From contig JAHCIT010000002.1 in the NCBI GenBank assembly GCA_026129095.1, forward strand, positions 124,001-188,000: a stretch of DNA of 64,000 bases. The letters run 5' to 3'. The notes under the pieces were generated by a model. The model was not told the origin of the DNA and did not search any database. It worked only from the letters and a program-made list of their open reading frames with translations. Shown here in pieces: positions 1 to 64,000 of this stretch. The stretch is from Deltaproteobacteria bacterium (GTDB lineage: Bacteria; JAGRBM01; JAHCIT01). Position 1 is the stretch's first letter; every line of letters starts with the position of its first letter. Position numbers and translations under genes: made by a program.

Positions 1-372
1 CGAGTTATCCCGGATCAGGCTGGCGTGATAGCGGATATCGACGATCGTAACGGCCCGCTCGGCCATCGACTGGAGATGCAGCCGCCCGCCCACCTGCTGC
101 AGGACGCCGAGCGCTTCGAGCCGGGTGGCGAGCGATACAAGGTCGATCGGGGACTTGTCCCTTTCGAGCTGCCGCATCGCCTCGAATATCTGCCGGTTGA
201 AGGTTGAGTAGAAATCGCCGGGTTCCAGGAAATCGATCTGGTCGAGCGCGGCATTGTCGAGCAGCACCGCACCCAGCACCGCTTCCTCGGCCTCGGGATT
301 CGCCGGGGCCTGCAACGGAGCACCCGCCTCCCGAGCACCCTGACGATTGGTAACCAGTCTCAGTTCGTCCAT
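1..372 (-). CDS. dnaB: Replicative DNA helicase DnaB, N-terminal part (cut by window edge)
   Basis: The hexameric helicase unwinds DNA at the replication fork and recruits primase. Only the first 124 codons are present; the ATPase domain lies beyond the left edge. The visible part is the DnaB N-terminal domain. It has a short variable leader, then the family-typical NPEAEEAVLGAVLLDN stretch (residues 25-40), an EPGDFY motif near 50-55 and a helical block through about residue 120. It lies downstream of rplI on the same strand, the rpsF-rpsR-rplI-dnaB order common in bacteria. A rplI terminator and about 220 bp of non-coding DNA precede it, so it probably has its own promoter. The ATG start is inferred from the usual distance to the EAE motif. 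Confidence 0.93.
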   Translation of the reverse strand, partial: MDELRLVTNRQGAREAGAPLQAPANPEAEEAVLGAVLLDNAALDQIDFLEPGDFYSTFNRQIFEAMRQLERDKSPIDLVSLATRLEALGVLQQVGGRLHLQSMAERAVTIVDIRYHASLIRDNS

Positions 373-555
373 GACAATTCCTGCTGATCCCTGTTTGAAC
401 GGGTATCCGTCTGCTGCCCGCTGACGAGAGCCCTGCTTATACTCCAACTGTCCGGATGCGGTTGCAGACAAGGTTGTGGATGGGGTGTGAGCAAGCAGAT
501 TTTTTCACGGAATAACTCCCGGAAAACCCCACCTGCCATCAGGTTACACCAGGCA

Positions 556-574
556 TATGTCAGGGCGTGACATA
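556..574. promoter_or_regulatory. Perfect inverted repeat TATGTCA-N5-TGACATA upstream of dnaB
   Basis: Two exact 7-bp arms separated by GGGCG lie between the rplI terminator and the dnaB start. The shape suits a dimeric repressor or activator site. No matching regulator can be named and no convincing -35/-10 pair was found next to it, so a regulatory role is inference only. Confidence 0.35.
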
Positions 575-593
575 CGTATAACGCACATAAACG

Positions 594-617
594 CGAAAAG
601 GCGGCCTTATGGCCGCC
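594..617 (-). terminator. Rho-independent terminator of the rpsF-rplI operon
   Basis: Read on the minus strand just after rplI, a 7-bp GC stem (GGCGGCC / GGCCGCC) with loop ATAA is followed by TTTTCG. This is a compact intrinsic terminator separating rplI from dnaB. Confidence 0.75.
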
Positions 618-644
618 TCTCCATCCGTAAATCCGGTTTCCGGC

Positions 645-1106
645 TCAGGCGTCCGGAGTTTCTTCCGGCGCCACCGTGACGAGAATTTCGACCGAAAGTT
701 CGTGGTGGACCCTCACTGGCACCCGGAAATCGCCGAGCTGCTTGATCGGCGAGGCGACCTTGATGTCGCGGCGGTCAATGACGGCAAAGCCCTTCTTGTG
801 AACCGCTTCGGCAATATCGGCAGCGCCGACCGAACCGAACAGCTTGCCGCCCTCGCCGGCCTTGGCGCGGATTTCGACATGCAAATCCTTGAGTTGCTTG
901 GCGAGCAGTTCCGCCGAGGCCCGGACCTTGCGAGCCTTGTCCTCCGCGACCTTCAGTTCGTGCTTCATCTGGGCGACCTTGCCTTCGTCGGCCACCACGG
1001 CGAGACCCCGCGGTATGAGGAAGTTACGGGCATAACCCGGCCGTACATCCACGACCTTGCCGATCTGGCCCAACGTTTCGATGTTGTCTTTCAGAATCAC
1101 TCGCAT
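645..1106 (-). CDS. rplI: 50S ribosomal protein L9
   Basis: Structural protein of the large ribosomal subunit, bound near the base of the L1 stalk. Its 153 residues match the family length (about 148). The N-terminal L9 domain is clear: it starts MRVILKDNIETLG and carries the signature VDVRPGYARNFLIPRGLA at about residues 19-36. A long connecting helix (about 41-75) and the C-terminal domain (about 78-147) follow. It is the last gene of the rpsF-rpsR-DUF2232-rplI group and is followed by an intrinsic terminator. The 122-bp gap before it contains a TACAAT hexamer that could be a -10 box, but no good -35 accompanies it. Confidence 0.97.
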   Translation of the reverse strand: MRVILKDNIETLGQIGKVVDVRPGYARNFLIPRGLAVVADEGKVAQMKHELKVAEDKARKVRASAELLAKQLKDLHVEIRAKAGEGGKLFGSVGAADIAEAVHKKGFAVIDRRDIKVASPIKQLGDFRVPVRVHHELSVEILVTVAPEETPDA

Positions 1107-1228
1107 GAGTACTGCTCTCCACCCTAAAACCGCCCGGCTCCGCAGACAGCGGCCACCAAACGGAAGGCGGACCTTGTAGCTGCCGCCGGGTCCGGCGTCA
1201 AATCTATTGTAATATCAACTGGTTATTC

Positions 1229-2137
1229 TCACTCTTGGCCGGTCTTGGAACGGCCACCGGACAGCCTTTTCCGGTAGTCGGCCCACAGGTCCGTTACCCC
1301 CACTCCCAGGACCACCGGAAAGAGGGTTACCAGGACCAGCCATGACAGCCAGCCGGGAATTCGGACCGACCGGAAGAAAACGGCCACGACCACCATCCCC
1401 TGCGCGACATATAACACTGCAAATCCATAGAGAAACCCCAGTGCGACGTAATACTCCTGCCAGTAGCCGTCCAGCAGCCCCAGCACGCCGGTAACGGCGG
1501 CCAGCAGCAGTGCCGGAACCATCAGCCAATCCGGCCACCGAAAGGCGCGGAGCGTTTCCTCTGACCAGACGCCGCTGTACCGGGCGAACTGGGCCATGTA
1601 GGTAACCTGCCATGCGGCACATCCGGACATGAACAGTCCCGGCATGAGCAGCGTCCGGACATGAAGCTGGTCCCCCTGCTGAAGGCGGAACTCCCGCGCC
1701 TGGTCTTCGGTGAGAGTTCCCTGGAGCATCTGGAACCGGATTGCTTCCTCGATGGCGGACTCCAGTATCTGCCGGAGTGCCGGGTAGAATTCATCGCCCG
1801 CTTTCAGCGCAAAGGCCGCGACCAGTACACCAGCCGGCAAAATCGTAATGGCGAGTGTCCTGCATGCGAACGGGACGAGAAGCCGGCCTGTCCGGGCCTG
1901 TTCCCCCGCCATGACGCCGAAGAGGAATACGGTTCCGGCGGCCATCATGCCGCCAATTTCTCTCAGATCACCCGGAAACAGAAGGCCACCGGCCAGCCCG
2001 CTGGCGACGGCCGCTATCGACAGGAACAGGTAGCCGGCCTCACGGGGACGGCGCTGCACGCCCAGCGCACCAATCACCGGCAGCGCCACCAGCGCGATCA
2101 TGTGCAGGATGAACAGCAGGAATCCGGCCGCGAACAT
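1229..2137 (-). CDS. DUF2232 family multi-pass membrane protein
   Basis: A 302-residue hydrophobic protein of unknown function in the DUF2232 (YybS-like) group. Members of this group often sit between rpsR and rplI, as here. About eight membrane segments are visible: 5-25, 38-55, 65-85, 90-112 and a run of four from about 165 to 285. The hydrophilic stretch at about 115-160 (EEAIRFQMLQGTLTEDQ region) probably lies between membrane segments. I chose the ATG that has a GGAGG eight bases upstream; the frame stays open to a TTG seven codons earlier. A terminator-like hairpin lies directly before this ribosome site, so expression may be attenuated relative to rpsF-rpsR. Its role is not known. Confidence 0.8.
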   Translation of the reverse strand: MFAAGFLLFILHMIALVALPVIGALGVQRRPREAGYLFLSIAAVASGLAGGLLFPGDLREIGGMMAAGTVFLFGVMAGEQARTGRLLVPFACRTLAITILPAGVLVAAFALKAGDEFYPALRQILESAIEEAIRFQMLQGTLTEDQAREFRLQQGDQLHVRTLLMPGLFMSGCAAWQVTYMAQFARYSGVWSEETLRAFRWPDWLMVPALLLAAVTGVLGLLDGYWQEYYVALGFLYGFAVLYVAQGMVVVAVFFRSVRIPGWLSWLVLVTLFPVVLGVGVTDLWADYRKRLSGGRSKTGQE

Positions 2138-2149
2138 CAAAGCCGCCTC

Positions 2150-2191
2150 CAAACACAAAACCGGCGGCTTTCACAATGGAAAACCGCCGGT
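2150..2191 (-). terminator. Hairpin with T-tract between rpsR and the DUF2232 gene
   Basis: On the minus strand an 8-bp GC arm pair (ACCGGCGG / CCGCCGGT) is extended by a partly paired TTTTC/GAAAG interior. It is followed at once by TTTTGTGTTT. This is the shape of an intrinsic terminator or partial attenuator, and it ends a few bases before the ribosome site of the next gene. Confidence 0.6.
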
Positions 2192-2216
2192 CGCAGCGGA
2201 CAAACCCGGCCAGCCG

Positions 2217-2606
2217 TCAGCGCCGGTTGGCCTCACCCACGGGGAGCAGTGCCATGTTCCGGCCCCGCTCGATAGCCACCTTGAGCTGCCGCTGATGCTT
2301 CGAGCAGGTGCCCGAAATGCGGCGCGGGACGATCTTTCCACGCTCACCCACGTAGTTACGCGTCGCGCGAATGTCCTTCCAGTCGATGTACCGGGTCTTG
2401 TCCACGCAGAACCGGCACACCTTCCGGCGGCCGAACCCGCGGCGGCCGCCCTTCTTTCCACCCCGTTCTCCACGGTCCCCTCGGTCTCCTCGGTCTCCTC
2501 GGTCTCCACGATCGCCGCGATCCCCACCACGATCCCCACGGGGAGCCCTCTCACCACGCGGAGCGCGTCCTTCACCATCACCCTGTTTCATCTCTTCTTC
2601 AGACAT
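2217..2606 (-). CDS. rpsR: 30S ribosomal protein S18 with a repetitive N-terminal extension
   Basis: Small-subunit protein that binds 16S rRNA as a heterodimer with S6 on the platform. The conserved S18 core covers about residues 52-129, with KVCRFC, the [17 protein letters not shown] region and the [10 protein letters not shown] motif. The first 50 or so residues are extra: a Gly-Arg-Asp low-complexity tract with repeated GDR units, making the protein 129 residues against the usual 75-90. At DNA level part of the tract is a 9-bp tandem repeat (plus-strand CTCGGTCTC units near 2479-2505), so its length may vary between strains. A GAGG ribosome site precedes the ATG. It is co-transcribed with rpsF, whose product also has an unusual tail. 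Confidence 0.96.
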
Positions 2607-2674
2607 GGATCAAAACCTCATTCAGACAAAGTCCCCTTGAGTCCGGGGAGCAGATAGTTATTGTCAGACCCGGG

Positions 2675-3151
2675 CTATTCGGCGGCTGATACCTCGTCAC
2701 CGCCATCGCTATCGGCACGTTCGGCACGTTCGTTGCGTTCGTTGCGTTCGCCACGGTCCTCCCGGTCGCCCTCATCGAACGCCTCGCGCCCGGCTGCGCG
2801 CTCCTTTTCGGCTTCAGCACGCGCCTTGGCCCTGCGCTCCAGTTCGGCGAAATCGGGCCGTTCTTCGGGCCGGATGATGATGTGCCGCCAGGCGTCGTCG
2901 GTGATCTTGAACGTGCGGTCCAGCTCGGTCACGCAGGCCGGCTCGGCTTCGAAATAGAAGACCGTGTAGTGGCCGCGCCAGTTCTTGTTGATCCGGAAGG
3001 TCAGGCGGCGGCTGCCCCAGTCCTCCGAGTGAACAATGGAACTGCCGAACTTCTTGAGGACTGATTCGATCCGCTCGCGCAAGGGAGCCCTCGCCGCCTC
3101 GTTCTGGTCGGGCGGCGAAATGAGCATGCACTCATAGATATGCTTCGCCAT
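2675..3151 (-). CDS. rpsF: 30S ribosomal protein S6 with acidic C-terminal tail
   Basis: First gene of the operon; its product pairs with S18 in the 30S platform. The S6 fold spans about residues 1-100, with the opening KHIYECMLI, an internal SEDWGSRRLTFRINK segment and the RPEERPDF end of the fold. Residues from about 105 to 158 form a charged low-complexity tail rich in Arg, Glu, Asp and Asn (RNERNERAERA), so the protein is 158 residues long, longer than usual. I used the ATG with AGGAG eleven bases upstream rather than a more distal in-frame start, because the family begins at this point. Two strong hairpins lie just upstream in the leader. Confidence 0.96.
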   Translation of the reverse strand: MAKHIYECMLISPPDQNEAARAPLRERIESVLKKFGSSIVHSEDWGSRRLTFRINKNWRGHYTVFYFEAEPACVTELDRTFKITDDAWRHIIIRPEERPDFAELERRAKARAEAEKERAAGREAFDEGDREDRGERNERNERAERADSDGGDEVSAAE

Positions 3152-3159
3152 TCGTCTGT

Positions 3160-3245
3160 GTCTCCTTTCGGTCACCGTCCGGAAAAGTCTGGGCCGGACG
3201 GCGTCCCCCGGGATCGCGCCTGGGCCGCCAAATGGCGGGCGGCCA
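3160..3245 (-). promoter_or_regulatory. Structured leader of the rpsF operon (possible S6:S18 autoregulatory element)
   Basis: Two perfect hairpins lie immediately before the rpsF ribosome site. The nearer has 8-bp arms CCGTCCGG/CCGGACGG around an 11-nt loop (3175-3201). The farther has 7-bp arms GGCCGCC/GGCGGCC (3223-3244). Established knowledge: many bacteria have an rpsF leader bound by the S6:S18 dimer. Whether this one matches that consensus is not shown here. A weak TTGCGC-N17-TATGGA promoter candidate lies farther upstream. Confidence 0.35.
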
Positions 3246-3346
3246 CTGAAAGGCCCCGGGGGCAAGGCGGCCGGTCCATAGTTGTTCCAGCCACAAAGCG
3301 CAAGGCTGGTAAAGCAACGCTGGCGAAACCTGTTAATCCGCTGTGA

Positions 3347-3745
3347 TTACTGGCGTTTTTCCGTTCGGCGCCCGATCTTGTAGCTGACGAGCCGGCAGCC
3401 GGGACGACCGCCCTCCATCAGATCCGGGCTGGCATAGCCGATCGTCGAATAGCGAAGCATGATGAGCCGGGCATCTTCGAGGATATCGCAGTTCTTTTCC
3501 GTAAGTTCCGGCCAGGCGGGATCGCTCGACAGGACGAATTCTGCCGTGCAGCGGTCGCCGATCAGGGCTTTTGACACCCGGCGGACCTGTCCAACCGTGC
3601 GGTTCGCCTCGCTGGTAATACGCATTTCCTTTTTCACGGCCCGGCAGGCATCGCCCTCCAGCGTCACTCTCCGCACGTATCCGGTCCGGCTGCACCCATG
3701 CACCAGTGTCATTACCGCTAACAGCAGTGGCAGTCTCCGTCCCAT
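3347..3745 (-). CDS. Small putative lipoprotein, unknown function
   Basis: A 132-residue protein with a lipoprotein-type signal. A short basic n-region (MGRRL) is followed by a hydrophobic core and a cysteine in the context LVHGC at about residue 18; His at position -2 makes the lipobox imperfect. The mature part has several cysteines (GDACRAV, GDRCTAEF, EKNCDIL, GRPGC), so disulfides are possible. I recognise no family. The frame is open 16 codons further upstream, but the chosen ATG gives a normal signal peptide. It is transcribed away from the Mrp ATPase gene across a gap of about 110 bp and toward the rpsF leader. Confidence 0.6.
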   Translation of the reverse strand: MGRRLPLLLAVMTLVHGCSRTGYVRRVTLEGDACRAVKKEMRITSEANRTVGQVRRVSKALIGDRCTAEFVLSSDPAWPELTEKNCDILEDARLIMLRYSTIGYASPDLMEGGRPGCRLVSYKIGRRTEKRQ

Positions 3746-3858
3746 GACCGGGAGACAGGATACCCCTTTGCCGCCCCGGAGGGAACCGGCCATCAGGGTT
3801 GACTGACGCGCCTCCGGTGGCCAATTGAGATGCGGCCTTAAGGCCCGGAAGGAACACC

Positions 3859-4940
<1,082 letters not shown>

Positions 4941-4944
<4 letters not shown>

Positions 4945-6911
4945 CGGGCTGACTGCTCTCCCGGGTGGAAATATTCATAGACGGCCCTGGCCAGGGTGGC
5001 CGGGACACCTTCAACTGCCTTCAGGTCTTCAACCGAGGCCTTCCTGATGCCGTCAATGGAGCCAAAAGCCTTAAGCAGTCTCAGCCGCCGCGAAGGGCCG
5101 ACGCCGGGTATCCGGTCCAGCTCGGAACGGAACCGGAGTTTTTCACGCAGTTTGCGCTGATACTGGATTGCAAAGCGGTGCGATTCGTCCCGCAAATGAA
5201 CGAGCAGCCGGTATTCGCCGGAATGGGGATCAAGCGGTCGCGGTTCCGCGTCCCCCGGCCGGAACACCCTTTCATCCGAACGATCGATGGAACGGTCAGG
5301 AGACTGGCCCGATGACAGTCTTCCTCTCTCCAGTACGCGAGACTTGGCAAGTGCCGCGAGATCCGGAGCATCCGGCCGCGAACTGATGCCAAGCGCCCCG
5401 GCCGCACGCACCAGTTCTGCGAGCTGCCCCTTGCCGCCATCGACGATCATGAGGTCGGGAAGCCTCCACTCGTCATCGGGATTTGCACCGGCACCCGGCA
5501 CCCTGGCAAGACGGCGTGCCAGCACCTCGCGCATGGCACCATAGTCATCGCCGCCCTCCGCCGTGCGGATCTGGTATTTACGGTAAAGACGGCGCACGGG
5601 TTTTCCCATGTGGAACACGACCCGGCTCGCCGCCGTCGAATCGCCACCCAAATGTGAAATGTCGTAACACTCTATCCATTCGGGCAAACGGCTGAGGGCC
5701 AGAAGCTGGCGGAGCCGTTCGAGCATCTCGCGGATCTTTTCGTCCTCGGCACGGCGTCGCTCCAGCGCCTCACGGGCATTGCGGTTCGCCAGTTCGACCA
5801 GTTTCGCCCTTTCCCCCCGCTGGGGCACGATTACCTCAACCGGACCGCCGCGCTGCCGGGCAGCCACGCGGGAGATGGCATCCGCGCCTTCGACCTCGAA
5901 AGGGAGGAGTATTTCCTCCGGCGCGTAGCTTTCCGAACCGTAGTAGCGGGCCAGAAACTGCTCCAGCACCTCCTCCGGTGCAAAACCGTGCATCTCCACC
6001 GGAAGCGACCGCGTCTCCATGAGCGAACCGCCCCGCACAAACGCCATCTGGATCATGCCGCTGGGACCATCCCGGTAAAATCCGGCAACGTCCCTGTCCA
6101 CCAGATCCATCGACACGACCGGGTGCTTTTCTATCGTCTCCTCGATGGAACGGATCTGGTCCCGGAGTTTCGCTGCCTTCTCGTAATCTGTCGCCTCGGC
6201 CGCCCGGTCCATCTCGGCACGCAGACCATCCAGCACGGTACGTCCCCGCCCCGAAAGAACCAGATTCACCGACTTAACCCGCCGGGCGTAGTCTTCCGGA
6301 CTGATCAGCTCCACACAGGGAGCCGTGCAGCGGCCGATGTCATGCTCAATGCATGGCCGGGTGCGCCGTTCCAGTTCCGAATCGCTGCATGTCCTGAGCC
6401 CGAATGACCGCTGGAGAACGTCGAGTGCCTCGCGGGCCACTGCCGCCGATCCATAGGGCCCGAAATACTTCGCCCCGTCCCGAACCGGACGCCGCATCGG
6501 CACGGCACGAGGCCAGGGATGCTGCATATCCATCCGGATCACCAGATGGCTCTTATCGTCCTTGAGTTCGATGTTGTACCGGGGCCTGTGCTTCTTGATC
6601 AGCGTGTTTTCGAGAAAGATCGCCTCGTCCTCGGTCCGGGTTACAACGGTATCGATCCTGCGTATCTTCGGAACCAGAAACCGGACCTGGAATCGTCCGT
6701 CGTCCGACCGCTGGAAATAGGTCCGGACCCGATTCCGGAGCACCTTCGCCTTGCCGATATACAGGATCACTCCATGCTCATCACGAAACAGGTATACGCC
6801 GGGCTCCTTCGGCAGCTTGGATGCCTCGGCGAGCAGCCGGTCGCGCGCATCGGCAGAAGCATCCGGAACGGATGTGTGCGTTTCCGTCTGATCTCGATCC
6901 GAAGGGCTCAC
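4941..6911 (-). CDS. uvrC: Excinuclease ABC subunit C
   Basis: Endonuclease of nucleotide excision repair, making both incisions around a UvrB-marked lesion. The 656 residues carry the full domain set. The GIY-YIG nuclease spans about 34-115 (PGVYLFRD, ILYIGKAKVLRNRVRTYF). A cysteine-containing segment follows (CSDSELERRTRPCIEHDIGRCTAPC in part, about 177-202), then the UVR motif (about 225-262, YEKAAKLRDQIRSIE). The RNase H-like endonuclease domain runs about 300-580 with CYDISHLGGD and MIVDGGKGQL. Two helix-hairpin-helix motifs end the protein (RIPGVGPSRRLRLLKAFGS and following). The start codon is GTG with a weak ribosome site. It is a stand-alone gene convergent with apbC. Confidence 0.97.
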
Positions 6912-6932
6912 AGGGCCATCATAGCCGGGAAA

Positions 6933-7679
6933 TCAGGCCCGGATAACGGCAAGCACATCGCCTTCTGTGCTCTCCGCAGCTCCTGACTCAACAAGCCGCC
7001 GGGCCAGCATACGGCCCGATTCTCCCGAGGCGATTACGGCGATATCCCGTGCCGGAGAGAACCGCCCAACCAGGGTGACAAACCCTTCCAGGTCCGCCTG
7101 CACGAGCACCGCTGTTTGCTTCTCGCCGATGACAAGCAGGGGATAGCGACCGATCTGCTCTTCAAGCCCCAGCAAGGTAAGCTCCTGTTCCCTCTGGAGA
7201 TCAAGGACGGAGGACAGCGCCGGCCGGGCCCTCCACCATTGACGGAGGAAGCTTGCCGTTGCGGCCGAGGCAAGTCCGGCGAGCCCGTGCGGGATATAGC
7301 GGTCGAACAGCTCATCCCAGCCCATGAACAGGAGCGGCAGCGGAAAGAGCACCAGCGCGGCAATCCAGACCTGTGCGACATTCCACAGCAGCTGGAACTG
7401 CGATTCCCTCAGATCACCAGCCATTTCGGCCGTCTGCGCCAGCTGGATCCTGGTTGCCTGGAAATCCGCCTTCCACGCAGAGAGATCCGCCTCCGTCACA
7501 AGAGCGTCCAGCTCGCGCTCCAGTGCACCAACGGAAGTCGCCTCAAGTGCCCATGTGTTCCCCTTGGCAGAGATTCCCTCTCCCCGGATCCGGCGGATCA
7601 GCGTCAGGTTGCTGCCCAGTTCCACCGACCGGGCCTCGACTGCAACAGATTCATCCGCCAGTTCAATCGCTATCCGCAC
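6933..7679 (-). CDS. Membrane-anchored protein of unknown function
   Basis: A 248-residue protein with a soluble N-terminal domain (about 1-95, rich in Ala, Leu and Glu and possibly partly coiled). A hydrophobic block follows at about 97-150: one clear segment at WIAALVLFPLPLLFM and a weaker one at GLAGLASAATASFL. The C-terminal domain (about 160-248) contains an alpha/beta-looking LLVIGEKQTAVLVQADL stretch. The GTG start has GGAG only one base upstream and a GGGGAAA slightly further away. It follows yjbQ by 15 bases and is probably co-transcribed with yjbQ and the diguanylate cyclase gene. I recognise no family. Confidence 0.6.
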   Translation of the reverse strand: MRIAIELADESVAVEARSVELGSNLTLIRRIRGEGISAKGNTWALEATSVGALERELDALVTEADLSAWKADFQATRIQLAQTAEMAGDLRESQFQLLWNVAQVWIAALVLFPLPLLFMGWDELFDRYIPHGLAGLASAATASFLRQWWRARPALSSVLDLQREQELTLLGLEEQIGRYPLLVIGEKQTAVLVQADLEGFVTLVGRFSPARDIAVIASGESGRMLARRLVESGAAESTEGDVLAVIRA

Positions 7680-7694
7680 GCTCCGGGTTTCCCC

Positions 7695-8108
7695 TCACTC
7701 GCCCATGACCTTGACGATCACACGCTTTTTGCGCTGTCCATCAAACTCGGCGTAGTAAATCTGCTGCCAGGGTCCGAAATCGAGGTGGCCTTTGGTGATG
7801 GGGCATATCACCTGGTGATGGACAATCATGCTCTTGAGGTGTGCGTCAGCGTTATCCTCGCCTGTCTGGTGGTGATGGTAGTTAGGGCGGGCCGGGGCGA
7901 GCTGTTCGAGCCACGCGTCGATATCACGGATCAGGCCCGACTCGGCGTCGTTCACATACACACCGGCCGTGATGTGCATCGCTGACACCAGTACCATCCC
8001 CTCCTGGATGCCGCTTTTCGTGACGGCGGCCTGGACTTCATCGGTAATCAGCACATAGTCCCGCCGCTTTTTTGTCGTAAACCAGAGATATTCGGTATGA
8101 AATTTCAT
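7695..8108 (-). CDS. YjbQ family protein (UPF0047, secondary thiamine-phosphate synthase-like)
   Basis: A small cytoplasmic protein of the widespread YjbQ/UPF0047 family. Some members have been reported to show weak thiamine-phosphate synthase activity; the true role is uncertain. The family hallmarks are present: [17 protein letters not shown] at about 41-57, the histidine cluster [19 protein letters not shown] at about 76-94, and [13 protein letters not shown] near the C-terminus. Length 137 is normal. The ATG lies two bases after the stop of the upstream GGDEF gene, so the two are likely translationally coupled. Confidence 0.93.
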
Positions 8109-8110
8109 GA

Positions 8111-9226
8111 TCAGTAACGCTCATTTTCCTCGCCGGGTTCCCGTTGCCCTGTCACCACACGGTTACGACCGGCATCCTTGGCAGCGTACATCGCCTTGTC
8201 AGCGACTTTCAGGAAAACGTCCTTGTTCTGTTCCGGGGTATACCGTTTCCGCACATGGTCGTGAAAGCTGGCCACGCCCATCGAGCAGGTGATGATGTTC
8301 GCGATCCTGAGCGGCGGGCCATAAGGTCCCTCGGATGCCAGAAACACGTTCTTCTCAATGGTTTCCCGGAGACGCTCGCAGGCGGCCACCACATCTGCCA
8401 GTTCCTGCTGCGCGAAGATCATGACAAATTCATCACCGCCGTACCGCGCCAGTACAGCCCCCGGCATGGCCAGGGTGTGCCGCATGAGGTAGCCGATCTC
8501 CTTCAGGACCATTGATCCGGCCATATGGCCATGCGTGTCGTTCACCTCCTTGAAATGGTCCAGATCCATGAATACCAGGCAGAGGGGCTGGCCCGTACTG
8601 GTGGCATCGATGATGTCGCGGGTCAGCTGGCCATGGAAAAACCGGTCATTGTAAAGACCCGTCAACGGATCCCGGTGCGCCATGTCGCGGAGTTTTTCAG
8701 CATCCAGGGCATTCATGAGCACCGATGCCATGTAGTCCGCAAAGATTGCGATGAGCTTCAGTTCCCGTTCGGTAAATGGCGCTTCTCCGGGCCGCTTCCG
8801 GAGAATCAGCGCACCACAGACGGATTTTTCTATCGCCACCGGCACACCGATCACGGCAGCCTGTGTCGCCTCATCAACACCAAGGAAGGGAACTGTCTCG
8901 AGATAAATCTTGCCGGGGATACCGGTATACGCGGGCTCGGACGATCCCGGCAGCGTAAGGTAGGCGCCGACACCAATGGATGCGATCACCACGAGATCGT
9001 TTTCACGCCGGTCCGACTGCTTGGTGATCGGATTATCCAGATAGAGGGCCGCACTCACGCAAGGAACGAATGCCACCGCCCGTGACAGGACATCCTCCAG
9101 CACCGAATCGACTGGCACTTCAGGCGGGATATCCATGGTCCGGCGGCTCCGGTCCAGAAACACCCGGAGCTTGATCCGCGGGAGCGCCCCGACCGTATAG
9201 CCGTCAGCTCTCCGAGTGATCGGCAT
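8111..9226 (-). CDS. GAF-GGDEF diguanylate cyclase
   Basis: Predicted cytoplasmic enzyme that makes cyclic di-GMP from two GTP. The order is a short N-terminal stretch, a GAF sensor domain (about 35-175, [20 protein letters not shown] near its end) and a GGDEF domain (about 182-350). The catalytic motif RYGGDEF is at 261-267, with the metal-binding [12 protein letters not shown] segment at about 219-230. No RxxD inhibitory site is visible five residues before GGDEF, so product inhibition may be absent. No membrane segments are seen. GGGAG precedes the ATG. It heads a likely operon with yjbQ and a membrane protein. The signal sensed by the GAF domain cannot be read from sequence. Confidence 0.93.
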
Positions 9227-9256
9227 CGCCCGCTCCCTCAGCCTTCAGAAAGAGCC

Positions 9257-9601
9257 TCAGTTCACCGTGCCGTCGGCCTTGACCATCGGAATCGGTGTCG
9301 TATTGAGTACATCGGCTTCAATCTTTCCGAAACGGGATTCGTAACGGGACACAGATTCGCCGAGAGCCTTCAGGAACCGCTTGGCCTGCCGTGGATTGAC
9401 AATCACCCGGCTCCGGACCGTTGCCGAATTGATTCCCTCTGCGCCGGGCGCCTGCGGTTGCATGAAGCAGAAATCGAACACAAATTCGTTCTCGGCTGCG
9501 TTCACGAGTGTCAGGTTGGCATAAACGCCATTGATCAGTTCATTCGGACAGTGAATCTGCAGGCGGATTCCATCACCCTGCTTCGCCGGTGAATCAGTCA
9601 T
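9257..9601 (-). CDS. DUF3467 domain protein
   Basis: A 114-residue cytoplasmic protein of the DUF3467 family, whose function is unknown. Typical features are the early YANLTLVNAAENEFVFDFCFMQP segment (about 27-49, in part), then VRSRVIVNPRQAKRFLKAL and a closing conserved helix. I start at the internal ATG (MTDSPAKQ) because it carries an AAGGTAACC ribosome context and the family begins there; nine more codons are open upstream. It lies 30 bases upstream of the diguanylate cyclase start on the same strand and may be part of that operon. Confidence 0.82.
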   Translation of the reverse strand: MTDSPAKQGDGIRLQIHCPNELINGVYANLTLVNAAENEFVFDFCFMQPQAPGAEGINSATVRSRVIVNPRQAKRFLKALGESVSRYESRFGKIEADVLNTTPIPMVKADGTVN

Positions 9602-9687
9602 CTGGTTACCTTCCTTGGCTTCCCTCAATAGAGCCCTACCAACCTAACGAACCCCTGCACCGCCGGGCAAATAGACGCGGTCCAGGC

Positions 9688-10593
9688 CTATTGCCCCTCT
9701 GGTTCCACATGGACCGTCACGTCACGCACGCCGTGACAACGATCCCGAATGGAGTCCGTCACCTGATGGCTGAGTACGTGCGCCTCGGCAATCGTGAGGG
9801 CAGGAGATACCTGGATACTGAGGTCCACAAATATCTTTCCGGGGATTCCACGTGAACGGATATCGCTGCAACCGAGGATGCCCGGTACAGCAGCAGCAGC
9901 TTCATGCACCTTCTCCGGATCCAGCAGGGCCCGGTCTGCAAGATAGTCAGCATTGGTCTTGATGATCCGGATCCCCACCCAGAATATCCAGCCGGCCACA
10001 AAGAGGCCCACGGCCGGATCGGCCCATGTGATTCCGGCATAGCCAAGACCTATCGACCCGATCACCCCCAGGGTTACGGCAAGGTCACTCGCCGTGTGGG
10101 CGGAGTCCGACAGGAGAAACGGGCTCTGCAGTTCCCGGCCCCGGAGCCGCTCATACCACGCCACGAACAGGTTGACGGCGAAGGTGCCGGCCATGACCGC
10201 TATCACCGCCCCGGAGGGATCGGGCGGCTTGAGATCGCCAGTCAGGCGCCCGTAGACTTCGTAAGTGACAGAAGCGGCCGTTGCGAGAAGAAACAGCCCC
10301 ACACCGGCGGATGCGACCACTTCCAGCTTCTCATGCCCGTAGGGATGCTCCTCATCCGGCGGGCGGGAGGCCAGATAGATGCTTACAAGTCCGATGATGT
10401 TGGAGAGTCCATCGGCCAGCGAGTGCAGTCCGTCCGCATAGACGGCCACGAGACCAGTCCAGTAGCCATACGCAATCTTCAGCCCTGAAACGAGGAGATT
10501 GAGTGCCAGCGTCATCCACAGCACATAAGCGACCTGCCGACGAACCCCCGCCGGACGGTCATTCGGAACCTCGCTGGGTTTCACGGAAAGCAC
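9688..10593 (-). CDS. Cation diffusion facilitator (CDF) family divalent metal transporter
   Basis: Inner-membrane proton-coupled exporter of divalent cations such as Zn, Fe, Mn, Co or Cd. Six transmembrane helices fill about 17-225. The first metal-site motif is DGLHSLADGLSN in helix 2 and the second is SDSAHTASD in helix 5, giving the (H/D)xxxD pairs of the family. A cytoplasmic C-terminal domain (about 225-301) contains DLSIQVSP and HVEPEG. The choice between two close GTG starts and a more distal TTG is uncertain; I took the GTG with GGTGGA eight bases upstream. Metal specificity cannot be decided. Confidence 0.92.
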   Translation of the reverse strand: MLSVKPSEVPNDRPAGVRRQVAYVLWMTLALNLLVSGLKIAYGYWTGLVAVYADGLHSLADGLSNIIGLVSIYLASRPPDEEHPYGHEKLEVVASAGVGLFLLATAASVTYEVYGRLTGDLKPPDPSGAVIAVMAGTFAVNLFVAWYERLRGRELQSPFLLSDSAHTASDLAVTLGVIGSIGLGYAGITWADPAVGLFVAGWIFWVGIRIIKTNADYLADRALLDPEKVHEAAAAVPGILGCSDIRSRGIPGKIFVDLSIQVSPALTIAEAHVLSHQVTDSIRDRCHGVRDVTVHVEPEGQ

Positions 10594-10774
10594 GATAGGT
10601 ATCCACCGGTAATGTCCCGGCAGGATAGAACCGGTCAAGCCCCGCGAGCCCCCGTCTTGACGCTCCGACCATGGACGCTATAAGAGGCGGGCTTGCCTTC
10701 GGGGATGCCGCACGGCAGCTCCCGGGGGCGCCCGCTGAATATACAGAAAAAGCCCGTTATATCGGGAGGTTGCC

Positions 10775-11524
10775 ATGTCCGGTCACAATAAATGGAGCAA
10801 GATCAAGCACAAGAAAGGCGCCGCTGACGCCAAAAAGGGCAAGATCTACACAAAGCTCATCAAGGAACTCACCATCGCCGCCAAGCTCGGCGGAGGCGAT
10901 CCTGATGGAAATCCGCGCCTCCGGACCGCCATCGCGGCTGCTCGTGCCGAGAACATGCCGAACGACAACGTCGACCGCGCCATCAAGAAGGGCACTGGCG
11001 AACTGGAGGGGGTCTCCTACGAGGAGTTCACCCTGGAAGGCTATGGTCCGAACGGGGTTGGCATCATGCTCGACATCCTGACCGACAACCGCAACCGCGC
11101 AGTGGCCGAAGTCCGCTCAACTCTCACGAAGAACGGCGGCAACATGGGTGCCGATGGATCAGTCTCCTGGAATTTCGAGAAAAAGGGCATGTTCATCATC
11201 GAGAAGGGCGGCCTCACCGAAGACAAGATCATGGAGGCCGCCATTGATGCCGGCCTGGAAGACATTTCCGACGACGGGGACTCTTTCACGCTGACCTGTC
11301 CGCCGGAAGCATTCGCCGACGTGAAAGACGCGCTCGACAAGCTGAACGTCAAATACATCAGCGCCGAGGTGGCTCGCGTGGGCAAGACCACCGTCGATCT
11401 CAAGGGTGGAGACGTTGGCAAGATGGTTAAGCTCCTCGAAAAGATCGAGGATATCGACGACGTCCAGAAGGTCCACCACAATGCGGACATGGACGAAGCA
11501 GAGCTGGAAAAGCTGGCGAGCTAA
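10775..11524 (+). CDS. yebC: YebC/TACO1 family regulatory protein
   Basis: Member of the YebC/PmpR/TACO1 family. Family members are described both as DNA-binding regulators and, more recently, as translation factors helping ribosomes through proline stretches. Length 249 matches. The signature start MSGHNKWSKIKHKKGAADAKK, the IARAENMPNDNVDRAIKKGTG-type helix (about 50-72) and the conserved YEGYGP-like LEGYGPNGVG are all visible. A good GGGAGG ribosome site precedes the ATG. It is transcribed divergently from the CDF gene. In many genomes yebC precedes ruvC, but here the next gene is the convergent leuD. Confidence 0.96.
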   Translation: MSGHNKWSKIKHKKGAADAKKGKIYTKLIKELTIAAKLGGGDPDGNPRLRTAIAAARAENMPNDNVDRAIKKGTGELEGVSYEEFTLEGYGPNGVGIMLDILTDNRNRAVAEVRSTLTKNGGNMGADGSVSWNFEKKGMFIIEKGGLTEDKIMEAAIDAGLEDISDDGDSFTLTCPPEAFADVKDALDKLNVKYISAEVARVGKTTVDLKGGDVGKMVKLLEKIEDIDDVQKVHHNADMDEAELEKLAS

Positions 11525-11542
11525 CGTCCCCTTACTGCACGG

Positions 11543-12151
11543 TTACGCGAACCTGTTCACATAAGGCAGCTTCGCGGCTGTCTTGGCGGTCTCCTCTGTG
11601 CCTTCCAGCAGGAACCCGATGGGATCCCACTCGCCCCGCACCAGCGATTCGCGGGCGCCCGGCTTGATCTGGAGCGGGAACTTCTCCGCGCCGGCATGAA
11701 CCTCGCCAGCCTCGAGATCAATCGTAATCCCGACACCAGGATCATTCCCGATCATCCGGCCCAGCTTCTCGATATGAGCAATATCCAGGGAAACACAAGG
11801 CATCCCGAGCGTCGTGGCATTTCCAAAGAATATCTCCGCGAAATTCGCCGCGATCACGGCCCGGAACCCGTGCTTGCGGATCGCTTGGGGAGCGTGTTCA
11901 CGGGACGACCCGCATCCGAAGTTCCGGCCGGAAATGAGCACCGTCGCCCCTTCAAACCGGGCATCATTCAGCGGGTGGTCCTTCTTCCGGCCATCTTCAT
12001 GATGGCGAACATCATAGAAAAGATACTGCCCGAGTCCGTCAAAGGTGACGCACTTCATGAACCGGGCCGGGATGATCCGGTCGGTATCGATGTCGTCTCC
12101 CGGCACATAAACGCCGCGCCCTGTGATTTTTGTGACCTTCTCCAGTGACAT
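11543..12151 (-). CDS. leuD: 3-isopropylmalate dehydratase small subunit
   Basis: Small subunit of isopropylmalate isomerase, converting 2- to 3-isopropylmalate in leucine synthesis together with LeuC. The swivel-domain motifs are clear: GDDIDTDRIIPARF near 17-30 and FGCGSSREHAP near 69-79, followed by AVIAANFAEIFFGNA. Length 202 fits the bacterial LeuD class. I used the ATG with AGAGGA upstream; the frame stays open 24 codons further back into the leuC gap. It lies 46 bases after leuC on the same strand. Confidence 0.96.
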   Translation of the reverse strand: MSLEKVTKITGRGVYVPGDDIDTDRIIPARFMKCVTFDGLGQYLFYDVRHHEDGRKKDHPLNDARFEGATVLISGRNFGCGSSREHAPQAIRKHGFRAVIAANFAEIFFGNATTLGMPCVSLDIAHIEKLGRMIGNDPGVGITIDLEAGEVHAGAEKFPLQIKPGARESLVRGEWDPIGFLLEGTEETAKTAAKLPYVNRFA

Positions 12152-12197
12152 GATTTCGTGGTCCTCTTTCGTCTGCTGTTTTCCGGTCCGGCTTCGC

Positions 12198-13607
12198 TCA
12201 GATGCCGAACACCTCGCGCGCATCGGTGATCTGGCCCCGGATGGCGGCGGCTGCCACCATCACCGGACTCATCAGAACCGTACGGCCCGTGGGACTTCCC
12301 TGGCGACCCTTGAAGTTCCGGTTCGATGAAGACGCGCACAGTTCACGCCCGGACAGCTTGTCCGGATTCATGGCAAGACACATCGAGCAGCCGGGCTCGC
12401 GCCACTCGAAACCCGCTTCCTCAAACACCTTCGGCAACCCCTCGGCCTGTGCCGCCCGGTTCACTTCCATGGAGCCCGGCACGGCGAGCGCCCGGACACC
12501 GGGAGATACTTTCCGGCCCCTGATCAGTCTGGCCACCTCGCGAAAGTCACTGATACGGGCATTCGTGCAGCTCCCGATAAAGGCCACATTCACCTTGACG
12601 CCTTCGATCGGCTGGCCGCCCTCAAGCTGCATGTATTCCAGCGCCTCGCGGACCGAGGCCTTTTCCGCTTCGGAACCCGCCGCCTCGACGCTGGGCACTG
12701 TCTCCTTGACCGAAATTGCCTGTCCGGGATTGATGCCCCAGGTAACCGTAGGAGCAATATCAGCCGCGTTAAAGTCAACGACGTCGTCATAGGATGCGTC
12801 GCGGTCAGAGGCGAGCGACTTCCACCAGGCTACCGCCGCATCCCATGCCGCTCCGGCTGGCGCATATTTACGGCCCTTCAGGTAGTCGAACGTCTTCTGG
12901 TCGGGGTTCACGTAGCCCACCCGCGCACCGCCCTCGATCGACATGTTGCAGATCGTCATGCGCTCTTCCATCGACAGGCCATCAATGGTGGAACCGCCGT
13001 ACTCGTAGGCGTAGCCAGTACCGCCGTTCACGCCCAGCTTGCGGATGATGTGGAGAATGATGTCCTTGGCATATACGCCTGGACCCAGTTTCCCGTTCAC
13101 GTTGATCCGGCGGACTTTCAGCGGAGCCAAACTCAGCGTCTGTGTCGCCAGGACATCGCGGACCTGCGTCGTCCCGATGCCGAAGGCGATGGCGCCGAAC
13201 GCCCCGTGCGTGGAAGTGTGCGAATCGCCGCAGGCAATGGTCATGCCCGGCTGGGTCAGCCCCAGTTCCGGGCCAATGACATGGACAATCCCCTGCTGTC
13301 CGGATGTATCGTCAAAGAATGGAATCCCGAAGTCGTCGCATGCCTGCTTCAACGCGACGATCATTCCTTCGGCCAGCGAGTCCTTGTACGGGCGGGAACG
13401 GGTATCGGTCGGAATGATGTGATCCACGGTAGCGAAGGTGCGGTCCGGCATCGCCACCTTCAGCTTGAGATCGCGCATCATCCCGAATGCCTGCGGACTT
13501 GTGACCTCATGGATCAGATGAAGTCCGATGAACAGTTGCACCTGACCGCCCGGCAGCTCGCGGACGGCGTGCGCCTCCCACACTTTCTGAAACAGGTTTC
13601 TGCCCAT
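12198..13607 (-). CDS. leuC: 3-isopropylmalate dehydratase large subunit
   Basis: Aconitase-family [4Fe-4S] enzyme subunit forming isopropylmalate isomerase with LeuD. The 469 residues agree with the bacterial LeuC class. Visible motifs are DHIIPT (about 60), the substrate/cluster region [12 protein letters not shown] (about 128-139), NMSIEGGAR, the first cluster cysteine in [11 protein letters not shown] (about 349) and the other two in [10 protein letters not shown] (about 409-412). The start used is the ATG of MGRNLFQ, with GGAG upstream. It is transcribed divergently from a LysR gene across an AT-rich gap of about 100 bp, a typical arrangement for a regulated amino-acid pathway. Confidence 0.97.
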
Positions 13608-13707
13608 AACGGTCTGCTCCCTGCGCATTGCGCCTCTGGATTATGCTCATCCCTGTCATTTAATTAAAATGAAAGTTTCTCTCCATTATGTTAAGAATAC
13701 CTTATAT

Positions 13708-14637
13708 ATGGACCCATCCCTCATACCGGCACTTCACGACGTTCTGGCTGTGGCCCGGCTCCGATCGGCCGGAGCGGCGGCCCGGCAGCAGCACAAGACG
13801 CCGTCTGCCATCAGCCAGCAGATACGGCGCGTGGAAACACACTTCGGCATCAGGCTCTTTGAGCGCGAAGGCCGGGGACTGAAACTTTCGCCCGCCGGGG
13901 AAAGCGCCCTGGCATCACTCACCCGGCTATTCGACGAAGCGGATGCCGCTTTCGGCGTTCTCTCCTCACTGGCCGGCACTCCAACAGTGACCGTCCGGAT
14001 CGCCATCAGCGATTACCTGGGAAATGCCCTTCTCGTACCGGTTCTCCGGCACATGAACCTGGCCCGGAGCCCCCTGCGGTTCGAAATCACCACCGCGCAT
14101 TCCCCCGAAGCCCTGAACCGGGTTTCGGCGGGCGAGGCGGATATCGCCATTGTAACGACAACTGCCGAACGGCCGGGACTTTCTTCCACGCTGCTGTTCA
14201 GCCAGCCGTTTTACTGGATTCTTTCCAGGACTGGCGGAACAGATATCGCCGCCAGACTCAGGACAGAACCCCTGCTCCGACTGGCACGTGGCAGCGTGGG
14301 CAGAACCGTTCTCGATCACCTGCTTGAATCGGAACGAATCGCACCGGTATCGACTGTCGACGTACCGAGTGTTTCCCTGCTTATTTCCTATGCAAGTGCA
14401 GGGGTCGGCCTTGGCATTGCTCCGGCGGTCGCCCTGTTCGAAACAGACTCCCGGAAGCTGAGCCTGATCAGGGCGGATACCCCTCCGTTACCGGTCCGGC
14501 TTGTTATTCGGGACCGGTACCAGCCAGTACGTGCGGTAGCGGACATGCTGGACTGTCTCCTTGATGAAGGGCGACGGGCATCCCGAACGGTAGGGAAGCT
14601 GGAAAAACCTTTCACGACAGGTGGCAGGAAGAAATAG
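13708..14637 (+). CDS. LysR family transcriptional regulator, divergent from leuCD
   Basis: Predicted DNA-binding regulator. The N-terminal winged helix-turn-helix covers about residues 8-65 (SAGAAARQQHKTPSAISQQIRRVE recognition region, then LFEREGRGLKLSPAG). The effector-binding LysR substrate domain covers about 90-290. The preferred start is the ATG of MDPSLIP, which places the HTH at the usual distance; a more upstream ATG 13 codons earlier is possible, and neither has a strong ribosome site. Position and orientation suggest control of leuC and leuD, perhaps in response to a leucine-pathway intermediate. That is inference from context. Confidence 0.9.
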   Translation: MDPSLIPALHDVLAVARLRSAGAAARQQHKTPSAISQQIRRVETHFGIRLFEREGRGLKLSPAGESALASLTRLFDEADAAFGVLSSLAGTPTVTVRIAISDYLGNALLVPVLRHMNLARSPLRFEITTAHSPEALNRVSAGEADIAIVTTTAERPGLSSTLLFSQPFYWILSRTGGTDIAARLRTEPLLRLARGSVGRTVLDHLLESERIAPVSTVDVPSVSLLISYASAGVGLGIAPAVALFETDSRKLSLIRADTPPLPVRLVIRDRYQPVRAVADMLDCLLDEGRRASRTVGKLEKPFTTGGRKK

Positions 14638-14658
14638 CGGGGATTCCGGACGGACAAA

Positions 14659-15225
14659 ATGCCAGAAGACACCCAGCAGGATTCACCCGAGCCGCAACGC
14701 AGGCGCCTGAGATCTGTCGTGGAGACGGCGCTATGGGTAGCGGCCATTGTCGCGGTCTACCTGTGGAGCCAGGGAAATATCGCACCCGCCGTCCAGGCCG
14801 GCGAGGAAGCACCGGACTTCTCGCTTGTCTCGACAGAGGGCCGCCCATACCGCCTTTCAGACTACCGGGGCCGGGTTGTCGTGCTGAACTTCTGGGCGAC
14901 CTGGTGCGGCCCTTGCCGTCAGGAACTGCCCACCCTGAGCAGCATGCACGTGGCAATGGAAAAGGACGGTATCATCGTGATGGCCGTCGCCCTGGATTCG
15001 GCGGCGGATGATGTCCGGCAGATGGCCGGCGAACTCAAGTTGCACATGCCGGTGCTTTTCAATGACGGCGAAACCGGCAAGAAGTTCGGCATCCGGGGGT
15101 TTCCGACCACGTTCATCATCGGTACGGATGGCCGGGTGAGCAAGGTTTTCACGGGCTATACGACCGAGTGGTCACTCAAGCGGGCAGTAAAAGCAGCTCT
15201 CGAAGCGCGGACCGGGAAGGCCTGA
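14659..15225 (+). CDS. TlpA/ResA-like membrane-anchored thiol-disulfide protein
   Basis: Thioredoxin-fold protein acting outside the cytoplasm, probably reducing disulfides for example in cytochrome c maturation. After a basic N-terminus, one membrane segment lies at about 22-37 (LWVAAIVAVYLWS) and serves as an uncleaved anchor. The AhpC/TSA-Redoxin domain (about 50-180) has EEAPDFSL, the active site FWATWCGPCRQELP (Cys pair at about 80 and 83) and the cis-proline loop GFPTTFIIG. Length 188 is normal. It is 21 bases downstream of the LysR gene on the same strand. Confidence 0.93.
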   Translation: MPEDTQQDSPEPQRRRLRSVVETALWVAAIVAVYLWSQGNIAPAVQAGEEAPDFSLVSTEGRPYRLSDYRGRVVVLNFWATWCGPCRQELPTLSSMHVAMEKDGIIVMAVALDSAADDVRQMAGELKLHMPVLFNDGETGKKFGIRGFPTTFIIGTDGRVSKVFTGYTTEWSLKRAVKAALEARTGKA

Positions 15226-15232
15226 TCCCCTT

Positions 15233-15814
15233 TTATTGCGGCGCTTCGCCTTTCCGGATCCGCTCTGCCTCGGCAAGCATGTTCCTGAAAACATCGGCCT
15301 GCTCGCGGGCATCGTCCAGCGCGTTATGCGTATGCGGCTGCTGGCTCTGGATGCGCTTGGGAAGACGGCTCTTCTTGGTGTCGTCCCAGGTGGCTTCCTT
15401 TTGCGTGCTCCGGATGCCGAACCAGAACGCCTTGGCGTCCAGCGCCGTGTATCCAAAGGGACATCGCCCCAGGTATTTGAGAAAATAGTAGTTCACGAAC
15501 TGCCAGTCGAAAGGCGCGTTAAATGCCACCAGCAGCAGATCGTCATCCACGCTCCGGCGCCGGGCCAGAAGCCACTTTTCAAATGCCTCCATGGCGGCTG
15601 CGGGTTCCGTTCCCTCCTTCTCGAAATGCGAGAAGGGAACTCCCACAACTTTCATCGAGTCGGGATTCTGGAGCGGGCTTGCCGGCTTGAGCTCGATGTA
15701 GAACTCGTCGCCCGATTCTATCTCCACCGCACCGATGGAAAGGAGCGAGTAGTCCGGCGTGAAGGTGCCGGCGGCTTCGATATCCACGGAAATATAACGG
15801 TAGGCTTTAGGCAT
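15233..15814 (-). CDS. DEDD-type 3'-5' exonuclease (RNase T/DnaQ fold)
   Basis: A 193-residue single-domain exonuclease predicted to degrade nucleic acids from the 3' end. The acidic residues of the DEDDh family are visible: Asp and Glu in SVDIEAAG (about 9-16), Asp in AFNAPFDWQFV (about 98-108), and the final His/Asp pair in HNALDDAREQ (about 161-170). Whether it acts on DNA or RNA is not evident. It is convergent with the thiol-disulfide gene (7-bp gap) and has a weak ribosome site. Confidence 0.88.
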   Translation of the reverse strand: MPKAYRYISVDIEAAGTFTPDYSLLSIGAVEIESGDEFYIELKPASPLQNPDSMKVVGVPFSHFEKEGTEPAAAMEAFEKWLLARRRSVDDDLLLVAFNAPFDWQFVNYYFLKYLGRCPFGYTALDAKAFWFGIRSTQKEATWDDTKKSRLPKRIQSQQPHTHNALDDAREQADVFRNMLAEAERIRKGEAPQ

Positions 15815-15918
15815 GCCCGGCGGGTACTACCACAGAATACAATTCATTGCGCCGATGGCTTTTCATGTCGCACCAATAAGGATACGATTGTTCCTATACC
15901 GAGTCCTGGAGGACGGCC

Positions 15919-17019
15919 ATGTCCGAAGCACTTGAACCATCCCGCCCCGCCTCAATGATTATCCGGGGCATCGACCAGCTCATGCATGTGGCAGCCCTCC
16001 AGACAATCGGCCGGATGGGCCGAAGGCTTCCACCGGAAGAGAAAGTCCGGCTCATCCGCAACGTCCCGTATGTCAACGACGGCAAGCGGTCACATCTGCT
16101 CGACGTCTGGCTTCCGGCCCCCTACCCGGGCCTCAGCCCGATGGTGATCTACATCCACGGCGGCGGTTTCGCGGTAGGTTCCAAGGATACGCACCGGATC
16201 GCAGGCCGCCAGTTCGCCCGGCGGGGCTGCGTCACGTTCATGCTGAACTACCGGCTGGCCCCCAAGCACCCCTATCCCTCCAGCCTGGAGGACGTCTGCC
16301 GGGGCGTGATCTGGGCATGGGAACATGCCCATCACTATGGTGCTGATCCGTCGCGGGTCATCATTGCCGGTGAATCGGCGGGCGGGAATCTCACCACCAT
16401 GATGGCACTCATCAACAGCTTCAGGCGCCATGAGCCATTCGCCCGCGAGGTGTTCGACCGGAACATCCCGGTCAAAGGCGTCATCCCCTGGTGCGGATGG
16501 TACTATCTCAGCGACCATCAGGTGTATGCCGAGCATCGTGTCGTCCGGTATTTCCTGCCGCTGCTGAAATACCTCTCCAGCATCTATGCCGGTCTTCCTC
16601 CGGAAGCCGAATCGATCCGGATGGATCCCCTCACGCACCCGCTGGAAATCCTCGCCAGCAAGCGGGAACCGGACCGGCCGCTTCCGCCGTTCTTCATCCC
16701 GATCGGAACGAACGATCCGCTTTTCTTCGACTCCAAGCGGCTCCGCGACCTGCTGGTTGACCGGGATATTCCGGTCAAATGGAAGGTCTATCCGGGCGAA
16801 CACCACGGGTTCCATGTGATGCCATTCATGCCGCGGTTCCGCGAATGCTGGCACGATGTCAGCGAGTTTCTGGATGAACTGGGCGTCCGCGACAGCATCA
16901 AGCCCAATGCAGTCGCCGGTGCCACGGCAGCAGCCAGCCGAAAGCAGGGCAGCAAACACAGCCGGTCGCGCCGGAAAAGCCGGGGTGGACTGCTGGGCGA
17001 TTTCGTCTCACCGACCTGA
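15919..17019 (+). CDS. HSL-family alpha/beta hydrolase (carboxylesterase)
   Basis: Serine hydrolase of the hormone-sensitive-lipase type, expected to cleave esters of small or medium acyl chains. The oxyanion-hole motif HGGGFAVGS is at 80-88. The nucleophile elbow GESAGGN is at 151-157 (Ser153). The acid is probably Asp266 in GTNDPLFF and the base His296 in EHHGFHV. The last 40 residues are a basic Ser/Arg/Lys-rich tail (KQGSKHSRSRRKSRGG) outside the fold. AGGA six bases before the ATG supports the start. It is a single gene, convergent with the beta-barrel gene (2-bp gap). The natural substrate is unknown. Confidence 0.93.
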   Translation: MSEALEPSRPASMIIRGIDQLMHVAALQTIGRMGRRLPPEEKVRLIRNVPYVNDGKRSHLLDVWLPAPYPGLSPMVIYIHGGGFAVGSKDTHRIAGRQFARRGCVTFMLNYRLAPKHPYPSSLEDVCRGVIWAWEHAHHYGADPSRVIIAGESAGGNLTTMMALINSFRRHEPFAREVFDRNIPVKGVIPWCGWYYLSDHQVYAEHRVVRYFLPLLKYLSSIYAGLPPEAESIRMDPLTHPLEILASKREPDRPLPPFFIPIGTNDPLFFDSKRLRDLLVDRDIPVKWKVYPGEHHGFHVMPFMPRFRECWHDVSEFLDELGVRDSIKPNAVAGATAAASRKQGSKHSRSRRKSRGGLLGDFVSPT

Positions 17020-17021
17020 CG

Positions 17022-17744
17022 CTATCCCCTGAAGCGCAGTTCCACGCCGAACGAGAACCGGTAGCCCGAGAGATCCAGGCCGCGGCCGCCGAAATTGTCG
17101 ATCCAGTCGTATCTGGCGGCCCCAAACAGGTAGATATGCTCGAATCCGTCTGCCCGCAGGGACCGGCGGGCGCGCTGGTCAAGATCGATTACGTCAACAA
17201 ACAGTCCGGCACCGGCCCATGCGCCGAACTTCACGCCCGTGATGGAGCCGGTGTTTACGTGGCCAAAGTCATCGTGAAACACCGTCATCGCCGGGCCGCC
17301 TTCGGCAAAGGGAACCAGAAACTGGTCCCGCCAGAACTGGCCCCGGAGCCGGAGCCCCGCCTGCATGGGGAACAGGAACAGGCGCTCCTTGTTCAGGGTG
17401 CGAACCGTGGGATTCGATCCCGGCGCTCCAACCGGGATGCCATCGGGCTGACGGGTCGCCCAGGTGTTTGCAGACTGGAGGGCGAAACCGGCGGCAAACG
17501 TGCCGTCCACCCTGGGAAGAAGATTCACGCCGAACTGGAGAAATCCGCCGTGGGTGTTGTCGCCAAAAAACTTCCGGAAGTTGTCTTCACGCACACGAAG
17601 CAGCGTGTAGCCGGTCCCAAACCAGTACAACGCCTTTGACTCGGCCTGCGATTCGCCAAACACCTGAGCCGTGGCGGACGAAGGCCACGCAACAATCACC
17701 ATGGCAAAGACCAATGCGCCCATGAAGCCGAAACCGCGCATCAT
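17022..17744 (-). CDS. Putative outer-membrane beta-barrel protein
   Basis: A 240-residue protein with a Sec signal peptide (hydrophobic core about 8-22, cleavage near SSATA-Q). The mature part alternates aromatic and polar residues as beta-barrels do (YWFGTGYTLLRV, GFLQFGVNLLPRV, GAARYDWIDNFG) and ends in strand-like FSFGVELRFRG. This suggests an 8-12-stranded barrel, but the family is not recognised. Its ATG overlaps the stop of the upstream propeller gene as ATGA with AAGG a few bases upstream, so the two are very likely translated together and may act together at the cell surface. Confidence 0.72.
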   Translation of the reverse strand: MMRGFGFMGALVFAMVIVAWPSSATAQVFGESQAESKALYWFGTGYTLLRVREDNFRKFFGDNTHGGFLQFGVNLLPRVDGTFAAGFALQSANTWATRQPDGIPVGAPGSNPTVRTLNKERLFLFPMQAGLRLRGQFWRDQFLVPFAEGGPAMTVFHDDFGHVNTGSITGVKFGAWAGAGLFVDVIDLDQRARRSLRADGFEHIYLFGAARYDWIDNFGGRGLDLSGYRFSFGVELRFRG

Positions 17745-19963
17745 GAGCCGGGCCTTTTCCGCCACCGCCAGCCGGTTGCAAGCAAAATCATCGCCAGAAA
17801 CAGCGGGCGCGTGTAGTCAGCGGATCCGCTGGCCACCGGTCCAGATGACCCCATCGAACAGCCGTTTTCACCCAGAATGTCGAAAAGGCCGATGCCAGCG
17901 TCGGGCATCCCCTCCCCCTGGCTAGCGGTCTCGGAAATGTTGCGTGCGCGATCCAGCGAGTACACGTCGAATGTGTACGTTACGAGGTTGGTCAGCCCGC
18001 CAACCTGGAAACTCGAAGCACCGGCCGCCACTTCGATAAACCGGGATTCCGGGATAAACTGGTTCGGGCGCTCCGCAATAACCGTCTCGCTGCCTCCATC
18101 CCGGGTGGTCACCCGCCGCTCGGGATCTTCCGGTTCCGGATAACCCGCCGCGAAGCTCTCGATCGTCGTCCCATCATCCCGTTCCTCCAGCGTCTTGCGG
18201 AACACGACCCGGTACTCGCCCACACCGGACGATACTCCCGTTTCATTGTCACGCGGATCCACGCCGGGCGTGATACTGACAATCAGCACCCGGTCTGCAC
18301 CGCCAACCGATCTGACTGCCGGCGGTCCCGGCCGGAGGGAATCAACCGGCAGCCGGACCAGACGGCGTCCGTAGTTCCCCAGCGAATCACGGGCCTCGGC
18401 CAGAACCTGCACGATTTCATTGGCCCCCGGCGGAATAATCCCCTTTGTAATGAGTTCATTTGTCGTGACATTGAATGCCGGACTGAGTCCGTTGGTGGCG
18501 CTGCTGGCAGCAAGAGTTTCAAACAGGAGCGTATCATCAATCCGGCCCTTGGCGCGCACATTGGACGTGCTCTCGTCGGAAGCGAGCGTAATCCGGGTAG
18601 TCAGCACCGCGAGTCCTTCGGGATCCTCCGTGTTTCCGGACAGGGCTGCCGGTACGGCGGAGCCGGACTCGAAATAGGGATTGCTGGTAAAAACCGATAC
18701 CAGGCTGGCGCCGCCTCCGGCGCTATAGTTCGGCACGAACAGGTAACCCGCATCAAACCCCAGCTGGAGCGGAATCCCCGCCGACGCGATGGCCGTGGGC
18801 ACTGACGCGGCGCCAGCAATGGCGTACTCGATATTGTTCCCGGTGGCCGGTGTCTCCGGCGTATCAATACGAAGCGAGCAGTCGGGTGGAGCCGTGGCAT
18901 CACTGGAATCGATCGCCAGCAGCCGGATCATCTGCACACCAGATGCTCCACCCCGTGCATTCAGCACCGCCAGATAGGGATCTCCCGACGTGGCCGGATC
19001 AATGAAGGCATGAGCCGCCACATTGGATGTGGTCGAACCGGTCAGGGGAATGCTGTTCTGGTTGATACCGTTGACAGCGCAAAGGGGATTGATAACCACG
19101 GGCGAACCTGAATCCCAAATGGAGTCCGTCGTATCCAGCGCGAGAACACGGTGATTCTCGTCGTCCACATAAAGCAGCACGTCATCTTCGGACGGATGCG
19201 GAATGACCGCCCGGCCACGGCCGAGCGAGCCGATCACCAGACCGGTCCGGTTTACCGTGGTACCGTTGTCGGAGAGCCGCGTGACGACTCCGTTCTCGCA
19301 TCCGACGTAAGTGAAATCTCCCTGCCGTGTCATCGACAAAGGAACCTGGAGATTTGCCGGCGTGGCCGTATTTCCGCATACCCGCACGTCACCGCTGCCG
19401 GTAACCGAACCTTGAGTAAAGGAAATCCGGACCGGAATGCTCAGGCTGACATCGATCTTCGATACCGTCCCTTCGTAGTTGAGCACCCATAAACGGTTGC
19501 CTTCCACCAGCATGGAGATGGGCCTGGGCGTGGATGTGCTGCCGAACCGCCCGGAAGGGCCGCCACTGATGGTGGAGTGGGACTTCGGCTTCCCGTTGTC
19601 TGTGTCCAGCTCCAGAACCGTGATGGTCTGGTTGCCGTGATTGGCGACATAGGCCCGGTTGCCGCTGATGGTAATGGCGACCGGATCATTGACGTTACCG
19701 ATGGACTCGGAAGTGGTGGAATCTTTCCATTCGAACGTATCGAAAACGTACAACGCGCCGGGAGTGCCACGAAATGCCGCCAGCAGCCACCGTGCACCGG
19801 GTATCTGGGCAAGCGCGAATGGCTGGACAAGGCCGGCGGGGCCCGACAGGAATATTTTCTCTTTATCCGGAGCGGCACCTGCCACCCCGGCGGCAATCAG
19901 GACCGTCGCAATGGCAACCTGGACAGCAGGACTGAACCGTATGAATAGTGGTGGCAAGCGCAT
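17741..19963 (-). CDS. Secreted beta-propeller protein with a CTERM-like C-terminal anchor
   Basis: A 740-residue extracytoplasmic protein. A signal peptide lies at about 1-31. From about 40 to 450 are repeated YVTN/NHL-like beta-propeller blades (e.g. ISGNRAYVANHGNQTITVLELD, in part). From about 550 to 680 is an FnIII-like region (YRVVFRKTLE, TYTFDVYSLDRARN). The end is a sorting-type tail: Gly/Ser linker with one Cys (ENGCSMGSSG), a hydrophobic helix (PLFLAMILLATGW) and a basic terminus (RWRKRPGS). This resembles MYXO-CTERM and related tails, handled by rhombosortase/myxosortase-like proteases in other bacteria; no such protease is in view. The start is the ATG with AGG five bases upstream. 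It is coupled to the barrel gene. Confidence 0.75.
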   Translation of the reverse strand: MRLPPLFIRFSPAVQVAIATVLIAAGVAGAAPDKEKIFLSGPAGLVQPFALAQIPGARWLLAAFRGTPGALYVFDTFEWKDSTTSESIGNVNDPVAITISGNRAYVANHGNQTITVLELDTDNGKPKSHSTISGGPSGRFGSTSTPRPISMLVEGNRLWVLNYEGTVSKIDVSLSIPVRISFTQGSVTGSGDVRVCGNTATPANLQVPLSMTRQGDFTYVGCENGVVTRLSDNGTTVNRTGLVIGSLGRGRAVIPHPSEDDVLLYVDDENHRVLALDTTDSIWDSGSPVVINPLCAVNGINQNSIPLTGSTTSNVAAHAFIDPATSGDPYLAVLNARGGASGVQMIRLLAIDSSDATAPPDCSLRIDTPETPATGNNIEYAIAGAASVPTAIASAGIPLQLGFDAGYLFVPNYSAGGGASLVSVFTSNPYFESGSAVPAALSGNTEDPEGLAVLTTRITLASDESTSNVRAKGRIDDTLLFETLAASSATNGLSPAFNVTTNELITKGIIPPGANEIVQVLAEARDSLGNYGRRLVRLPVDSLRPGPPAVRSVGGADRVLIVSITPGVDPRDNETGVSSGVGEYRVVFRKTLEERDDGTTIESFAAGYPEPEDPERRVTTRDGGSETVIAERPNQFIPESRFIEVAAGASSFQVGGLTNLVTYTFDVYSLDRARNISETASQGEGMPDAGIGLFDILGENGCSMGSSGPVASGSADYTRPLFLAMILLATGWRWRKRPGS

Positions 19964-20113
19964 CAAACCTAGCGGCATCCGGAAAGGTTTCAAATAGCAC
20001 CGGACGGCTTTAACCGCTTTTCATCCAGAGTTCACGGCCAGTTCAGTGCGAACCGGCCATCAAGGGGAGGTTCTCTGGTTATTCCGAGTTCCCTTCGTTT
20101 TCCTCCTCCAAAC

Positions 20114-20147
20114 GGTTCCCCCGCTCCCCAAGGGGAGCGGGGGAACC
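20114..20147. terminator. 34-bp perfect palindromic hairpin, possible terminator
   Basis: GGTTCCCCCGCTCCCC, two bases, and its exact complement form a very stable stem just downstream of the siroheme gene (minus) and upstream of the propeller start. It has no long T-run (GTTTGG follows on the minus strand), so it may be a terminator, an RNA-stabilising element or a protein site. Confidence 0.5.
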
Positions 20148-20155
20148 TCTTTGGG

Positions 20156-20818
20156 CTAGCAGAGTCCCTTCAGGAGCCTGTCAACCGGAGCCGATGGCCC
20201 CAGCGCTGACCTGAGAATCCTTGCCGCCCCAGTCCGGCGGCGGCCAATCACTTCCTTTTCCAGACGCCGCGATACCAATGCCCGGAACGCAGCCGCGTTC
20301 TGCTCCTGCGCCAAACCCCGCCCGAGTTGCCACCGGCGGACCCGTTCAAGGAGCCTTACATACCGTTCAAATCCCTCGGGAAGAAGCTGCTCTATCTCCA
20401 CACGGATGCGCCGGGCGAGTGCCGGCGAGGCGCCCCCGGTCGAGAAGGCGATCTGGACCGGTCCGCGGACGACCGATGACGGGACGTGAAATGCGCTCGT
20501 TTCCGGATGCGTGGCGCTTTGTGCGGGGATGTTCCGCCGGGTTGCGGATTCCAGGATGACAGCATTCACGGCCAGATCGTCCGTGCAGGCGAAGGCAAGC
20601 CTGGTTCCGGCGAGATCAGCCGGACGGAAGCGCCTCTTGCGCCAGACGATCTTTCCACTCGTGGCCAGGGCCCGGAGCGGAACCGAAGCTTCCGGAGCGA
20701 CCAGCCGGACGTTAGCACCAGCCCTGACCAGCAGCCTCACCTTGCGGAGCGCTACCGGACCGCCGCCAGCGACCATTACCGGCCAGCCGTCAATCTGGAG
20801 AAAAACAGGATATAACAA
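20156..20818 (-). CDS. Precorrin-2 dehydrogenase / sirohydrochlorin ferrochelatase family protein (siroheme synthase N-domain type)
   Basis: NAD-dependent enzyme oxidising precorrin-2 to sirohydrochlorin in siroheme synthesis; relatives such as Met8 also insert iron. The Rossmann motif VMVAGGGPVALRKVRLLVRAG lies at about residues 14-34 in part. It is followed by FACTDDLAVNAVI and the catalytic-region FSTGGASPALARRIR. No methyltransferase domain is fused, so uroporphyrinogen methylation must be encoded elsewhere. No ATG lies near the conserved start. I chose TTG directly before LYPVFLQIDGW, which is how the family begins; a GTG 44 codons upstream is an alternative but adds a non-conserved leader. 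Confidence 0.85.
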   Translation of the reverse strand: MLYPVFLQIDGWPVMVAGGGPVALRKVRLLVRAGANVRLVAPEASVPLRALATSGKIVWRKRRFRPADLAGTRLAFACTDDLAVNAVILESATRRNIPAQSATHPETSAFHVPSSVVRGPVQIAFSTGGASPALARRIRVEIEQLLPEGFERYVRLLERVRRWQLGRGLAQEQNAAAFRALVSRRLEKEVIGRRRTGAARILRSALGPSAPVDRLLKGLC

Positions 20819-21139
20819 GCACTGTTCCCGTCCGGGTGTATTTGCAGTTCTTCCGGAACCGCCCAGCGGTACCGTCCCGCCTCTAACGGTCAATCTCCGT
20901 TGACACCTATTAAATAGTTCCCGGTTCACAACCAACGGGGCTTCCGTCACACAGGAAGCCTAAATCATGGAAAACAGGTAATAAAACCCATGTGACGAAC
21001 CACACACGGATGCGCTTCCGTGTTGGCACAGCGGGTGCAACCTGCAATTGAAGCTTCACATCGCCCGGCAACGCAGCGTGACCGAGATTACAGGATGCCG
21101 GGAAATGGCTGAAGACTTACCGAACGGGAGATTGCCATC
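20819..21139. other. Non-coding stretch between siroheme gene and small ORF, with two hairpins
   Basis: About 320 bp without a recognised gene, if the TTG start of the siroheme gene is right. It holds two exact hairpins: GGCTTCC-N8-GGAAGCC (20939-20960) and ACACGGA-N6-TCCGTGT (21004-21023). I found no clear promoter pair and no riboswitch signature. It should contain the promoters of the two divergent genes. Confidence 0.4.
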
Positions 21140-21358
21140 ATGTCTACTGCAACGCTGGCGCTCAACGAACCACTCCGGCTGGCCGCCATGGCCGTGCTTA
21201 CCGGACGCGACAACCAGCATACACACCGCGTCATACGCGAGGCACGCCCCGCCGTGGAGAATCTCCGGACGAGGGATCCCGCAACCTATCAACTGGTCAA
21301 GAAAGCAATCATCGAGATGATCAAGCGGGGCGTGAAGCCGAAACGGCCCCGCTCCTGA
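21140..21358 (+). CDS. Small protein of unknown function (72 residues)
   Basis: A short basic protein, probably helical (RLAAMAVLTGRD, LVKKAIIEMIKRG), ending KPKRPRS. It has no signal peptide or membrane segment and I recognise no family. Support for coding: a CGGGAG ribosome site before the ATG, codon use like its neighbours, and a strong intrinsic terminator about 40 bp after the stop on the same strand. It stands alone between divergent and convergent neighbours. Confidence 0.6.
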   Translation: MSTATLALNEPLRLAAMAVLTGRDNQHTHRVIREARPAVENLRTRDPATYQLVKKAIIEMIKRGVKPKRPRS

Positions 21359-21397
21359 ACGGATACCGGTTCCTTCCTCGTTCCTCTTCTCTCGCCC

Positions 21398-21442
21398 CCG
21401 CCGGCCGTATCCCGTCAAGACGGGTGCGGCCGGCGGCCTTTT
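21398..21442 (+). terminator. Strong intrinsic terminator after the small ORF
   Basis: An exact 10-bp stem CCGCCGGCCG/CGGCCGGCGG encloses a second exact hairpin (CCCGTC/GACGGG) and is followed by CCTTTTC. It ends at the stop codon of the convergent acyltransferase gene and may limit read-through in both directions. Confidence 0.8.
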
Positions 21443-22335
21443 CAGGCCGCGAGCACGTTCTGCACGGTTTCGGCGGCAGCAGCGAGGAACCGGTCGGCCC
21501 GGCGTGTGATGAGCCGCCGGAACTTTTTCTGCCGGATTTCACGGATACGCAGGCCATAGGCGATCAGTTTTTCTGTCTCGCCTTTGACCTCGGCATGGAG
21601 CCTGCGGACGATCTCCGGGTCATCGGCTGCCTCGGGACCGTAACCCAGGTAAATCGGCCAGCCGATGTGATAGGTGAGCTGTCTGGGTATCGGCAGCCCC
21701 CCGATACCGGCATATAACGGCATCACGTATTTTTCGTTGCCGTACCGCTTGGTGATATAGCGGCCAAGCGGCGTCTTCAGCATCTGTTCGTGGTCGGCAA
21801 TCTGCCAGAACAGGTCATCAATACCGATGCAGGCAACCGGGATGATGGGTTTGCCGGCACGGAGCGCTACCTTGATAAATCCGTAGTGGCCGTCCCAGCG
21901 AAGCTGGTACTTTTCCTTCGTGCTGCGGATCGTCTCCTTTGCGCCGCCCGGATAGACCAGCACGAGCTTGTCCTTCTGGAGCATCCGGATCGCCTGCTGA
22001 GGCTCGCCTTCCAGAACCCCCATCATGGCTGCGCCAAACCGGTAACCCGGCGTCTGGAAAATCACGCGGTCAGCCAGCGCACGCACGAAACGGTGCTTCT
22101 GCTCCCAGATCGCCTTGACCAGAAACGGTGCGTCCATCCCGAACGGGCCGTGGTTTCCCACCATCAGGGCGCCGGTATGCTCCGGCAGGTTGTCAGCCCC
22201 TTCGAGCTTCACCCGCAGATAGCGCGCCATGGGCTCCAGATTCCTGAGCGACCGGCGGAAATCGTCCATGTCGATCTTCTCGACGAAACCGTGCTGCTTG
22301 CCGTAGAGCTGGGGAAATACCTGTTCGAGCCTCAT
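21442..22335 (-). CDS. Lysophospholipid acyltransferase family protein
   Basis: Predicted membrane-associated acyltransferase of the PlsC superfamily, transferring an acyl chain to a glycerolipid or related alcohol. The active-site motif reads GNHGPFGMDAP at 60-70 (His62, Asp68). Its H-x5-D spacing differs from the usual H-x4-D and suggests a divergent branch. The second block LVYPGGAKETIRSTKEK (about 155-171) corresponds to the phosphate-binding motif, and IPVACIGIDD lies further on. I started at the ATG with GGAGG four bases upstream; the open frame extends another 89 codons without family support. A 265-bp gap separates it from the divergent GST gene. Confidence 0.88.
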   Translation of the reverse strand: MRLEQVFPQLYGKQHGFVEKIDMDDFRRSLRNLEPMARYLRVKLEGADNLPEHTGALMVGNHGPFGMDAPFLVKAIWEQKHRFVRALADRVIFQTPGYRFGAAMMGVLEGEPQQAIRMLQKDKLVLVYPGGAKETIRSTKEKYQLRWDGHYGFIKVALRAGKPIIPVACIGIDDLFWQIADHEQMLKTPLGRYITKRYGNEKYVMPLYAGIGGLPIPRQLTYHIGWPIYLGYGPEAADDPEIVRRLHAEVKGETEKLIAYGLRIREIRQKKFRRLITRRADRFLAAAAETVQNVLAA

Positions 22336-22600
22336 GATGCCTCCTTCGGTCCGAAGTGAAGCTCCTGGCGCTGGATGGGAATTGCGCGTAGGGCTTTGAG
22401 TTGTCCAAGAGACGCTGCCAACTGCCGGTCCCGTCCCCCTTGCCGGGAGTCCGGGCCAAATGGCGGCTAACACCACGTCCGGGCGTATTGTGCCCATTCC
22501 GGAAGGTCGTTGCAACGATTTTCGACCAAAACAGGCTGTTTGAATGCAGGTGACAGCTATATGCTTAACTAGCCCCCGGCGGAAGGAGCCAAAAGAGATC

Positions 22601-23599
22601 ATGGCAGAGAGCTACAGGATTTTCGGCGTCGAGATGTCGCCCTATTCGGTCAAGGTGAGATCCTACTTCCGGTACAAGGGGATTCCGCACGAATGGGTCG
22701 TCCGGGGCATAAAGGAGATGCCCGAATTCCAGAAATACGCGAAACTGCCGCTGGTTCCGCTGGTCGTCTCCGGCACCGGAGAGGCCATGCAGGATTCAAC
22801 ACCGATCATCGAGACATTCGAGAAGAAATACCCAGACCCGTCCATCACGCCGTCCGACCCCACTCTCGCATTCCTGTCGGCGCTTATCGAGGAATATGCC
22901 GACGAATGGGGCAACAAGCCGATGTTCCATTACCGCTGGACCTACGAAGCAGACCAGAAATCCGGGGCGGAGCGGATCTTTCTTGAAAACATGCCCGGTG
23001 CAGCGGGAGCGGCCCTCGACCAGGGGCGGCAGATGATCATGCAGCGGATGGTTCCACGGCTGAAGTTCGTGGGCTCCAACCCGGTCACGCTGCCGATGAT
23101 CGAGGACTCTTTCAAGCGGACCTGCCGGATACTCGAACGGCATCTTTCCGGGCGCGACTTCCTGATGGGCGGACGGCCGGTGATGGCGGACTTCGGTCTC
23201 TATGCACAGATCTATGAATGCTCCACCGATCCCACGCCGGGAGTGTGGATGAAGGCAAACGCTCCCCAGACCCTTGCCTGGATCCAGCGCATGCTCAGCC
23301 CCAGGGCGACGGGAGAACTGGAAACGCCAAAAGCGCTGGAACCCACACTGGAGCCCCTGCTCCGGGAAGAAATCGGAGCACTGTTCCTGCCCTGGTCAGC
23401 GGCCAATGCGAAGGCCGTCGCAGCAGGCAGCAAGGAGTTTTCGATGGAGCTGGCCGGAAAGCCCTGGGTTCAGGAGCCCCAGAAATACGCCGCCAAATCG
23501 CTCGGCGTCATCCGGCAAAAGTACCAGATGACCGCCGGAAAGGATCTGCTCGACCCCCTGCTTGAACGGACAGGATGCCTCCCGTGGCTGAAGGGCTGA
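22601..23599 (+). CDS. Glutathione S-transferase family protein, long form
   Basis: Predicted cytoplasmic thiol transferase. The N-terminal thioredoxin-like GST domain (about 3-80) has VEMSPYSVKVRSYFRYKGIPHEW and the gamma-glutamyl-binding QDSTPIIETFE motif. The helical C-terminal domain (about 95-230) contains DFLMGGRPVMADFGLYAQIYE. An extra region of about 100 residues follows, making the protein 332 long against the usual 200-230. The active residue could be Ser or Tyr in SPYS. I started at MAESYRIF, behind a GGAAGGAG context. The next gene, three bases downstream, is a second GST, so they form a tandem operon. Confidence 0.88.
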   Translation: MAESYRIFGVEMSPYSVKVRSYFRYKGIPHEWVVRGIKEMPEFQKYAKLPLVPLVVSGTGEAMQDSTPIIETFEKKYPDPSITPSDPTLAFLSALIEEYADEWGNKPMFHYRWTYEADQKSGAERIFLENMPGAAGAALDQGRQMIMQRMVPRLKFVGSNPVTLPMIEDSFKRTCRILERHLSGRDFLMGGRPVMADFGLYAQIYECSTDPTPGVWMKANAPQTLAWIQRMLSPRATGELETPKALEPTLEPLLREEIGALFLPWSAANAKAVAAGSKEFSMELAGKPWVQEPQKYAAKSLGVIRQKYQMTAGKDLLDPLLERTGCLPWLKG

Positions 23600-23602
23600 T
23601 CG

Positions 23603-24292
23603 ATGCCGGATGTCACCTACTACGGACACTGGATATGCCCGTTCGCCAAGCGGGTGAAGTTCGTGCTGGCGAACCGGGGAATAGAGCACGATGAGATCAT
23701 CGTCCCGCCGCAGGCGGTCCGTCCAAAGGGAATGACCCTGCCGCCGGAGTTTCTGCAGTGGAGCCCCAGGCGCGAAATCCCCATGATCCGGTACAAGGGC
23801 CATTACCTGACGGACTCCATTCCGATCATGGAGTTTCTGGAACGCGAGATCGCGGAAAACCCCATGCTGCCCGCCGACCCAGTGGCGCGTGCGGCCGTGA
23901 TGGAACGCGTACGGTGGCTCGATCTTAATCTCATGCTGTCGGCGGTGCGTGTCTATTACGGAATTACTCCGGAAGGGATCGCCACCGGATCGAGGGATCT
24001 GGCCGCCGCCTTCGCGCAGATGGAAACGTGGCTCACCGGACAGAAATGGCTCTGCGGCAGCGAGCCCACACTGGCGGAAGCCATCGCCATCCCCATTTAC
24101 GTCCGTCTGAATGGCCTGCGCCGGCTGGGGTTCAGCTGGGACGGTCCTGGCCCCGAACTGGCACGTCACATACGGCAGTGCGAAATGCTTCGGGGCTGGA
24201 CTGCCGTTGCGTGGACGGGGGAGCAAGAAGATGAATTCACCGGCAGATTCCTCAAATACCGGGAGATCAAGAACCGCCCTCCGGCTGTATAG
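23603..24292 (+). CDS. Glutathione S-transferase family protein with Cys-type active site
   Basis: Second member of the tandem GST pair, 229 residues. The N-terminal domain (about 1-85) has the motif WICPFAKRVKFVLANRGIEH, where Cys12 sits at the position of the catalytic cysteine of omega-like GSTs. The glutathione-binding LTDSIPIMEFLE motif follows. The helical C-terminal domain includes KWLCGSEPTLAEAIAIPIYV. The partner upstream has Ser/Tyr instead, so the two probably differ in chemistry, conjugation versus thiol transfer. The start lies three bases after the upstream stop. Confidence 0.88.
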   Translation: MPDVTYYGHWICPFAKRVKFVLANRGIEHDEIIVPPQAVRPKGMTLPPEFLQWSPRREIPMIRYKGHYLTDSIPIMEFLEREIAENPMLPADPVARAAVMERVRWLDLNLMLSAVRVYYGITPEGIATGSRDLAAAFAQMETWLTGQKWLCGSEPTLAEAIAIPIYVRLNGLRRLGFSWDGPGPELARHIRQCEMLRGWTAVAWTGEQEDEFTGRFLKYREIKNRPPAV

Positions 24293-24334
24293 CCCCTCGC
24301 CCGGCCGAACCCCATCAATCATACTCCCGGTGCA

Positions 24335-24949
24335 ATGGACGATTCCCTGGCGAAACATCAGAAGACCGAGGGTGTGATCGAACTCCGTCTACATGACGTG
24401 AACCAGCTCTTCAATTCGATGGATCCGTCGCCGTTCACCGACAAGGATCTCGACGACAAAGCCGAGGCGTTCATTGTCGAATGGGCCGAGGATTTCCCCT
24501 CCGACATGCCCCTGCGCCTGCTTGTCCATATTGAACGGCCGGTGACAGATCTCTCCGCGCCGGGACAGACTGCCGAGGCGATCCACCGGTATTTCAGCTA
24601 CCGGGTGGAACGGAACCGCCGCAAGCTGCGCCAGTTCCTGAAGCAGGGCCGGCTGAGCCTGCTCGTGGGGCTGTCATTTCTCGTGGGGTGCCTGCTCGCC
24701 TCTGACCTGATCCAGCACACCTGGCATGGCACGGCGGCGACCATTTTCGCCGAGAGCCTCACCATCGGCGGCTGGGTGGCCATGTGGCGGCCACTGGAGA
24801 TTTTCCTTTACGACTGGTGGCCCATCCGCCGGACCGGAAAGGTGTACCAGAAACTGAGCGAGATGGACGTGCAGATACAGATTCACACCGATCTCGAAAT
24901 CCCCAGCCCCGCCGTCGTGGCCCAGGTAACGGCAGCCCGGAGCGGCTGA
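24335..24949 (+). CDS. Two-segment membrane protein of unknown function
   Basis: A 204-residue protein. A soluble N-terminal domain (about 1-95, acidic first half, with MPLRLLVHIERPV) is followed by two membrane segments at about 107-124 (LSLLVGLSFLVGCLLASDLI) and 137-158 (ESLTIGGWVAMWRPLEIFLYDWW, in part). A C-terminal cytoplasmic tail ends it. Similar layouts occur in uncharacterised bacterial proteins but I cannot name a family. It is 42 bases downstream of the GST pair and may be in the same operon. It is convergent with the next small membrane protein (3-bp gap). Confidence 0.65.
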   Translation: MDDSLAKHQKTEGVIELRLHDVNQLFNSMDPSPFTDKDLDDKAEAFIVEWAEDFPSDMPLRLLVHIERPVTDLSAPGQTAEAIHRYFSYRVERNRRKLRQFLKQGRLSLLVGLSFLVGCLLASDLIQHTWHGTAATIFAESLTIGGWVAMWRPLEIFLYDWWPIRRTGKVYQKLSEMDVQIQIHTDLEIPSPAVVAQVTAARSG

Positions 24950-24952
24950 CAA

Positions 24953-25372
24953 TCAGCCCGGCGGGGGGCCTGTCCGGCGGCTGTCCTTCCAGTTCATCCA
25001 GAGAATGAACCCGGCCACGGAAGCAACAAGCAGTGCCACTACCGGTGCGGGCAGGTCGGCACTGGAATCATAGAAGCGCGACTGGCGATAGTGGACCATC
25101 CAGTAATCCCACCGGAACAGGATGACGGCAATGTTCAGCGAACCCAGAACAACTGTCTCGATCCGGATAATTTCGTGAAGCCGCTCCGGCTGGCGGCGAT
25201 GAGCGGTAATACCACTCATGAACACCCCATACGCGGCAATTCCCACCACAACCGCCGTCAGCCAGTCACCGGACATGAAGCAAAGCGGAAAAATCCATAT
25301 TACCGCGCCAAGCGTGCCACCAAGCGCTCCAATGATCTGGCTCCGTCCAGGAGGTGGGTAAGCCTTCGTCAT
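24953..25372 (-). CDS. Small four-helix membrane protein, unknown function
   Basis: A 139-residue hydrophobic protein with four likely membrane segments at about 10-31, 36-54, 68-88 and 105-126, separated by short basic loops (HRRQPERLHEI). I started at MTKAYPPPG because the open frame upstream (39 more codons) overlaps the divergent enzyme's promoter region and shows no signal or motif. No family is recognised. It is divergent from the nitronate monooxygenase-like gene. Confidence 0.6.
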   Translation of the reverse strand: MTKAYPPPGRSQIIGALGGTLGAVIWIFPLCFMSGDWLTAVVVGIAAYGVFMSGITAHRRQPERLHEIIRIETVVLGSLNIAVILFRWDYWMVHYRQSRFYDSSADLPAPVVALLVASVAGFILWMNWKDSRRTGPPPG

Positions 25373-25488
25373 GGGTTTCAGTTTATCACAGTTCCACTCC
25401 GGACACTGGCCAGTTAGCGGCACCGTGCTACTGTCCCGGCGGCCCGGAGCCTCGAAGACACATGGAAGGCCCGGGACCGGAGGCTCCA

Positions 25489-26382
25489 ATGAAAGTTGAA
25501 ACCGAAATCACACGAATGCTTGGAATGCAGGTTCCGATCATTGGTGCGCCGATGTTTCTTGTTTCGCGTGTGGAGCTGGTCGCCGCCGTGACCAACGCCG
25601 GCGGGCTTGGAGCCTTCCCGAGCCTCAACTACCGGACGCACGAGGAGTTCCGGCAGGCCCTTTCCGAGATCAAGGCAAAGGTCGGCAACAAGCCGTTCGG
25701 CGTGAACCTGATCGTGAAGGGGATGGGGCCACTGGAAAATCCGCGGCTGTTCCAGGACATGGACGCCTGTATCGAGGAAAAAGTCGCGCTCATCATCACA
25801 AGCCTCGGCAACCCGGCCCAGGTCGTGGAAAAGGCCCGGAAGGTGGGAACGCGGGTCTTTTGCGATGTGATCAATCTCAAGCACGCCATGAAGGTAAAGG
25901 ACGCGGGAGCTGACGCACTGATTGCGGTCACCGCCGGTGCCGGCGGCCACGCGGGGGCGATTTCGCCACTGGTGCTGGTGCCCTACCTCAGGGAGAAAAC
26001 CGGTCTTCCCGTCGTCGCTGCGGGTGGTATTGCGACCGGCGCGCAGATCGCCGCCGCACTGGCCCTCGGAGCCGGAGCGGCTTACGTCGGAACGCGCTTC
26101 ATTGCCACTCCCGAATCCGATGCCCCACAGGAGTTCAAGGAGATGATCATCGCCTGCGGTCCGGATGACATTATCTATTCCAACAAGGTCAGCGGCGTCT
26201 GGGGAAACTTTCTCAAGCCCTCATACGACGCGAACTTCGGCAAGGGAAACGCCTGGAAAGATGTCTGGTCCGCAGGGCAGAACGTGGGCCTCATCGACGA
26301 CATCAGCCCGGCAGGCGAGGTTGTAAGCCGAATGATGCGCGAATACGCCGCTGCAGTAAAACAGGTTCCGCTTCCTACCTGA
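25489..26382 (+). CDS. Nitronate monooxygenase / FabK-like FMN enzyme
   Basis: TIM-barrel flavoprotein of the 2-nitropropane dioxygenase/FabK superfamily. Members oxidise alkyl nitronates or reduce enoyl-ACP; the sequence alone does not separate these. Marks of the family are IIGAPMFLVSRVELVAAVTNAGGLGAFPS at the start (in part), FGVNLIVKG, the GAGGHAG loop (about 148-154) and the FMN phosphate site VVAAGGIATGAQIAAALALGA followed by VGTRFIATPES. Length 297 is short of typical FabK (about 320) but complete. GGAGG five bases before the ATG fixes the start. The 3' end overlaps the convergent epimerase gene by eight bases. Confidence 0.88.
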   Translation: MKVETEITRMLGMQVPIIGAPMFLVSRVELVAAVTNAGGLGAFPSLNYRTHEEFRQALSEIKAKVGNKPFGVNLIVKGMGPLENPRLFQDMDACIEEKVALIITSLGNPAQVVEKARKVGTRVFCDVINLKHAMKVKDAGADALIAVTAGAGGHAGAISPLVLVPYLREKTGLPVVAAGGIATGAQIAAALALGAGAAYVGTRFIATPESDAPQEFKEMIIACGPDDIIYSNKVSGVWGNFLKPSYDANFGKGNAWKDVWSAGQNVGLIDDISPAGEVVSRMMREYAAAVKQVPLPT

Positions 26383-27358
26383 CAGTTCGCCACCACTGGA
26401 CCGTGCGGTCGAGGGCCTCGTTCAGCCCGGTTTCCGGCTGGTAACCGAAGTGGCGCCCGGCCTTGGCGGAAACGAACCACAGATCCCGCTGCGGAACGCT
26501 TGTCCGGTACCGGGTCAGTGGCGGGGCCTCCTTGCGGCCGAGACGGGACCAGACCGCCTCGAAACCGTCGCTGAGCCGGTCGGCGAACCATCCCGGTACC
26601 GACGCCGTGGGCACCGGAGCACCCACGCGCAAGGCGATCCGCGCCATGAGATCACGCCAGCGGACCGGTTCCGCATCGCCTAGGATATAGGTTTCCCCTG
26701 CCGCGCGTTCCGACAGCGCCGCCTGGACCATCCCGCGTGCGAGGTTCCCCGCATAGGCCGTGGTAATAAGCGCATCGCCGCGGTTGATATGGACATAGAG
26801 CCCGGACTTCAGGGCCTTCACCAGCGGAAGAAATGATGTGCGGTCCCGCTCGCCAAAGGGAAAGACGCCGGGCCGTATCACGGTCACCGGCTGGCCATTC
26901 CGCACAGCTTCCCTGCAAATATCTTCCGCTAGTATCTTCGATCGCCGGTAGGGATTCCCACCCGGCTCGCGGGGCGTCGTCTCGTCGGCCATGCGCCATC
27001 CGGTGTAGGGATGCACCGCGAGCGAACTCATCATGACCGTTCGCTGGGAGCCTGTCACACGGGCGGCGTCGAGCACATTCCTCGTCCCGCCCACATTCAC
27101 CCGCTCAAAGAGATTCCATTCACCCCAGTCGCTCACCAGCGCAGCCAGGTGAAAAACCAGATCCATCCCTTCGCAGGCATCGAGGACATCATCCGGCCTC
27201 GTCAGGTCGCCCGGATGCCATTCGACCGGGAGACCCGCGAGGTTCTCCCTTACCGCCTGCGGCAGGTCGAACACCCGGACGTCGATTCCCGCATCCAGCA
27301 GGGCCCGGACCAGATGACTCCCGATGAAGCCGGCCCCGCCGGTGACTACCGCTTTCAT
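26375..27358 (-). CDS. NAD(P)-dependent epimerase/dehydratase, 3-beta-HSD-like SDR
   Basis: Extended short-chain dehydrogenase of 327 residues. The nucleotide site VVTGGAGFIGSHLV is at 4-17, Asp31 at the end of strand 2 hints at NAD preference, and the catalytic YRRSK pair is Tyr137/Lys141 with Ser111-112 ahead of it. The overall pattern is close to sterol/hydroxysteroid dehydrogenases and sugar epimerases. Its ATG overlaps the stop of the upstream CPBP-like gene (ATGA). It is the last gene of the GMC oxidoreductase cassette, which makes a hydrophobic alcohol or sterol-like substrate more likely than a sugar (inference). Confidence 0.87.
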   Translation of the reverse strand: MKAVVTGGAGFIGSHLVRALLDAGIDVRVFDLPQAVRENLAGLPVEWHPGDLTRPDDVLDACEGMDLVFHLAALVSDWGEWNLFERVNVGGTRNVLDAARVTGSQRTVMMSSLAVHPYTGWRMADETTPREPGGNPYRRSKILAEDICREAVRNGQPVTVIRPGVFPFGERDRTSFLPLVKALKSGLYVHINRGDALITTAYAGNLARGMVQAALSERAAGETYILGDAEPVRWRDLMARIALRVGAPVPTASVPGWFADRLSDGFEAVWSRLGRKEAPPLTRYRTSVPQRDLWFVSAKAGRHFGYQPETGLNEALDRTVQWWRTVR

Positions 27359-28179
27359 TTTTTCTTTCTGGATCGTGCGGTCTTCTGCTTCACCGCTTTT
27401 TCCGGTTTCGGGGGCGGTGGCTGACGTTCACCGGCGGTCACGCCGAAAGGATTGCGGCCGCTCTCACGAGCAGCGAAATAGTCGGTCAGTATTCCCAGTT
27501 CCCAGTGCAGGAGCATCGGGTAAATCCAGGACCGCGTCGTCCGGGCAAGCCATGAAAAGGCAATGCCGCCCGGAATGGCCCCAAAAGTCTCGGCAGCCGG
27601 TTTTCCCAGATGCGCAACCGTCGAAAGCGCCGTCTGGAACCAGACAGCGGCGTCCTTGCCGTACGCCTCTTCCATCGGGGCCTCAAGAAAACCCCGGAAA
27701 AAGCTTTCCCATGCCGTGTAGTAGAGGCCCTCGGATATCTCCCACAACACGAAATCGCCCGCATCGGCCGCCGCCGAAGGCGGCAGGGGGTACTCTTCCT
27801 GGATGGCGGCATCCTTCGCGCCTGCCCGTGCGATCGCATACACAAGAGGCATGCCGATTGCCGTCAGCGGCAAACCGATCCACCAGCGTCCGAACCCGCT
27901 CCGCACCGCAGATGGCCATTGCCGGTTCACTGCCACATTGAGCAGTTGCGGCACCACAAAAAGCAGCGTGTAGGCGGCGAGGTTCTGGTAAAGCTCCGGA
28001 GCGAGACGGCGGACCCTTTCATCCGTCAGCAGCGGATCGATGTGCCGGGCGAGATATTTCCGGTAAAACCATCGCTGGCCCGGGTACAGGTAGATCGTGA
28101 GGAGTACTGTCCCGGCGGCCATGTTCCGGCGGGCGCGGGCCTCGGCACGGGCGCGGCGGCTCGGAAAGAGTTTCAGCAC
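27355..28179 (-). CDS. CPBP/CAAX-protease-like membrane protein with altered motif
   Basis: A 274-residue membrane protein resembling the CPBP intramembrane glutamic protease family. Several membrane segments are visible (about 20-35, 66-86, 98-118, 205-230). The region YYTAWESFFRGFLE (153-166) aligns with family motif EExxxR, but the first Glu is Trp157, leaving Glu158 and Arg162. Candidate later histidines are His190 and His225. A basic, Lys/Pro-rich tail ends the protein (PPPPKPEKAVKQKTARSRKKK). It could be an active variant or a pseudo-enzyme. The start is GTG. It lies four bases after the DUF2505 gene and overlaps the epimerase ATG. Confidence 0.6.
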   Translation of the reverse strand: MLKLFPSRRARAEARARRNMAAGTVLLTIYLYPGQRWFYRKYLARHIDPLLTDERVRRLAPELYQNLAAYTLLFVVPQLLNVAVNRQWPSAVRSGFGRWWIGLPLTAIGMPLVYAIARAGAKDAAIQEEYPLPPSAAADAGDFVLWEISEGLYYTAWESFFRGFLEAPMEEAYGKDAAVWFQTALSTVAHLGKPAAETFGAIPGGIAFSWLARTTRSWIYPMLLHWELGILTDYFAARESGRNPFGVTAGERQPPPPKPEKAVKQKTARSRKKK

Positions 28180-28183
28180 GGGA

Positions 28184-28789
28184 TCACCCCGCCCTCGCCA
28201 CCGGCAGATCGAGCGGTTCCACCGAACCCGAATTTGCCAGGATCACCTGCTGTGGCCAGCGGGACATGACCTCGGTTCTGATGCGCGGCCAGGTTTCCGC
28301 ATAGAACCGGCGCGTGGCTTCCAGTTCCAGGGGAGCACGCGACTGGATCTCGCCGGCAATGCGCCGCTCCACCATCCCCCTGATACCGGGAAGCGGGAGC
28401 TTCACATCCAGTTCCAGCCGCGACACCCGGGCGCTGGAATGGGGACCGCGCGGAACGATCTCAAACCGGCTTCGATAGACAAAACGGTCCCCCAGCGGAT
28501 CGGTAACGATGTCATAGCCGCCCGCATGGGCACTCCGGTCATACCACATGGTCTGCGTCGAGCGGCCCACCTCGCGGCCAATCAGCCTGGCGAGCCACGA
28601 TGGAATAGCGACTTCTGACCGGTACAGGAACACGCGGTGAAACGCATGGCCATTGTCGGTCCATGACACAATCTGGCGTCCGCCATGCCCGTGGGCCCGG
28701 TCGATCGCCCGCTCATGCTCCTCACAGGCGAAGCCGTATTCCTGCTCCTCGCGCGGCAGCGGAAATTCGTGATCGAACTCGAAGATCAT
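28184..28789 (-). CDS. DUF2505 domain protein (SRPBCC-like lipid-binding fold)
   Basis: A 201-residue soluble protein of the DUF2505 group, related to START/SRPBCC helix-grip proteins that bind hydrophobic ligands. The pattern of strands (QIVSWTDNGHAFHRVFLYRSEVAIPSWL in part, DRFVYRSRFEIVPRG, VSRLELDVKLPLPGIRGMVERRI) and the long C-terminal helix fit that fold. I started at MIFEFDH, whose ATG overlaps the GMC oxidoreductase stop (ATGA). Tight coupling to the oxidoreductase suggests it binds or presents the same lipophilic substrate (inference). Confidence 0.75.
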   Translation of the reverse strand: MIFEFDHEFPLPREEQEYGFACEEHERAIDRAHGHGGRQIVSWTDNGHAFHRVFLYRSEVAIPSWLARLIGREVGRSTQTMWYDRSAHAGGYDIVTDPLGDRFVYRSRFEIVPRGPHSSARVSRLELDVKLPLPGIRGMVERRIAGEIQSRAPLELEATRRFYAETWPRIRTEVMSRWPQQVILANSGSVEPLDLPVARAG

Positions 28790-30321
28790 GCCGCCCTCCG
28801 GAGCTTGCCCCACTCGGTCAGGATGAAATCGGCCTGGCGCGTGACCAGCATCATGATCGTTTCCTGGGGGTTCAGGCCCACCGGGGTTGGCACTATGGAA
28901 CCATCGGCAATGAACAGGTTTTTCACGTCCCAGGTCTCGCCCGTGGGACCGACAACGCCCCACCGCGGGTCGGCTGCCATCCGGCAGGTGCTCATCGCAT
29001 GAACGGTAAGCAGTTCCACATCCTCGGGCCTGATGCCGGTCTGGTAGATGCGGTTGATGTCGTCGGCGCTGTCAATCCAGGGCAGGCCGTGGATGGGCAG
29101 GTATACCCGCCTCGCCCCTGAGGCGAACAGCATCTCCGAGCAAAGGGCCATTCCTCTCAGAACGCGGCCGAACCCGGCAGGATCAATCTGGTAGGTCATG
29201 AGCGCTGATCCCATCGGTCCTGGCCTGACACGCCCTGTGGTGGTGTCTTCCACCAGCACGCCGGAAATCACCATGCGGTTGATGTTCTCAAGGAACTCCA
29301 GCATGGCATCCCCCACGAACGGCATGCTCATGGCGAGAAGCGCGGGGGGAACAAAGACCGCGGCGAAGATCAGCCCCTCGTCCAGAAACTCATGGACCTG
29401 CACCGCCTGATGAACACCCTTCCATCCATAGATATCGCGGTCCATGACAGCCACGACCTTGGCATTCGGATGACAGGTAAAGTTGAGGCCGACCTGCCCG
29501 GACGAGTTGCAGATGCCCTGCCGCTGGAGGATGACCGGTGTCTGCGTTGCTCCGGCCGCCAGCACCGTCGTCCGGGCCCGGACATTGACCGGAAAGCGCG
29601 GGCGGCCCGTGACTGGATCAATGGCAACGGCCCGGAACCCCACCGCCGTTCCCTTTTCGATCCAGATGCTGCTTACCTTCGTGTCGGCGAGAATGGTCGC
29701 ACCCCGGCTCATGGCCCTCGGGAGATAGCTCACCGTCATCGCCTGCTTGCCGCCCGATGGGCAGCCGAAGGCGCAGTTGTTGGTGCCGGTACAGTGAAGC
29801 TGGTTCCGCGTATTCCACTGGGTCCGGTAGCCGAGGCGGTCCGCACCCTTCTTCAGCGCCATATCGTGCGCGCTGATGGTGTCCGGATCCTGCCGGGCCA
29901 CGTTGATGCTCTTTTCGACCCGCTCGAAATATCCTGCCGTATCCGCCGCACTGAAACCCCGGAGGCCCAATTCCAGATGCCAGCGGCGGAGAACACGTTC
30001 CGGAGTCCGCCAGCACATGCCCCCATTGATTACGGTGGACCCGCCCACGCACCGGCCTTCGGCAAAGATGACGTTGGGCTTGCCGACGATGACCGACGTG
30101 CCTGCATCGCGGTAGAACTTGCGCACCATTTCCGGTGCATTGGCACTGATCTCGGCCGTTGGGTGGTAGCTGCCCTCTTCCAGCACTACTACCTTGAGCC
30201 CGCCCTCGGCCAGTTCGGCGGCCATGACGGCACCGCCAGCACCGGAACCGCAGATGGCGACATCCGCCTCGATTTCGAGCGGTCCGTGCACGTGCCGGGA
30301 TTCGAGCAGCCGTCCGGGCAT
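28786..30321 (-). CDS. GMC-family FAD-dependent oxidoreductase
   Basis: Flavoenzyme of the glucose-methanol-choline type, expected to oxidise an alcohol, possibly a sterol-like or long-chain one. The FAD dinucleotide motif CGSGAGGAVMAAELAEGG is at 24-41. The second GMC signature is seen as GRCVGGSTVINGGMCWRTP (about 89-107). The C-terminal FAD/substrate segment contains HAMSTCRM and a GLNPQETIMM end with ADGSIVPTPVG. Length 511 is normal. GGGGAA lies just before the ATG. A small-subunit-like gene precedes it by two bases and DUF2505 follows with an ATGA overlap. Confidence 0.92.
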   Translation of the reverse strand: MPGRLLESRHVHGPLEIEADVAICGSGAGGAVMAAELAEGGLKVVVLEEGSYHPTAEISANAPEMVRKFYRDAGTSVIVGKPNVIFAEGRCVGGSTVINGGMCWRTPERVLRRWHLELGLRGFSAADTAGYFERVEKSINVARQDPDTISAHDMALKKGADRLGYRTQWNTRNQLHCTGTNNCAFGCPSGGKQAMTVSYLPRAMSRGATILADTKVSSIWIEKGTAVGFRAVAIDPVTGRPRFPVNVRARTTVLAAGATQTPVILQRQGICNSSGQVGLNFTCHPNAKVVAVMDRDIYGWKGVHQAVQVHEFLDEGLIFAAVFVPPALLAMSMPFVGDAMLEFLENINRMVISGVLVEDTTTGRVRPGPMGSALMTYQIDPAGFGRVLRGMALCSEMLFASGARRVYLPIHGLPWIDSADDINRIYQTGIRPEDVELLTVHAMSTCRMAADPRWGVVGPTGETWDVKNLFIADGSIVPTPVGLNPQETIMMLVTRQADFILTEWGKLRRAA

Positions 30322-30323
30322 GA

Positions 30324-31064
30324 CTAGTTCCCCGTTCCCATCTGTGCCGCAGCTTCCTGCGCGGCCAGATTCGCCGCGGCCCGTTCAGCCGCACGGCGGG
30401 CGGCGGCTATCTCGATCTCCGAAGCCCGTGTCCATGCCGCCCGGAAATCGACAAGCGTGCTGTCGGCTTTCAGATGCTCGTCATACTGCCCCCGGATCGT
30501 CACGCCTTCGGGACCGCCCGGAAGCGCCGCAATCTCCCTCAGATCGGGAACCCGCAGCCCCCACCGGCTCACCCGCTCGGCCACTTTCTGGTCCACCCAG
30601 TCCTGCGGAAAATAGTCGAGATGGCGGGTGATCTCAGGGTGCGAGTAGAACCCGAGCAGGATCAGCGACCGGAGCCCCTTTACCGCCTCGCGGATCAGGA
30701 AAACCGGGCTCTCGCCCAGAGACTTCAGGTGCCGCTCGCCCGCTTCCGGGGACATGAGCGTCAGAGGCCGGACGCAGGTAAGGAATCCCGACCAGCTGAT
30801 CAGGCGCAAGCCCACTGGAAAAACCAGCGCCACATGGCGGGGGAGAAAGGCGATGAACTGATCTACAAAGCCGGCCAGTTCCGTCTCTGCATCGAACTGG
30901 AAACGGATTTTCTTGGGCATCAGGGCGCGAACCAGGGCACGCACGATCGTCTGGCTGCCTCTGCCCAGATGGCGGCACTGATAACCGGCCGGAACCAGCC
31001 GCCCGGCCACGCTTTCGGCCCTCTGGCTCGTCTGCGCTGTCTCTTCAGCCGCTTTCACGCCCAC
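30324..31064 (-). CDS. Small-subunit-like partner of the GMC oxidoreductase
   Basis: A 246-residue largely helical protein directly upstream of the GMC gene. Its layout (IVRALVRALMP near the start, FVDQFIAFLPRHV, a central LGESPVFLIREAVKGLRSLILLGFYSHPE region in part) resembles the gluconate 2-dehydrogenase subunit 3-type small subunits that pair with GMC or related flavoproteins. The C-terminus is an Ala-rich helix (ARRAAERAAANLAAQEAAAQ). No twin-arginine signal or cofactor motif is seen. The start is GTG, with a second GTG two codons later; which one is used is unclear. It is the first gene of the cassette, after a terminator. Confidence 0.65.
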   Translation of the reverse strand: MGVKAAEETAQTSQRAESVAGRLVPAGYQCRHLGRGSQTIVRALVRALMPKKIRFQFDAETELAGFVDQFIAFLPRHVALVFPVGLRLISWSGFLTCVRPLTLMSPEAGERHLKSLGESPVFLIREAVKGLRSLILLGFYSHPEITRHLDYFPQDWVDQKVAERVSRWGLRVPDLREIAALPGGPEGVTIRGQYDEHLKADSTLVDFRAAWTRASEIEIAAARRAAERAAANLAAQEAAAQMGTGN

Positions 31065-31097
31065 CGGGCACCCCCGTCAGTCGGTGAAACCCTAAGA

Positions 31098-31135
31098 GAA
31101 TACAGCCAACTGGTCAAGTGGTTTAACCAGTTAGC
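31098..31135 (-). terminator. Hairpin at the end of the yfhO-type gene
   Basis: On the minus strand, GCTAACTGGT pairs with ACCAGTTGGC (10 bp with one G-U wobble) around an 11-nt loop and is followed by TGTATTCTCTT. It overlaps the stop of the YfhO gene and probably separates that unit from the GMC cassette downstream. Confidence 0.5.
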
Positions 31136-33507
31136 CGATAAGCGATCTCAACCCTCCGGTGAATCGCAAGTCCGAACAGCCACGAAACCCACAGGCACCA
31201 AGCTATGGCGCCCATCCAGAATCCAAGTGCAACCGCGTCTGGCTCATAGGAAAACACGATTTCGTGCCTTCCTTCCGGAACCTGGACAGCCGGGAAAAGC
31301 CCCCAGGCCAGCCGCACCGGCACCGGCTTGCCACCCAGATAGGCTTTCCACCCCTTCGAATGTGCCCGCCGGTAGACCACCCACCGCGGAGCGGGATCGT
31401 CCTTCTCGATCACGACACGCTCGTGCCGCCAGTCCGTCACCCGGCAGTTCTGCGCGGCGGCTGGCGGGCCACCTTCAAACTGATTACCGGACGTGCCCGT
31501 TTCCCCACCCACAAACAGGGCGACCGTTTCCGGCGAGAAATCCGCCGACCGGGCCCGCTCGACCAGCGACCCGAAATCCGCAACGGTTTCCGACCTTGCG
31601 GGGCAGATCACCGGCTGCGCCGGCCACGGAGCGCGATAAACCTGCAGGCCACTCAATGTTGCCTTGCCCAGGGGAGTCCACCCTGTTTCACTCATTCGCC
31701 CCAGCGCACGCGACGTCATGAAACCCACGCCAAGCAGGCGGTACAGGTCGAATTCCGGAAGGGCCTGCTTCAGCCGGTAAAGTCCCAGGTGGTATGAGTT
31801 TTCCGACGGCCCATCGGGAGTAACATAACCCAGCGCCCCCGCAATGGCGCTCTCCATCGTCTCCCACGCAAGATACATCCGGACGAGAAACTCCTTGCGA
31901 AGCTCGCGCCGGTATCCGCCTTCAGGGGCACTTCCGGCCATCACATAGGTATCGACAGATGCCCGGTCCGTCACATGCGCGACCGGTCCCTGCCGGTGAG
32001 GACCCAGTCCGAACAGGTGGACCACCGGAGGAGCGTCCCTCAGCAGCCGTGCGTCCATCGTCATCATGGGGCCCCGGCTGGCTGACACCGTATCGGCCAG
32101 GACAAGCGCCACCAGAAGGCCCATCAGCCGCTCGCCCCCCAGGACCGGCCGCAGCCACAACACCAGTGCTGTCAGCAGGCACACGGCCAGAGCACCCTGC
32201 GAAGTACTGGAAACGTGGAAACGTCCGGGAAAAAAGTGTTTCTGGTCCCCCAGCGCAACCAGCCAGTCTCCCAGTGACGTGAGCCATAATCCTGCGGGGA
32301 TCATCGCTCCCGCCAGCAGGCAGATGATCGTCCCGCCGCGGCGGCCTGCCGCAAGCCCTTCAGTGGCAATTGCCCACGCGGCAGCCAGTGCAAATGATGG
32401 AACGATCAGCAGGCGCTCCGGGTACCGGAACAACCGCCACCCTGGCAGGTAATCATACAGCCACCGGTAAAAGGGCAAATGCTGTCCCATGGCCACCAGA
32501 AACCCGGCTGCCGCCAGGCCGGTCCAGAACCACAGATCCCGGCGGCGTGTCCCTGTAATCAGGGCCCCCATCACAAACGGAATCGTTGCGAAGCCCATGT
32601 AGGCGGAGTCGGTATAGAACCCGCCCGCAAAGGGCCCGTCCGGGCGTTCGGCCCAGAAGGTCAGGTCACCGATGGAGCGGCCAAACAGGTTGGGAGCAAA
32701 AAGTTCCAGAAGCCTCAGGGGATGAAAACTCCAGGCGATCGCCTGCGGCAGGCCCTGCATTCTTGACCGTGCGGATTCAGCGGCAAAATCGAGCATCGGC
32801 AGAAGGACCGGCAGGTACAGAACGAACGGGAACAGGGCGAGGGCCGCCAGTGTGCCCGCGGCCCGCAACGGCTTGCCCCGCCATCTCCAGAGCACCACTG
32901 GACCCGACGCCGCCAATGCGAGAACCAGCGTCTGCGGATCGCCGCCGTAGAGCATGAGAGAGCATGCCGCCACCGCCAGCGGCAGTCCGAACCGGCCGCC
33001 ACCGAGATGCGTGTTCAGCGCCCAGGCAAACCCCGGCAGCCACGCATGGGCATACAGCATCTGGTGAGCGGTGGTCTCCATGGAGACATATCCGCACGTC
33101 ACGTAGACAATCGCTCCGCCCACGGCGGCCAGCCCCGGCAACTTCAGCGACCGCAGGAATCCGTACATCAGTATCTGGGCGAGCAGATAGTGGGCGGCGA
33201 CAATCAGCGTCGTCATCATACGGTAGTCATAGTCCAGCGCAAGCAGCCAGTGGGGCGGATAGAGCACGCCGCTCACCGGATCCGCCAGATAGGGAATCCC
33301 CATGTAGAGGTACGGATTCCACAGCGGCAGCTCACCGGCCTGGAGCCGGTGATGGAGGATCGCCCGGATCGGGAGATAGTTGTGAAAATTATCCCGTGAA
33401 AAAAGTATCCGGTACGGTTTGTACAGGTCCAGGCAGTGGAGCAGATGGGACAGCAGGATGACCAGAATGTCCCGGATCAGGGCAGCTCTTGCGCGAATCC
33501 AGTCCAC
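31123..33507 (-). CDS. YfhO family integral membrane protein
   Basis: A 794-residue membrane protein of the YfhO family. Its members have a GT-C-like topology and some have been linked to glycosylation of cell-wall polymers. It has about 12 membrane segments between 10 and 500. An early extracytoplasmic loop contains PLWNPYLYMGIPYLADPVSGVLYPP (in part), typical of the family. A C-terminal extracytoplasmic beta domain follows (about 600-750, SKGWKAYLGGKPVPV), and two helices end the protein. The GTG start has no close ribosome site; a GAGAAGGG lies farther upstream, at the end of the rlmB gene (6-bp gap), so the two may be co-transcribed. The sugar substrate is unknown. Confidence 0.88.
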   Translation of the reverse strand: MDWIRARAALIRDILVILLSHLLHCLDLYKPYRILFSRDNFHNYLPIRAILHHRLQAGELPLWNPYLYMGIPYLADPVSGVLYPPHWLLALDYDYRMMTTLIVAAHYLLAQILMYGFLRSLKLPGLAAVGGAIVYVTCGYVSMETTAHQMLYAHAWLPGFAWALNTHLGGGRFGLPLAVAACSLMLYGGDPQTLVLALAASGPVVLWRWRGKPLRAAGTLAALALFPFVLYLPVLLPMLDFAAESARSRMQGLPQAIAWSFHPLRLLELFAPNLFGRSIGDLTFWAERPDGPFAGGFYTDSAYMGFATIPFVMGALITGTRRRDLWFWTGLAAAGFLVAMGQHLPFYRWLYDYLPGWRLFRYPERLLIVPSFALAAAWAIATEGLAAGRRGGTIICLLAGAMIPAGLWLTSLGDWLVALGDQKHFFPGRFHVSSTSQGALAVCLLTALVLWLRPVLGGERLMGLLVALVLADTVSASRGPMMTMDARLLRDAPPVVHLFGLGPHRQGPVAHVTDRASVDTYVMAGSAPEGGYRRELRKEFLVRMYLAWETMESAIAGALGYVTPDGPSENSYHLGLYRLKQALPEFDLYRLLGVGFMTSRALGRMSETGWTPLGKATLSGLQVYRAPWPAQPVICPARSETVADFGSLVERARSADFSPETVALFVGGETGTSGNQFEGGPPAAAQNCRVTDWRHERVVIEKDDPAPRWVVYRRAHSKGWKAYLGGKPVPVRLAWGLFPAVQVPEGRHEIVFSYEPDAVALGFWMGAIAWCLWVSWLFGLAIHRRVEIAYRLTG

Positions 33508-33513
33508 AGGGAA

Positions 33514-34332
33514 TCAGCGGTTTCCCTTCTCCACGGCAAGTGCATAGAGCAGCACGCCGGCCGCAACGCTGACATTCAGGGAGGCCACCTTGCCGGTCAG
33601 CGGAATACGGACACGGGCATCACACTGCTTCAGGTTCAGCGGGCGGATTCCCTTTTCCTCCGAACCCAGCACCAGCGCCAGCGGCCGGTCCAGATCAAGC
33701 CGTTCGGGATCAATCCCCTCGTTCGCGTCAGCCCCGACGATCCAGTAGCCCATCTCCTTCAGGTGGGTGAGCATCCGGGCGAGGTTGCCAATCCGCGCCA
33801 CCGGAAGATGGGCGGTGGCGCCGGCAGCCGCCCGCTCGGCAGCAGGTGTCACCGGTGCCTGCCGGTCCTTGGGTATCAGCAGGCCCCCGGCACCAAACGC
33901 CTCGGCCGAGCGGATCACGGCGCCCAGATTCTGGGGATCCTGCACCGAATCGAGGACAACCAGAAGACCCCTGTTCCGGGCAACCTCCTGGATGAGTTGC
34001 TCGGGATCGGCATAGGCGAACGGATCCAGAACGGCCACTGCACCCTGATGCCTCTGGCCCGCCGAAAGCCGGTCCAGGCCGTCACGATCCACGAATGAAG
34101 TCTTTACCCGGCGCTCGCGGGCCTGATCCACGAGCTGGCGGTATTCTCCACCCTGGGATCCGGCAAGCACATACAGGTGCCGGACCGGTGAAGCGGCGCG
34201 AAGCGCCTCCTCGACAGCCCGGCGGCCACAGACAATGCGTGCGTCGCCAACCCCGGTATCAGACGCGCTCGCAGGACGCTCATCCCTGCGAAAACCGCGA
34301 CGGGGCAAATCTCGCCGTGAAGGGTTCTTCAT
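33514..34332 (-). CDS. rlmB: TrmH/RlmB-type rRNA 2'-O-methyltransferase
   Basis: SPOUT-class S-adenosylmethionine methyltransferase, most likely modifying a guanosine ribose in 23S rRNA (RlmB activity). A basic N-terminal stretch (1-30) is followed by the substrate-binding domain (about 32-105, VCGRRAVEEALRAASPVRHLYV region in part) and the SPOUT catalytic domain (about 115-270). The latter has the three motifs LDSVQDPQNLGAVIRSAEAFG, LALVLGSEEKGI and RIPLTGKVASLNVSVAAGVLLY (each in part). These fit the RlmB/TrmH group; the exact target is inferred. It is divergent from the lytic transglycosylase gene. Confidence 0.92.
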   Translation of the reverse strand: MKNPSRRDLPRRGFRRDERPASASDTGVGDARIVCGRRAVEEALRAASPVRHLYVLAGSQGGEYRQLVDQARERRVKTSFVDRDGLDRLSAGQRHQGAVAVLDPFAYADPEQLIQEVARNRGLLVVLDSVQDPQNLGAVIRSAEAFGAGGLLIPKDRQAPVTPAAERAAAGATAHLPVARIGNLARMLTHLKEMGYWIVGADANEGIDPERLDLDRPLALVLGSEEKGIRPLNLKQCDARVRIPLTGKVASLNVSVAAGVLLYALAVEKGNR

Positions 34333-34523
34333 TATGCGGATTGAGTAGCCCGTCTACCGGACAAAGACGAGCGTCCGGCCACCATGGCGGGACCCTCCCG
34401 CAATATTTACAGCGGTGAAATCTCCGGAGCGGCATCCTTGAAACACCGCATTGGTTCCCGGACGCCAGACCGGTCAGAATGGACACCGGGTGAGAGAGCC
34501 GGGCTGATCGTTGCTGCCTTGGA

Positions 34524-37139
34524 ATGAAGAGACGAATGAACCGGAACGGTTTCGCCGTTTGGATCCTGGCACTGGCGTTTAGTGGCGCCGGGGCTGCCTG
34601 TACCTGGGGATCCCGCGAATCTTCCACGCACGAAACGCCTTCCACGGCTTCCGAGGCGTTCGAGCAGATCCGGCACGCCGTTATCGCCGGCAAATATGGT
34701 CTTGCCGAGCAGCTTCTCGATGCCAACTCTTCCCGTTTTGACGATCCCACGACACGCGACCGGATCCATTTCATGCGTGGCTGGATTGCGCTTTCACAGC
34801 GGAACTACCCGGAAGCCCGGCGCTGGTTTGAACGTATCCGGGATACCAACACGACTCTTCAGCCGATCGCCCTGTATTTCCGGGCCCAGAGCCATTCTCT
34901 GGCCGAAGATCATGAGCATGCGGCCGAACTCTACGAACGGCTGATCGACAGCTTCCCCGGCAGCCGGCGGGCGATCGAGGCCAGATTCAATCTTGCCAAC
35001 GTCTATTTCCGCAAGGGCCGCTTCGAGGACGCCATCCAGCTCTATGAGATCATGCAGCGGAATCCCAACCTGCAGGGTGAGCTGTACCTGGCAAACCGCC
35101 CGCAGGTTCTGCTGAATCAGGCTGATTCACTCGCGGCCCTAGGCCGCGGACTCGAAGCCCTTTCCCGTTACGAGACGCTTTACTATGACTTCCCCCTGAC
35201 GCCCGAGGCTGACCAGTCATCCGGCCGGATCGTCAGTATCCGGAACGAGCTGGGCGAGCCGCCGTTTTCAGCAAATCCTTCCCGGACACTTGCTCGGGCC
35301 CGCCAGCTTGCCGACAACAACCGCTCCCGGCAGGCCGTCCAGGAACTGGAAGCCGTACTGCCTGCGCTCAGGGAGCGCGGCGAGCGAAGCTGGTTCGACG
35401 GACTGCTGGCACTTGGCCGTGCGCTGGAACGGGACCGGCGTTTTCCCGAAGCCCGGAATGCCTACCGGCAGGCCCTCGCCATACCGGGACAGAACACGGC
35501 GCCGGTACGCCTGCGTATGGCACACGCAACGGTGAGGACCAGTGAAATGCAGGGGATCGAAATGTTCCTCGGCATCGCACGGGATTTCACCGACCCTGCC
35601 GTGGCTGGCGAGGCCCTGTATCACGCAGCCCGTTTCCACCATGTCGCCCCGCGGATTGCGGAGGCGAAGTCCCTATACGAGCAGATCAACGCCCGGTTTC
35701 CCAAATCGGACTGGGCCCATGCAGCCCGGTTCCAGCTCGGGTGGCTGGACTATCTGGCCGGTGACTACCCCTCCGCGATCGCCTGGTTCGAAAAGACAAA
35801 CGAGGGCCGCACCAGCGGCGAAGAGTACGAACGCGCCTTTTACTGGCAGGCACGCGCACTCGAAAAGACCGGCCGCACGGACGAGGCGGACGCAATCTAT
35901 TCCCGCCTGTGGAACGGACAGAACTGGCACTACTATGGCGCGCTGGCCCGGGGACGACTGGACCGTCTCCCGGCAGACCGCATCTTCGCGCAGATGCTTC
36001 CCGAAGACGGACAGCCGCTGCCGCTTGCTCCGGCTCCGCTCCGTCAGGAGCCGGAACTGGCGCAGCTTGCGCTGGCATTCAGCGGCCTCCGGCGTGAATC
36101 GGTCCTGACGGCGATGGAACTGCTCGTCCTGGGACTTACCAGCGAAGCCGGAGACGAGCTGGACTTCGTCGCCCAGGGTAATCCTCCGGGCGAGCAGGTG
36201 AGCCGCCTCCTGCCGCTGCTCGAAGAAGCCGGGGACTACCGGCGCCTTCGCACCTGGGGATGGAACTCCCTCGGCAAGCCCTCGGTGCCCGAGATCGCCA
36301 ATGTCCGGAGCTGGCGCGCCCTCTACCCGCGGGCTTACCTGGAGCCAGTCAACGCGATGGCCCAGAAGAACGCCTTGGATGCGCGGTTCATACTGGCCAT
36401 CATCCGGGAGGAGTCGGCTTATGATCCGATGGCCGCTTCTCCTGCCAACGCCCACGGCCTGATGCAGCTCATTCCCGAGACAGCGAACCAGGTGGCGAAG
36501 TCCCTGAAACTGGGCAAGGTTGACCTGAACGGACTCAGGACTCCGGATCAGAACATCCTGCTCGGAAGCACCTATCTGCGCCAGCTCATCCGCGAATTCG
36601 ACGGGAATGTCGTATATGCCGTCGCCAGCTACAACGGAGGCCCGCACAATCTCCGGCGCTGGCATGAGCGGTTCGGCAACCTGGAAGCCGACGAATTCAC
36701 CGAGGAGATACCGTTCCGGGAAACCCGGAACTACGTGAAAAAGATCTTCAAGAGCTGGTCGAACTACCGGCTATTGTACGGTCCCGATGGCGAGCGGCTG
36801 TATGCCCTCGCCATTGAGCAGATGCTGTCGCCGGCACCACAGGCGCGTCCTGCTTCCGCCAATGTTTCTCTCCGCATGGCAACCAGCATCTTCACTCCGA
36901 ACCGGAGCGATGCCAGCCGGGAACTCGACCTACCTGTCAATGCTGGAGTTCCGGACTATTTGCAGCTGGCCAGCGAACCGGTATGGCAGCCATCCGGGCC
37001 GCCGGCTGCGGCAGCCGATCCGGCCAGAGAATACCCGGCCGTCATCGAGGATGAGCCCGGCCCTGCCGGCCTGGACCCTGTCCGGCTCTCCGACATTCCC
37101 GATGAACGGCCCTCATCTGTTCGCCCGGATTCGCCCTGA
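34524..37139 (+). CDS. TPR-containing soluble lytic transglycosylase (SLT)
   Basis: Periplasmic murein hydrolase that cleaves the MurNAc-GlcNAc bond with 1,6-anhydro ring formation. A signal peptide (1-25) ends at Cys in GAGAAC, so a lipid anchor is possible. A superhelical TPR-rich region covers about 40-500. The SLT catalytic domain lies at about 610-760, with REESAYDP (catalytic Glu at about 629-630), NAHGLMQLIP, NILLGSTYLRQL and VASYNGGP. The last 100 residues are a low-complexity Pro/Ala/Ser tail. This is the Slt70-like layout with extra length (871 versus about 620-750). A second ATG four codons in is an equally possible start. Confidence 0.92.
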   Translation: MKRRMNRNGFAVWILALAFSGAGAACTWGSRESSTHETPSTASEAFEQIRHAVIAGKYGLAEQLLDANSSRFDDPTTRDRIHFMRGWIALSQRNYPEARRWFERIRDTNTTLQPIALYFRAQSHSLAEDHEHAAELYERLIDSFPGSRRAIEARFNLANVYFRKGRFEDAIQLYEIMQRNPNLQGELYLANRPQVLLNQADSLAALGRGLEALSRYETLYYDFPLTPEADQSSGRIVSIRNELGEPPFSANPSRTLARARQLADNNRSRQAVQELEAVLPALRERGERSWFDGLLALGRALERDRRFPEARNAYRQALAIPGQNTAPVRLRMAHATVRTSEMQGIEMFLGIARDFTDPAVAGEALYHAARFHHVAPRIAEAKSLYEQINARFPKSDWAHAARFQLGWLDYLAGDYPSAIAWFEKTNEGRTSGEEYERAFYWQARALEKTGRTDEADAIYSRLWNGQNWHYYGALARGRLDRLPADRIFAQMLPEDGQPLPLAPAPLRQEPELAQLALAFSGLRRESVLTAMELLVLGLTSEAGDELDFVAQGNPPGEQVSRLLPLLEEAGDYRRLRTWGWNSLGKPSVPEIANVRSWRALYPRAYLEPVNAMAQKNALDARFILAIIREESAYDPMAASPANAHGLMQLIPETANQVAKSLKLGKVDLNGLRTPDQNILLGSTYLRQLIREFDGNVVYAVASYNGGPHNLRRWHERFGNLEADEFTEEIPFRETRNYVKKIFKSWSNYRLLYGPDGERLYALAIEQMLSPAPQARPASANVSLRMATSIFTPNRSDASRELDLPVNAGVPDYLQLASEPVWQPSGPPAAAADPAREYPAVIEDEPGPAGLDPVRLSDIPDERPSSVRPDSP

Positions 37140-37228
37140 CTGTCCCTTTCCCGTTCACACATAACCACCTATCCTTGGATGGCAGGAGCGGGAACTGTCC
37201 CGCAGGCTCGCCATGAGGGTTGATGGTC

Positions 37229-37633
37229 ATGATGAACTTACAGCAGCAGTTTGAAACCGCCGTGCCGCAGGAGCCGGATGCACTGACGGGCGATTATGCC
37301 GTTCATCTGGTCGCCCGCTTCCTGCCGCGGCCAATCCGCTTTCTCGGCCATACGAAGGTGTTCGAACGGACCCCTGACGGCATCCGGGGATACAACGCCT
37401 TTCTGGGGAAACTGATCAAGGCTGGCCATTTCCGTGTGGAAAAGGGAATGTCTGCCGACGGGACCGAAGTCACGAAGATCATCTATGACACGCGCAAGAA
37501 CCCGCCTATCATGCGCCCGCTGGTGGATGAAGTGCGCGAAACGAGGCCCGGCCAGTTTCTCGGGAGAGGGATGTACCGGCTCGGCAGCGCCGCCCGGAAC
37601 ATCTTCTGGTTCACAGTGACCAGGGAAAACTAG
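37229..37633 (+). CDS. Conserved-looking soluble protein, unknown function
   Basis: A 134-residue protein without signal or membrane segments. It has a mixed alpha/beta pattern: HFRVEKGMSADGTEVTKIIYD suggests paired strands, and the end GMYRLGSAARNIFWFTVTRE looks like a conserved core strand. I could not assign a family. Several in-frame starts cluster here; I took the ATG nine bases after GAGGG. It follows the lytic transglycosylase by about 90 bp on the same strand and is convergent with the CheX-like gene (10-bp gap). Confidence 0.6.
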   Translation: MMNLQQQFETAVPQEPDALTGDYAVHLVARFLPRPIRFLGHTKVFERTPDGIRGYNAFLGKLIKAGHFRVEKGMSADGTEVTKIIYDTRKNPPIMRPLVDEVRETRPGQFLGRGMYRLGSAARNIFWFTVTREN

Positions 37634-37643
37634 GGCCCCGCAG

Positions 37644-38495
37644 CTAAAGCACCAGTGCGAGCAGGACCTGGTGGCCGTCCGGCGTCGCCAGGTTGTATTT
37701 GAGGGCGCGTCCCGTGCCCAGCGAAATCGGTCCGGATATCACATCTGGCGGCAGTATTTCGGAGCGCACGCCCATCTGGGCGAGGCGGGCCACCACGTTG
37801 CCTGTGACAATGTTGCAGAACTCCTGGACCGAATCCTGAAGCGCCACCGGATCATTCGGGTCGAACATGCTGCCGAGCAGCTTGAGGCCGATCGTGGCAG
37901 TTACGGCTTCAGGAAGGCCGAGTATGTATGACGTCCTGATCCCGCCCTCGAACCGGATCAGGGACGCCTTTCCGGGCGGCATGACCGAACCGGTGATCCA
38001 CTCGTTCCCCATCACCTTGGTTTCGACGCCGCCCATGCGGAGCAGCATCTTCTGCGTCATGTCCACAAATACCCGCACGGTATCGGTAACCTGGAGTTCG
38101 CTCGGGACCGGGATGCCGCCCGCCGTGTCGTAGACCTTCTGGTCTTCCTTGAACGCCGCGAGCGCCTTGTCCACGACGTCACGCGCCGCAAAGCCCTTCA
38201 GAACGACTGCATCGCCGAGATAGATATGGTCATTCTGCTGCATCAGCAGAAGCTCATCCACCTGCTTCGCCGTCAGGAGGTTCAGATCAACGGCGGCCTG
38301 GCCGAACTTGAGATCCTTCTGCTGCTGCAGCCGGTTGATCTGGGCCGACTGCTCCCTGGTGAGGTAGCCCTTCTTCACGGCGTAGTCGCCGAGCTTCAGG
38401 TTCTGCGCCTGCTGATACTCCACCGCCTCGACAAGCTGCGGAGCGCTGATGATCTTCTGCTCCAGCAGGAACTGTCCGAAAAACTTCACTCCCAC
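37644..38495 (-). CDS. CheX-like phosphatase domain fused to MshEN-like repeats
   Basis: A 283-residue cytoplasmic protein in two parts. Residues 5-120 hold four repeats of about 29 residues, each of the form (L/F)G-x(6)-(K/N)-x-(L/I/F)-x(5)-Q/V, starting at FG6, LG35, FG64 and LG93. This resembles the MshE N-terminal (c-di-GMP-binding) motif, although the usual Arg before LG is absent. Residues 130-283 form a CheX/CheC-like domain with the phosphatase signature EFCNIVTGN (Glu225, Asn228). Known CheX proteins remove phosphate from CheY-P, and a CheY gene lies 37 bp upstream. The GTG start has AAGGGTGGAA ahead. A link between c-di-GMP and CheY dephosphorylation is inference. Confidence 0.8.
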   Translation of the reverse strand: MGVKFFGQFLLEQKIISAPQLVEAVEYQQAQNLKLGDYAVKKGYLTREQSAQINRLQQQKDLKFGQAAVDLNLLTAKQVDELLLMQQNDHIYLGDAVVLKGFAARDVVDKALAAFKEDQKVYDTAGGIPVPSELQVTDTVRVFVDMTQKMLLRMGGVETKVMGNEWITGSVMPPGKASLIRFEGGIRTSYILGLPEAVTATIGLKLLGSMFDPNDPVALQDSVQEFCNIVTGNVVARLAQMGVRSEILPPDVISGPISLGTGRALKYNLATPDGHQVLLALVL

Positions 38496-38532
38496 GGCGA
38501 TTCCACCCTTTCCGGTATCCGGTAAAAAAACC

Positions 38533-38895
38533 TTACAGCGACGTCAGCGTCTGCTTTATCTTCTCGGGCTCGAACGGCTTGGCAATCACGTCCTTGGCGC
38601 CCACCTTGAGCGCTTCGACCACCTTGTCGCCCACGCCGCCCAGTGACGAGATCATCACGACCTTGGCGTTCTGGTCCAGTTGCAGGATGGCCCGGGTCGC
38701 CTGGAGTCCGTCCATCAGCGGCATGACGATATCCATGCACACGATGTCCGGGGTCAGGGACTTGTACATCTTCACCGCCTCGGCGCCGTTTTTGGCATGC
38801 CCGACTATTTCAAAGCCGTTCAGGCCGACAATGATGCTTTCAAGCTGTTTCGCGGTGGTGACGGAATCGTCCACCAGCAGAACCCGTTTTGCCAT
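38533..38895 (-). CDS. CheY-like single-domain response regulator
   Basis: A 120-residue receiver domain with no output domain. Conserved residues are visible: DDS near 9-11, phospho-acceptor Asp in VCMDIVMPLMDG (about 53), Ser in MISSLGG (about 82-83) and Lys in GAKDVIAKPF (about 104). It begins MAKRVLLVDDS, with GGTGGAAAGA upstream; eight further codons are open but unsupported. The CheX-like gene follows on the same strand, so the pair probably forms a phosphorylation/dephosphorylation module. The kinase is not in the window. Confidence 0.94.
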   Translation of the reverse strand: MAKRVLLVDDSVTTAKQLESIIVGLNGFEIVGHAKNGAEAVKMYKSLTPDIVCMDIVMPLMDGLQATRAILQLDQNAKVVMISSLGGVGDKVVEALKVGAKDVIAKPFEPEKIKQTLTSL

Positions 38896-39064
38896 GGGGT
38901 CTTTCCACCTTCTCCACAAGCAGTTGTGGCCGGCTGAGTTATTCCGGTCCGTTTTGCTTTACGGGGCGGATGGTAGAACGCAGGACGGCGCGGGCGCAAT
39001 TGCCCGCGCTGAAAAACCTGCCGCAGTGCGTGAAAACGGCCAGAACAAGGGGAAATGCCGGTTC

Positions 39065-39538
39065 CTACTCCACGGCACCGGCCATCAGTTCCAGAATATC
39101 CTTCCCCTGAACCGTGATGGTGACATTGATAGTACCATCGGGCGTTTCGCTTAGAACACGCGCCTCGTTGATGCGAAGGTCGCCGGGAACCAGCCGGGCA
39201 GCAGCAGCGGGCCTGAGGCCGCACTCGGCCGCCGTCTTTTTCAGGAGCCTGTCCGCAGCATTGATCCGGGCCGCCCGCTCCCCAGCCAGCCGGGCCGTGG
39301 TCCCTGAACTGCCCTCGGGCGGCTTCCCCTTGCCAGCCATGTCGTAATACCGGCGGGGGTCGATGCCGGGACAGCTGAACTGGGAAAGGGTTTCCGCCCT
39401 CTGAAATCCTCCGGGGCCGGTGTCGGCTGCCTGCCGATCAGTTCCACGCTGCCGCTCCTCGTAACTCCGCCGCCGGTTGCAGGCCGGAACAACCAAAACG
39501 ACTGCCATCAGAACCGTCAGCACCATCGTGGATTTCAT
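39065..39538 (-). CDS. Putative lipoprotein, unknown function
   Basis: A 157-residue protein with a lipoprotein signal: basic start, hydrophobic run (VLTVLMAVVLVV) and a cysteine in VVPAC at about residue 20. The mature part is hydrophilic with an Arg-rich stretch just after the cysteine (NRRRSYEERQRG) and a small C-terminal domain (VLSETPDGTINVTITVQGKDI, in part). No family is recognised. It follows hisA by about 36 bp and may be the tail of the his operon, or it may start the group with CheY and CheX (169-bp gap). Confidence 0.65.
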   Translation of the reverse strand: MKSTMVLTVLMAVVLVVPACNRRRSYEERQRGTDRQAADTGPGGFQRAETLSQFSCPGIDPRRYYDMAGKGKPPEGSSGTTARLAGERAARINAADRLLKKTAAECGLRPAAAARLVPGDLRINEARVLSETPDGTINVTITVQGKDILELMAGAVE

Positions 39539-39574
39539 CTGGGAAATTTCTCCTTCAGCCGAACCTGGGGTTCA

Positions 39575-40288
39575 TCAACCGGCCACGTCGATAGCATCCT
39601 CAAGGGTAAACTTCGACTCATAGAGAGCCCGGCCGACAATCACTCCCTCGACCCCGGCAATCTCCGACAGTGCCCGGATATCGTCCAGCCGGGCAACTCC
39701 GCCCGACGCGATCACCCGTCCGGTATCTGCCGCCAGCCGGGAGGTTTGCTCGAGGTTCGGTCCCTCCAGCATGCCATCGCGGGAAATGTCCGTATAGATC
39801 ACATGCGTCGCCCCGGCTTCCAGTGCCTTCCGGGCCAGATCCAGGGCGGAAACTCCCGTCAATTCGGTCCAGCCCTGCACGGCCGCCATTCCGTCCCGGG
39901 CGTCAATGCCGGCGGCCACCTTGCCGGGGAAGTTCCGGATGATTTCGAACGCCTTGTCCGGTTCACGCACCAGCAGCGAACCCAGCACGATGCGGCTGAC
40001 TCCAGCATCGATGTAGCCCGCCGCCAATTCCGGCGTACGGATACCACCGCCCAGTTGCACCGGCACATGACAGTCCTGCACAAGCCGCGCAACGAGATCC
40101 CGGTTGACCGGAAGCCCGTCGCGGGCGCCGTCCAGATCAACGACGTGAATCCACTCGGCTCCCCGGCGGACCCACTCCCTCGCCTGCGCGACCGGATCCG
40201 GGTTGTAAACCGTTTCCCGTGCGTAATCGCCCTGAGAAAGGCGGACGCACTGTCCTCCGCGAATGTCGATGGCTGGATAGACAATCAT
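39575..40288 (-). CDS. hisA: Phosphoribosylformimino-5-aminoimidazole carboxamide ribotide isomerase
   Basis: TIM-barrel isomerase opening the ribose ring of ProFAR in histidine synthesis. Length 237 is typical. Catalytic Asp is in YPAIDIRGGQCVRL (about residue 8) and the second Asp is in IYTDISRDGML (about 129). The phosphate-binding loops are QLGGGIRT (about 78-85) and VIASGGVA (about 170-177). It is the last his gene of the operon here. hisF and hisI, which often follow, are not in the window. Confidence 0.96.
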   Translation of the reverse strand: MIVYPAIDIRGGQCVRLSQGDYARETVYNPDPVAQAREWVRRGAEWIHVVDLDGARDGLPVNRDLVARLVQDCHVPVQLGGGIRTPELAAGYIDAGVSRIVLGSLLVREPDKAFEIIRNFPGKVAAGIDARDGMAAVQGWTELTGVSALDLARKALEAGATHVIYTDISRDGMLEGPNLEQTSRLAADTGRVIASGGVARLDDIRALSEIAGVEGVIVGRALYESKFTLEDAIDVAG

Positions 40289-40325
40289 GGCCGGGCGCAG
40301 CGTATCCTATCGGTTTCCGGTCCGC

Positions 40326-40952
40326 TCACAGGGCAAGGAAATTTTCCAGCAGCCGGATACCGGCCGACTGGCTTTTTTCCGGGTGAAACTGGGTGGCGTG
40401 AACATTGTCCTTTGAAACGGCAGAAATGAAATTCGTCCCGTAGTCGGTCGTCGCCGCTACCCAGTTCCGGTTATCCGGCGTCAGCTGCGCGAAGTACGAG
40501 TGAACGAAATAGAAATACTCTTCCTGCGGAATCCGGCTGAATAGTCCGGCTTCACGCTCCTTGCGGATCGAGTTCCACCCCATGTGCGGCACCTTGAGCT
40601 GCGTGAAGCCGGGATCGGGAAACCGGATCACCCGGCCCGGAATGATTCCCAGCCCTTCCTTGCCGCCATGCTCCTCGCTGTGTTCGAACAGGATCTGGAG
40701 GCCAAGGCACAGGCCGAGATACGGCGTGCCACCCTCGATTTTTTCCCGGACTGCTTCCAAGAGGCCGCGGGAGGCGAGCGTCGTCATGCAGTCGGCGAAA
40801 GCCCCCTGCCCCGGAAGCACGACCCGGTCGGCGGCCAGCACCTCGGCCCGGTCCTTCACGACCCTGACCTCGCCTCCGGCCACTTCCAGAGCCTTGGCGA
40901 CACTGCCGAGATTTCCCCGGCCGTAGTCAATTACCGAAACCTTCTTAGCCAT
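40326..40952 (-). CDS. hisH: Imidazole glycerol phosphate synthase, glutaminase subunit
   Basis: Class I glutamine amidotransferase that supplies ammonia to HisF. The nucleophile Cys lies in GLCLGLQILFEHSEE (about residue 81) and the His-Glu pair in THATQFHPEKS, seen as HATQFHPEKSQS (about 188-192). VLPGQGAF near 47-54 is the oxyanion region. Length 208 is normal. A GAGGA lies 13 bases upstream of the ATG. Its partner HisF is not encoded in this window. Confidence 0.96.
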   Translation of the reverse strand: MAKKVSVIDYGRGNLGSVAKALEVAGGEVRVVKDRAEVLAADRVVLPGQGAFADCMTTLASRGLLEAVREKIEGGTPYLGLCLGLQILFEHSEEHGGKEGLGIIPGRVIRFPDPGFTQLKVPHMGWNSIRKEREAGLFSRIPQEEYFYFVHSYFAQLTPDNRNWVAATTDYGTNFISAVSKDNVHATQFHPEKSQSAGIRLLENFLAL

Positions 40953-40992
40953 TTGGGGGATCCGGACTCCTCTGGCGGCGGCCAGATCAATT

Positions 40993-41640
40993 TCAAAGAA
41001 CGCCCTTCGTGGAGGCGGGCTTGCCGCCGGACGCAGCCGGGCTCACCGCCACACGGAGTGCGCGGGCGAATGACTTGAACAGCGCCTCGACAATGTGATG
41101 GCGGTTCTCGCCATAGCGGACCGTCAGGTGCAGCGTCACCAGTGCGTGATTGGCGAACGACTGGAAGAAATGCGATACCATCTCCACGTCGAAATTCCCG
41201 ATCTTTCCCGACGGAACATCTCCGTTGAAAACCACATGCGGACGGCCCGACAGGTCAATGACCGTCTCGCAGCAGGCCTCATCCAGCGGCGCGGCGAAAA
41301 AACCGAACCGCTGGATCCCCGCCTTGTCACCGGCCGCCTCCCTGAACGCCTGTCCGAGACAGATGGCCACATCCTCGACGGTGTGGTGGGCGTCCACCTC
41401 CACGTCGCCGGACGCCCGGACTTCCAGGTCCATTGCGCCGTGAACGGCAAGCTGCGCCAGCATGTGGGACAGGAACGGCACCGGCGTATCGATCTCGTAG
41501 CGGCCCGTCCCGTCGAGATTGAGGCGTAGCAGTATGTCGGTTTCGCGGGTTGTCCGCTTCACCATTCCCGTGCGCCCGGCGGGCTTCGTCCGTACGGATG
41601 CCCTGCCGGCGGTTTTCCTGGTTTTTTTCGCTTTACCCAT
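40993..41640 (-). CDS. hisB: Imidazoleglycerol-phosphate dehydratase
   Basis: Mn-dependent dehydratase of histidine synthesis, single-function type without the fused phosphatase. The metal-binding motifs HHTVEDVAI (about 85-93) and HHIVEALFKSFARAL (about 184-198) and FDVEMVSHFFQSFA are present. Residues 1-25 form a Lys/Arg-rich extension (MGKAKKTRKTAGRASVRTK) that most homologues lack; an internal ATG at residue 26 would remove it. Total length is 215. It lies between hisC and hisH on the same strand. Confidence 0.95.
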   Translation of the reverse strand: MGKAKKTRKTAGRASVRTKPAGRTGMVKRTTRETDILLRLNLDGTGRYEIDTPVPFLSHMLAQLAVHGAMDLEVRASGDVEVDAHHTVEDVAICLGQAFREAAGDKAGIQRFGFFAAPLDEACCETVIDLSGRPHVVFNGDVPSGKIGNFDVEMVSHFFQSFANHALVTLHLTVRYGENRHHIVEALFKSFARALRVAVSPAASGGKPASTKGVL

Positions 41641-41661
41641 GTTCGTACATCCAGTGCGGTG

Positions 41662-42750
41662 TCAGTCCACCAGCGTTTCGAGCGCCTTTACCAGCTCCCG
41701 GTTTTCCGCCGGTGTACCAACGGTGATTCTCAGGCAGCCATCCAGCCGTCCGGGGCGGCTCAGGTTCCGGACCAGAATACCTTTCCGCCGCAGCGTATCC
41801 CACAGCCAGATCGCATCACCGCCCCGCACCCGGACGAGCAGGAAGTTCGCCTCGCTCGGGTACGCCTTCAGCGTCTCGAACCGGCGGAGCCGGTCAAACA
41901 GCCAGTCCCGCTGTCCGATCACCCGGTTCACGTTCCTGTCCATTTCGGCCGCATTACGGAGCGCCACCTCGGCCACCTTCAGGTTCAATCCCCCGATATT
42001 ATAAGGGAGCCGGACCCGCTCCAGCCGGCTAGCAACAGCCTCGCTGCAGAGCGCCATCCCGAAACGGGCGGTCGCAAACCCGACCTTCGAGAGCGTCTTC
42101 ATCACGACCAGATTCGGATATCGCGGGAGCCGGTCCACCCAGCTTGAATCGGCAAAATCCCCGTAGGCCTCGTCCACAACCACGATTGCGCCAGAGTCCT
42201 CCAGCAGCCATTTCACCACATCCGGGTCGAAGCAGTTGCCGGTCGGATTGTTCGGCATGGCCAGGAACACGAGGTTCACGGGTGTCCTGACCACGGCACG
42301 GCCCACGTCCTTCAGGTCAAGATCAAATTCGTCGTCCGTCTCGACAGACACCACCTCGTAACCGCGGCTCTTGCCGATGATCCCGAACATGGAGAATGCC
42401 GGATTGGGCACCAGCAGCCTCGGCCGGGAGCGGGCAGGACCGGCAAAAACATCCAGCAGCATCCCGATCAGTTCGTCGGAGCCGTTCCCGAGCACCACCT
42501 GCGTGTCCCTGGGCGCCCGGTACCGCTTCAGGATCAGCTTCTTCAGCGCCGCAGGATCGGATTCGGGATACCGGTTCGGCTGGATTTTCCTGAATTCCGC
42601 CGCCAGCTGGGCGCGGAACGCGAGCGAGGGCGCATAGGGCAGTTCGTTCGCGTCGAGACGGATTTTCGCCTGGACAGCCTGAACGTGATAGCCCTTCATC
42701 TCCTCCACTTCCGGGCGGACGAGATCACGAAACCGAGGCGGGAGCTTCAC
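41662..42750 (-). CDS. hisC: Histidinol-phosphate aminotransferase
   Basis: PLP-dependent fold-type I aminotransferase converting imidazole-acetol phosphate to histidinol phosphate. The PLP-binding lysine is in MKTLSKVGFATARFG (about residue 219). Other landmarks are NGSDELIGML (cofactor-phosphate region, about 88-97), NPNNPTGN as MPNNPTGN, and VVDEAYGDFA. Length 362 is normal. The start codon is GTG and overlaps the hisD stop as GTGA, so it is translationally coupled. Confidence 0.95.
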   Translation of the reverse strand: MKLPPRFRDLVRPEVEEMKGYHVQAVQAKIRLDANELPYAPSLAFRAQLAAEFRKIQPNRYPESDPAALKKLILKRYRAPRDTQVVLGNGSDELIGMLLDVFAGPARSRPRLLVPNPAFSMFGIIGKSRGYEVVSVETDDEFDLDLKDVGRAVVRTPVNLVFLAMPNNPTGNCFDPDVVKWLLEDSGAIVVVDEAYGDFADSSWVDRLPRYPNLVVMKTLSKVGFATARFGMALCSEAVASRLERVRLPYNIGGLNLKVAEVALRNAAEMDRNVNRVIGQRDWLFDRLRRFETLKAYPSEANFLLVRVRGGDAIWLWDTLRRKGILVRNLSRPGRLDGCLRITVGTPAENRELVKALETLVD

Positions 42751-44231
42751 TTCCGTTTCCCCCCACCCGGCTTGTTGCGCGGCTTGAGCAGGTGCACCTT
42801 GGCCAGTTTTCCCGCAGCCGGTTTCCCTGCCCTGGCAGGGCTGTCAACAGCGCGGAGCTGCGGCTTCTTGCCGCGCCCGCCGGGAAGCTGGACGACCTTG
42901 CCCCCCGGACCGGCAGGAGGCCTGCTGTCCGGCTTTGGCCCGGTACGTGGCAGACGGATCTCCACCGACCGGGCATGCTCGAAAAGTCCTTCAGCACGGG
43001 CGAGTGCCACGATCGATGGCCCCAGCACGTTCAGCGCTTTCTCGGACGTATAAACGACGCTCGTCCGCTTCAGGAAAACACCCACGCCAAGGGGGCCGGA
43101 AAACCGGGCAGCGCCGCCCGTGGGGAGCACGTGGTTGGAACCCGCGAGGTAATCTCCCATCGCTTCCGGAGTCGTACGGCCGAGAAAAATCGCCCCGGCG
43201 TTCCGGATGTGACGGGCGAGACCCTCCGGCCGGCGGACCATCAGTTCCACGTGCTCAGGCGCAATCCCGTTGGCAACCTCGACCGCCTCGGCAAGCGAAC
43301 CGGTCAGGATGATCATCCCCCGGTCCGGCACCGACTGTTCGAGGATGTTCCGCCGCGGCGATACCTCGACGGCCCGCATGATCTCGTGCTGAACGAGGCG
43401 TGCGAGCTGCGGCGAATCGGTCAGCAGTATCGCTGCCGCTGTTTCATCGTGCTCGGCCTGCGAGAGCATGTCCGCCGCGATCTCGGCCGGACCGGCCGAA
43501 CTGTCGGCGATGACCACGATTTCCGACGGCCCTGCCACTGACTCGATTCCGATGCGGCCATAAAGCTGGCGCTTGGCCTCCGCGACATAGGCGTTTCCGG
43601 GGCCGACAACCACGGGACAGGCGGGGACCGTTTCGGTCCCGAATGCGAGCGCCGCAACAGCCTGCGCGCCGCCAAAACGGAACAGCCTGTCGACACCGGC
43701 AATGGCACAGGCGGCGAGAATTACCGGACTCGATTCCAGTGACGCGCCCGGCGAGGTGGCGATCACCTCCCCGACACCGGCCACCCTGGCGGGAATCACG
43801 TTCATCAGTACCGTGGAGGGGTAGGCTGCCTTGCCGCCGGGGATATACACCCCGGCGCGGTCTACCGGCTCCACGCGCATTTCAAGACGGCTTCCAAACC
43901 GGTCACGCACGGTGTAACCACCGCTCACCTGCTTTGCGTGGTACCACTCGATCCGCTCGCGGGCGAGCTTCAGCGCCTTCACCACCGCCGGATCCACGAT
44001 CGAAAGTGCTTTCGCAAAATCGGCCCTGGGAACCTCGGCGGCCGCATCGGAGGGGACCCCGTCAAGGCGGGCGGCATGCTCGCGCAGGGCGACGTCGCCG
44101 CGCCGGGACACATCTTCGATGATCTTGCGGACAGCCTCGGCCACTTCCGGCAAGGCGCCGGCGGTCCTGGGCCGGAGACGCTCCAGCCGCTCCCGGTAGG
44201 AGCCCGTGCCGCTGTCGAAGATCCCGATCAT
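42747..44231 (-). CDS. hisD: Histidinol dehydrogenase with a basic C-terminal extension
   Basis: Zn-dependent, NAD-linked enzyme performing the last two oxidations of histidine synthesis. Core landmarks are GVYIPGGKAAYPSTVLMNV (about 131-149), VGPGNAYVAEAKR, GPSEIVVIADSSA, the catalytic Glu/His region APEHVELMVRRP and SNHVLPTGGAARFSGPL. The core ends near residue 430, the usual total length. About 65 more residues rich in Pro, Gly, Lys and Arg follow (GRGKKPQLRA, KPRNKPGGGKRK). That tail is unlike the family and of unknown role. Its ATG overlaps the hisG stop (ATGA). Confidence 0.95.
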   Translation of the reverse strand: MIGIFDSGTGSYRERLERLRPRTAGALPEVAEAVRKIIEDVSRRGDVALREHAARLDGVPSDAAAEVPRADFAKALSIVDPAVVKALKLARERIEWYHAKQVSGGYTVRDRFGSRLEMRVEPVDRAGVYIPGGKAAYPSTVLMNVIPARVAGVGEVIATSPGASLESSPVILAACAIAGVDRLFRFGGAQAVAALAFGTETVPACPVVVGPGNAYVAEAKRQLYGRIGIESVAGPSEIVVIADSSAGPAEIAADMLSQAEHDETAAAILLTDSPQLARLVQHEIMRAVEVSPRRNILEQSVPDRGMIILTGSLAEAVEVANGIAPEHVELMVRRPEGLARHIRNAGAIFLGRTTPEAMGDYLAGSNHVLPTGGAARFSGPLGVGVFLKRTSVVYTSEKALNVLGPSIVALARAEGLFEHARSVEIRLPRTGPKPDSRPPAGPGGKVVQLPGGRGKKPQLRAVDSPARAGKPAAGKLAKVHLLKPRNKPGGGKRK

Positions 44232-44863
44232 GCGGCAGAAAGCTCCCCAATGCGGCCCGTGAGGTCACGGATTTCCCGCGGTTTCAGCTTGAGTGCTGCC
44301 GGATTGCACACCAGCCGGCAGGTTGACTCCAGCATCACGACATCCTCGACGAGTCCGTTCGCCCTGAGCGTCCCGCCCGTCGAGACGAGATCGGCAATCC
44401 GGTCGGCGAGCCCCACCAGCGGGGCCAGCTCCACCGAACCGTACAGCTTCACAATCTCGGCCCGGCGCCCGAGCCGGTTCAGATAGTCCGTCGTCAGGTT
44501 CACGTATTTCGTCGCCACCCGGATCGGCTCGTCCGGGTGCAGCTCTGAAAACGGCGCGTCGCCCCTGCGGCGCGCCAGCGACAGCCGGCACCTGCCGATG
44601 CCGAGGTCGTGCAGCTCGAAAAGCCGGGAACCGCCCTCCAGCAGCACGTCCTTGCCCACAATACCCAGTTCGGCAGCGCCCGATTCGACATATGTGGGCA
44701 CATCCTGCGACCGGACCACCAGCAGGCTCAGGCCTGCCTTCGGAAAGTTGTGGATGAGCGAGCGGCTGTCCCGGCGGACCTGCTCAGCAGACACGCCCAG
44801 CGGCGCGAGCAGTTCCATGCTCTCGTCGAATACCCTTCCCTTGGCGACAGCAACCGTAATCAT
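44228..44863 (-). CDS. hisG: ATP phosphoribosyltransferase, short form
   Basis: Catalyses the first step of histidine synthesis, joining ATP and PRPP. The 211 residues correspond to the short HisG form, lacking the C-terminal ACT-like regulatory domain of the 290-300-residue long form. Marks are VAKGRVFDESMELL at the start, VRSQDVPTYVESGAAELGIVGKDVL (in part) and the PRPP-binding-like VSTGGTLRANGL near 165-176. Short HisG needs the HisZ partner for activity and feedback control in known cases; no hisZ is in the window. Its ATG overlaps the murA stop (ATGA). Confidence 0.95.
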   Translation of the reverse strand: MITVAVAKGRVFDESMELLAPLGVSAEQVRRDSRSLIHNFPKAGLSLLVVRSQDVPTYVESGAAELGIVGKDVLLEGGSRLFELHDLGIGRCRLSLARRRGDAPFSELHPDEPIRVATKYVNLTTDYLNRLGRRAEIVKLYGSVELAPLVGLADRIADLVSTGGTLRANGLVEDVVMLESTCRLVCNPAALKLKPREIRDLTGRIGELSAA

Positions 44864-46152
44864 GCGTCTCCTGGTGCTTTCCCCGGCCAGCGGCCAGCGA
44901 ACCGCTCGATCATCGCTCCCAGCGTGGCCAGTTTCTTCTCAAGCCCTTCATAGCCCCGGTCCAGATGGTAAATCCGGTCTACCACCGATTCTCCATCGGC
45001 CACGAGCGCCGCCAGCACCAGTCCCGCCGATGCCCTCAGATCGGTCGCCATGACCGGAGCGCTGGTGAGCCGCGGCACCCCCTGCACAATGGCGACGTTG
45101 CCCTTGATCCGGATATCCGCGCCCATGCGAACCAGTTCCTGTACATGCATGAACCGGTTTTCAAAAACATTCTCCGAGATCACCGATGTCCCGCTGGCCA
45201 CTGTCATCAGGGCCATGTACTGCGCCTGCATGTCGGTCGCAAAGCCGGGGTAAGGCTGCGTTTCGACATCGGCTGCCCTCAGCGACCGGGGACCGTCCGG
45301 CGCACGGACACGGATGGTGCTCTCGCCGTTCTCGACCTGGACGCCGGTGGCTGCCAGCTTGGCGACCACCGCCGAGGAGTGGGCGGCAATGGCATTTTCC
45401 AGCATCACGTCTCCGCCTGTGATGGCCGCCGCAATCAGCAGCGTGCCGGTTTCGATCCGGTCGGGCATCACCGTGCGCGCAAACGGCTTCAGCGATTTGG
45501 TTCCCGTCACAACGATCCGCTCGGTTCCGGCGCCTTCGATGCCAGCACCCATCGAGGCCAGCACTTCGGCCAGTTCGACTACCTCCGGCTCCTGTGCACA
45601 GTTGGCCAGCACGGTCGTCCCTTCGGCGCAGGCAGCGGCCATCAGGGCATTCTCCGTCCCGGTCACGGTCTGGATGTCGAACGTGAACCTGCAGCCCTTG
45701 AGCCGTCCCGCCTCGGCGTAGACATATCCGTGCTCGACCCGGAGTGTGGCCCCCAGTGCCTCCAGCACTTTCAGGTGCTGGTCAATCGGGCGGGCGCCAA
45801 TGGCACATCCGCCAGGAAGCGAAACCTTCGCCTTTCCGAACCGGGCAACCAGTGGCCCCAGCACCAGCACCGATGCGCGCATGGTTTTCACGAGGTCGTA
45901 CGGAGCCTCGAAGTTCCGGACGCCGGACGTATCAACCGTCACGGCGCCGCCGGACCGGGTAACACGTGCGCCCATGTTTTCCAGAAGCCGCCCCATCGTG
46001 TGGATATCGGCAAGCTGCGGCACGCCCTTCAGGACACTTTGCCCGTCTGAAAGCAGGGAGCAGGCCATGAGCGGGAGCGCGCTGTTTTTCGCGCCAGACA
46101 CCCGCACCGTCCCCTTGAGACGCGCACCGCCGCGTATGAGGAACTTATCCAC
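44860..46152 (-). CDS. murA: UDP-N-acetylglucosamine 1-carboxyvinyltransferase
   Basis: Cytoplasmic enzyme for the first committed step of peptidoglycan synthesis, transferring enolpyruvyl from PEP to UDP-GlcNAc. Length 430 is canonical. The active-site loop is PGGCAIGARPIDQH (about 114-127), with the fosfomycin-target Cys at about 117. SGAKNSALPLMA (about 20-31) and the ATDLRASAGLVLAAL block near 370-385 are also present. The start is GTG, overlapping prmC by eight bases. It lies within the rpmE-to-hisA gene string, an arrangement seen in several deltaproteobacterial lineages. Confidence 0.97.
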   Translation of the reverse strand: MDKFLIRGGARLKGTVRVSGAKNSALPLMACSLLSDGQSVLKGVPQLADIHTMGRLLENMGARVTRSGGAVTVDTSGVRNFEAPYDLVKTMRASVLVLGPLVARFGKAKVSLPGGCAIGARPIDQHLKVLEALGATLRVEHGYVYAEAGRLKGCRFTFDIQTVTGTENALMAAACAEGTTVLANCAQEPEVVELAEVLASMGAGIEGAGTERIVVTGTKSLKPFARTVMPDRIETGTLLIAAAITGGDVMLENAIAAHSSAVVAKLAATGVQVENGESTIRVRAPDGPRSLRAADVETQPYPGFATDMQAQYMALMTVASGTSVISENVFENRFMHVQELVRMGADIRIKGNVAIVQGVPRLTSAPVMATDLRASAGLVLAALVADGESVVDRIYHLDRGYEGLEKKLATLGAMIERFAGRWPGKAPGDA

Positions 46153-47047
46153 CGGCAGCCTCCTGCTCCGGGTTTCCGCCGGGCCACAGGCAGCGGATCA
46201 TCCGGTCCGCGCCGGAGAGGTCAGGCAGGATCTCGACGCTGCCATATCCAGCCGGGAAGGCCAGTTCGCGCACCTGCTCTCCCTGGTCCTCCCCGATTTC
46301 CATGACCAGCAGGCCCCCCGGCACCAGAAGCGATCTGGCTCCGAGAAAAATCCGCCGGATAATACCAAGGCCGTCCCGCCCACCGAACAGCGCCAGATGA
46401 GGCTCGTAGTTTGCCACCTGAGGAGGCAAGTCCACCCCCTCGGCGATGTAAGGCGGGTTGGAAACGATGGCGTCGAACCGGAAACCGGCGACAACCGGAA
46501 ATAGGTCAGCCTTCAGAAAGCGTACGCGGGCAGACACCCCGGCGGCCGCCGCATTGGCCGCCGCAATTTCCAGCGCGGCCGGAGAGGTATCGGTGGCCGT
46601 GACGCGCACATCCGGCCGCTCGGCAGCCACCGTCACGGCTATGGCGCCGCTCCCGGTGCCGATATCAAGAACATCCGCATTCCGTGAAAGCCTGCTCAGC
46701 AGGGCCTCCACGACTGTTTCAGTTTCCGGGCGGGGAATCAGCACGTCCGGTGTTACCCGGAACTCCCGTCCGAAAAACTCCCGCCGTCCCAGAATGTAGG
46801 CGACCGGCTCGCGCCGTTCCCGGCGCGAAACCAGGTCTTCGAAACAGGCCGCAACGGCCGGCAGCATTTTCTCGTCCCGCCGGGCAGCCAGTTGCGCCCG
46901 GGTCCAGCCCACTACCGACCCTAACAGCAGTTCGGCATCGAGCCGCGCCGAGACAATCCCGGCGGTGGCAAAGCGGGCGGCAGCCCCGGCCACCAGTGTC
47001 CGTGCCGTGGGGAGCATGGCAGCGTCTCTTGCCGCGCCCGTGTTCAT
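46145..47047 (-). CDS. prmC: Peptide chain release factor N5-glutamine methyltransferase
   Basis: Methylates the Gln of the GGQ motif in release factors, which raises termination efficiency; the release-factor gene prfA is directly upstream. SAM-binding motif I is [13 protein letters not shown] (about 125-137) and the catalytic NPPY motif is in [12 protein letters not shown] (about 195-206). The N-terminal helical domain (about 10-90) includes the [16 protein letters not shown] segment (about 88-103). Length is 300. The ATG overlaps the prfA stop (ATGA). Confidence 0.96.
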
Positions 47048-48147
47048 GGCCGCCCCCCCGCCGTTTCAGCCGGTTCGTCCAGATCCCGGGCCAGCAGTTC
47101 CGCCTGGTAGTTCGATGTCAGCGGACCGATCAGCGGATCGAGATCGCCATCCATGATGGCCGTGAGCTGGTACAGTGTAAGTCCGATCCGGTGATCGGTG
47201 CAGCGTTCCTGCGGAAAGTTGTAGGTCCGAATCTTCTCGCTCCGTGCAGCCGATCCGATGAGGCTCCTGCGCTCGGAGGCAATCCGGTCGTCCTGCTCCT
47301 GCTGGGCGCGTGCGAGCAGCCGCGAGCGCAGGATCTTCAGCGCTTTTGCCTTGTTCTTGATCTGGCTTTTTTCGTCCTGGCAAATGACGACCGTGTTCGT
47401 CGGCAGGTGCGTCACGCGCACTGCCGAATCGGTCGTGTTCACGCTCTGGCCGCCGTGGCCGCCGGCACGGAACACATCGATCCTGAGTTCGTCATCCTTC
47501 AGCACGACATCCACATCCTCAGCCTCGGGCAGCACCGCCACGGTGGCCGTGGAGGTGTGGATGCGCCCCTGCGTCTCGGTGGCCGGAACCCGCTGCACAC
47601 GGTGCACACCCGATTCGAACTTGAGACGCGAAAAAACGTCTTTCCCGCTCACCTGGGCGATCACTTCCTTGTAGCCGCCCGCGGAGTTCTCGGAGGCAGA
47701 CAGCATTTCCACCTTCCACCGCCGGTCCTCCGCATACCGGGTGTACATCCGGAACAGGTCGGCCACAAACAGCCCGGCCTCATCGCCTCCGGTTCCGGCG
47801 CGAAGCTCCAGAATCGCGTTCCGGCCGTCATTCGGATCCTTCGGCAGGAGCAGCACCTTCAGTTCCTGTTCCGCCGATGCCAGCCGGGCCTCCAGGTCCG
47901 GGATCTCGGCCTGCGCCATCGCCCGCATTTCGGGGTCATTCCCGGCGGCCAGTTCGCGGCTTCCCTTCAGTTCTTCCTCGATCTTCTGATAGCCCCGGAA
48001 CGATTCCACGACGGGAGCAAGCTCGGCATGCTCACGGGAGAGCTTCACATACCGGCTGTTGTCGGATGTGACGTCAGGATCGGCGAGAAGCCGCTCAAGC
48101 TCCCCGTGCCGCCGGGCCACCTTCTCCAGTTTTGCCGTTATGTCCAT
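47044..48147 (-). CDS. prfA: Peptide chain release factor 1
   Basis: Class I release factor recognising UAA and UAG stop codons. The conserved GGQ tripeptide is in [18 protein letters not shown] (about 230-247). The codon-recognition PxT-type segment corresponds to [13 protein letters not shown] (about 190-202), giving PAT, the RF1 version. Length 367 matches. It is followed by prmC, which modifies it, and preceded by rpmE across a hairpin. AAACGG precedes the ATG. Confidence 0.97.
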
Positions 48148-48180
48148 CGTCGTCCGTATCCGCTGCTGCTACCGGGGCCC

Positions 48181-48227
48181 CAAAAACGAAACCGCCCGCG
48201 CTCCTTGGGTGAGCCGGCGGGCGGTTT
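48181..48227 (-). terminator. Intrinsic terminator between rpmE and prfA
   Basis: An exact 11-bp stem AAACCGCCCGC/GCGGGCGGTTT is followed on the minus strand by TTTCGTTTTTG. It probably ends most rpmE transcripts, leaving partial read-through or a separate promoter for the prfA-his operon. Confidence 0.75.
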
Positions 48228-48241
48228 CAGTCGGGACGAAG

Positions 48242-48448
48242 CTAGGCTTTCTTGGCGTACTTCTTCCGGAACCGCTCGACGCGGCCCTCCGCGTCAATCA
48301 CTTTCTGCTTGCCCGTGTAGAACGGATGGCATGCGGCGCATACGTCTACCGTGAAGTCACCGCGGACCGAACGGGTCTCGTAGACCGTCTGGCAACTGGC
48401 GCAGGTGACCTTGATGGGCCGGTAATGGGGATGAATCTGTGCTTTCAT
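48242..48448 (-). CDS. rpmE: 50S ribosomal protein L31
   Basis: Small ribosomal protein of 68 residues at the subunit interface. The zinc-binding cysteines are present: Cys in VTCASCQTVYETRS (about 16 and 19) and CAAC near 37-40 (VDVCAACHPFYTGKQK). This is therefore the Zn-containing L31 form rather than the zinc-independent paralogue. The ATG of MKAQIHPHY with GAAGG upstream is used; ten more codons are open but not conserved. It is followed by its own terminator. Confidence 0.97.
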   Translation of the reverse strand: MKAQIHPHYRPIKVTCASCQTVYETRSVRGDFTVDVCAACHPFYTGKQKVIDAEGRVERFRKKYAKKA

Positions 48449-48559
48449 GTCCGATACCTTCCGGGCTGATAAACCCAAGGCCGTCGGGTATAAGGACTGG
48501 CGGTGGTAAAATCAAGCCGGGATGCCTGACGTCCGGCTGGGCCCGGATACAGGTACAAC

Positions 48560-48976
48560 ATGCTGATTTCAGATGAAAAACTGGCCGAAATCCTGGCTGC
48601 GTCCCGGTCAATCGCTGTTGTGGGGCTGTCCGAAAATCCGGCGGCGACCAGCCACAGCGTGTCTGCCTACATGCAGCGGCAGGGGTATCGCATCCTGCCG
48701 GTCAATCCGGCGGCCCGCCAGGTGCTTGGCGAGCAGGCCGTGCCGTCGCTGGCTGACCTGCCCGGACCTGCCGATATTGTGAACGTGTTCCGCCGCCCGG
48801 AACATGTGGCCGGCGTCGCCCACAGCACCCTTGCGCTCCCCTGGAAGCCGAAACTCCTCTTCGTCCAGCTTGGAATCACAAGCCCTGAGGCGATGGCGCT
48901 CATGGAAACATCGGACATTCCGTACATCGAGGACCGGTGCATCAAGATCGAGCACCAGCGGCTAGGCCGCCGGTAG
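48560..48976 (+). CDS. CoA-binding domain protein (YccU type)
   Basis: A 138-residue single Rossmann-like domain related to the CoA-binding domain of succinyl-CoA synthetase. Visible are IAVVGLSENPAATSHSVSAYM (in part, about 18-35), the YRILPVNPAA segment, DIVNVFRRPEHV (about 74-85) and the end DRCIKIEHQRL. Family members are widespread single-domain proteins of unknown role that bind CoA in structures. It is divergent from rpmE and convergent with the sirtuin gene (3-bp gap). Confidence 0.92.
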   Translation: MLISDEKLAEILAASRSIAVVGLSENPAATSHSVSAYMQRQGYRILPVNPAARQVLGEQAVPSLADLPGPADIVNVFRRPEHVAGVAHSTLALPWKPKLLFVQLGITSPEAMALMETSDIPYIEDRCIKIEHQRLGRR

Positions 48977-48979
48977 CCG

Positions 48980-49792
48980 CTAGTTCCGCATCGCTCCCAC
49001 CTGCTCTGCAATCGCCGAAAGTGTCTGGCCGATCGGCGTGAAGAACCTCGCCTCGGCAATTCCGTCCAGCGGCGTCTCGCTGGCGGTGATAATGACCAGC
49101 TTCGCGCCGGCGCGCCGGGCTTCCAGCGGCAGTTGCGCCGCCGGCTGCACGACGAGTGAACTTCCCAGCACGATGAACAGGCTGGCGGTGCGGGAAAGCT
49201 CGAAACTGTCCATCAGCTCCTTTTCGGGCATCGACTGGCCGAAGCTGATCGTGGCGCTCTTGATAGGCCCGCCGCATTTCCCCCCGCCAGGCATATCTTC
49301 CTCGCAATAGGGAACGTAATCCCTGACGTTGGCGCGGCTGGACCTCACCCAGTCCATCACCTGTGTCATGGGCCACGTCCTGCCGCACTCCAGGCAGACG
49401 GCCTTCATGGCCGTGCCGTGAATCTCGATCACGTTCCTCGACCCCGCCCGCTGGTGCAGCCCGTCGATGTTCTGGGTAATGACCGCCTGAACAAGGCCCG
49501 CCTTCTCCCATGCGGCCACGACCTCATGCCCCGCGTTGGGACGGGCCTTGTGAAACTCGTCGAACATCTCGTTCGACCGCTGCCAGTAGAGGCTCCGCTT
49601 TTCGTGACTGCGGATGAAGTTCTGGAACGTGTAGTCCTCCGGATCGTACCGGCTCCACACGCCTCCGGGAGACCGGAAATCGGGGATTCCGCTCTCGGTG
49701 GAGATGCCCGCGCCACTGAATACGACCGTGCTGGTGCTCTGCACGATCCAGCGGGCCACCTGCGCGCAGGCATCGTCGAATGAGGCAGTCAT
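48980..49792 (-). CDS. Sir2-family NAD-dependent protein deacylase
   Basis: Sirtuin that removes acetyl or other acyl groups from protein lysines with NAD as co-substrate. Motifs are GAGISTESGIPDFRSPGGVW (about 26-45), QNIDGLHQRAG (about 108-118) and catalytic His in EIHGTA (about 126). The zinc site is formed by CLEC (about 133-136) and two later cysteines in YCEEDMPGGGKCGG. SFGQSMPE and GSSLVVQPAAQLP are also present. Length 270 is typical. I started at MTASFDD; the longer open frame upstream lacks similarity and overlaps the divergent gene's promoter region. Confidence 0.93.
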   Translation of the reverse strand: MTASFDDACAQVARWIVQSTSTVVFSGAGISTESGIPDFRSPGGVWSRYDPEDYTFQNFIRSHEKRSLYWQRSNEMFDEFHKARPNAGHEVVAAWEKAGLVQAVITQNIDGLHQRAGSRNVIEIHGTAMKAVCLECGRTWPMTQVMDWVRSSRANVRDYVPYCEEDMPGGGKCGGPIKSATISFGQSMPEKELMDSFELSRTASLFIVLGSSLVVQPAAQLPLEARRAGAKLVIITASETPLDGIAEARFFTPIGQTLSAIAEQVGAMRN

Positions 49793-49893
49793 CGGCGGCA
49801 GTCTGATGCAGGTTGCGGTGAAGGAAAAGCGGCGGGCGGATTCTCCGGACTTGCAGATTGCGCCTCCAGCGGCTTTCATTCCGGGCACAGGCC

Positions 49894-51021
49894 ATGATGA
49901 TCACCGACGCATTCCCCCTCCTCGGCGAAGGGCTCCGCGTGGCGGCCGGCGCGGCCAGCCGGGGCTTCAGGCCCCCCCCGGAGCGCAGGTTTGAAGGCGA
50001 CGCCGCCGCCATCTGTTCACAGGTGGCCAAGGCATGCTGGAACGGCCAGTATTTCCAGGCGGGCGGCGACCACTTTAACCAGTTCTGGATCCGCGATTTC
50101 GCGCTGGCGCTGCCGGGGCTGATTGATCTTGGCCTGCTGGAAGAGGCCCGCGCCACGCTCGAATTCGCCATGAACGCATGGGCCCGTACCGGCCGGATCA
50201 CGACGACGGTGCTCTCCACGGGACAGGCCGTGGACGTGTTCCGGCTCGGGGCCGATTCCCTGCCGTTCCTGCTTTACGCTGCCAGCCTCACGGACCAGCA
50301 GGAACTGCTGGAACAGCACGGAAGCCTGATCGAGAAGGCGCTCGCCGGATATGGCGAGGCATTCTTCGATTCCCAGTCGGGCCAGTACCGCCTCGGTGTC
50401 TACTTCCCGACCGCCAAGGACATGATCACCCTGCCGGGCAACTGCGCGGGATTCGCATTCGTGGCATGGACCGACGCGCAGGCGCGGCGGCTCGGGAAGG
50501 CAAGCCCTTTCCCCGAAACGGACTTCGAACAGCTCCTCCACGACACGTTCTGGGAGAAGGACCACTATTCCAACGATCCCGGAAGCCGCATCCTGTCGGC
50601 CGACGCGAATTTGTGGCCCTTCTGGTGCGGCGTCGTCCGCGACCCCGTACGGGAACAAAAGGCCATCCGCGCCGTACAGAATGCGGGACTCGACCGGCCT
50701 TTTCCCCTGAAATACCACGCCACCCGTCATGCGCGGCATGAACACTGGGTCTCGCGGATCATCGTTCCCAACTACCAGGGCGACACGATCTGGACGATGC
50801 TCGCACTCCAGTGGATTGAACGGGTTGCCCTCTATGATCTCGCAAAAGCACGCCATTACCTTGAGCAAACCGCCCTCTGGATCGAAAAGTACGGCAACTG
50901 GATTGAGCTTTTCGAGCCGGATGGCTCAAGGCCGTTCCGGGGGCCCTTCGGCCATGGTGCCGCCCAAGGGCTCATCTGGGCAGCCAATTTCCCGCGGCTC
51001 TGGCGTAGCATCAGGGGCTAA
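49894..51021 (+). CDS. Putative six-hairpin (alpha/alpha-barrel) glycosidase-like protein
   Basis: A 375-residue soluble protein whose motifs suggest an (alpha/alpha)6 barrel of the amylo-1,6-glucosidase/GH15-like type. The conserved-looking points are FNQFWIRDFALALPGLIDLG (about 62-81), DSLPFLLYAA, VPNYQGDTIWTMLALQWIE (about 290-308) and a final GHGAAQGLIWAANFPRLW. The Asp residues in WIRD and the Asp or Glu in later loops could be catalytic, but no assigned active site can be proved from sequence. It is divergent from the sirtuin. Two ATG codons in a row start it, without a clear ribosome site. Confidence 0.6.
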   Translation: MMITDAFPLLGEGLRVAAGAASRGFRPPPERRFEGDAAAICSQVAKACWNGQYFQAGGDHFNQFWIRDFALALPGLIDLGLLEEARATLEFAMNAWARTGRITTTVLSTGQAVDVFRLGADSLPFLLYAASLTDQQELLEQHGSLIEKALAGYGEAFFDSQSGQYRLGVYFPTAKDMITLPGNCAGFAFVAWTDAQARRLGKASPFPETDFEQLLHDTFWEKDHYSNDPGSRILSADANLWPFWCGVVRDPVREQKAIRAVQNAGLDRPFPLKYHATRHARHEHWVSRIIVPNYQGDTIWTMLALQWIERVALYDLAKARHYLEQTALWIEKYGNWIELFEPDGSRPFRGPFGHGAAQGLIWAANFPRLWRSIRG

Positions 51022-51112
51022 CAGCCCCGTCCCTTGCCTTCCCGGCGGGCATCGCTAATATGGGACTTAAGAGGTCCGGTTAAGTACGGACCCAAGCTTC
51101 GAGGGTATTCAC

Positions 51113-51505
51113 ATGGCACACGGCAAGGGCATGGTGGCGGCAGAGGAAAATGCTGTTATTCCGGCAGTTTCAGCGACAATCGCGGTGACTCCGGCAGCCA
51201 TCGAAAAATTCCGCGCCCTGCTCAAAACCGAGAAGAACCTGCCCCCGGATACCGGGCTCCGGGTGGCTGTCGTGGATGGTGGCTGCGCCGGACAGAGCTA
51301 CAAGCTGACCTTTGAAACAAAGGGCCGGGACGAGGATGAATCCCTCGAATTCGATGGCCTGAAGATATTCATCGACCCCAAGAGCGCCTCTTTCATTCGC
51401 GGCACAACGCTCGATTTCGTCGAGGGCCTGAACTCCGCCGGCTTCCAGTTCCTTAACCCCAACGTCCAGAAAACCTGCGGCTGCGGTTCATCGTTCAAGG
51501 TCTGA
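51113..51505 (+). CDS. A-type Fe-S cluster carrier (HesB/IscA/ErpA family)
   Basis: Small scaffold/carrier that delivers iron-sulfur clusters to target enzymes. After a variable N-terminal 20 residues, the HesB-like domain covers about 24-130. The three cluster cysteines are in DGGCAGQSY (about 62) and TCGCGSSF (about 124 and 126, the family's CGC). The first block differs from the usual GGGCSGF, so the exact subtype is unclear. FIDPKSASFIRGTTLDFVE is also family-like. The downstream small gene starts on the last base of its stop (TGATG), so the two are coupled. Confidence 0.92.
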   Translation: MAHGKGMVAAEENAVIPAVSATIAVTPAAIEKFRALLKTEKNLPPDTGLRVAVVDGGCAGQSYKLTFETKGRDEDESLEFDGLKIFIDPKSASFIRGTTLDFVEGLNSAGFQFLNPNVQKTCGCGSSFKV

Positions 51506-51741
51506 TGCCAGTGTCCCGGCATGTCGTCGATATCTCGGATTTCGTGGAAGGCATGGTCAAGGCCGACACGTTCCCGTCTGCCCTGGACCGCCATGAATGG
51601 GCGAAATACCAGGACGCGGAAGTTTACCTCAAAGGCTGCGCCCCGACCTGGGCCTTCATGATGGCAGAAAAGCGGCTGGCCACCATCGCACGCAAGGTCT
51701 ATTTCGGCGACCCTTCCGACTCCCCCGTTGAAATCCGCTGA
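51505..51741 (+). CDS. Small coupled partner of the A-type carrier, unknown function
   Basis: A 78-residue protein translated from an ATG that overlaps the A-type carrier stop by one base. It has a short alpha/beta pattern (DAEVYLKGCAPTWAFMMAEK, then ARKVYFGDPSDSPVEI). The layout of a small residue followed by P-x-W-x(3)-A and, later, a strand ending in DP recalls the small Csx3-like fold, but this is a visual impression only. There are no CRISPR elements in the window. A role with the Fe-S carrier is suggested by coupling alone. One Cys (GC) is present. Confidence 0.6.
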   Translation: MPVSRHVVDISDFVEGMVKADTFPSALDRHEWAKYQDAEVYLKGCAPTWAFMMAEKRLATIARKVYFGDPSDSPVEIR

Positions 51742-51816
51742 CGCAGCGGGTTCGAACCGGACATCGTCATCCCCTCATGGCAGGCGGCTCTCCCAGCCGA
51801 AAGTTTATTTTTTTGC

Positions 51817-51845
51817 TTGACACACCCCACTTATATGAGTAGAAC
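51817..51845 (+). promoter_or_regulatory. Sigma-70-type promoter of the HU gene
   Basis: A perfect TTGACA -35 box is followed by a 17-bp spacer and TAGAAC as -10. The expected start near 51852 leaves a leader of about 257 nt before the HU gene. An AT-rich tract lies upstream of the -35. Confidence 0.65.
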
Positions 51846-51849
51846 TTGA

Positions 51850-52108
51850 GCCATACATATATGGCACCATATGTTGGGTGACGGTTGGTCACCGGTTTCT
51901 GGGCCAGCAACAAGGAGCGGACAGGGCCTCTAGGTTAAGAGGACTATCCGGGCGCCGAGCCGAAAGTTTCAAAATTCAATGCCGGTGTGGTGACCCGAAC
52001 CTTCTTCTCCAAGTTCCCACCCATTACCACCACTCGCCACACCGGCATTGCCTAAACCCAAAACGCTCCCTTCAGGAGAAGGGACCAGACGAAGGAAAGA
52101 GAGACCCC
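51850..52108 (+). ncRNA. Long structured 5' leader of the HU gene
   Basis: No gene is seen in the 51742-52108 stretch, but the transcribed part is full of exact inverted repeats. They are ATATGG-CA-CCATAT (51859-51872), GGTGAC-N5-GTCACC (51877-51893), CCTCT-N6-AGAGG (51927-51942), a 17-bp stem with one G-U wobble (51977-51993 with 52034-52050), and TCCCTTC-AGGA-GAAGGGA (52067-52084). The last displays AGGA in a tetraloop, with a second GGA at the ribosome site, a pattern known from CsrA-bound leaders. It could be a regulatory leader or contain a separate small RNA; no U-run terminator lies inside it. Confidence 0.5.
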
Positions 52109-52381
52109 ATGACGAAAGCAGAACTGGTAAGCAAAGTGGCCGACAAGGCCGACGGCGTGTCAAAGAAGACCGTTGAGGATCTGATTGATGCGACGTTCGA
52201 TGCCATCGCCGCCACGATCAAGAAGGAAAAGCGGTTTGCCGTGCCGGGCTTCGGCACCTTCACCGTGCGTAACCGCGCCGCCCGCAAGGGACGCAACCCG
52301 CAAACCGGCCAAGTGATCAACATCAAGGCCTCGAAGACCGTGGGCTTCAAGCCGGCACCGGGTCTCAAGGGCAAGCTCTAA
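52109..52381 (+). CDS. HU-family DNA-binding protein
   Basis: Nucleoid-associated protein that bends and compacts DNA as a dimer. The 90 residues are the normal length. It begins MTKAELVSKVADKA and has the helical dimerisation half (about 1-42), the GFGTFTVRNRAARKGRNPQTG arm region (about 47-68, the family signature) and the closing KASKTVGFKPAPGLK. It is preceded by a long structured leader, its own promoter and a GGAAAGAGAG ribosome context, and followed by an intrinsic terminator, so it is a monocistronic unit. HU versus IHF cannot be fully decided, but the sequence is HU-like. Confidence 0.95.
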   Translation: MTKAELVSKVADKADGVSKKTVEDLIDATFDAIAATIKKEKRFAVPGFGTFTVRNRAARKGRNPQTGQVINIKASKTVGFKPAPGLKGKL

Positions 52382-52474
52382 TACAGGTTTGAAAATTGTC
52401 CGGGGGCGTCTGGATGTTAAACCCATAGCCCTCACCTACTTTTCGGGCGTCCCCGGACATTTACATTATACCAG

Positions 52475-52510
52475 CCGCCGCCTCCCTCCGGGAAGCGGCG
52501 GTTTCCTTTT
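52475..52510 (+). terminator. Intrinsic terminator of the HU gene
   Basis: Stem CCGCCGC/GCGGCGG, with an inner CCC/GGG pairing, is followed by TTTCCTTTT. A further inverted repeat, TGTCCGGGG ... CCCCGGACA (52397-52405 with 52451-52459), precedes it. Confidence 0.8.
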
Positions 52511-52544
52511 GCCCGGTACCCGGCCGGGCTGTCATATCACTTGA

Positions 52545-52584
52545 TTGACACGCGTGTCAGTCAGATGATATGACACGCGTGTCA
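52545..52584 (+). promoter_or_regulatory. Promoter with two identical 14-bp palindromic operators
   Basis: TGACACGCGTGTCA occurs twice, at 52546-52559 and 52571-52584, start to start 25 bp apart. The first overlaps a perfect -35 TTGACA (52545-52550). The second overlaps the -10 candidate TATGAC (52569-52574), at an 18-bp spacer. This layout is typical of repression by a dimeric TetR-type protein. No such regulator lies next to it. Confidence 0.7.
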
Positions 52585-52634
52585 GTGACCCGCTCCCAAG
52601 AGGGCATTGAACACCCGCCGAAAGGCTGCCCGCC

Positions 52635-53612
52635 ATGCATGTAACGCGTGAACAGCTCGAAACCTTCCTCGACAGGGTTCGGAGCCAGACGAAAGACCCC
52701 AAAGCGGGGCTGTTCGGACCTGGCTCCATGATGTGGATGATTGGCCGGGAAATGATCGGCGGCCTGGGGGGCGGGCGGGCGCTCCTCCTTCAGACAGCCC
52801 ACCCGTTCGTGGCCCACGCGGTCGAACAGCATTCCAGAGTCCGCGAGGATCCCCACGGGCGGGGCGAGCGGACCTTCAAGAACGTGCTGGCCATGAACTT
52901 CGGCGACCTGGAAGCCGCCCTGCGGGCCGCCCGGCGGGTTCATGCCGTCCACGAGCGCATTCACGGAAAGATCACCGAGCGCATCGGCGCATACGATCTG
53001 GGGACGCCCTATGACGCCAACGATGACGATGCGCTCCTCTGGGTCCATGCAACCCTGTGGGACACCAGCGTCCAGATGTATGAGCTGATCGTCCGGCCCC
53101 TCTCTTCCGAAGAGAAGGAAAAATACTACCAGGAGACCAAGCTGTTCGCGTATCTCTTTGGTGTCCCCGACCGCATCATTCCGCCCAACTGGAACGAGTT
53201 CATGGACTACAACCGGAAGATGTGGGAGTCGGACATCCTCACCGTCGGGAAACCTTCGGCCGAGATCGCCCATTTCGTCCTGCAGCCGCCCAAGCCGGAG
53301 CTCCAGCCGGTCATGGACTGGTTCAAGATCATCACCGCCGGACTCATGCCCAGGCGCATCCGGCACGAATACCGCTTTCCGTACGGGGCGGCCGAGAAGG
53401 CCGTTTTTGAAGCCAGTATCCGTGCCCTGCGCGCCGCTTATCCCCGCCTCCACCGGCGCCTGCGGTTTTCGCCCGCCTACATCAAGGCGCGCGAGCGGAT
53501 GGGCATGGCTTATCCCACCGGACCCGTCGATTCGTGGCTCGGCCGGTTCATGGACCGGCAGATGGGGCAGCCCGGCCTCACGGTACCGGCCGCCGCCCGG
53601 TCAGCGGCCTGA
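52635..53612 (+). CDS. DUF2236 / MpaB-like oxygenase family protein
   Basis: A 325-residue protein of the DUF2236 family. Relatives include latex-clearing protein-type and MpaB-type haem or metal oxygenases. Visible family points are GPGSMMWMIGREMIGGLGGGRALLLQTAHPFVAHAVEQHS (in part, about 28-67), FGDLEAALRAARRVHAVHERIHG with its histidines (about 95-117) and WVHATLWDTSVQMYELIV (about 136-153). These histidines are likely cofactor or metal ligands. It is the sole gene behind the twin-operator promoter. Its 3' end overlaps the convergent glycosyltransferase gene by 12 bases. The substrate is unknown. Confidence 0.87.
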   Translation: MHVTREQLETFLDRVRSQTKDPKAGLFGPGSMMWMIGREMIGGLGGGRALLLQTAHPFVAHAVEQHSRVREDPHGRGERTFKNVLAMNFGDLEAALRAARRVHAVHERIHGKITERIGAYDLGTPYDANDDDALLWVHATLWDTSVQMYELIVRPLSSEEKEKYYQETKLFAYLFGVPDRIIPPNWNEFMDYNRKMWESDILTVGKPSAEIAHFVLQPPKPELQPVMDWFKIITAGLMPRRIRHEYRFPYGAAEKAVFEASIRALRAAYPRLHRRLRFSPAYIKARERMGMAYPTGPVDSWLGRFMDRQMGQPGLTVPAAARSAA

Positions 53613-55652
53613 CCCCCGGCGCACCGAACTCCGGCAGCGGCGTTCGCCCGGTTGCGGCAGCGGACAGTCGAGAAAGTTTTCCCTGCCCTCTGCCGTCACG
53701 AACCGCACCCGGATGGGAGCCGGGGCATAGGCCCCCAGTATCCAGGATTCGCGGCCGAGCAGCGCGGATATCTCCCGTTCGGCAGGGCTCCGGGGCCGGT
53801 AGGCCAGTGTGAGCGCACCCGACTCCCGGTACAGTTCCAGATGGTCACCGCCCTCGCGCAGCAGTTCATCACCAGAATAAACCTTTTCCAGAATGGCGAT
53901 CTCGGTATCGAGGAGCGAGGGCTCCGGCCGGAAGATAAAACCCATTTTCCCCTCGTCATCCAGAAACACGCTAACCCCTTCAGGCGGGGGCTGGTCCGTA
54001 AACTCCCTCACTGGCGGTTCTGCCACCCGGTCCGCATCCACGAACTCATCTGCCGGGTAGCCAGATGGATCACCCGCGGATTCTGCCTCTTCCGTTCCTT
54101 CTCCAGATACAGCCTCCTCCCCCTCCAATGGCTTCGCAACCGGCACGCCTGTCAGGTGCTTCGCCTCCATCCAGCGGAAGCTCGGCGTTCCATCCGATGG
54201 CCAGACCTCGGCGGGGTACACATCCACCGGCAGCACCCGCCGGTAAGTAACAGGCGTCAGGTCAATTCCCTGCGGCGGCGACCCGGCCAGAAAGCCATCC
54301 AGCCGGAACAGGCCCAGCACTTCCGGGCGGTCGATCCGGAACCACCGGAGATTCGGCGCGATCTGCCGGTCAAAGCCCCGTGGCACCCAGAGGTTCGTGC
54401 CGACAGCAACGGTCCGGTCCGCCGGAAACCGGCGGGAGAACTCCCTCAGTTCGCCGGCGGCCTGACGGTAGTAGTCGAGCCGGGGCTGGTAGAACTGGCG
54501 GTCGGCTGCGAGCTGGCCGCTGATACCCCAGATGGCGGCGCCGCAGAACAGCACGGCGAGGCCGCCCGCCAGCACTGGCTGCCGGAGCCGGGCCAGACGC
54601 ACCGCCGAGGCAAAACCAAGCGCAGTCACCAGCGGCAGGTTGAGATAGTCGTGCAGCGGCAGCGAGCCGAAAAAATAGAGGCCCGTCTGTATCCCAGCCA
54701 CCGCTGCCAGCAGGCGGCAGGCAGTGCGGATACCAGCAGGGCGCGGATCCTCAGGCTGGAAAAGAAGCTCCCACAGGCCGATCACCAGCACCGGCAGCAT
54801 CATCATCCGCCGCCAGTCGCCCGCCACCGCCGCCACACGGTCCCAGAGCGCGCCGCCGTCCCAGAACCCCGACACCGAATGGAACAGGAACTGCCCGGCG
54901 AACCTGACCAGACCGAACAGGGGGCCGCCTCCGGCGGAAATATAGAAGGCAAGGAGAAGCAGGATCCCGGCGGCGTTCAGCGACAGAACGCCGGCCGCAA
55001 GGCGCCCGGCCCCCGGCGGGCGGTCACGATCAATGAGGAGATGGATCACGCAGACCAGTGTCGCGGCAAAACACAGCCAGCCGGTCAGGAGTCCGAGCAG
55101 CGACAGGGCGCCAAAGGTCATGCCGCCCAGGGGCACGATCGCGCTCCGGTAGCGGAGGTAGGCCCAGATGATCGCCGCCTGCCCGGCCACGACCGGCGCG
55201 GCAACGAGATCGCCCGCACGGCTGGCGAGCACCATGCCAGGCAGCAGGGCCAGCAGGAAGACGGAAAACAGGCTCACTCCGGGCAGGTCGTCGTCAGCCC
55301 GGCGGGCGATCAGCCAGAGCAGGATGACCAGCGCCATCGAAGCGGCCAGTTCCGGCATCCGGGCCGCCCAGTAGTTCTCTCCGAAAACGGTCATCGAGGC
55401 CGCGATCGCCAGCGGGTAGAGCGGCGGGTGATTCGTGTAGTAGCCCGGCTCCGAAAGCCGGCGTTCCACCGGCTGCATCAGCCAGCCGCCGGTAAAGGGC
55501 CCCTCCGCGAGATACTGCTCCGCGACGCGGACATAGACATTGTCACGCCAGAGCCCCAGTTCTTTCCGCCAGTCGGCCTGCGACACCCACAAGCGCGGCA
55601 CGATCACGGCGGCAGCGACCGGCAGCCAGAGGAAAATGGCCCTACTCCGCAT
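53601..55652 (-). CDS. GT-C-type membrane glycosyltransferase (PMT/ArnT-like) with a large extracytoplasmic C-domain
   Basis: A 683-residue membrane protein. Residues 1-385 hold about ten membrane segments, with the first extracytoplasmic loop containing GLWRDNVYVRVAEQYLAEG (34-51 region), the place of the catalytic Asp in GT-C enzymes, and YYTNHPPLYP (71-80). These enzymes move sugars from lipid-phosphate donors to proteins or lipids. Residues 395-683 are soluble: a block with TNLWVPRGF (419-427), an acidic linker (510-560) and a second block ending CPLPQPGERRC (663-673). The same blocks form the neighbouring lipoprotein. The ATG of MRSRAIF with GGAG upstream overlaps that gene by 11 bases. 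Confidence 0.8.
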   Translation of the reverse strand: MRSRAIFLWLPVAAAVIVPRLWVSQADWRKELGLWRDNVYVRVAEQYLAEGPFTGGWLMQPVERRLSEPGYYTNHPPLYPLAIAASMTVFGENYWAARMPELAASMALVILLWLIARRADDDLPGVSLFSVFLLALLPGMVLASRAGDLVAAPVVAGQAAIIWAYLRYRSAIVPLGGMTFGALSLLGLLTGWLCFAATLVCVIHLLIDRDRPPGAGRLAAGVLSLNAAGILLLLAFYISAGGGPLFGLVRFAGQFLFHSVSGFWDGGALWDRVAAVAGDWRRMMMLPVLVIGLWELLFQPEDPRPAGIRTACRLLAAVAGIQTGLYFFGSLPLHDYLNLPLVTALGFASAVRLARLRQPVLAGGLAVLFCGAAIWGISGQLAADRQFYQPRLDYYRQAAGELREFSRRFPADRTVAVGTNLWVPRGFDRQIAPNLRWFRIDRPEVLGLFRLDGFLAGSPPQGIDLTPVTYRRVLPVDVYPAEVWPSDGTPSFRWMEAKHLTGVPVAKPLEGEEAVSGEGTEEAESAGDPSGYPADEFVDADRVAEPPVREFTDQPPPEGVSVFLDDEGKMGFIFRPEPSLLDTEIAILEKVYSGDELLREGGDHLELYRESGALTLAYRPRSPAEREISALLGRESWILGAYAPAPIRVRFVTAEGRENFLDCPLPQPGERRCRSSVRRGSGR

Positions 55653-56478
55653 CCAGCTCCTCGTAATGACAGTTCTGGACCTCGCCGGACGGCATGGGAC
55701 ACTGGAACATGCCCCGGCGGTTGTCCATCCAGACGGCATGACCGGTAACGGGAACCTTCGCACCGGAACCCAGCAAAAACGGGTAGATTTTGACCACCGG
55801 ATACAGGGCCCGGAACAGGAGCGACGGCCGCGTATACCGTAGCACCAGCAGGTCGCCGTGGGTGACGATCTCAAGCCCCTCGCGCCAGTTCCGGATCAGT
55901 TCATGCCCCCGGTATTCCCGGCCAGCGATGGAAAACACGGACTCTGAAAGGGATATCCACGGCCGGAAGCCAAGTTCCAGCCCTCCCTTGTCGTCAATCA
56001 CGATCCGCCGGGGAGCCGTCGCCATCGTGGCATGAAAGAGCGTCTGCTCGTTCCGGAACCTGAGATCAGTCCACCTAACACGCTCGTCGGGCCTGAGCGG
56101 ACTGCTCCCAAGCCGGATCAGCATCTTTCCGGGGTTCTCCCGCGGCTGGTGCGAAGGGGTCGGATCCTCGTCCTCCGGCATGTTCACGGCGAGGTAGGCG
56201 TCCAGCCGGTAAAACGGGAGTAGCCGCTCCTCGCCCACATGCACCAGCGTGAGGCGCGGCGATATCTCCGCCGCGAACCCGCGCGGCAGCCAGAGGTTCG
56301 TCGCCACCGTCAGCTTGCGGTCCGGAGGAAACGGCTCGATCTGTTTCCGGAGCTCGGCCTCGAACTCCCGTCGCCAGGGACTGCCCGCGCCATGCCCCTC
56401 GCCACGCCCGTCACAGGCGGCAAGCAGCGAAATTGCCACCAGTGCCAGAAGCGTCTTCCAGTTCTTGTGCAGGCTCAC
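55642..56478 (-). CDS. Lipoprotein made of the domain found at the C-terminus of the adjacent glycosyltransferase
   Basis: A 278-residue predicted lipoprotein: signal core LLALVAISLLAAC, lipidated Cys22. The mature part repeats the C-terminal region of the downstream glycosyltransferase. FPPDRKLTVATNLWLPRGF (50-68) matches FPADRTVAVGTNLWVPRGF there. IDDKGGLELGFRPWISLSES and YRGHELIRN-WREGLEI also have counterparts, and both end in CP-x-P-x6-C (260-270 here). The start is GTG one base after the previous stop. It is translated in tight coupling with the genes on both sides. I know no name for this domain; a role in presenting or binding the glycosylated target is inference. Confidence 0.78.
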   Translation of the reverse strand: MSLHKNWKTLLALVAISLLAACDGRGEGHGAGSPWRREFEAELRKQIEPFPPDRKLTVATNLWLPRGFAAEISPRLTLVHVGEERLLPFYRLDAYLAVNMPEDEDPTPSHQPRENPGKMLIRLGSSPLRPDERVRWTDLRFRNEQTLFHATMATAPRRIVIDDKGGLELGFRPWISLSESVFSIAGREYRGHELIRNWREGLEIVTHGDLLVLRYTRPSLLFRALYPVVKIYPFLLGSGAKVPVTGHAVWMDNRRGMFQCPMPSGEVQNCHYEELDAE

Positions 56479-56479
56479 G

Positions 56480-56719
56480 TCAGGTCCGGTCAATTTCGTC
56501 GGGGGTGACGGAAACAAAGCGGCGGTAAGTGCCGATCAGGCTCTGCTCGCAGTCTAGTGCGACGAGAAACCAGTCGCCCTTGAACGGGCCTGTCACGATA
56601 ATTCCGGCAGCCCCTTCGCGGCCGTCCACCTGGAAGGGCCAGGCGCGGCTGGCATTATCGTGCTTCAGGCGGCTGATACGGACACGGGTGCCTTTTCTCA
56701 GTTCCGCTGCTACAGCCAT
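56480..56719 (-). CDS. Small protein, possibly SH3/KOW-like beta-barrel
   Basis: A 79-residue protein with a beta-rich pattern (LRKGTRVRISRLKH, GAAGIIVTGPFKGDWFLVALDCEQ in part, TYRRFVSVTPDEI). The spacing of Gly and hydrophobic residues resembles small SH3-like or KOW folds, though no family was recognised. The ATG with AAGGCAGG ten bases upstream is used; 15 more codons are open. Its TGA is followed by one base and then the GTG of the lipoprotein gene, so it heads the lipoprotein-glycosyltransferase unit. It is divergent from the MFS transporter. Confidence 0.6.
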   Translation of the reverse strand: MAVAAELRKGTRVRISRLKHDNASRAWPFQVDGREGAAGIIVTGPFKGDWFLVALDCEQSLIGTYRRFVSVTPDEIDRT

Positions 56720-56842
56720 CGGCGCTGGTACCTGCCTTGCCTGGATTCGGCCTAACCCTGCCACCAGGCGGACGGCTGTTTCAACTGCCGGGGATGTCCG
56801 GTTCGCCTCCGGTCCCGCCGTCGGCTACTGAACAGCTCCCCC

Positions 56843-58042
56843 ATGCCCCAGCGGAAACAGCTATTCATCATTTTTACCACGGTGTTCGTGGACCTGATCG
56901 GCTTCGGGATCGTGATCCCGCTGATCGGCCTGTACGGAAAGCACTATGGTGCCAGCGGGGCCGTTCTCGGGGCGCTCGCCGCCGCCTACTCCCTGTTCCA
57001 GTTCATATTCGCGCCAGTCTGGGGGCGCCTGTCGGACCGTTTCGGGCGGAGGCCGATCCTGCTGGTCACGCTGGCCGGTCAGGCCGTGTCGTATCTCCTG
57101 TTTGGACTGGCCGGGAACCTCGAACTGCTGTTCATCAGCCGCTGCCTCGCCGGACTGTTCGCCGGCAACATCGGCACGGCGATGGCCTACATCGCCGACA
57201 TCACGACCAGGGAAGACCGTGCCCGCGGCATGGCGGTCGTGGGAGCATCCTTCGGTATCGGCTTCACGCTGGGGCCGCCGCTCGGCGGGATTGCGGCGGC
57301 GAAGCTGGGGCTTTCGGCCCCCGGTCTTATCGCCGCCGGGCTGTGCGCGATGAACTTCCTGGCGGCGGTCGTCCGGCTTCCCGAGTCACTCCCGAAGGAA
57401 CTCCGCCGCAAGTCCGCCGGGCAGTCCCTTTCGCCGGTGGATTTCGGCACCCTGACGGCCGTCTGGAAGCATGACGAACTCAGGCTGCTGGTGTTCACTT
57501 TCGCGGTGGCAAGCTTCTGCTTCTCAAACATGGAGCAGCCGATGCCGCTGCTGATCCAGCGGCAGCTCGGCATCCCGGTGGAGGAGGCCGGCTACCGGGC
57601 CGGGATGGTTCTCATGGCGGTCGGCCTGATGAGCGCGCTCACGCAGGGGGTGTTTGTCCGCCGCTATGGCCAGCGGTTCGGCGAGCGCCGCCTCATGCTG
57701 ATCGGGCTTTCGGGATACGTCCTGCCGGTGGCACTCTGGCCACTCGTTTCCTCATACCCCTTCTATTTCCTGACGGGAATGATGATCGGAACGGCCAACG
57801 GGCTCGCAAACCCGAACATGATGGGACTGATTTCCCGCAACACCGCCGCCCACGAGCAGGGAGCCGTGCTCGGCCTGACGCAGGGACTGGGAAGTTTCGG
57901 CCGCGTTCTGGGCCCGATGTTCGGCCTGGTGGCCTTCGAGACGAACTACCGGATCCCGTTTTTCACGGCGGCCGCACTCTGGACGGTGCTGGCCCTGCTC
58001 AACCGCCGGCCGGGTCCGCCGCCGGAAACAGTCCGTCAGTGA
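56843..58042 (+). CDS. Major facilitator superfamily transporter (TetA/drug-efflux-like)
   Basis: A 399-residue inner-membrane transporter with 12 predicted helices. The loop 2-3 motif GRLSDRFGRRPILL (about 65-78) is the MFS signature A. The first helix, FTTVFVDLIGFGIVIPLIGLYG (about 10-31), and the SRCLAGLFAGNIGTAMAYIADI segment (in part) closely follow tetracycline/multidrug efflux DHA1 members. Substrate and direction are not determinable. The last 44 bases overlap the convergent lipoprotein gene. Confidence 0.93.
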   Translation: MPQRKQLFIIFTTVFVDLIGFGIVIPLIGLYGKHYGASGAVLGALAAAYSLFQFIFAPVWGRLSDRFGRRPILLVTLAGQAVSYLLFGLAGNLELLFISRCLAGLFAGNIGTAMAYIADITTREDRARGMAVVGASFGIGFTLGPPLGGIAAAKLGLSAPGLIAAGLCAMNFLAAVVRLPESLPKELRRKSAGQSLSPVDFGTLTAVWKHDELRLLVFTFAVASFCFSNMEQPMPLLIQRQLGIPVEEAGYRAGMVLMAVGLMSALTQGVFVRRYGQRFGERRLMLIGLSGYVLPVALWPLVSSYPFYFLTGMMIGTANGLANPNMMGLISRNTAAHEQGAVLGLTQGLGSFGRVLGPMFGLVAFETNYRIPFFTAAALWTVLALLNRRPGPPPETVRQ

Positions 58043-58457
58043 TCAGCCAGTCGCCTGCCTTGTAGTCCCACAAGAGGTCCAGGTACATGCGCTTGACCAC
58101 GATGGAGTTCCGCGCCGTGTAGTCCATCGCGATCCGGGTGCTGGCCCGCTTGGTGTTTTCCTTGCCCTTTTCATCCCGAACCCACGACCACTTTTCGAGA
58201 TCGATCTGCGTTACCTTGATGTTCCGGGCCCGGAGATCCTCGACAAACTTCTGCCGGATCGACGGATGCACATAGAGCGACGCTCCCCGGCCCTCGTCGG
58301 CATGTGAATGCAGGTAGCCGCCCATGAACTCCCGCACGGCTGACTGGAGCATGTCCGACCGCTCGATGGTGGGGTCGATCATCCGCATGAGCGGCGCGCA
58401 ACCGGCCGCCAGCAGAAAGGCCGCCGGGAGGACCGACAGGCAGAGCGCGCGGTTCAC
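57999..58457 (-). CDS. Putative lipoprotein, unknown function
   Basis: A 152-residue protein with a clear lipoprotein signal (LPAAFLLAAGC, Cys at about 20) and a small alpha/beta mature domain. VREFMGGYLHSHADEGRGA is followed by IRQKFVEDLRARNIKVTQIDLEKWSW (in part), IAMDYTARNSIVVKRMYLDLLWDYKAGDWLI (in part) and a Gly/Pro end. The pattern could suit an NTF2-like or nuclear-transport-factor-type fold but is not assigned. The GTG start overlaps the stop of the small membrane protein gene upstream (GTGA). Confidence 0.68.
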   Translation of the reverse strand: MNRALCLSVLPAAFLLAAGCAPLMRMIDPTIERSDMLQSAVREFMGGYLHSHADEGRGASLYVHPSIRQKFVEDLRARNIKVTQIDLEKWSWVRDEKGKENTKRASTRIAMDYTARNSIVVKRMYLDLLWDYKAGDWLITDGLFPAADPAGG

Positions 58458-58612
58458 GCGCCCACCTGGGCCGCATCGCCCGCGGGCCTAGCGGCCTGCG
58501 GTGCACTGGCCAGCCACCTCGCGGCACCGGCAAGAACCGCGGCGCCGCCCGCGCTGATCAGCACGAAAAATGCCAGAAATATGATGAAGGTCGTCAGCAG
58601 CAGTCCGAACAT
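58454..58612 (-). CDS. Small single-helix membrane protein
   Basis: A 52-residue peptide with one long hydrophobic segment (LLLTTFIIFLAFFVLISAGGAAVLAGAA, about 4-31 in part) and an Ala-rich tail. I began at MFGLLL, which is the normal distance from the helix; 12 further codons are open. Its stop overlaps the lipoprotein's GTG, supporting coupled translation. The function is unknown and the size makes it less certain than its neighbours. Confidence 0.5.
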   Translation of the reverse strand: MFGLLLTTFIIFLAFFVLISAGGAAVLAGAARWLASAPQAARPAGDAAQVGA

Positions 58613-58681
58613 CGGATCAGGTTCCTTTATTCTCCGGCGCCCCGGCACCCGGTCAATTTTTCCGCCCCGCCCGCCTTTGGG

Positions 58682-61600
58682 TCAAGCGGACTTGTCCAGG
58701 CCGCGGCGACGGTCCTCGTCCCAGTGGCAATTCTTGTATTTCTTCCCGCTCCCGCACCAGCAGGGATCGTTGCGGCCGATTTTCGGGGCCTCGCGCTTCT
58801 GTGGCACCACCGACCCGCCCGCCTGCTCGATCCGCTGCTGGCGGACCTGCCTGATGGCCGCCTTGCGGGCCGCGGGCCGTCCGCTCTCCCCGCCGGCGCC
58901 GCTCGTAGGCGCGCTCTGGTGGACGAACTGGAGGCGGCGCACCTGGGCTGCCCGGGCATCGAGATCCTTTTCGAGATCCTCCGGGGCCGCACCCTGCGCC
59001 ATGCGCTGCTGCATCTCCGCGGCCGGGACGCTGAGTTCTTTCGCCTTGCGGACCAGTTCGACCTGCTGGGCAGCCCACCTGAACACGTTGGTCACCGTCT
59101 CGCTCTGGATGCCCGCCAGCAGGGCGCTGAACATGTTGAACGCTTCCTGCTTGTACACCATCACCGGGTCCTGCTGACCGTACCCCCGGAGCCCCACCCC
59201 TTCCTTGAGGTGGTCCATGTTGATGAGCTGTTCCTTCCAGAGGGAGTCCAGCGTGATAAGCCAGAAGTGGCGTTCGACGGCGCGCATCCGCTCCGGGCCG
59301 ATCTCGGCCTCCTGTGCGGCATAATGCGCGGCGACGGTCGCCTGGAGCTGCTCGATGAACTCGTCCACGCTCAGGTCGCCCACCTGCTCATGGGTGAACG
59401 GCGTGGACATCTCGAAGATATCTTTCATCGCCTGGTTGATCGCGTCGAAATCCCAGTCCTGGGCGTAGCTGTTCTCCGGGCAATGCGCGGCGGCCAGTTC
59501 CTCGATGGTCTCCTGGACCATTTCCCGGAACCGCTCGTTCACGTTGTCGCTCTGGAGTATTTCGCGCCGCTGCGAGTAGATGACCAGACGCTGCCGGTTC
59601 AGCGCATCGTCGTACTTGAGCAGGTGCTTGCGGATGTCGTAGTTCCGGGCCTCGACCTTCTGCTGGGCGTTGGCGATGGACTTGGAAAGCCAGGGATGCT
59701 GGATCGCCTCGCCGTCCTCCATTCCGAGCCGCTCCATCCATCCGCGGATGCGCTCCCCGCCGAAAATGCGGAGCAGGTCGTCATCCAGCGACAGGAAAAA
59801 CTGGCTGGAACCGGGGTCGCCCTGCCGGCCTGCGCGGCCGCGGAGCTGGTTGTCGATGCGGCGGGATTCGTGACGCTCGGTGCCGACGATATGAAGGCCG
59901 CCCAGTTCCTTGACCTTCTTCTTCTGCTCCTCGCACTCCCGGCGCGCCTCGGCGAGCACGGCCTCCCACTCGGGACCTTCGTCCGGAGCCCCGGCCGGCA
60001 TCCTTGAGCGGGCGAGGGCCTCGGGATTTCCGCCGAGCACGATGTCGGTGCCGCGGCCGGCCATGTTGGTGGAGATGGTGATCGCGCCGAGCCGTCCCGC
60101 CTGGGCGACAATATCGGCCTCGCGGGCGTGCTGCTTGGCGTTCAGGACTTCGTGTGCAATCCCCCGTTTCCTGAGGATGCCCGCAAGCTGTTCGGACTTC
60201 TCGATGGAGGTCGTGCCAACCAGCACCGGGCGGCCCTGCTTGTTCATCTCCAGGATCTCGTCCACGACGGCCGTAAGCTTCTGGGCGCCGTCCTTGAACA
60301 CCAGGTCGGCCCGGTCGTCGCGGACCATGGGGAGATTCGTCGGTATCTGGATGACTTCCAGCTTGTAGATGTCGAGGAATTCTCCCGCCTCGGTTTCGGC
60401 GGTACCGGTCATGCCCGACAGCTTGCCATAGAGGCGGAAGTAGTTCTGGAACGTGATCGTGGCGAGGGTCTGGTTCTCGTTCTCGATCTTGGCGCCTTCC
60501 TTGGCCTCGATGGCCTGGTGCAGGCCGTCCGACCACCGGCGGCCCGGCATCAGGCGACCCGTGAACTCGTCCACGATGATGATCTCGCCCTCGTTCACCA
60601 CGTAGTCCACGTCACGGTTAAACAGGAGATGCGCCTTCAGCGACTGGTTCACATGGTGAACCCACTCGACGTGCTGGAGGTCGAACAGGTTGGAGACGCC
60701 CAGATCCCGCTCGACGAACTCGACACCCTCGTCGGCGAGCGACGAATTGCGGCCCTTTTCGTCCAGGTTGAAATAGCGGCCCCGGACAAGCCCTTTCTGT
60801 TCATGCACGCCTTCGGGAAGCGGCGGCGGCTCGTAATCCTCGCCTGCCGCCTCGGCGCGCGCCTGCTTCAGGCGCTCCAGCGCCTCCTGCCGGCGCCGGG
60901 CGAGGGCTTCCTTCATTTCGGAGCTTCCGCGCCGTTCCTCTTCCTTGACGAGCTTGCCGATGGTCGCGTCGATCCGCGTATACTTGTCGGACGACGCTTC
61001 CGCCTGCCCCGAGATGATGAGCGGCGTGCGGGCCTCGTCGATCAGGATCGAGTCCACTTCGTCCACAATGGCGAAGCTGTGCCCGCGCTGTACGAGATCC
61101 TGCTTCCTGAACTTCATGTGGTCGCGCAGGTAGTCGAAGCCGAACTCGTTGTTCTGGCCGTAGGTGATGTCGGCGGCATATTCCCGCTGCCGTTCCTCGT
61201 CGGTCAGGCCGTGAACGATCACGCCGGTGGAGAGGCCGAGCATGCTGTAGATCGCATCCATCCACGCCCGGTCGCGCCGGGCGAGGTAGTCGTTCACCGT
61301 TACGACATGGACTCCCTTTCCGGCCACCGCGTTCAGCGAAGCAGCCAGTGTCGCCACGAGAGTCTTGCCCTCGCCGGTCTTCATCTCGGCAATCTTGCCA
61401 TGGTGCAGCGCGATGCCGCCGATCAGCTGGACATCGAAGTGACGCATGCCCAGGCGCCGCCGCCCGGCCTCCCGGGTCATGGCGAACATTTCCGGCAGGA
61501 TGTCATCCAGCGGGCGCCCCCTGGACACTTCCTCGCGGAAACCGTCCACGCGGGGACGGAACCAGTCATCCGGCTTGTCCCGGATCTGGGGCTCCAGCTC

Positions 61601-61690
61601 GTTGATCCTGGCCACCAGCGGTCTCAGGCTCCGCAGGTAGCGGTCGTTGCGGGAGCCGAAAATCTTCTTGAGGAAATTGCCGATATCCAT
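58682..61690 (-). CDS. secA: Preprotein translocase ATPase SecA
   Basis: Motor ATPase pushing unfolded precursors through the SecYEG channel. Its 1002 residues exceed E. coli SecA (901). Nucleotide motifs are MKTGEGKTLVATLAA (Walker A, about 103-117), DEVDSILIDEARTPLI (about 209-224), VGTTSIEKSEQLA and GRAGRQGDPGSSQFF (about 630-644). An extra charged insertion lies at about 255-320 (ARRRQEALERLKQARAEAAG region). The extreme C-terminus carries the zinc/SecB-binding motif NDPCWCGSGKKYKNCH, after a long basic linker. The ATG of MDIGNFLKKIFG is standard. Confidence 0.98.
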   Translation of the reverse strand: MDIGNFLKKIFGSRNDRYLRSLRPLVARINELEPQIRDKPDDWFRPRVDGFREEVSRGRPLDDILPEMFAMTREAGRRRLGMRHFDVQLIGGIALHHGKIAEMKTGEGKTLVATLAASLNAVAGKGVHVVTVNDYLARRDRAWMDAIYSMLGLSTGVIVHGLTDEERQREYAADITYGQNNEFGFDYLRDHMKFRKQDLVQRGHSFAIVDEVDSILIDEARTPLIISGQAEASSDKYTRIDATIGKLVKEEERRGSSEMKEALARRRQEALERLKQARAEAAGEDYEPPPLPEGVHEQKGLVRGRYFNLDEKGRNSSLADEGVEFVERDLGVSNLFDLQHVEWVHHVNQSLKAHLLFNRDVDYVVNEGEIIIVDEFTGRLMPGRRWSDGLHQAIEAKEGAKIENENQTLATITFQNYFRLYGKLSGMTGTAETEAGEFLDIYKLEVIQIPTNLPMVRDDRADLVFKDGAQKLTAVVDEILEMNKQGRPVLVGTTSIEKSEQLAGILRKRGIAHEVLNAKQHAREADIVAQAGRLGAITISTNMAGRGTDIVLGGNPEALARSRMPAGAPDEGPEWEAVLAEARRECEEQKKKVKELGGLHIVGTERHESRRIDNQLRGRAGRQGDPGSSQFFLSLDDDLLRIFGGERIRGWMERLGMEDGEAIQHPWLSKSIANAQQKVEARNYDIRKHLLKYDDALNRQRLVIYSQRREILQSDNVNERFREMVQETIEELAAAHCPENSYAQDWDFDAINQAMKDIFEMSTPFTHEQVGDLSVDEFIEQLQATVAAHYAAQEAEIGPERMRAVERHFWLITLDSLWKEQLINMDHLKEGVGLRGYGQQDPVMVYKQEAFNMFSALLAGIQSETVTNVFRWAAQQVELVRKAKELSVPAAEMQQRMAQGAAPEDLEKDLDARAAQVRRLQFVHQSAPTSGAGGESGRPAARKAAIRQVRQQRIEQAGGSVVPQKREAPKIGRNDPCWCGSGKKYKNCHWDEDRRRGLDKSA

Positions 61691-61817
61691 GGCCTGTCCA
61701 GTGGCCGCCGGGAACGGCCGTCAGTGCAGCGGTTCCAGCGGAAAACCGATCCTAGTGGGGGGCCCGGTCCGGTTCAATGGCTCTTTTTGCGAACATCCGG
61801 GCCGGATTAAGCGGCGT

Positions 61818-62492
61818 TCACAGGCCATCGCCACGGTCATTCATGATGATTTCGCCGTCAGGCGCGAACACCTCGCGGATGACAGTGCCGATCTGGCCGA
61901 GACCCCGGCTGAAAAAGTGGTCCGCCATCTCGATCACATACAGGTGCAGATGCTCCAGATTCTCATTGACGATATCCTTGAGCCGGTAAAGCGGGCAGTA
62001 GTCATCGGCTCCGGCGGCGATGATGTGGGTCTCAAGTCCGGTTTCCCTCAGCGCCGAAAAGTCCATCAGCCGGATGGGGGGGGCGACGAGCAGCAGTTTC
62101 TCCACCCGCGGATCGGCCTGCGAGGTGAGAAGCGCCACATGCGCCCCGTAGCTGTACCCGGCGGCGATCACCTTCTCGAAACCGGGGGAGTTCAGGACCG
62201 CCTGGCTCACCACGGCCCGGTAATCCTCGACGGCAGAGTCCGGATCCCCGGTCATCCCGCCCTGGCTCGCGCCGACACCCTTGAAGTTGAACCGCAGGCT
62301 CGCGTGCTTCAGCCGGTAGAAGGCGTAGGCCATCTCGTTGAGGACCGGTGAATCCATCGAGCCGCCATACTGCGGATGCGGCGGAGCGATCACCACCGGC
62401 TGCCGCTCGCCACGGTGATAGAGCCCTTCCAGATGGAGTTCCCCTTCGGGGATCACCACCATCCGCTCCAGAAACTGTCCGGGCAGGACCAT
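61818..62492 (-). CDS. Alpha/beta hydrolase (COG2945-like)
   Basis: A 224-residue small serine hydrolase of the type often annotated as dienelactone-hydrolase-like or COG2945. The features are APPHPQYGGSMDSPVL (oxyanion region, about 36-51), RFNFKGVGASQG (about 67-78) and the nucleophile elbow AAGYSYGAHVALL (Ser at about 115). An Asp in AAGADDYCPLYRL (about 158-170) and His in EMADHFFSRG (about 196) complete the triad. No signal peptide is seen. It follows the lipoprotein gene by nine bases and lies 127 bp upstream of secA on the same strand. Confidence 0.88.
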   Translation of the reverse strand: MVLPGQFLERMVVIPEGELHLEGLYHRGERQPVVIAPPHPQYGGSMDSPVLNEMAYAFYRLKHASLRFNFKGVGASQGGMTGDPDSAVEDYRAVVSQAVLNSPGFEKVIAAGYSYGAHVALLTSQADPRVEKLLLVAPPIRLMDFSALRETGLETHIIAAGADDYCPLYRLKDIVNENLEHLHLYVIEMADHFFSRGLGQIGTVIREVFAPDGEIIMNDRGDGL

Positions 62493-62501
62493 CGCGGGCC
62501 G

Positions 62502-63023
62502 TCAGTTGCCGGTGGACGAGGCAGTCCACCGGAGGATCACCGGTTCCGGCGTCACGACGATATCCACCGAACCTTCCGGACCGGGAACCAGTTGCCGCGT
62601 CTTCGTGTCCAGATAGTCGGTCTGGCTGACGCTGCCATAGCCTTCGGGGGCGCCGATCCGGACCGGGTAGTTCTTGCCGTCCTGGGTCCAGAGGATCTCG
62701 ACCGTGGGGTCGCCGCTCTCCAGTCCGGCAAAACGGGCCCGGTAGACCTTCGGACCGGCTTCCACGTCGTAGGCCGTGAACCTTCCCCCTCCCAAGGTGC
62801 GCTCCAGAAGCCCCACGGTCCTGGAATCGGGCGACTGCCGGACGGCCGCCTTCCAGACCTGCGAACTGCCGGTTACGGGTTCCAGCACCTCGATGGTGAC
62901 GAGCATCCGGAACAGGCGGGCCGCGTCGTCCCGCTTGCGGGCAGCGGCATCATCCCTGGGGGCGGCGCAGGCCGCCAGCGCGGCGGCAAAGAGAAACAGG
63001 CAGGCAGTGCGTCGGTAAACCAT
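62502..63023 (-). CDS. Putative lipoprotein, unknown function
   Basis: A 173-residue protein with a lipoprotein signal (LFLFAAALAAC, Cys at 19). The mature part looks beta-rich (VWKAAVRQSPDSRTVGLLE, VYRARFAGLESGDPTVEILW in part, KNYPVRIGAPEGYGSVSQ). No family is recognised. GGAGGTAG before the ATG gives a good start. The hydrolase gene follows by nine bases, so the two are probably one operon, and hpnH lies 64 bp upstream on the same strand. Confidence 0.68.
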   Translation of the reverse strand: MVYRRTACLFLFAAALAACAAPRDDAAARKRDDAARLFRMLVTIEVLEPVTGSSQVWKAAVRQSPDSRTVGLLERTLGGGRFTAYDVEAGPKVYRARFAGLESGDPTVEILWTQDGKNYPVRIGAPEGYGSVSQTDYLDTKTRQLVPGPEGSVDIVVTPEPVILRWTASSTGN

Positions 63024-63087
63024 GCGGGAGCTACCTCCGTAGCGTCCCCGGCAGGTTACCGGAAGATCAGTCAGGGGTAAAACGCTT

Positions 63088-64000
63088 TCAGCCGGTCTTC
63101 GACATCTGCCATTTGGCCATGTCGATCATGTCCTTACCGGTCATGTTGAGGACCACTGACCCCTCGAAGCCCGAGTGCATGAAGCAGTTGGCGCAGCGCG
63201 GATCCTTGCGCTTGCTGTAGTATTCCCAGTCGGTCGATTCCATCAGTTCACGATAGCTCGAATAGTGGCCGTTGGTGATGGCGTAGCACGGGCCCTTCCA
63301 GCCGCGCGGATTGCGCGTCAGGTTGGCATACGGGGCACAGTCGTAGTCGCGCTCGCCGGCGAGGAAGTCGATGTATTGCGGCGTCGAGAACATCCGGTAG
63401 CGGCCCAGCTTGGGCAGAAGTTCCTGGAACTTCGCGTGGACTTCCGCACGGGAGTGGAAGATGTGCTGGTCGTCGCTGGAGCCCAGCGCCTCGTAGCTGT
63501 ACCCGGGCGCGACGATAATGCCGTCAATGCCGAGATCGGTGAGATAGGTGAAGAGTTCATCCAGTTCCTTCCACGACGTCTGCTTGTAGACAGTGGTGTT
63601 CGTCGTGACCTGGTAGCCCAGCTTCTTGGCCTTCTTGATCTGCGCGACGGCGATATCGAAAACGCCCTTGCGCTGGACGATGGTGTCGTGGGTCTCGCGC
63701 AGCCCGTCCAGATGGACGTTGATGAACAGGTTCTGCGACGGCGGCACGCCCTTGTAGACCTTGTCCAGAAACATGGCGTTGGTGCAGAGGTAGATGTACT
63801 TGTCCTTCTCGACGAGACCGTTGATCAGTTCGTTGATGTGGCGGTAGAGCGTCGGCTCGCCGCCACAGATCGACACCACCGGAGCGCCGCACTCGTCGGC
63901 CGAGGCGAGGCACTCCTCCAGCGGAAGCTGGTCGGTGATCGTGTCCTTGTATTCGATGATCCGGCCGCAACCCTCGCAGGTGAGATTGCATGCGTGGAGC
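63088..64000 (-). CDS. hpnH: HpnH-like radical SAM adenosyl-hopene transferase (5' end cut)
   Basis: Radical SAM enzyme that joins 5'-deoxyadenosine to diploptene, making adenosylhopane, the first side-chain step of extended hopanoids. The N-terminus lies beyond the right edge, but the cluster motif C-x3-C-x2-C is visible near the edge (HACNLTCEGCGRII). VSICGGEPTLYRH, YLCTNAMFLDK, NVHLDGLRETHD and VTTNTTVYK follow. The C-terminal part has VAPGYSYEA, FLAGERDYDCAPYANLTRN (in part), the GWKGPCYAITNGHYSSYRELMESTDW region and the closing DPRCANCFMHSGFEGS, all HpnH-like. This indicates hopanoid production by the organism. Confidence 0.9.
   Translation of the reverse strand, partial: LHACNLTCEGCGRIIEYKDTITDQLPLEECLASADECGAPVVSICGGEPTLYRHINELINGLVEKDKYIYLCTNAMFLDKVYKGVPPSQNLFINVHLDGLRETHDTIVQRKGVFDIAVAQIKKAKKLGYQVTTNTTVYKQTSWKELDELFTYLTDLGIDGIIVAPGYSYEALGSSDDQHIFHSRAEVHAKFQELLPKLGRYRMFSTPQYIDFLAGERDYDCAPYANLTRNPRGWKGPCYAITNGHYSSYRELMESTDWEYYSKRKDPRCANCFMHSGFEGSVVLNMTGKDMIDMAKWQMSKTG

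Follow-up and report, generated by a model that had tools for sequence, protein, structure and literature searches.

The analysed stretch of DNA (the window, 64,000 nucleotides of contig JAHCIT010000002.1 from a Deltaproteobacteria bacterium) carries a minus-strand unit in which a small open reading frame (ORF) is followed by a lipoprotein gene (LP) and by a gene for a many-helix membrane protein of GT-C type (GT1) (Table 1). The earlier note described the LP and GT1 genes as overlapping or nearly touching; the overlap is 11 bases long, and the boundaries that it gave for the pair (53601-56478) hold. A single base separates the end of the small ORF from the start of LP. Position-specific GC was coding-like for all three ORFs, with values of 0.64/0.50/0.70 for the small one. 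The product of the small ORF is probably beta-rich, judged by eye, and showed no match in Pfam, NCBIfam or PDB and no relative in 386 genomes.

We looked for a glycan cluster around LP and GT1, and the surrounding genes were housekeeping genes. An MPAB/Lcp (rubber-oxygenase type) protein at window positions 52635-53612 is convergent with GT1, and the two gene ends overlap by 12 bases. The genome of an order-mate has four strong homologs of this protein, three of them in tandem. At 57999-58457, downstream of secA, lies a second small lipoprotein-like ORF with a signal ending LLAAGC and no Pfam family above its cut-off.

Table 1. Features of the LP-GT1 unit (window coordinates) and of the two paralogous loci elsewhere in the source genome (locus coordinates).
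Feature	Position	Strand	Details
Small ORF, head of unit	56480..56719	minus	79 aa from ATG; no known family
LP, lipoprotein	55642..56478	minus	GTG 56478 to stop 55642; 278 aa
LP signal peptide and lipobox L-A-A-C	56413..56478	minus	Cys22 codon 56415-56413, Asp at +2; direct sequence reading
Shared domain, free lipid-anchored copy in LP	55666..56370	minus	homology to GT1 domain
Overlap of LP stop and GT1 start	55642..55652	minus	11 bases; translational coupling likely
GT1, GT-C-like membrane protein	53601..55652	minus	ATG 55652 to stop 53601; 683 aa; PMT_2 (PF13231) at residues ~74-207
GT1 membrane part, residues 1-385	54498..55652	minus	hydropathy and Pfam match
Shared domain, enzyme-bound copy, GT1 residues 396-674	53631..54467	minus	homology; acidic low-complexity insert
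C-P-x-P-x6-C motif of GT1 domain	53631..53666	minus	probable disulfide
GT3	L014:5233-7146	plus	637 aa; intact
GT2	L013:7969-5974 (G000:C2, about 374-376 kb)	minus	broken into two frames

Direct reading of LP supported the lipid anchor that had been proposed for it: the protein has a type II signal peptide with a lipobox cysteine (MSLHKNWKTLLALVAISLLAAC), which ends L-A-A-C at Cys22 and is followed by Asp at +2. Asp at this position is an inner-membrane retention mark in enterobacteria, a rule that is not universal. By the enterobacterial rule, LP would stay next to GT1 in the inner membrane.

Mature LP and a C-terminal stretch of ~280 residues in GT1 (residues 396-674), which the earlier note had judged by eye to be related, are homologous by four methods. 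The Smith-Waterman score was 215, while 2000 shuffles gave a mean of 36, an SD of 5.8 and a maximum of 75. BLASTP gave 79 bits with an E-value of 1e-21, and the profile-profile comparison that the note had proposed, run with hhalign, gave a probability of 98.6% and an E-value of 1e-15. The fourth method used two further GT-C paralogs with the shared domain, GT2 and GT3, encoded elsewhere in the source genome. A profile built from these two only recovered LP with 135 bits (5e-41) and GT1 with 112 bits (7e-34), and the best of 400 shuffles reached 4.2 bits. The domain is thus real and extends well beyond the LP-GT1 pair. It is also unnamed, as had been supposed: the LP and GT1 domain stretches matched no Pfam or NCBIfam model, and a profile of all four copies found no match among solved chains (PDB), with a best E-value of only 0.19.

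LP is the one stand-alone copy of the domain in the source genome, and no lipoprotein copy was found beside GT2 or GT3 when both loci were searched. The frame of GT2 breaks where the heptamer CTGGCGG stands three times (about L013:7551-7571). Possible causes are an error of sequencing or assembly, decay into a pseudogene, or a slippage-prone site.

The motifs quoted in the earlier note are present in LP and GT1, and one of them, the C-terminal C-P-x-P-x6-C, proved invariant in all four copies. The TNLWxP motif, an L-x4-L-x4-A block, D-x2-P, RP and LG are likewise invariant, with RP preceding the C-terminal beta-rich half of the domain. The block given in the note as F-x-RLD-x2-LA is common to LP and GT1, but its true form is [hydrophobic]-[F/Y]-RLD-x2-LA with the first F in LP only, and its RLD is not retained in GT2 and GT3. 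GT1 is the only copy with an acidic insert of low complexity, about 50 residues long. Each copy has just two cysteines, both in C-P-x-P-x6-C; in LP they are Cys238 and Cys248, counted from the residue behind the lipid-bearing Cys. The invariance of this sole pair is consistent with a disulfide formed in an oxidising extracytoplasmic compartment, and together with the lipoprotein homolog it makes the GT1 sequence consistent with an extracytoplasmic location of the C-terminal part.

AlphaFold models were built from the window sequences only, with two-row alignments, and both models shared one alignment. Their confidence was low (pLDDT 52 for LP and 38 for the GT1 domain), which is too poor for fold identification or comparison. 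Weak as they are, they point to a domain that opens with alpha/beta elements and is rich in beta structure in its second half. Both have the same element order in the C-terminal half, which is not independent support because they were built on one alignment. A Foldseek search with the LP model gave no match below 0.001, as expected for a model of pLDDT 52.

The membrane part of GT1 matched PMT_2 (PF13231) with 36.3 bits (cut-off 26.1, E 8e-9), and it shares with PMT_2/GT39-like GT-C proteins a membrane core of many helices that includes HPPLYP and FGE motifs. The earlier note put the membrane helices of GT1 at about ten; hydropathy gives 8 in GT1 and 10 in GT3. In the GT-C enzymes PimE, ArnT, ALG6 and PglB the first outside loop carries at its tip the Asp that serves as catalytic base (PMC12041525). 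The acidic motif of this loop reads RDN in GT1, RNE in GT3 and RQN in GT2, while a canonical GT-C protein of the source genome has RDE; several other GT-C proteins of this genome keep DE or DD there. In the loop alignment, which is uncertain, Asp37 of GT1 falls on the Asp of the canonical protein, with Asn in GT3 and Gln in GT2. GT1 may be active as a glycosyltransferase, while activity of GT2 and GT3 is doubtful. Since the motif is degenerate across the three proteins, sugar transfer as such is uncertain.

To place the domain in other organisms, its profile was run against 386 other genomes, in which no relative was found. The best outside match (E 0.003) was an NAD-synthetase-like protein, which we took as chance. 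No relative was found in GTDB contigs with degenerate patterns for the domain and for the whole glycosyltransferase, scans that need exact peptide words and that distant relatives can escape, nor in viral contigs, nor in plasmids by tblastn. Among the genomes searched, the phylum is represented by two only, the source genome and one order-mate; the latter has 17 PMT_2 matches, none with the shared domain. Judged from these searches, the domain family is confined to its lineage or has hardly been sampled.

The earlier note had read the LP and GT1 domains as the products of a local duplication, and this was not borne out. Pairwise identity among the four copies is 31-34%, an about equal divergence, and in alignment with LP both GT2 (287) and GT3 (242) outscore the neighbour GT1 (215). 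The likelihoods of the three quartets lay within one unit; the pairing of LP with GT1 was the least supported and none was rejected statistically. A recent duplication of the GT1 domain into LP is not supported by such a star-like quartet of equally diverged copies, and the comparison supports an old separation of the four in a star-like radiation. The LP signal peptide stands at nearly the place that the last membrane helix takes in the paralogs: it is 35 residues from TNLW, and the helix of the GT proteins 41-44 residues. When the C-terminal domain of a GT-C protein lies outside, the last helix runs from inside to outside, as a signal peptide does. From this position and orientation, LP may descend from a truncated GT-C protein whose last helix turned into a lipoprotein signal.

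The best reading of these sequences is a small lineage-specific GT-C-like (PMT_2) family, with three members in the source genome, each carrying a C-terminal, presumably extracytoplasmic domain of ~250 residues. Accessory modules on GT-C enzymes are known from mycobacteria. EmbC and AftD carry carbohydrate-binding modules that are C-terminal or periplasmic (PMC3044687, PMC12802301), and AftA and AftB have been proposed to obtain such a module from the lipoproteins LpqZ and FecB (PMC12802301). GT1 resembles EmbC and AftD, as far as the available text of these sources describes them, in joining a GT-C membrane core to an extracytoplasmic accessory domain. It differs in that its domain, like that of LP, has no sequence similarity to any solved chain and in that binding by the domain would be the conjectural part of the likeness; the same text describes no free homologous copy of the EmbC or AftD module, whereas the GT1 domain has such a free copy in LP. 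LP beside GT1 likewise recalls LpqZ and FecB, each a lipoprotein proposed as the trans-acting module of a GT-C enzyme, but that account does not describe these lipoproteins as homologous to an enzyme domain, while the LP and GT1 forms are one domain. At most, then, LP and GT1 would be a functional parallel of these systems and not members of them.

We tentatively propose, as the likeliest of the readings but one that may well prove wrong, a binding role for the domain: the copies on the enzymes would engage an acceptor or partner in cis, and the LP copy would do so in trans. The acceptor could be a protein or an envelope glycan still being extended. The enzyme-borne domain would present it in cis to the membrane active site; LP, probably made from the same transcript as GT1 and probably anchored at the outside of the inner membrane, would act in trans as a subunit or would tune the enzyme through competition for the acceptor. 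The four-method homology, the three GT-C paralogs with one free copy, the cysteine pair, the 11-base overlap, the lipobox with Asp at +2, the helix register and the EmbC/AftD and LpqZ/FecB precedents all point this way. Against it count the low-confidence models without a Foldseek match, the lack of a lipoprotein beside GT2 and GT3, the degenerate loop motif and the housekeeping neighbourhood. A more far-reaching form of the proposal makes the domain a new extracytoplasmic family and LP the shared trans-acting acceptor-binding subunit of the three membrane glycosyltransferases, or their competitor; this form we regard as rather unlikely.

A structural role would also bring the domain and the lipoprotein together. 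GT-C proteins usually have a soluble C-terminal domain, and the present one may be a divergent version of it that stabilises the membrane part. In this reading LP would help GT1 to dimerise or assemble and would not bind a substrate. This would suit a domain that begins right after the last membrane helix, a lipoprotein co-encoded with GT1, and the helix-strand-helix-strand order of the weak LP model, an order typical of common GT-C C-terminal domains. However, identity with the common domain was rejected at the profile level: hhalign gave a probability under 1% for both of two other GT-C proteins, compared by their C-terminal domains, and no similarity was found in 319 ORFs around PMT_2 matches. 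GT1 also differs in its C-terminal domain from the PMT_2 proteins compared. We consider a structural role improbable, to a similar degree as the shared-subunit form above.

Two further explanations we hold to be clearly less probable. LP may be what decay has left of a GT-C gene once duplicated in tandem, its membrane part gone and the remaining domain exported with no dedicated role; the place of its signal peptide near that expected for a last helix, the frameshift in GT2 and the absence of the LP-GT1 pair from the other genomes searched agree with this. However, LP keeps the TNLW, FRP and CP-x-P-C positions, an open frame and coding-like GC despite equal divergence, and its lipobox is good. 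Decay over such divergence would not preserve motifs, frame and lipobox, which makes it unlikely. An equally low likelihood attaches to the GT-C-like proteins being glycosyltransferases no longer, with the membrane part and domain serving as a receptor or scaffold and LP as its soluble counterpart. The first-outer-loop acidic residues (RDN/RNE/RQN) are indeed not conserved, but GT1 exceeds the Pfam cut-off and retains the PMT_2 features YYTNHPPLYP, FGEN and LHDY, and the uncertain loop alignment sets its Asp37 on the canonical Asp.

What is new here is an unnamed, lineage-restricted domain, while the arrangement of a GT-C enzyme with an accessory module is known. Unusually, one and the same domain occurs both as the free lipoprotein and as the module on the enzyme. 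If the binding proposal is true, an accessory domain of a GT-C enzyme would stand free as a lipoprotein co-encoded with the enzyme. The pair would then be a genetic counterpart of a recently proposed scheme in which membrane glycosyltransferases receive the binding modules that they lack from lipoproteins, and an undescribed domain from a barely sampled bacterial phylum would gain a name.
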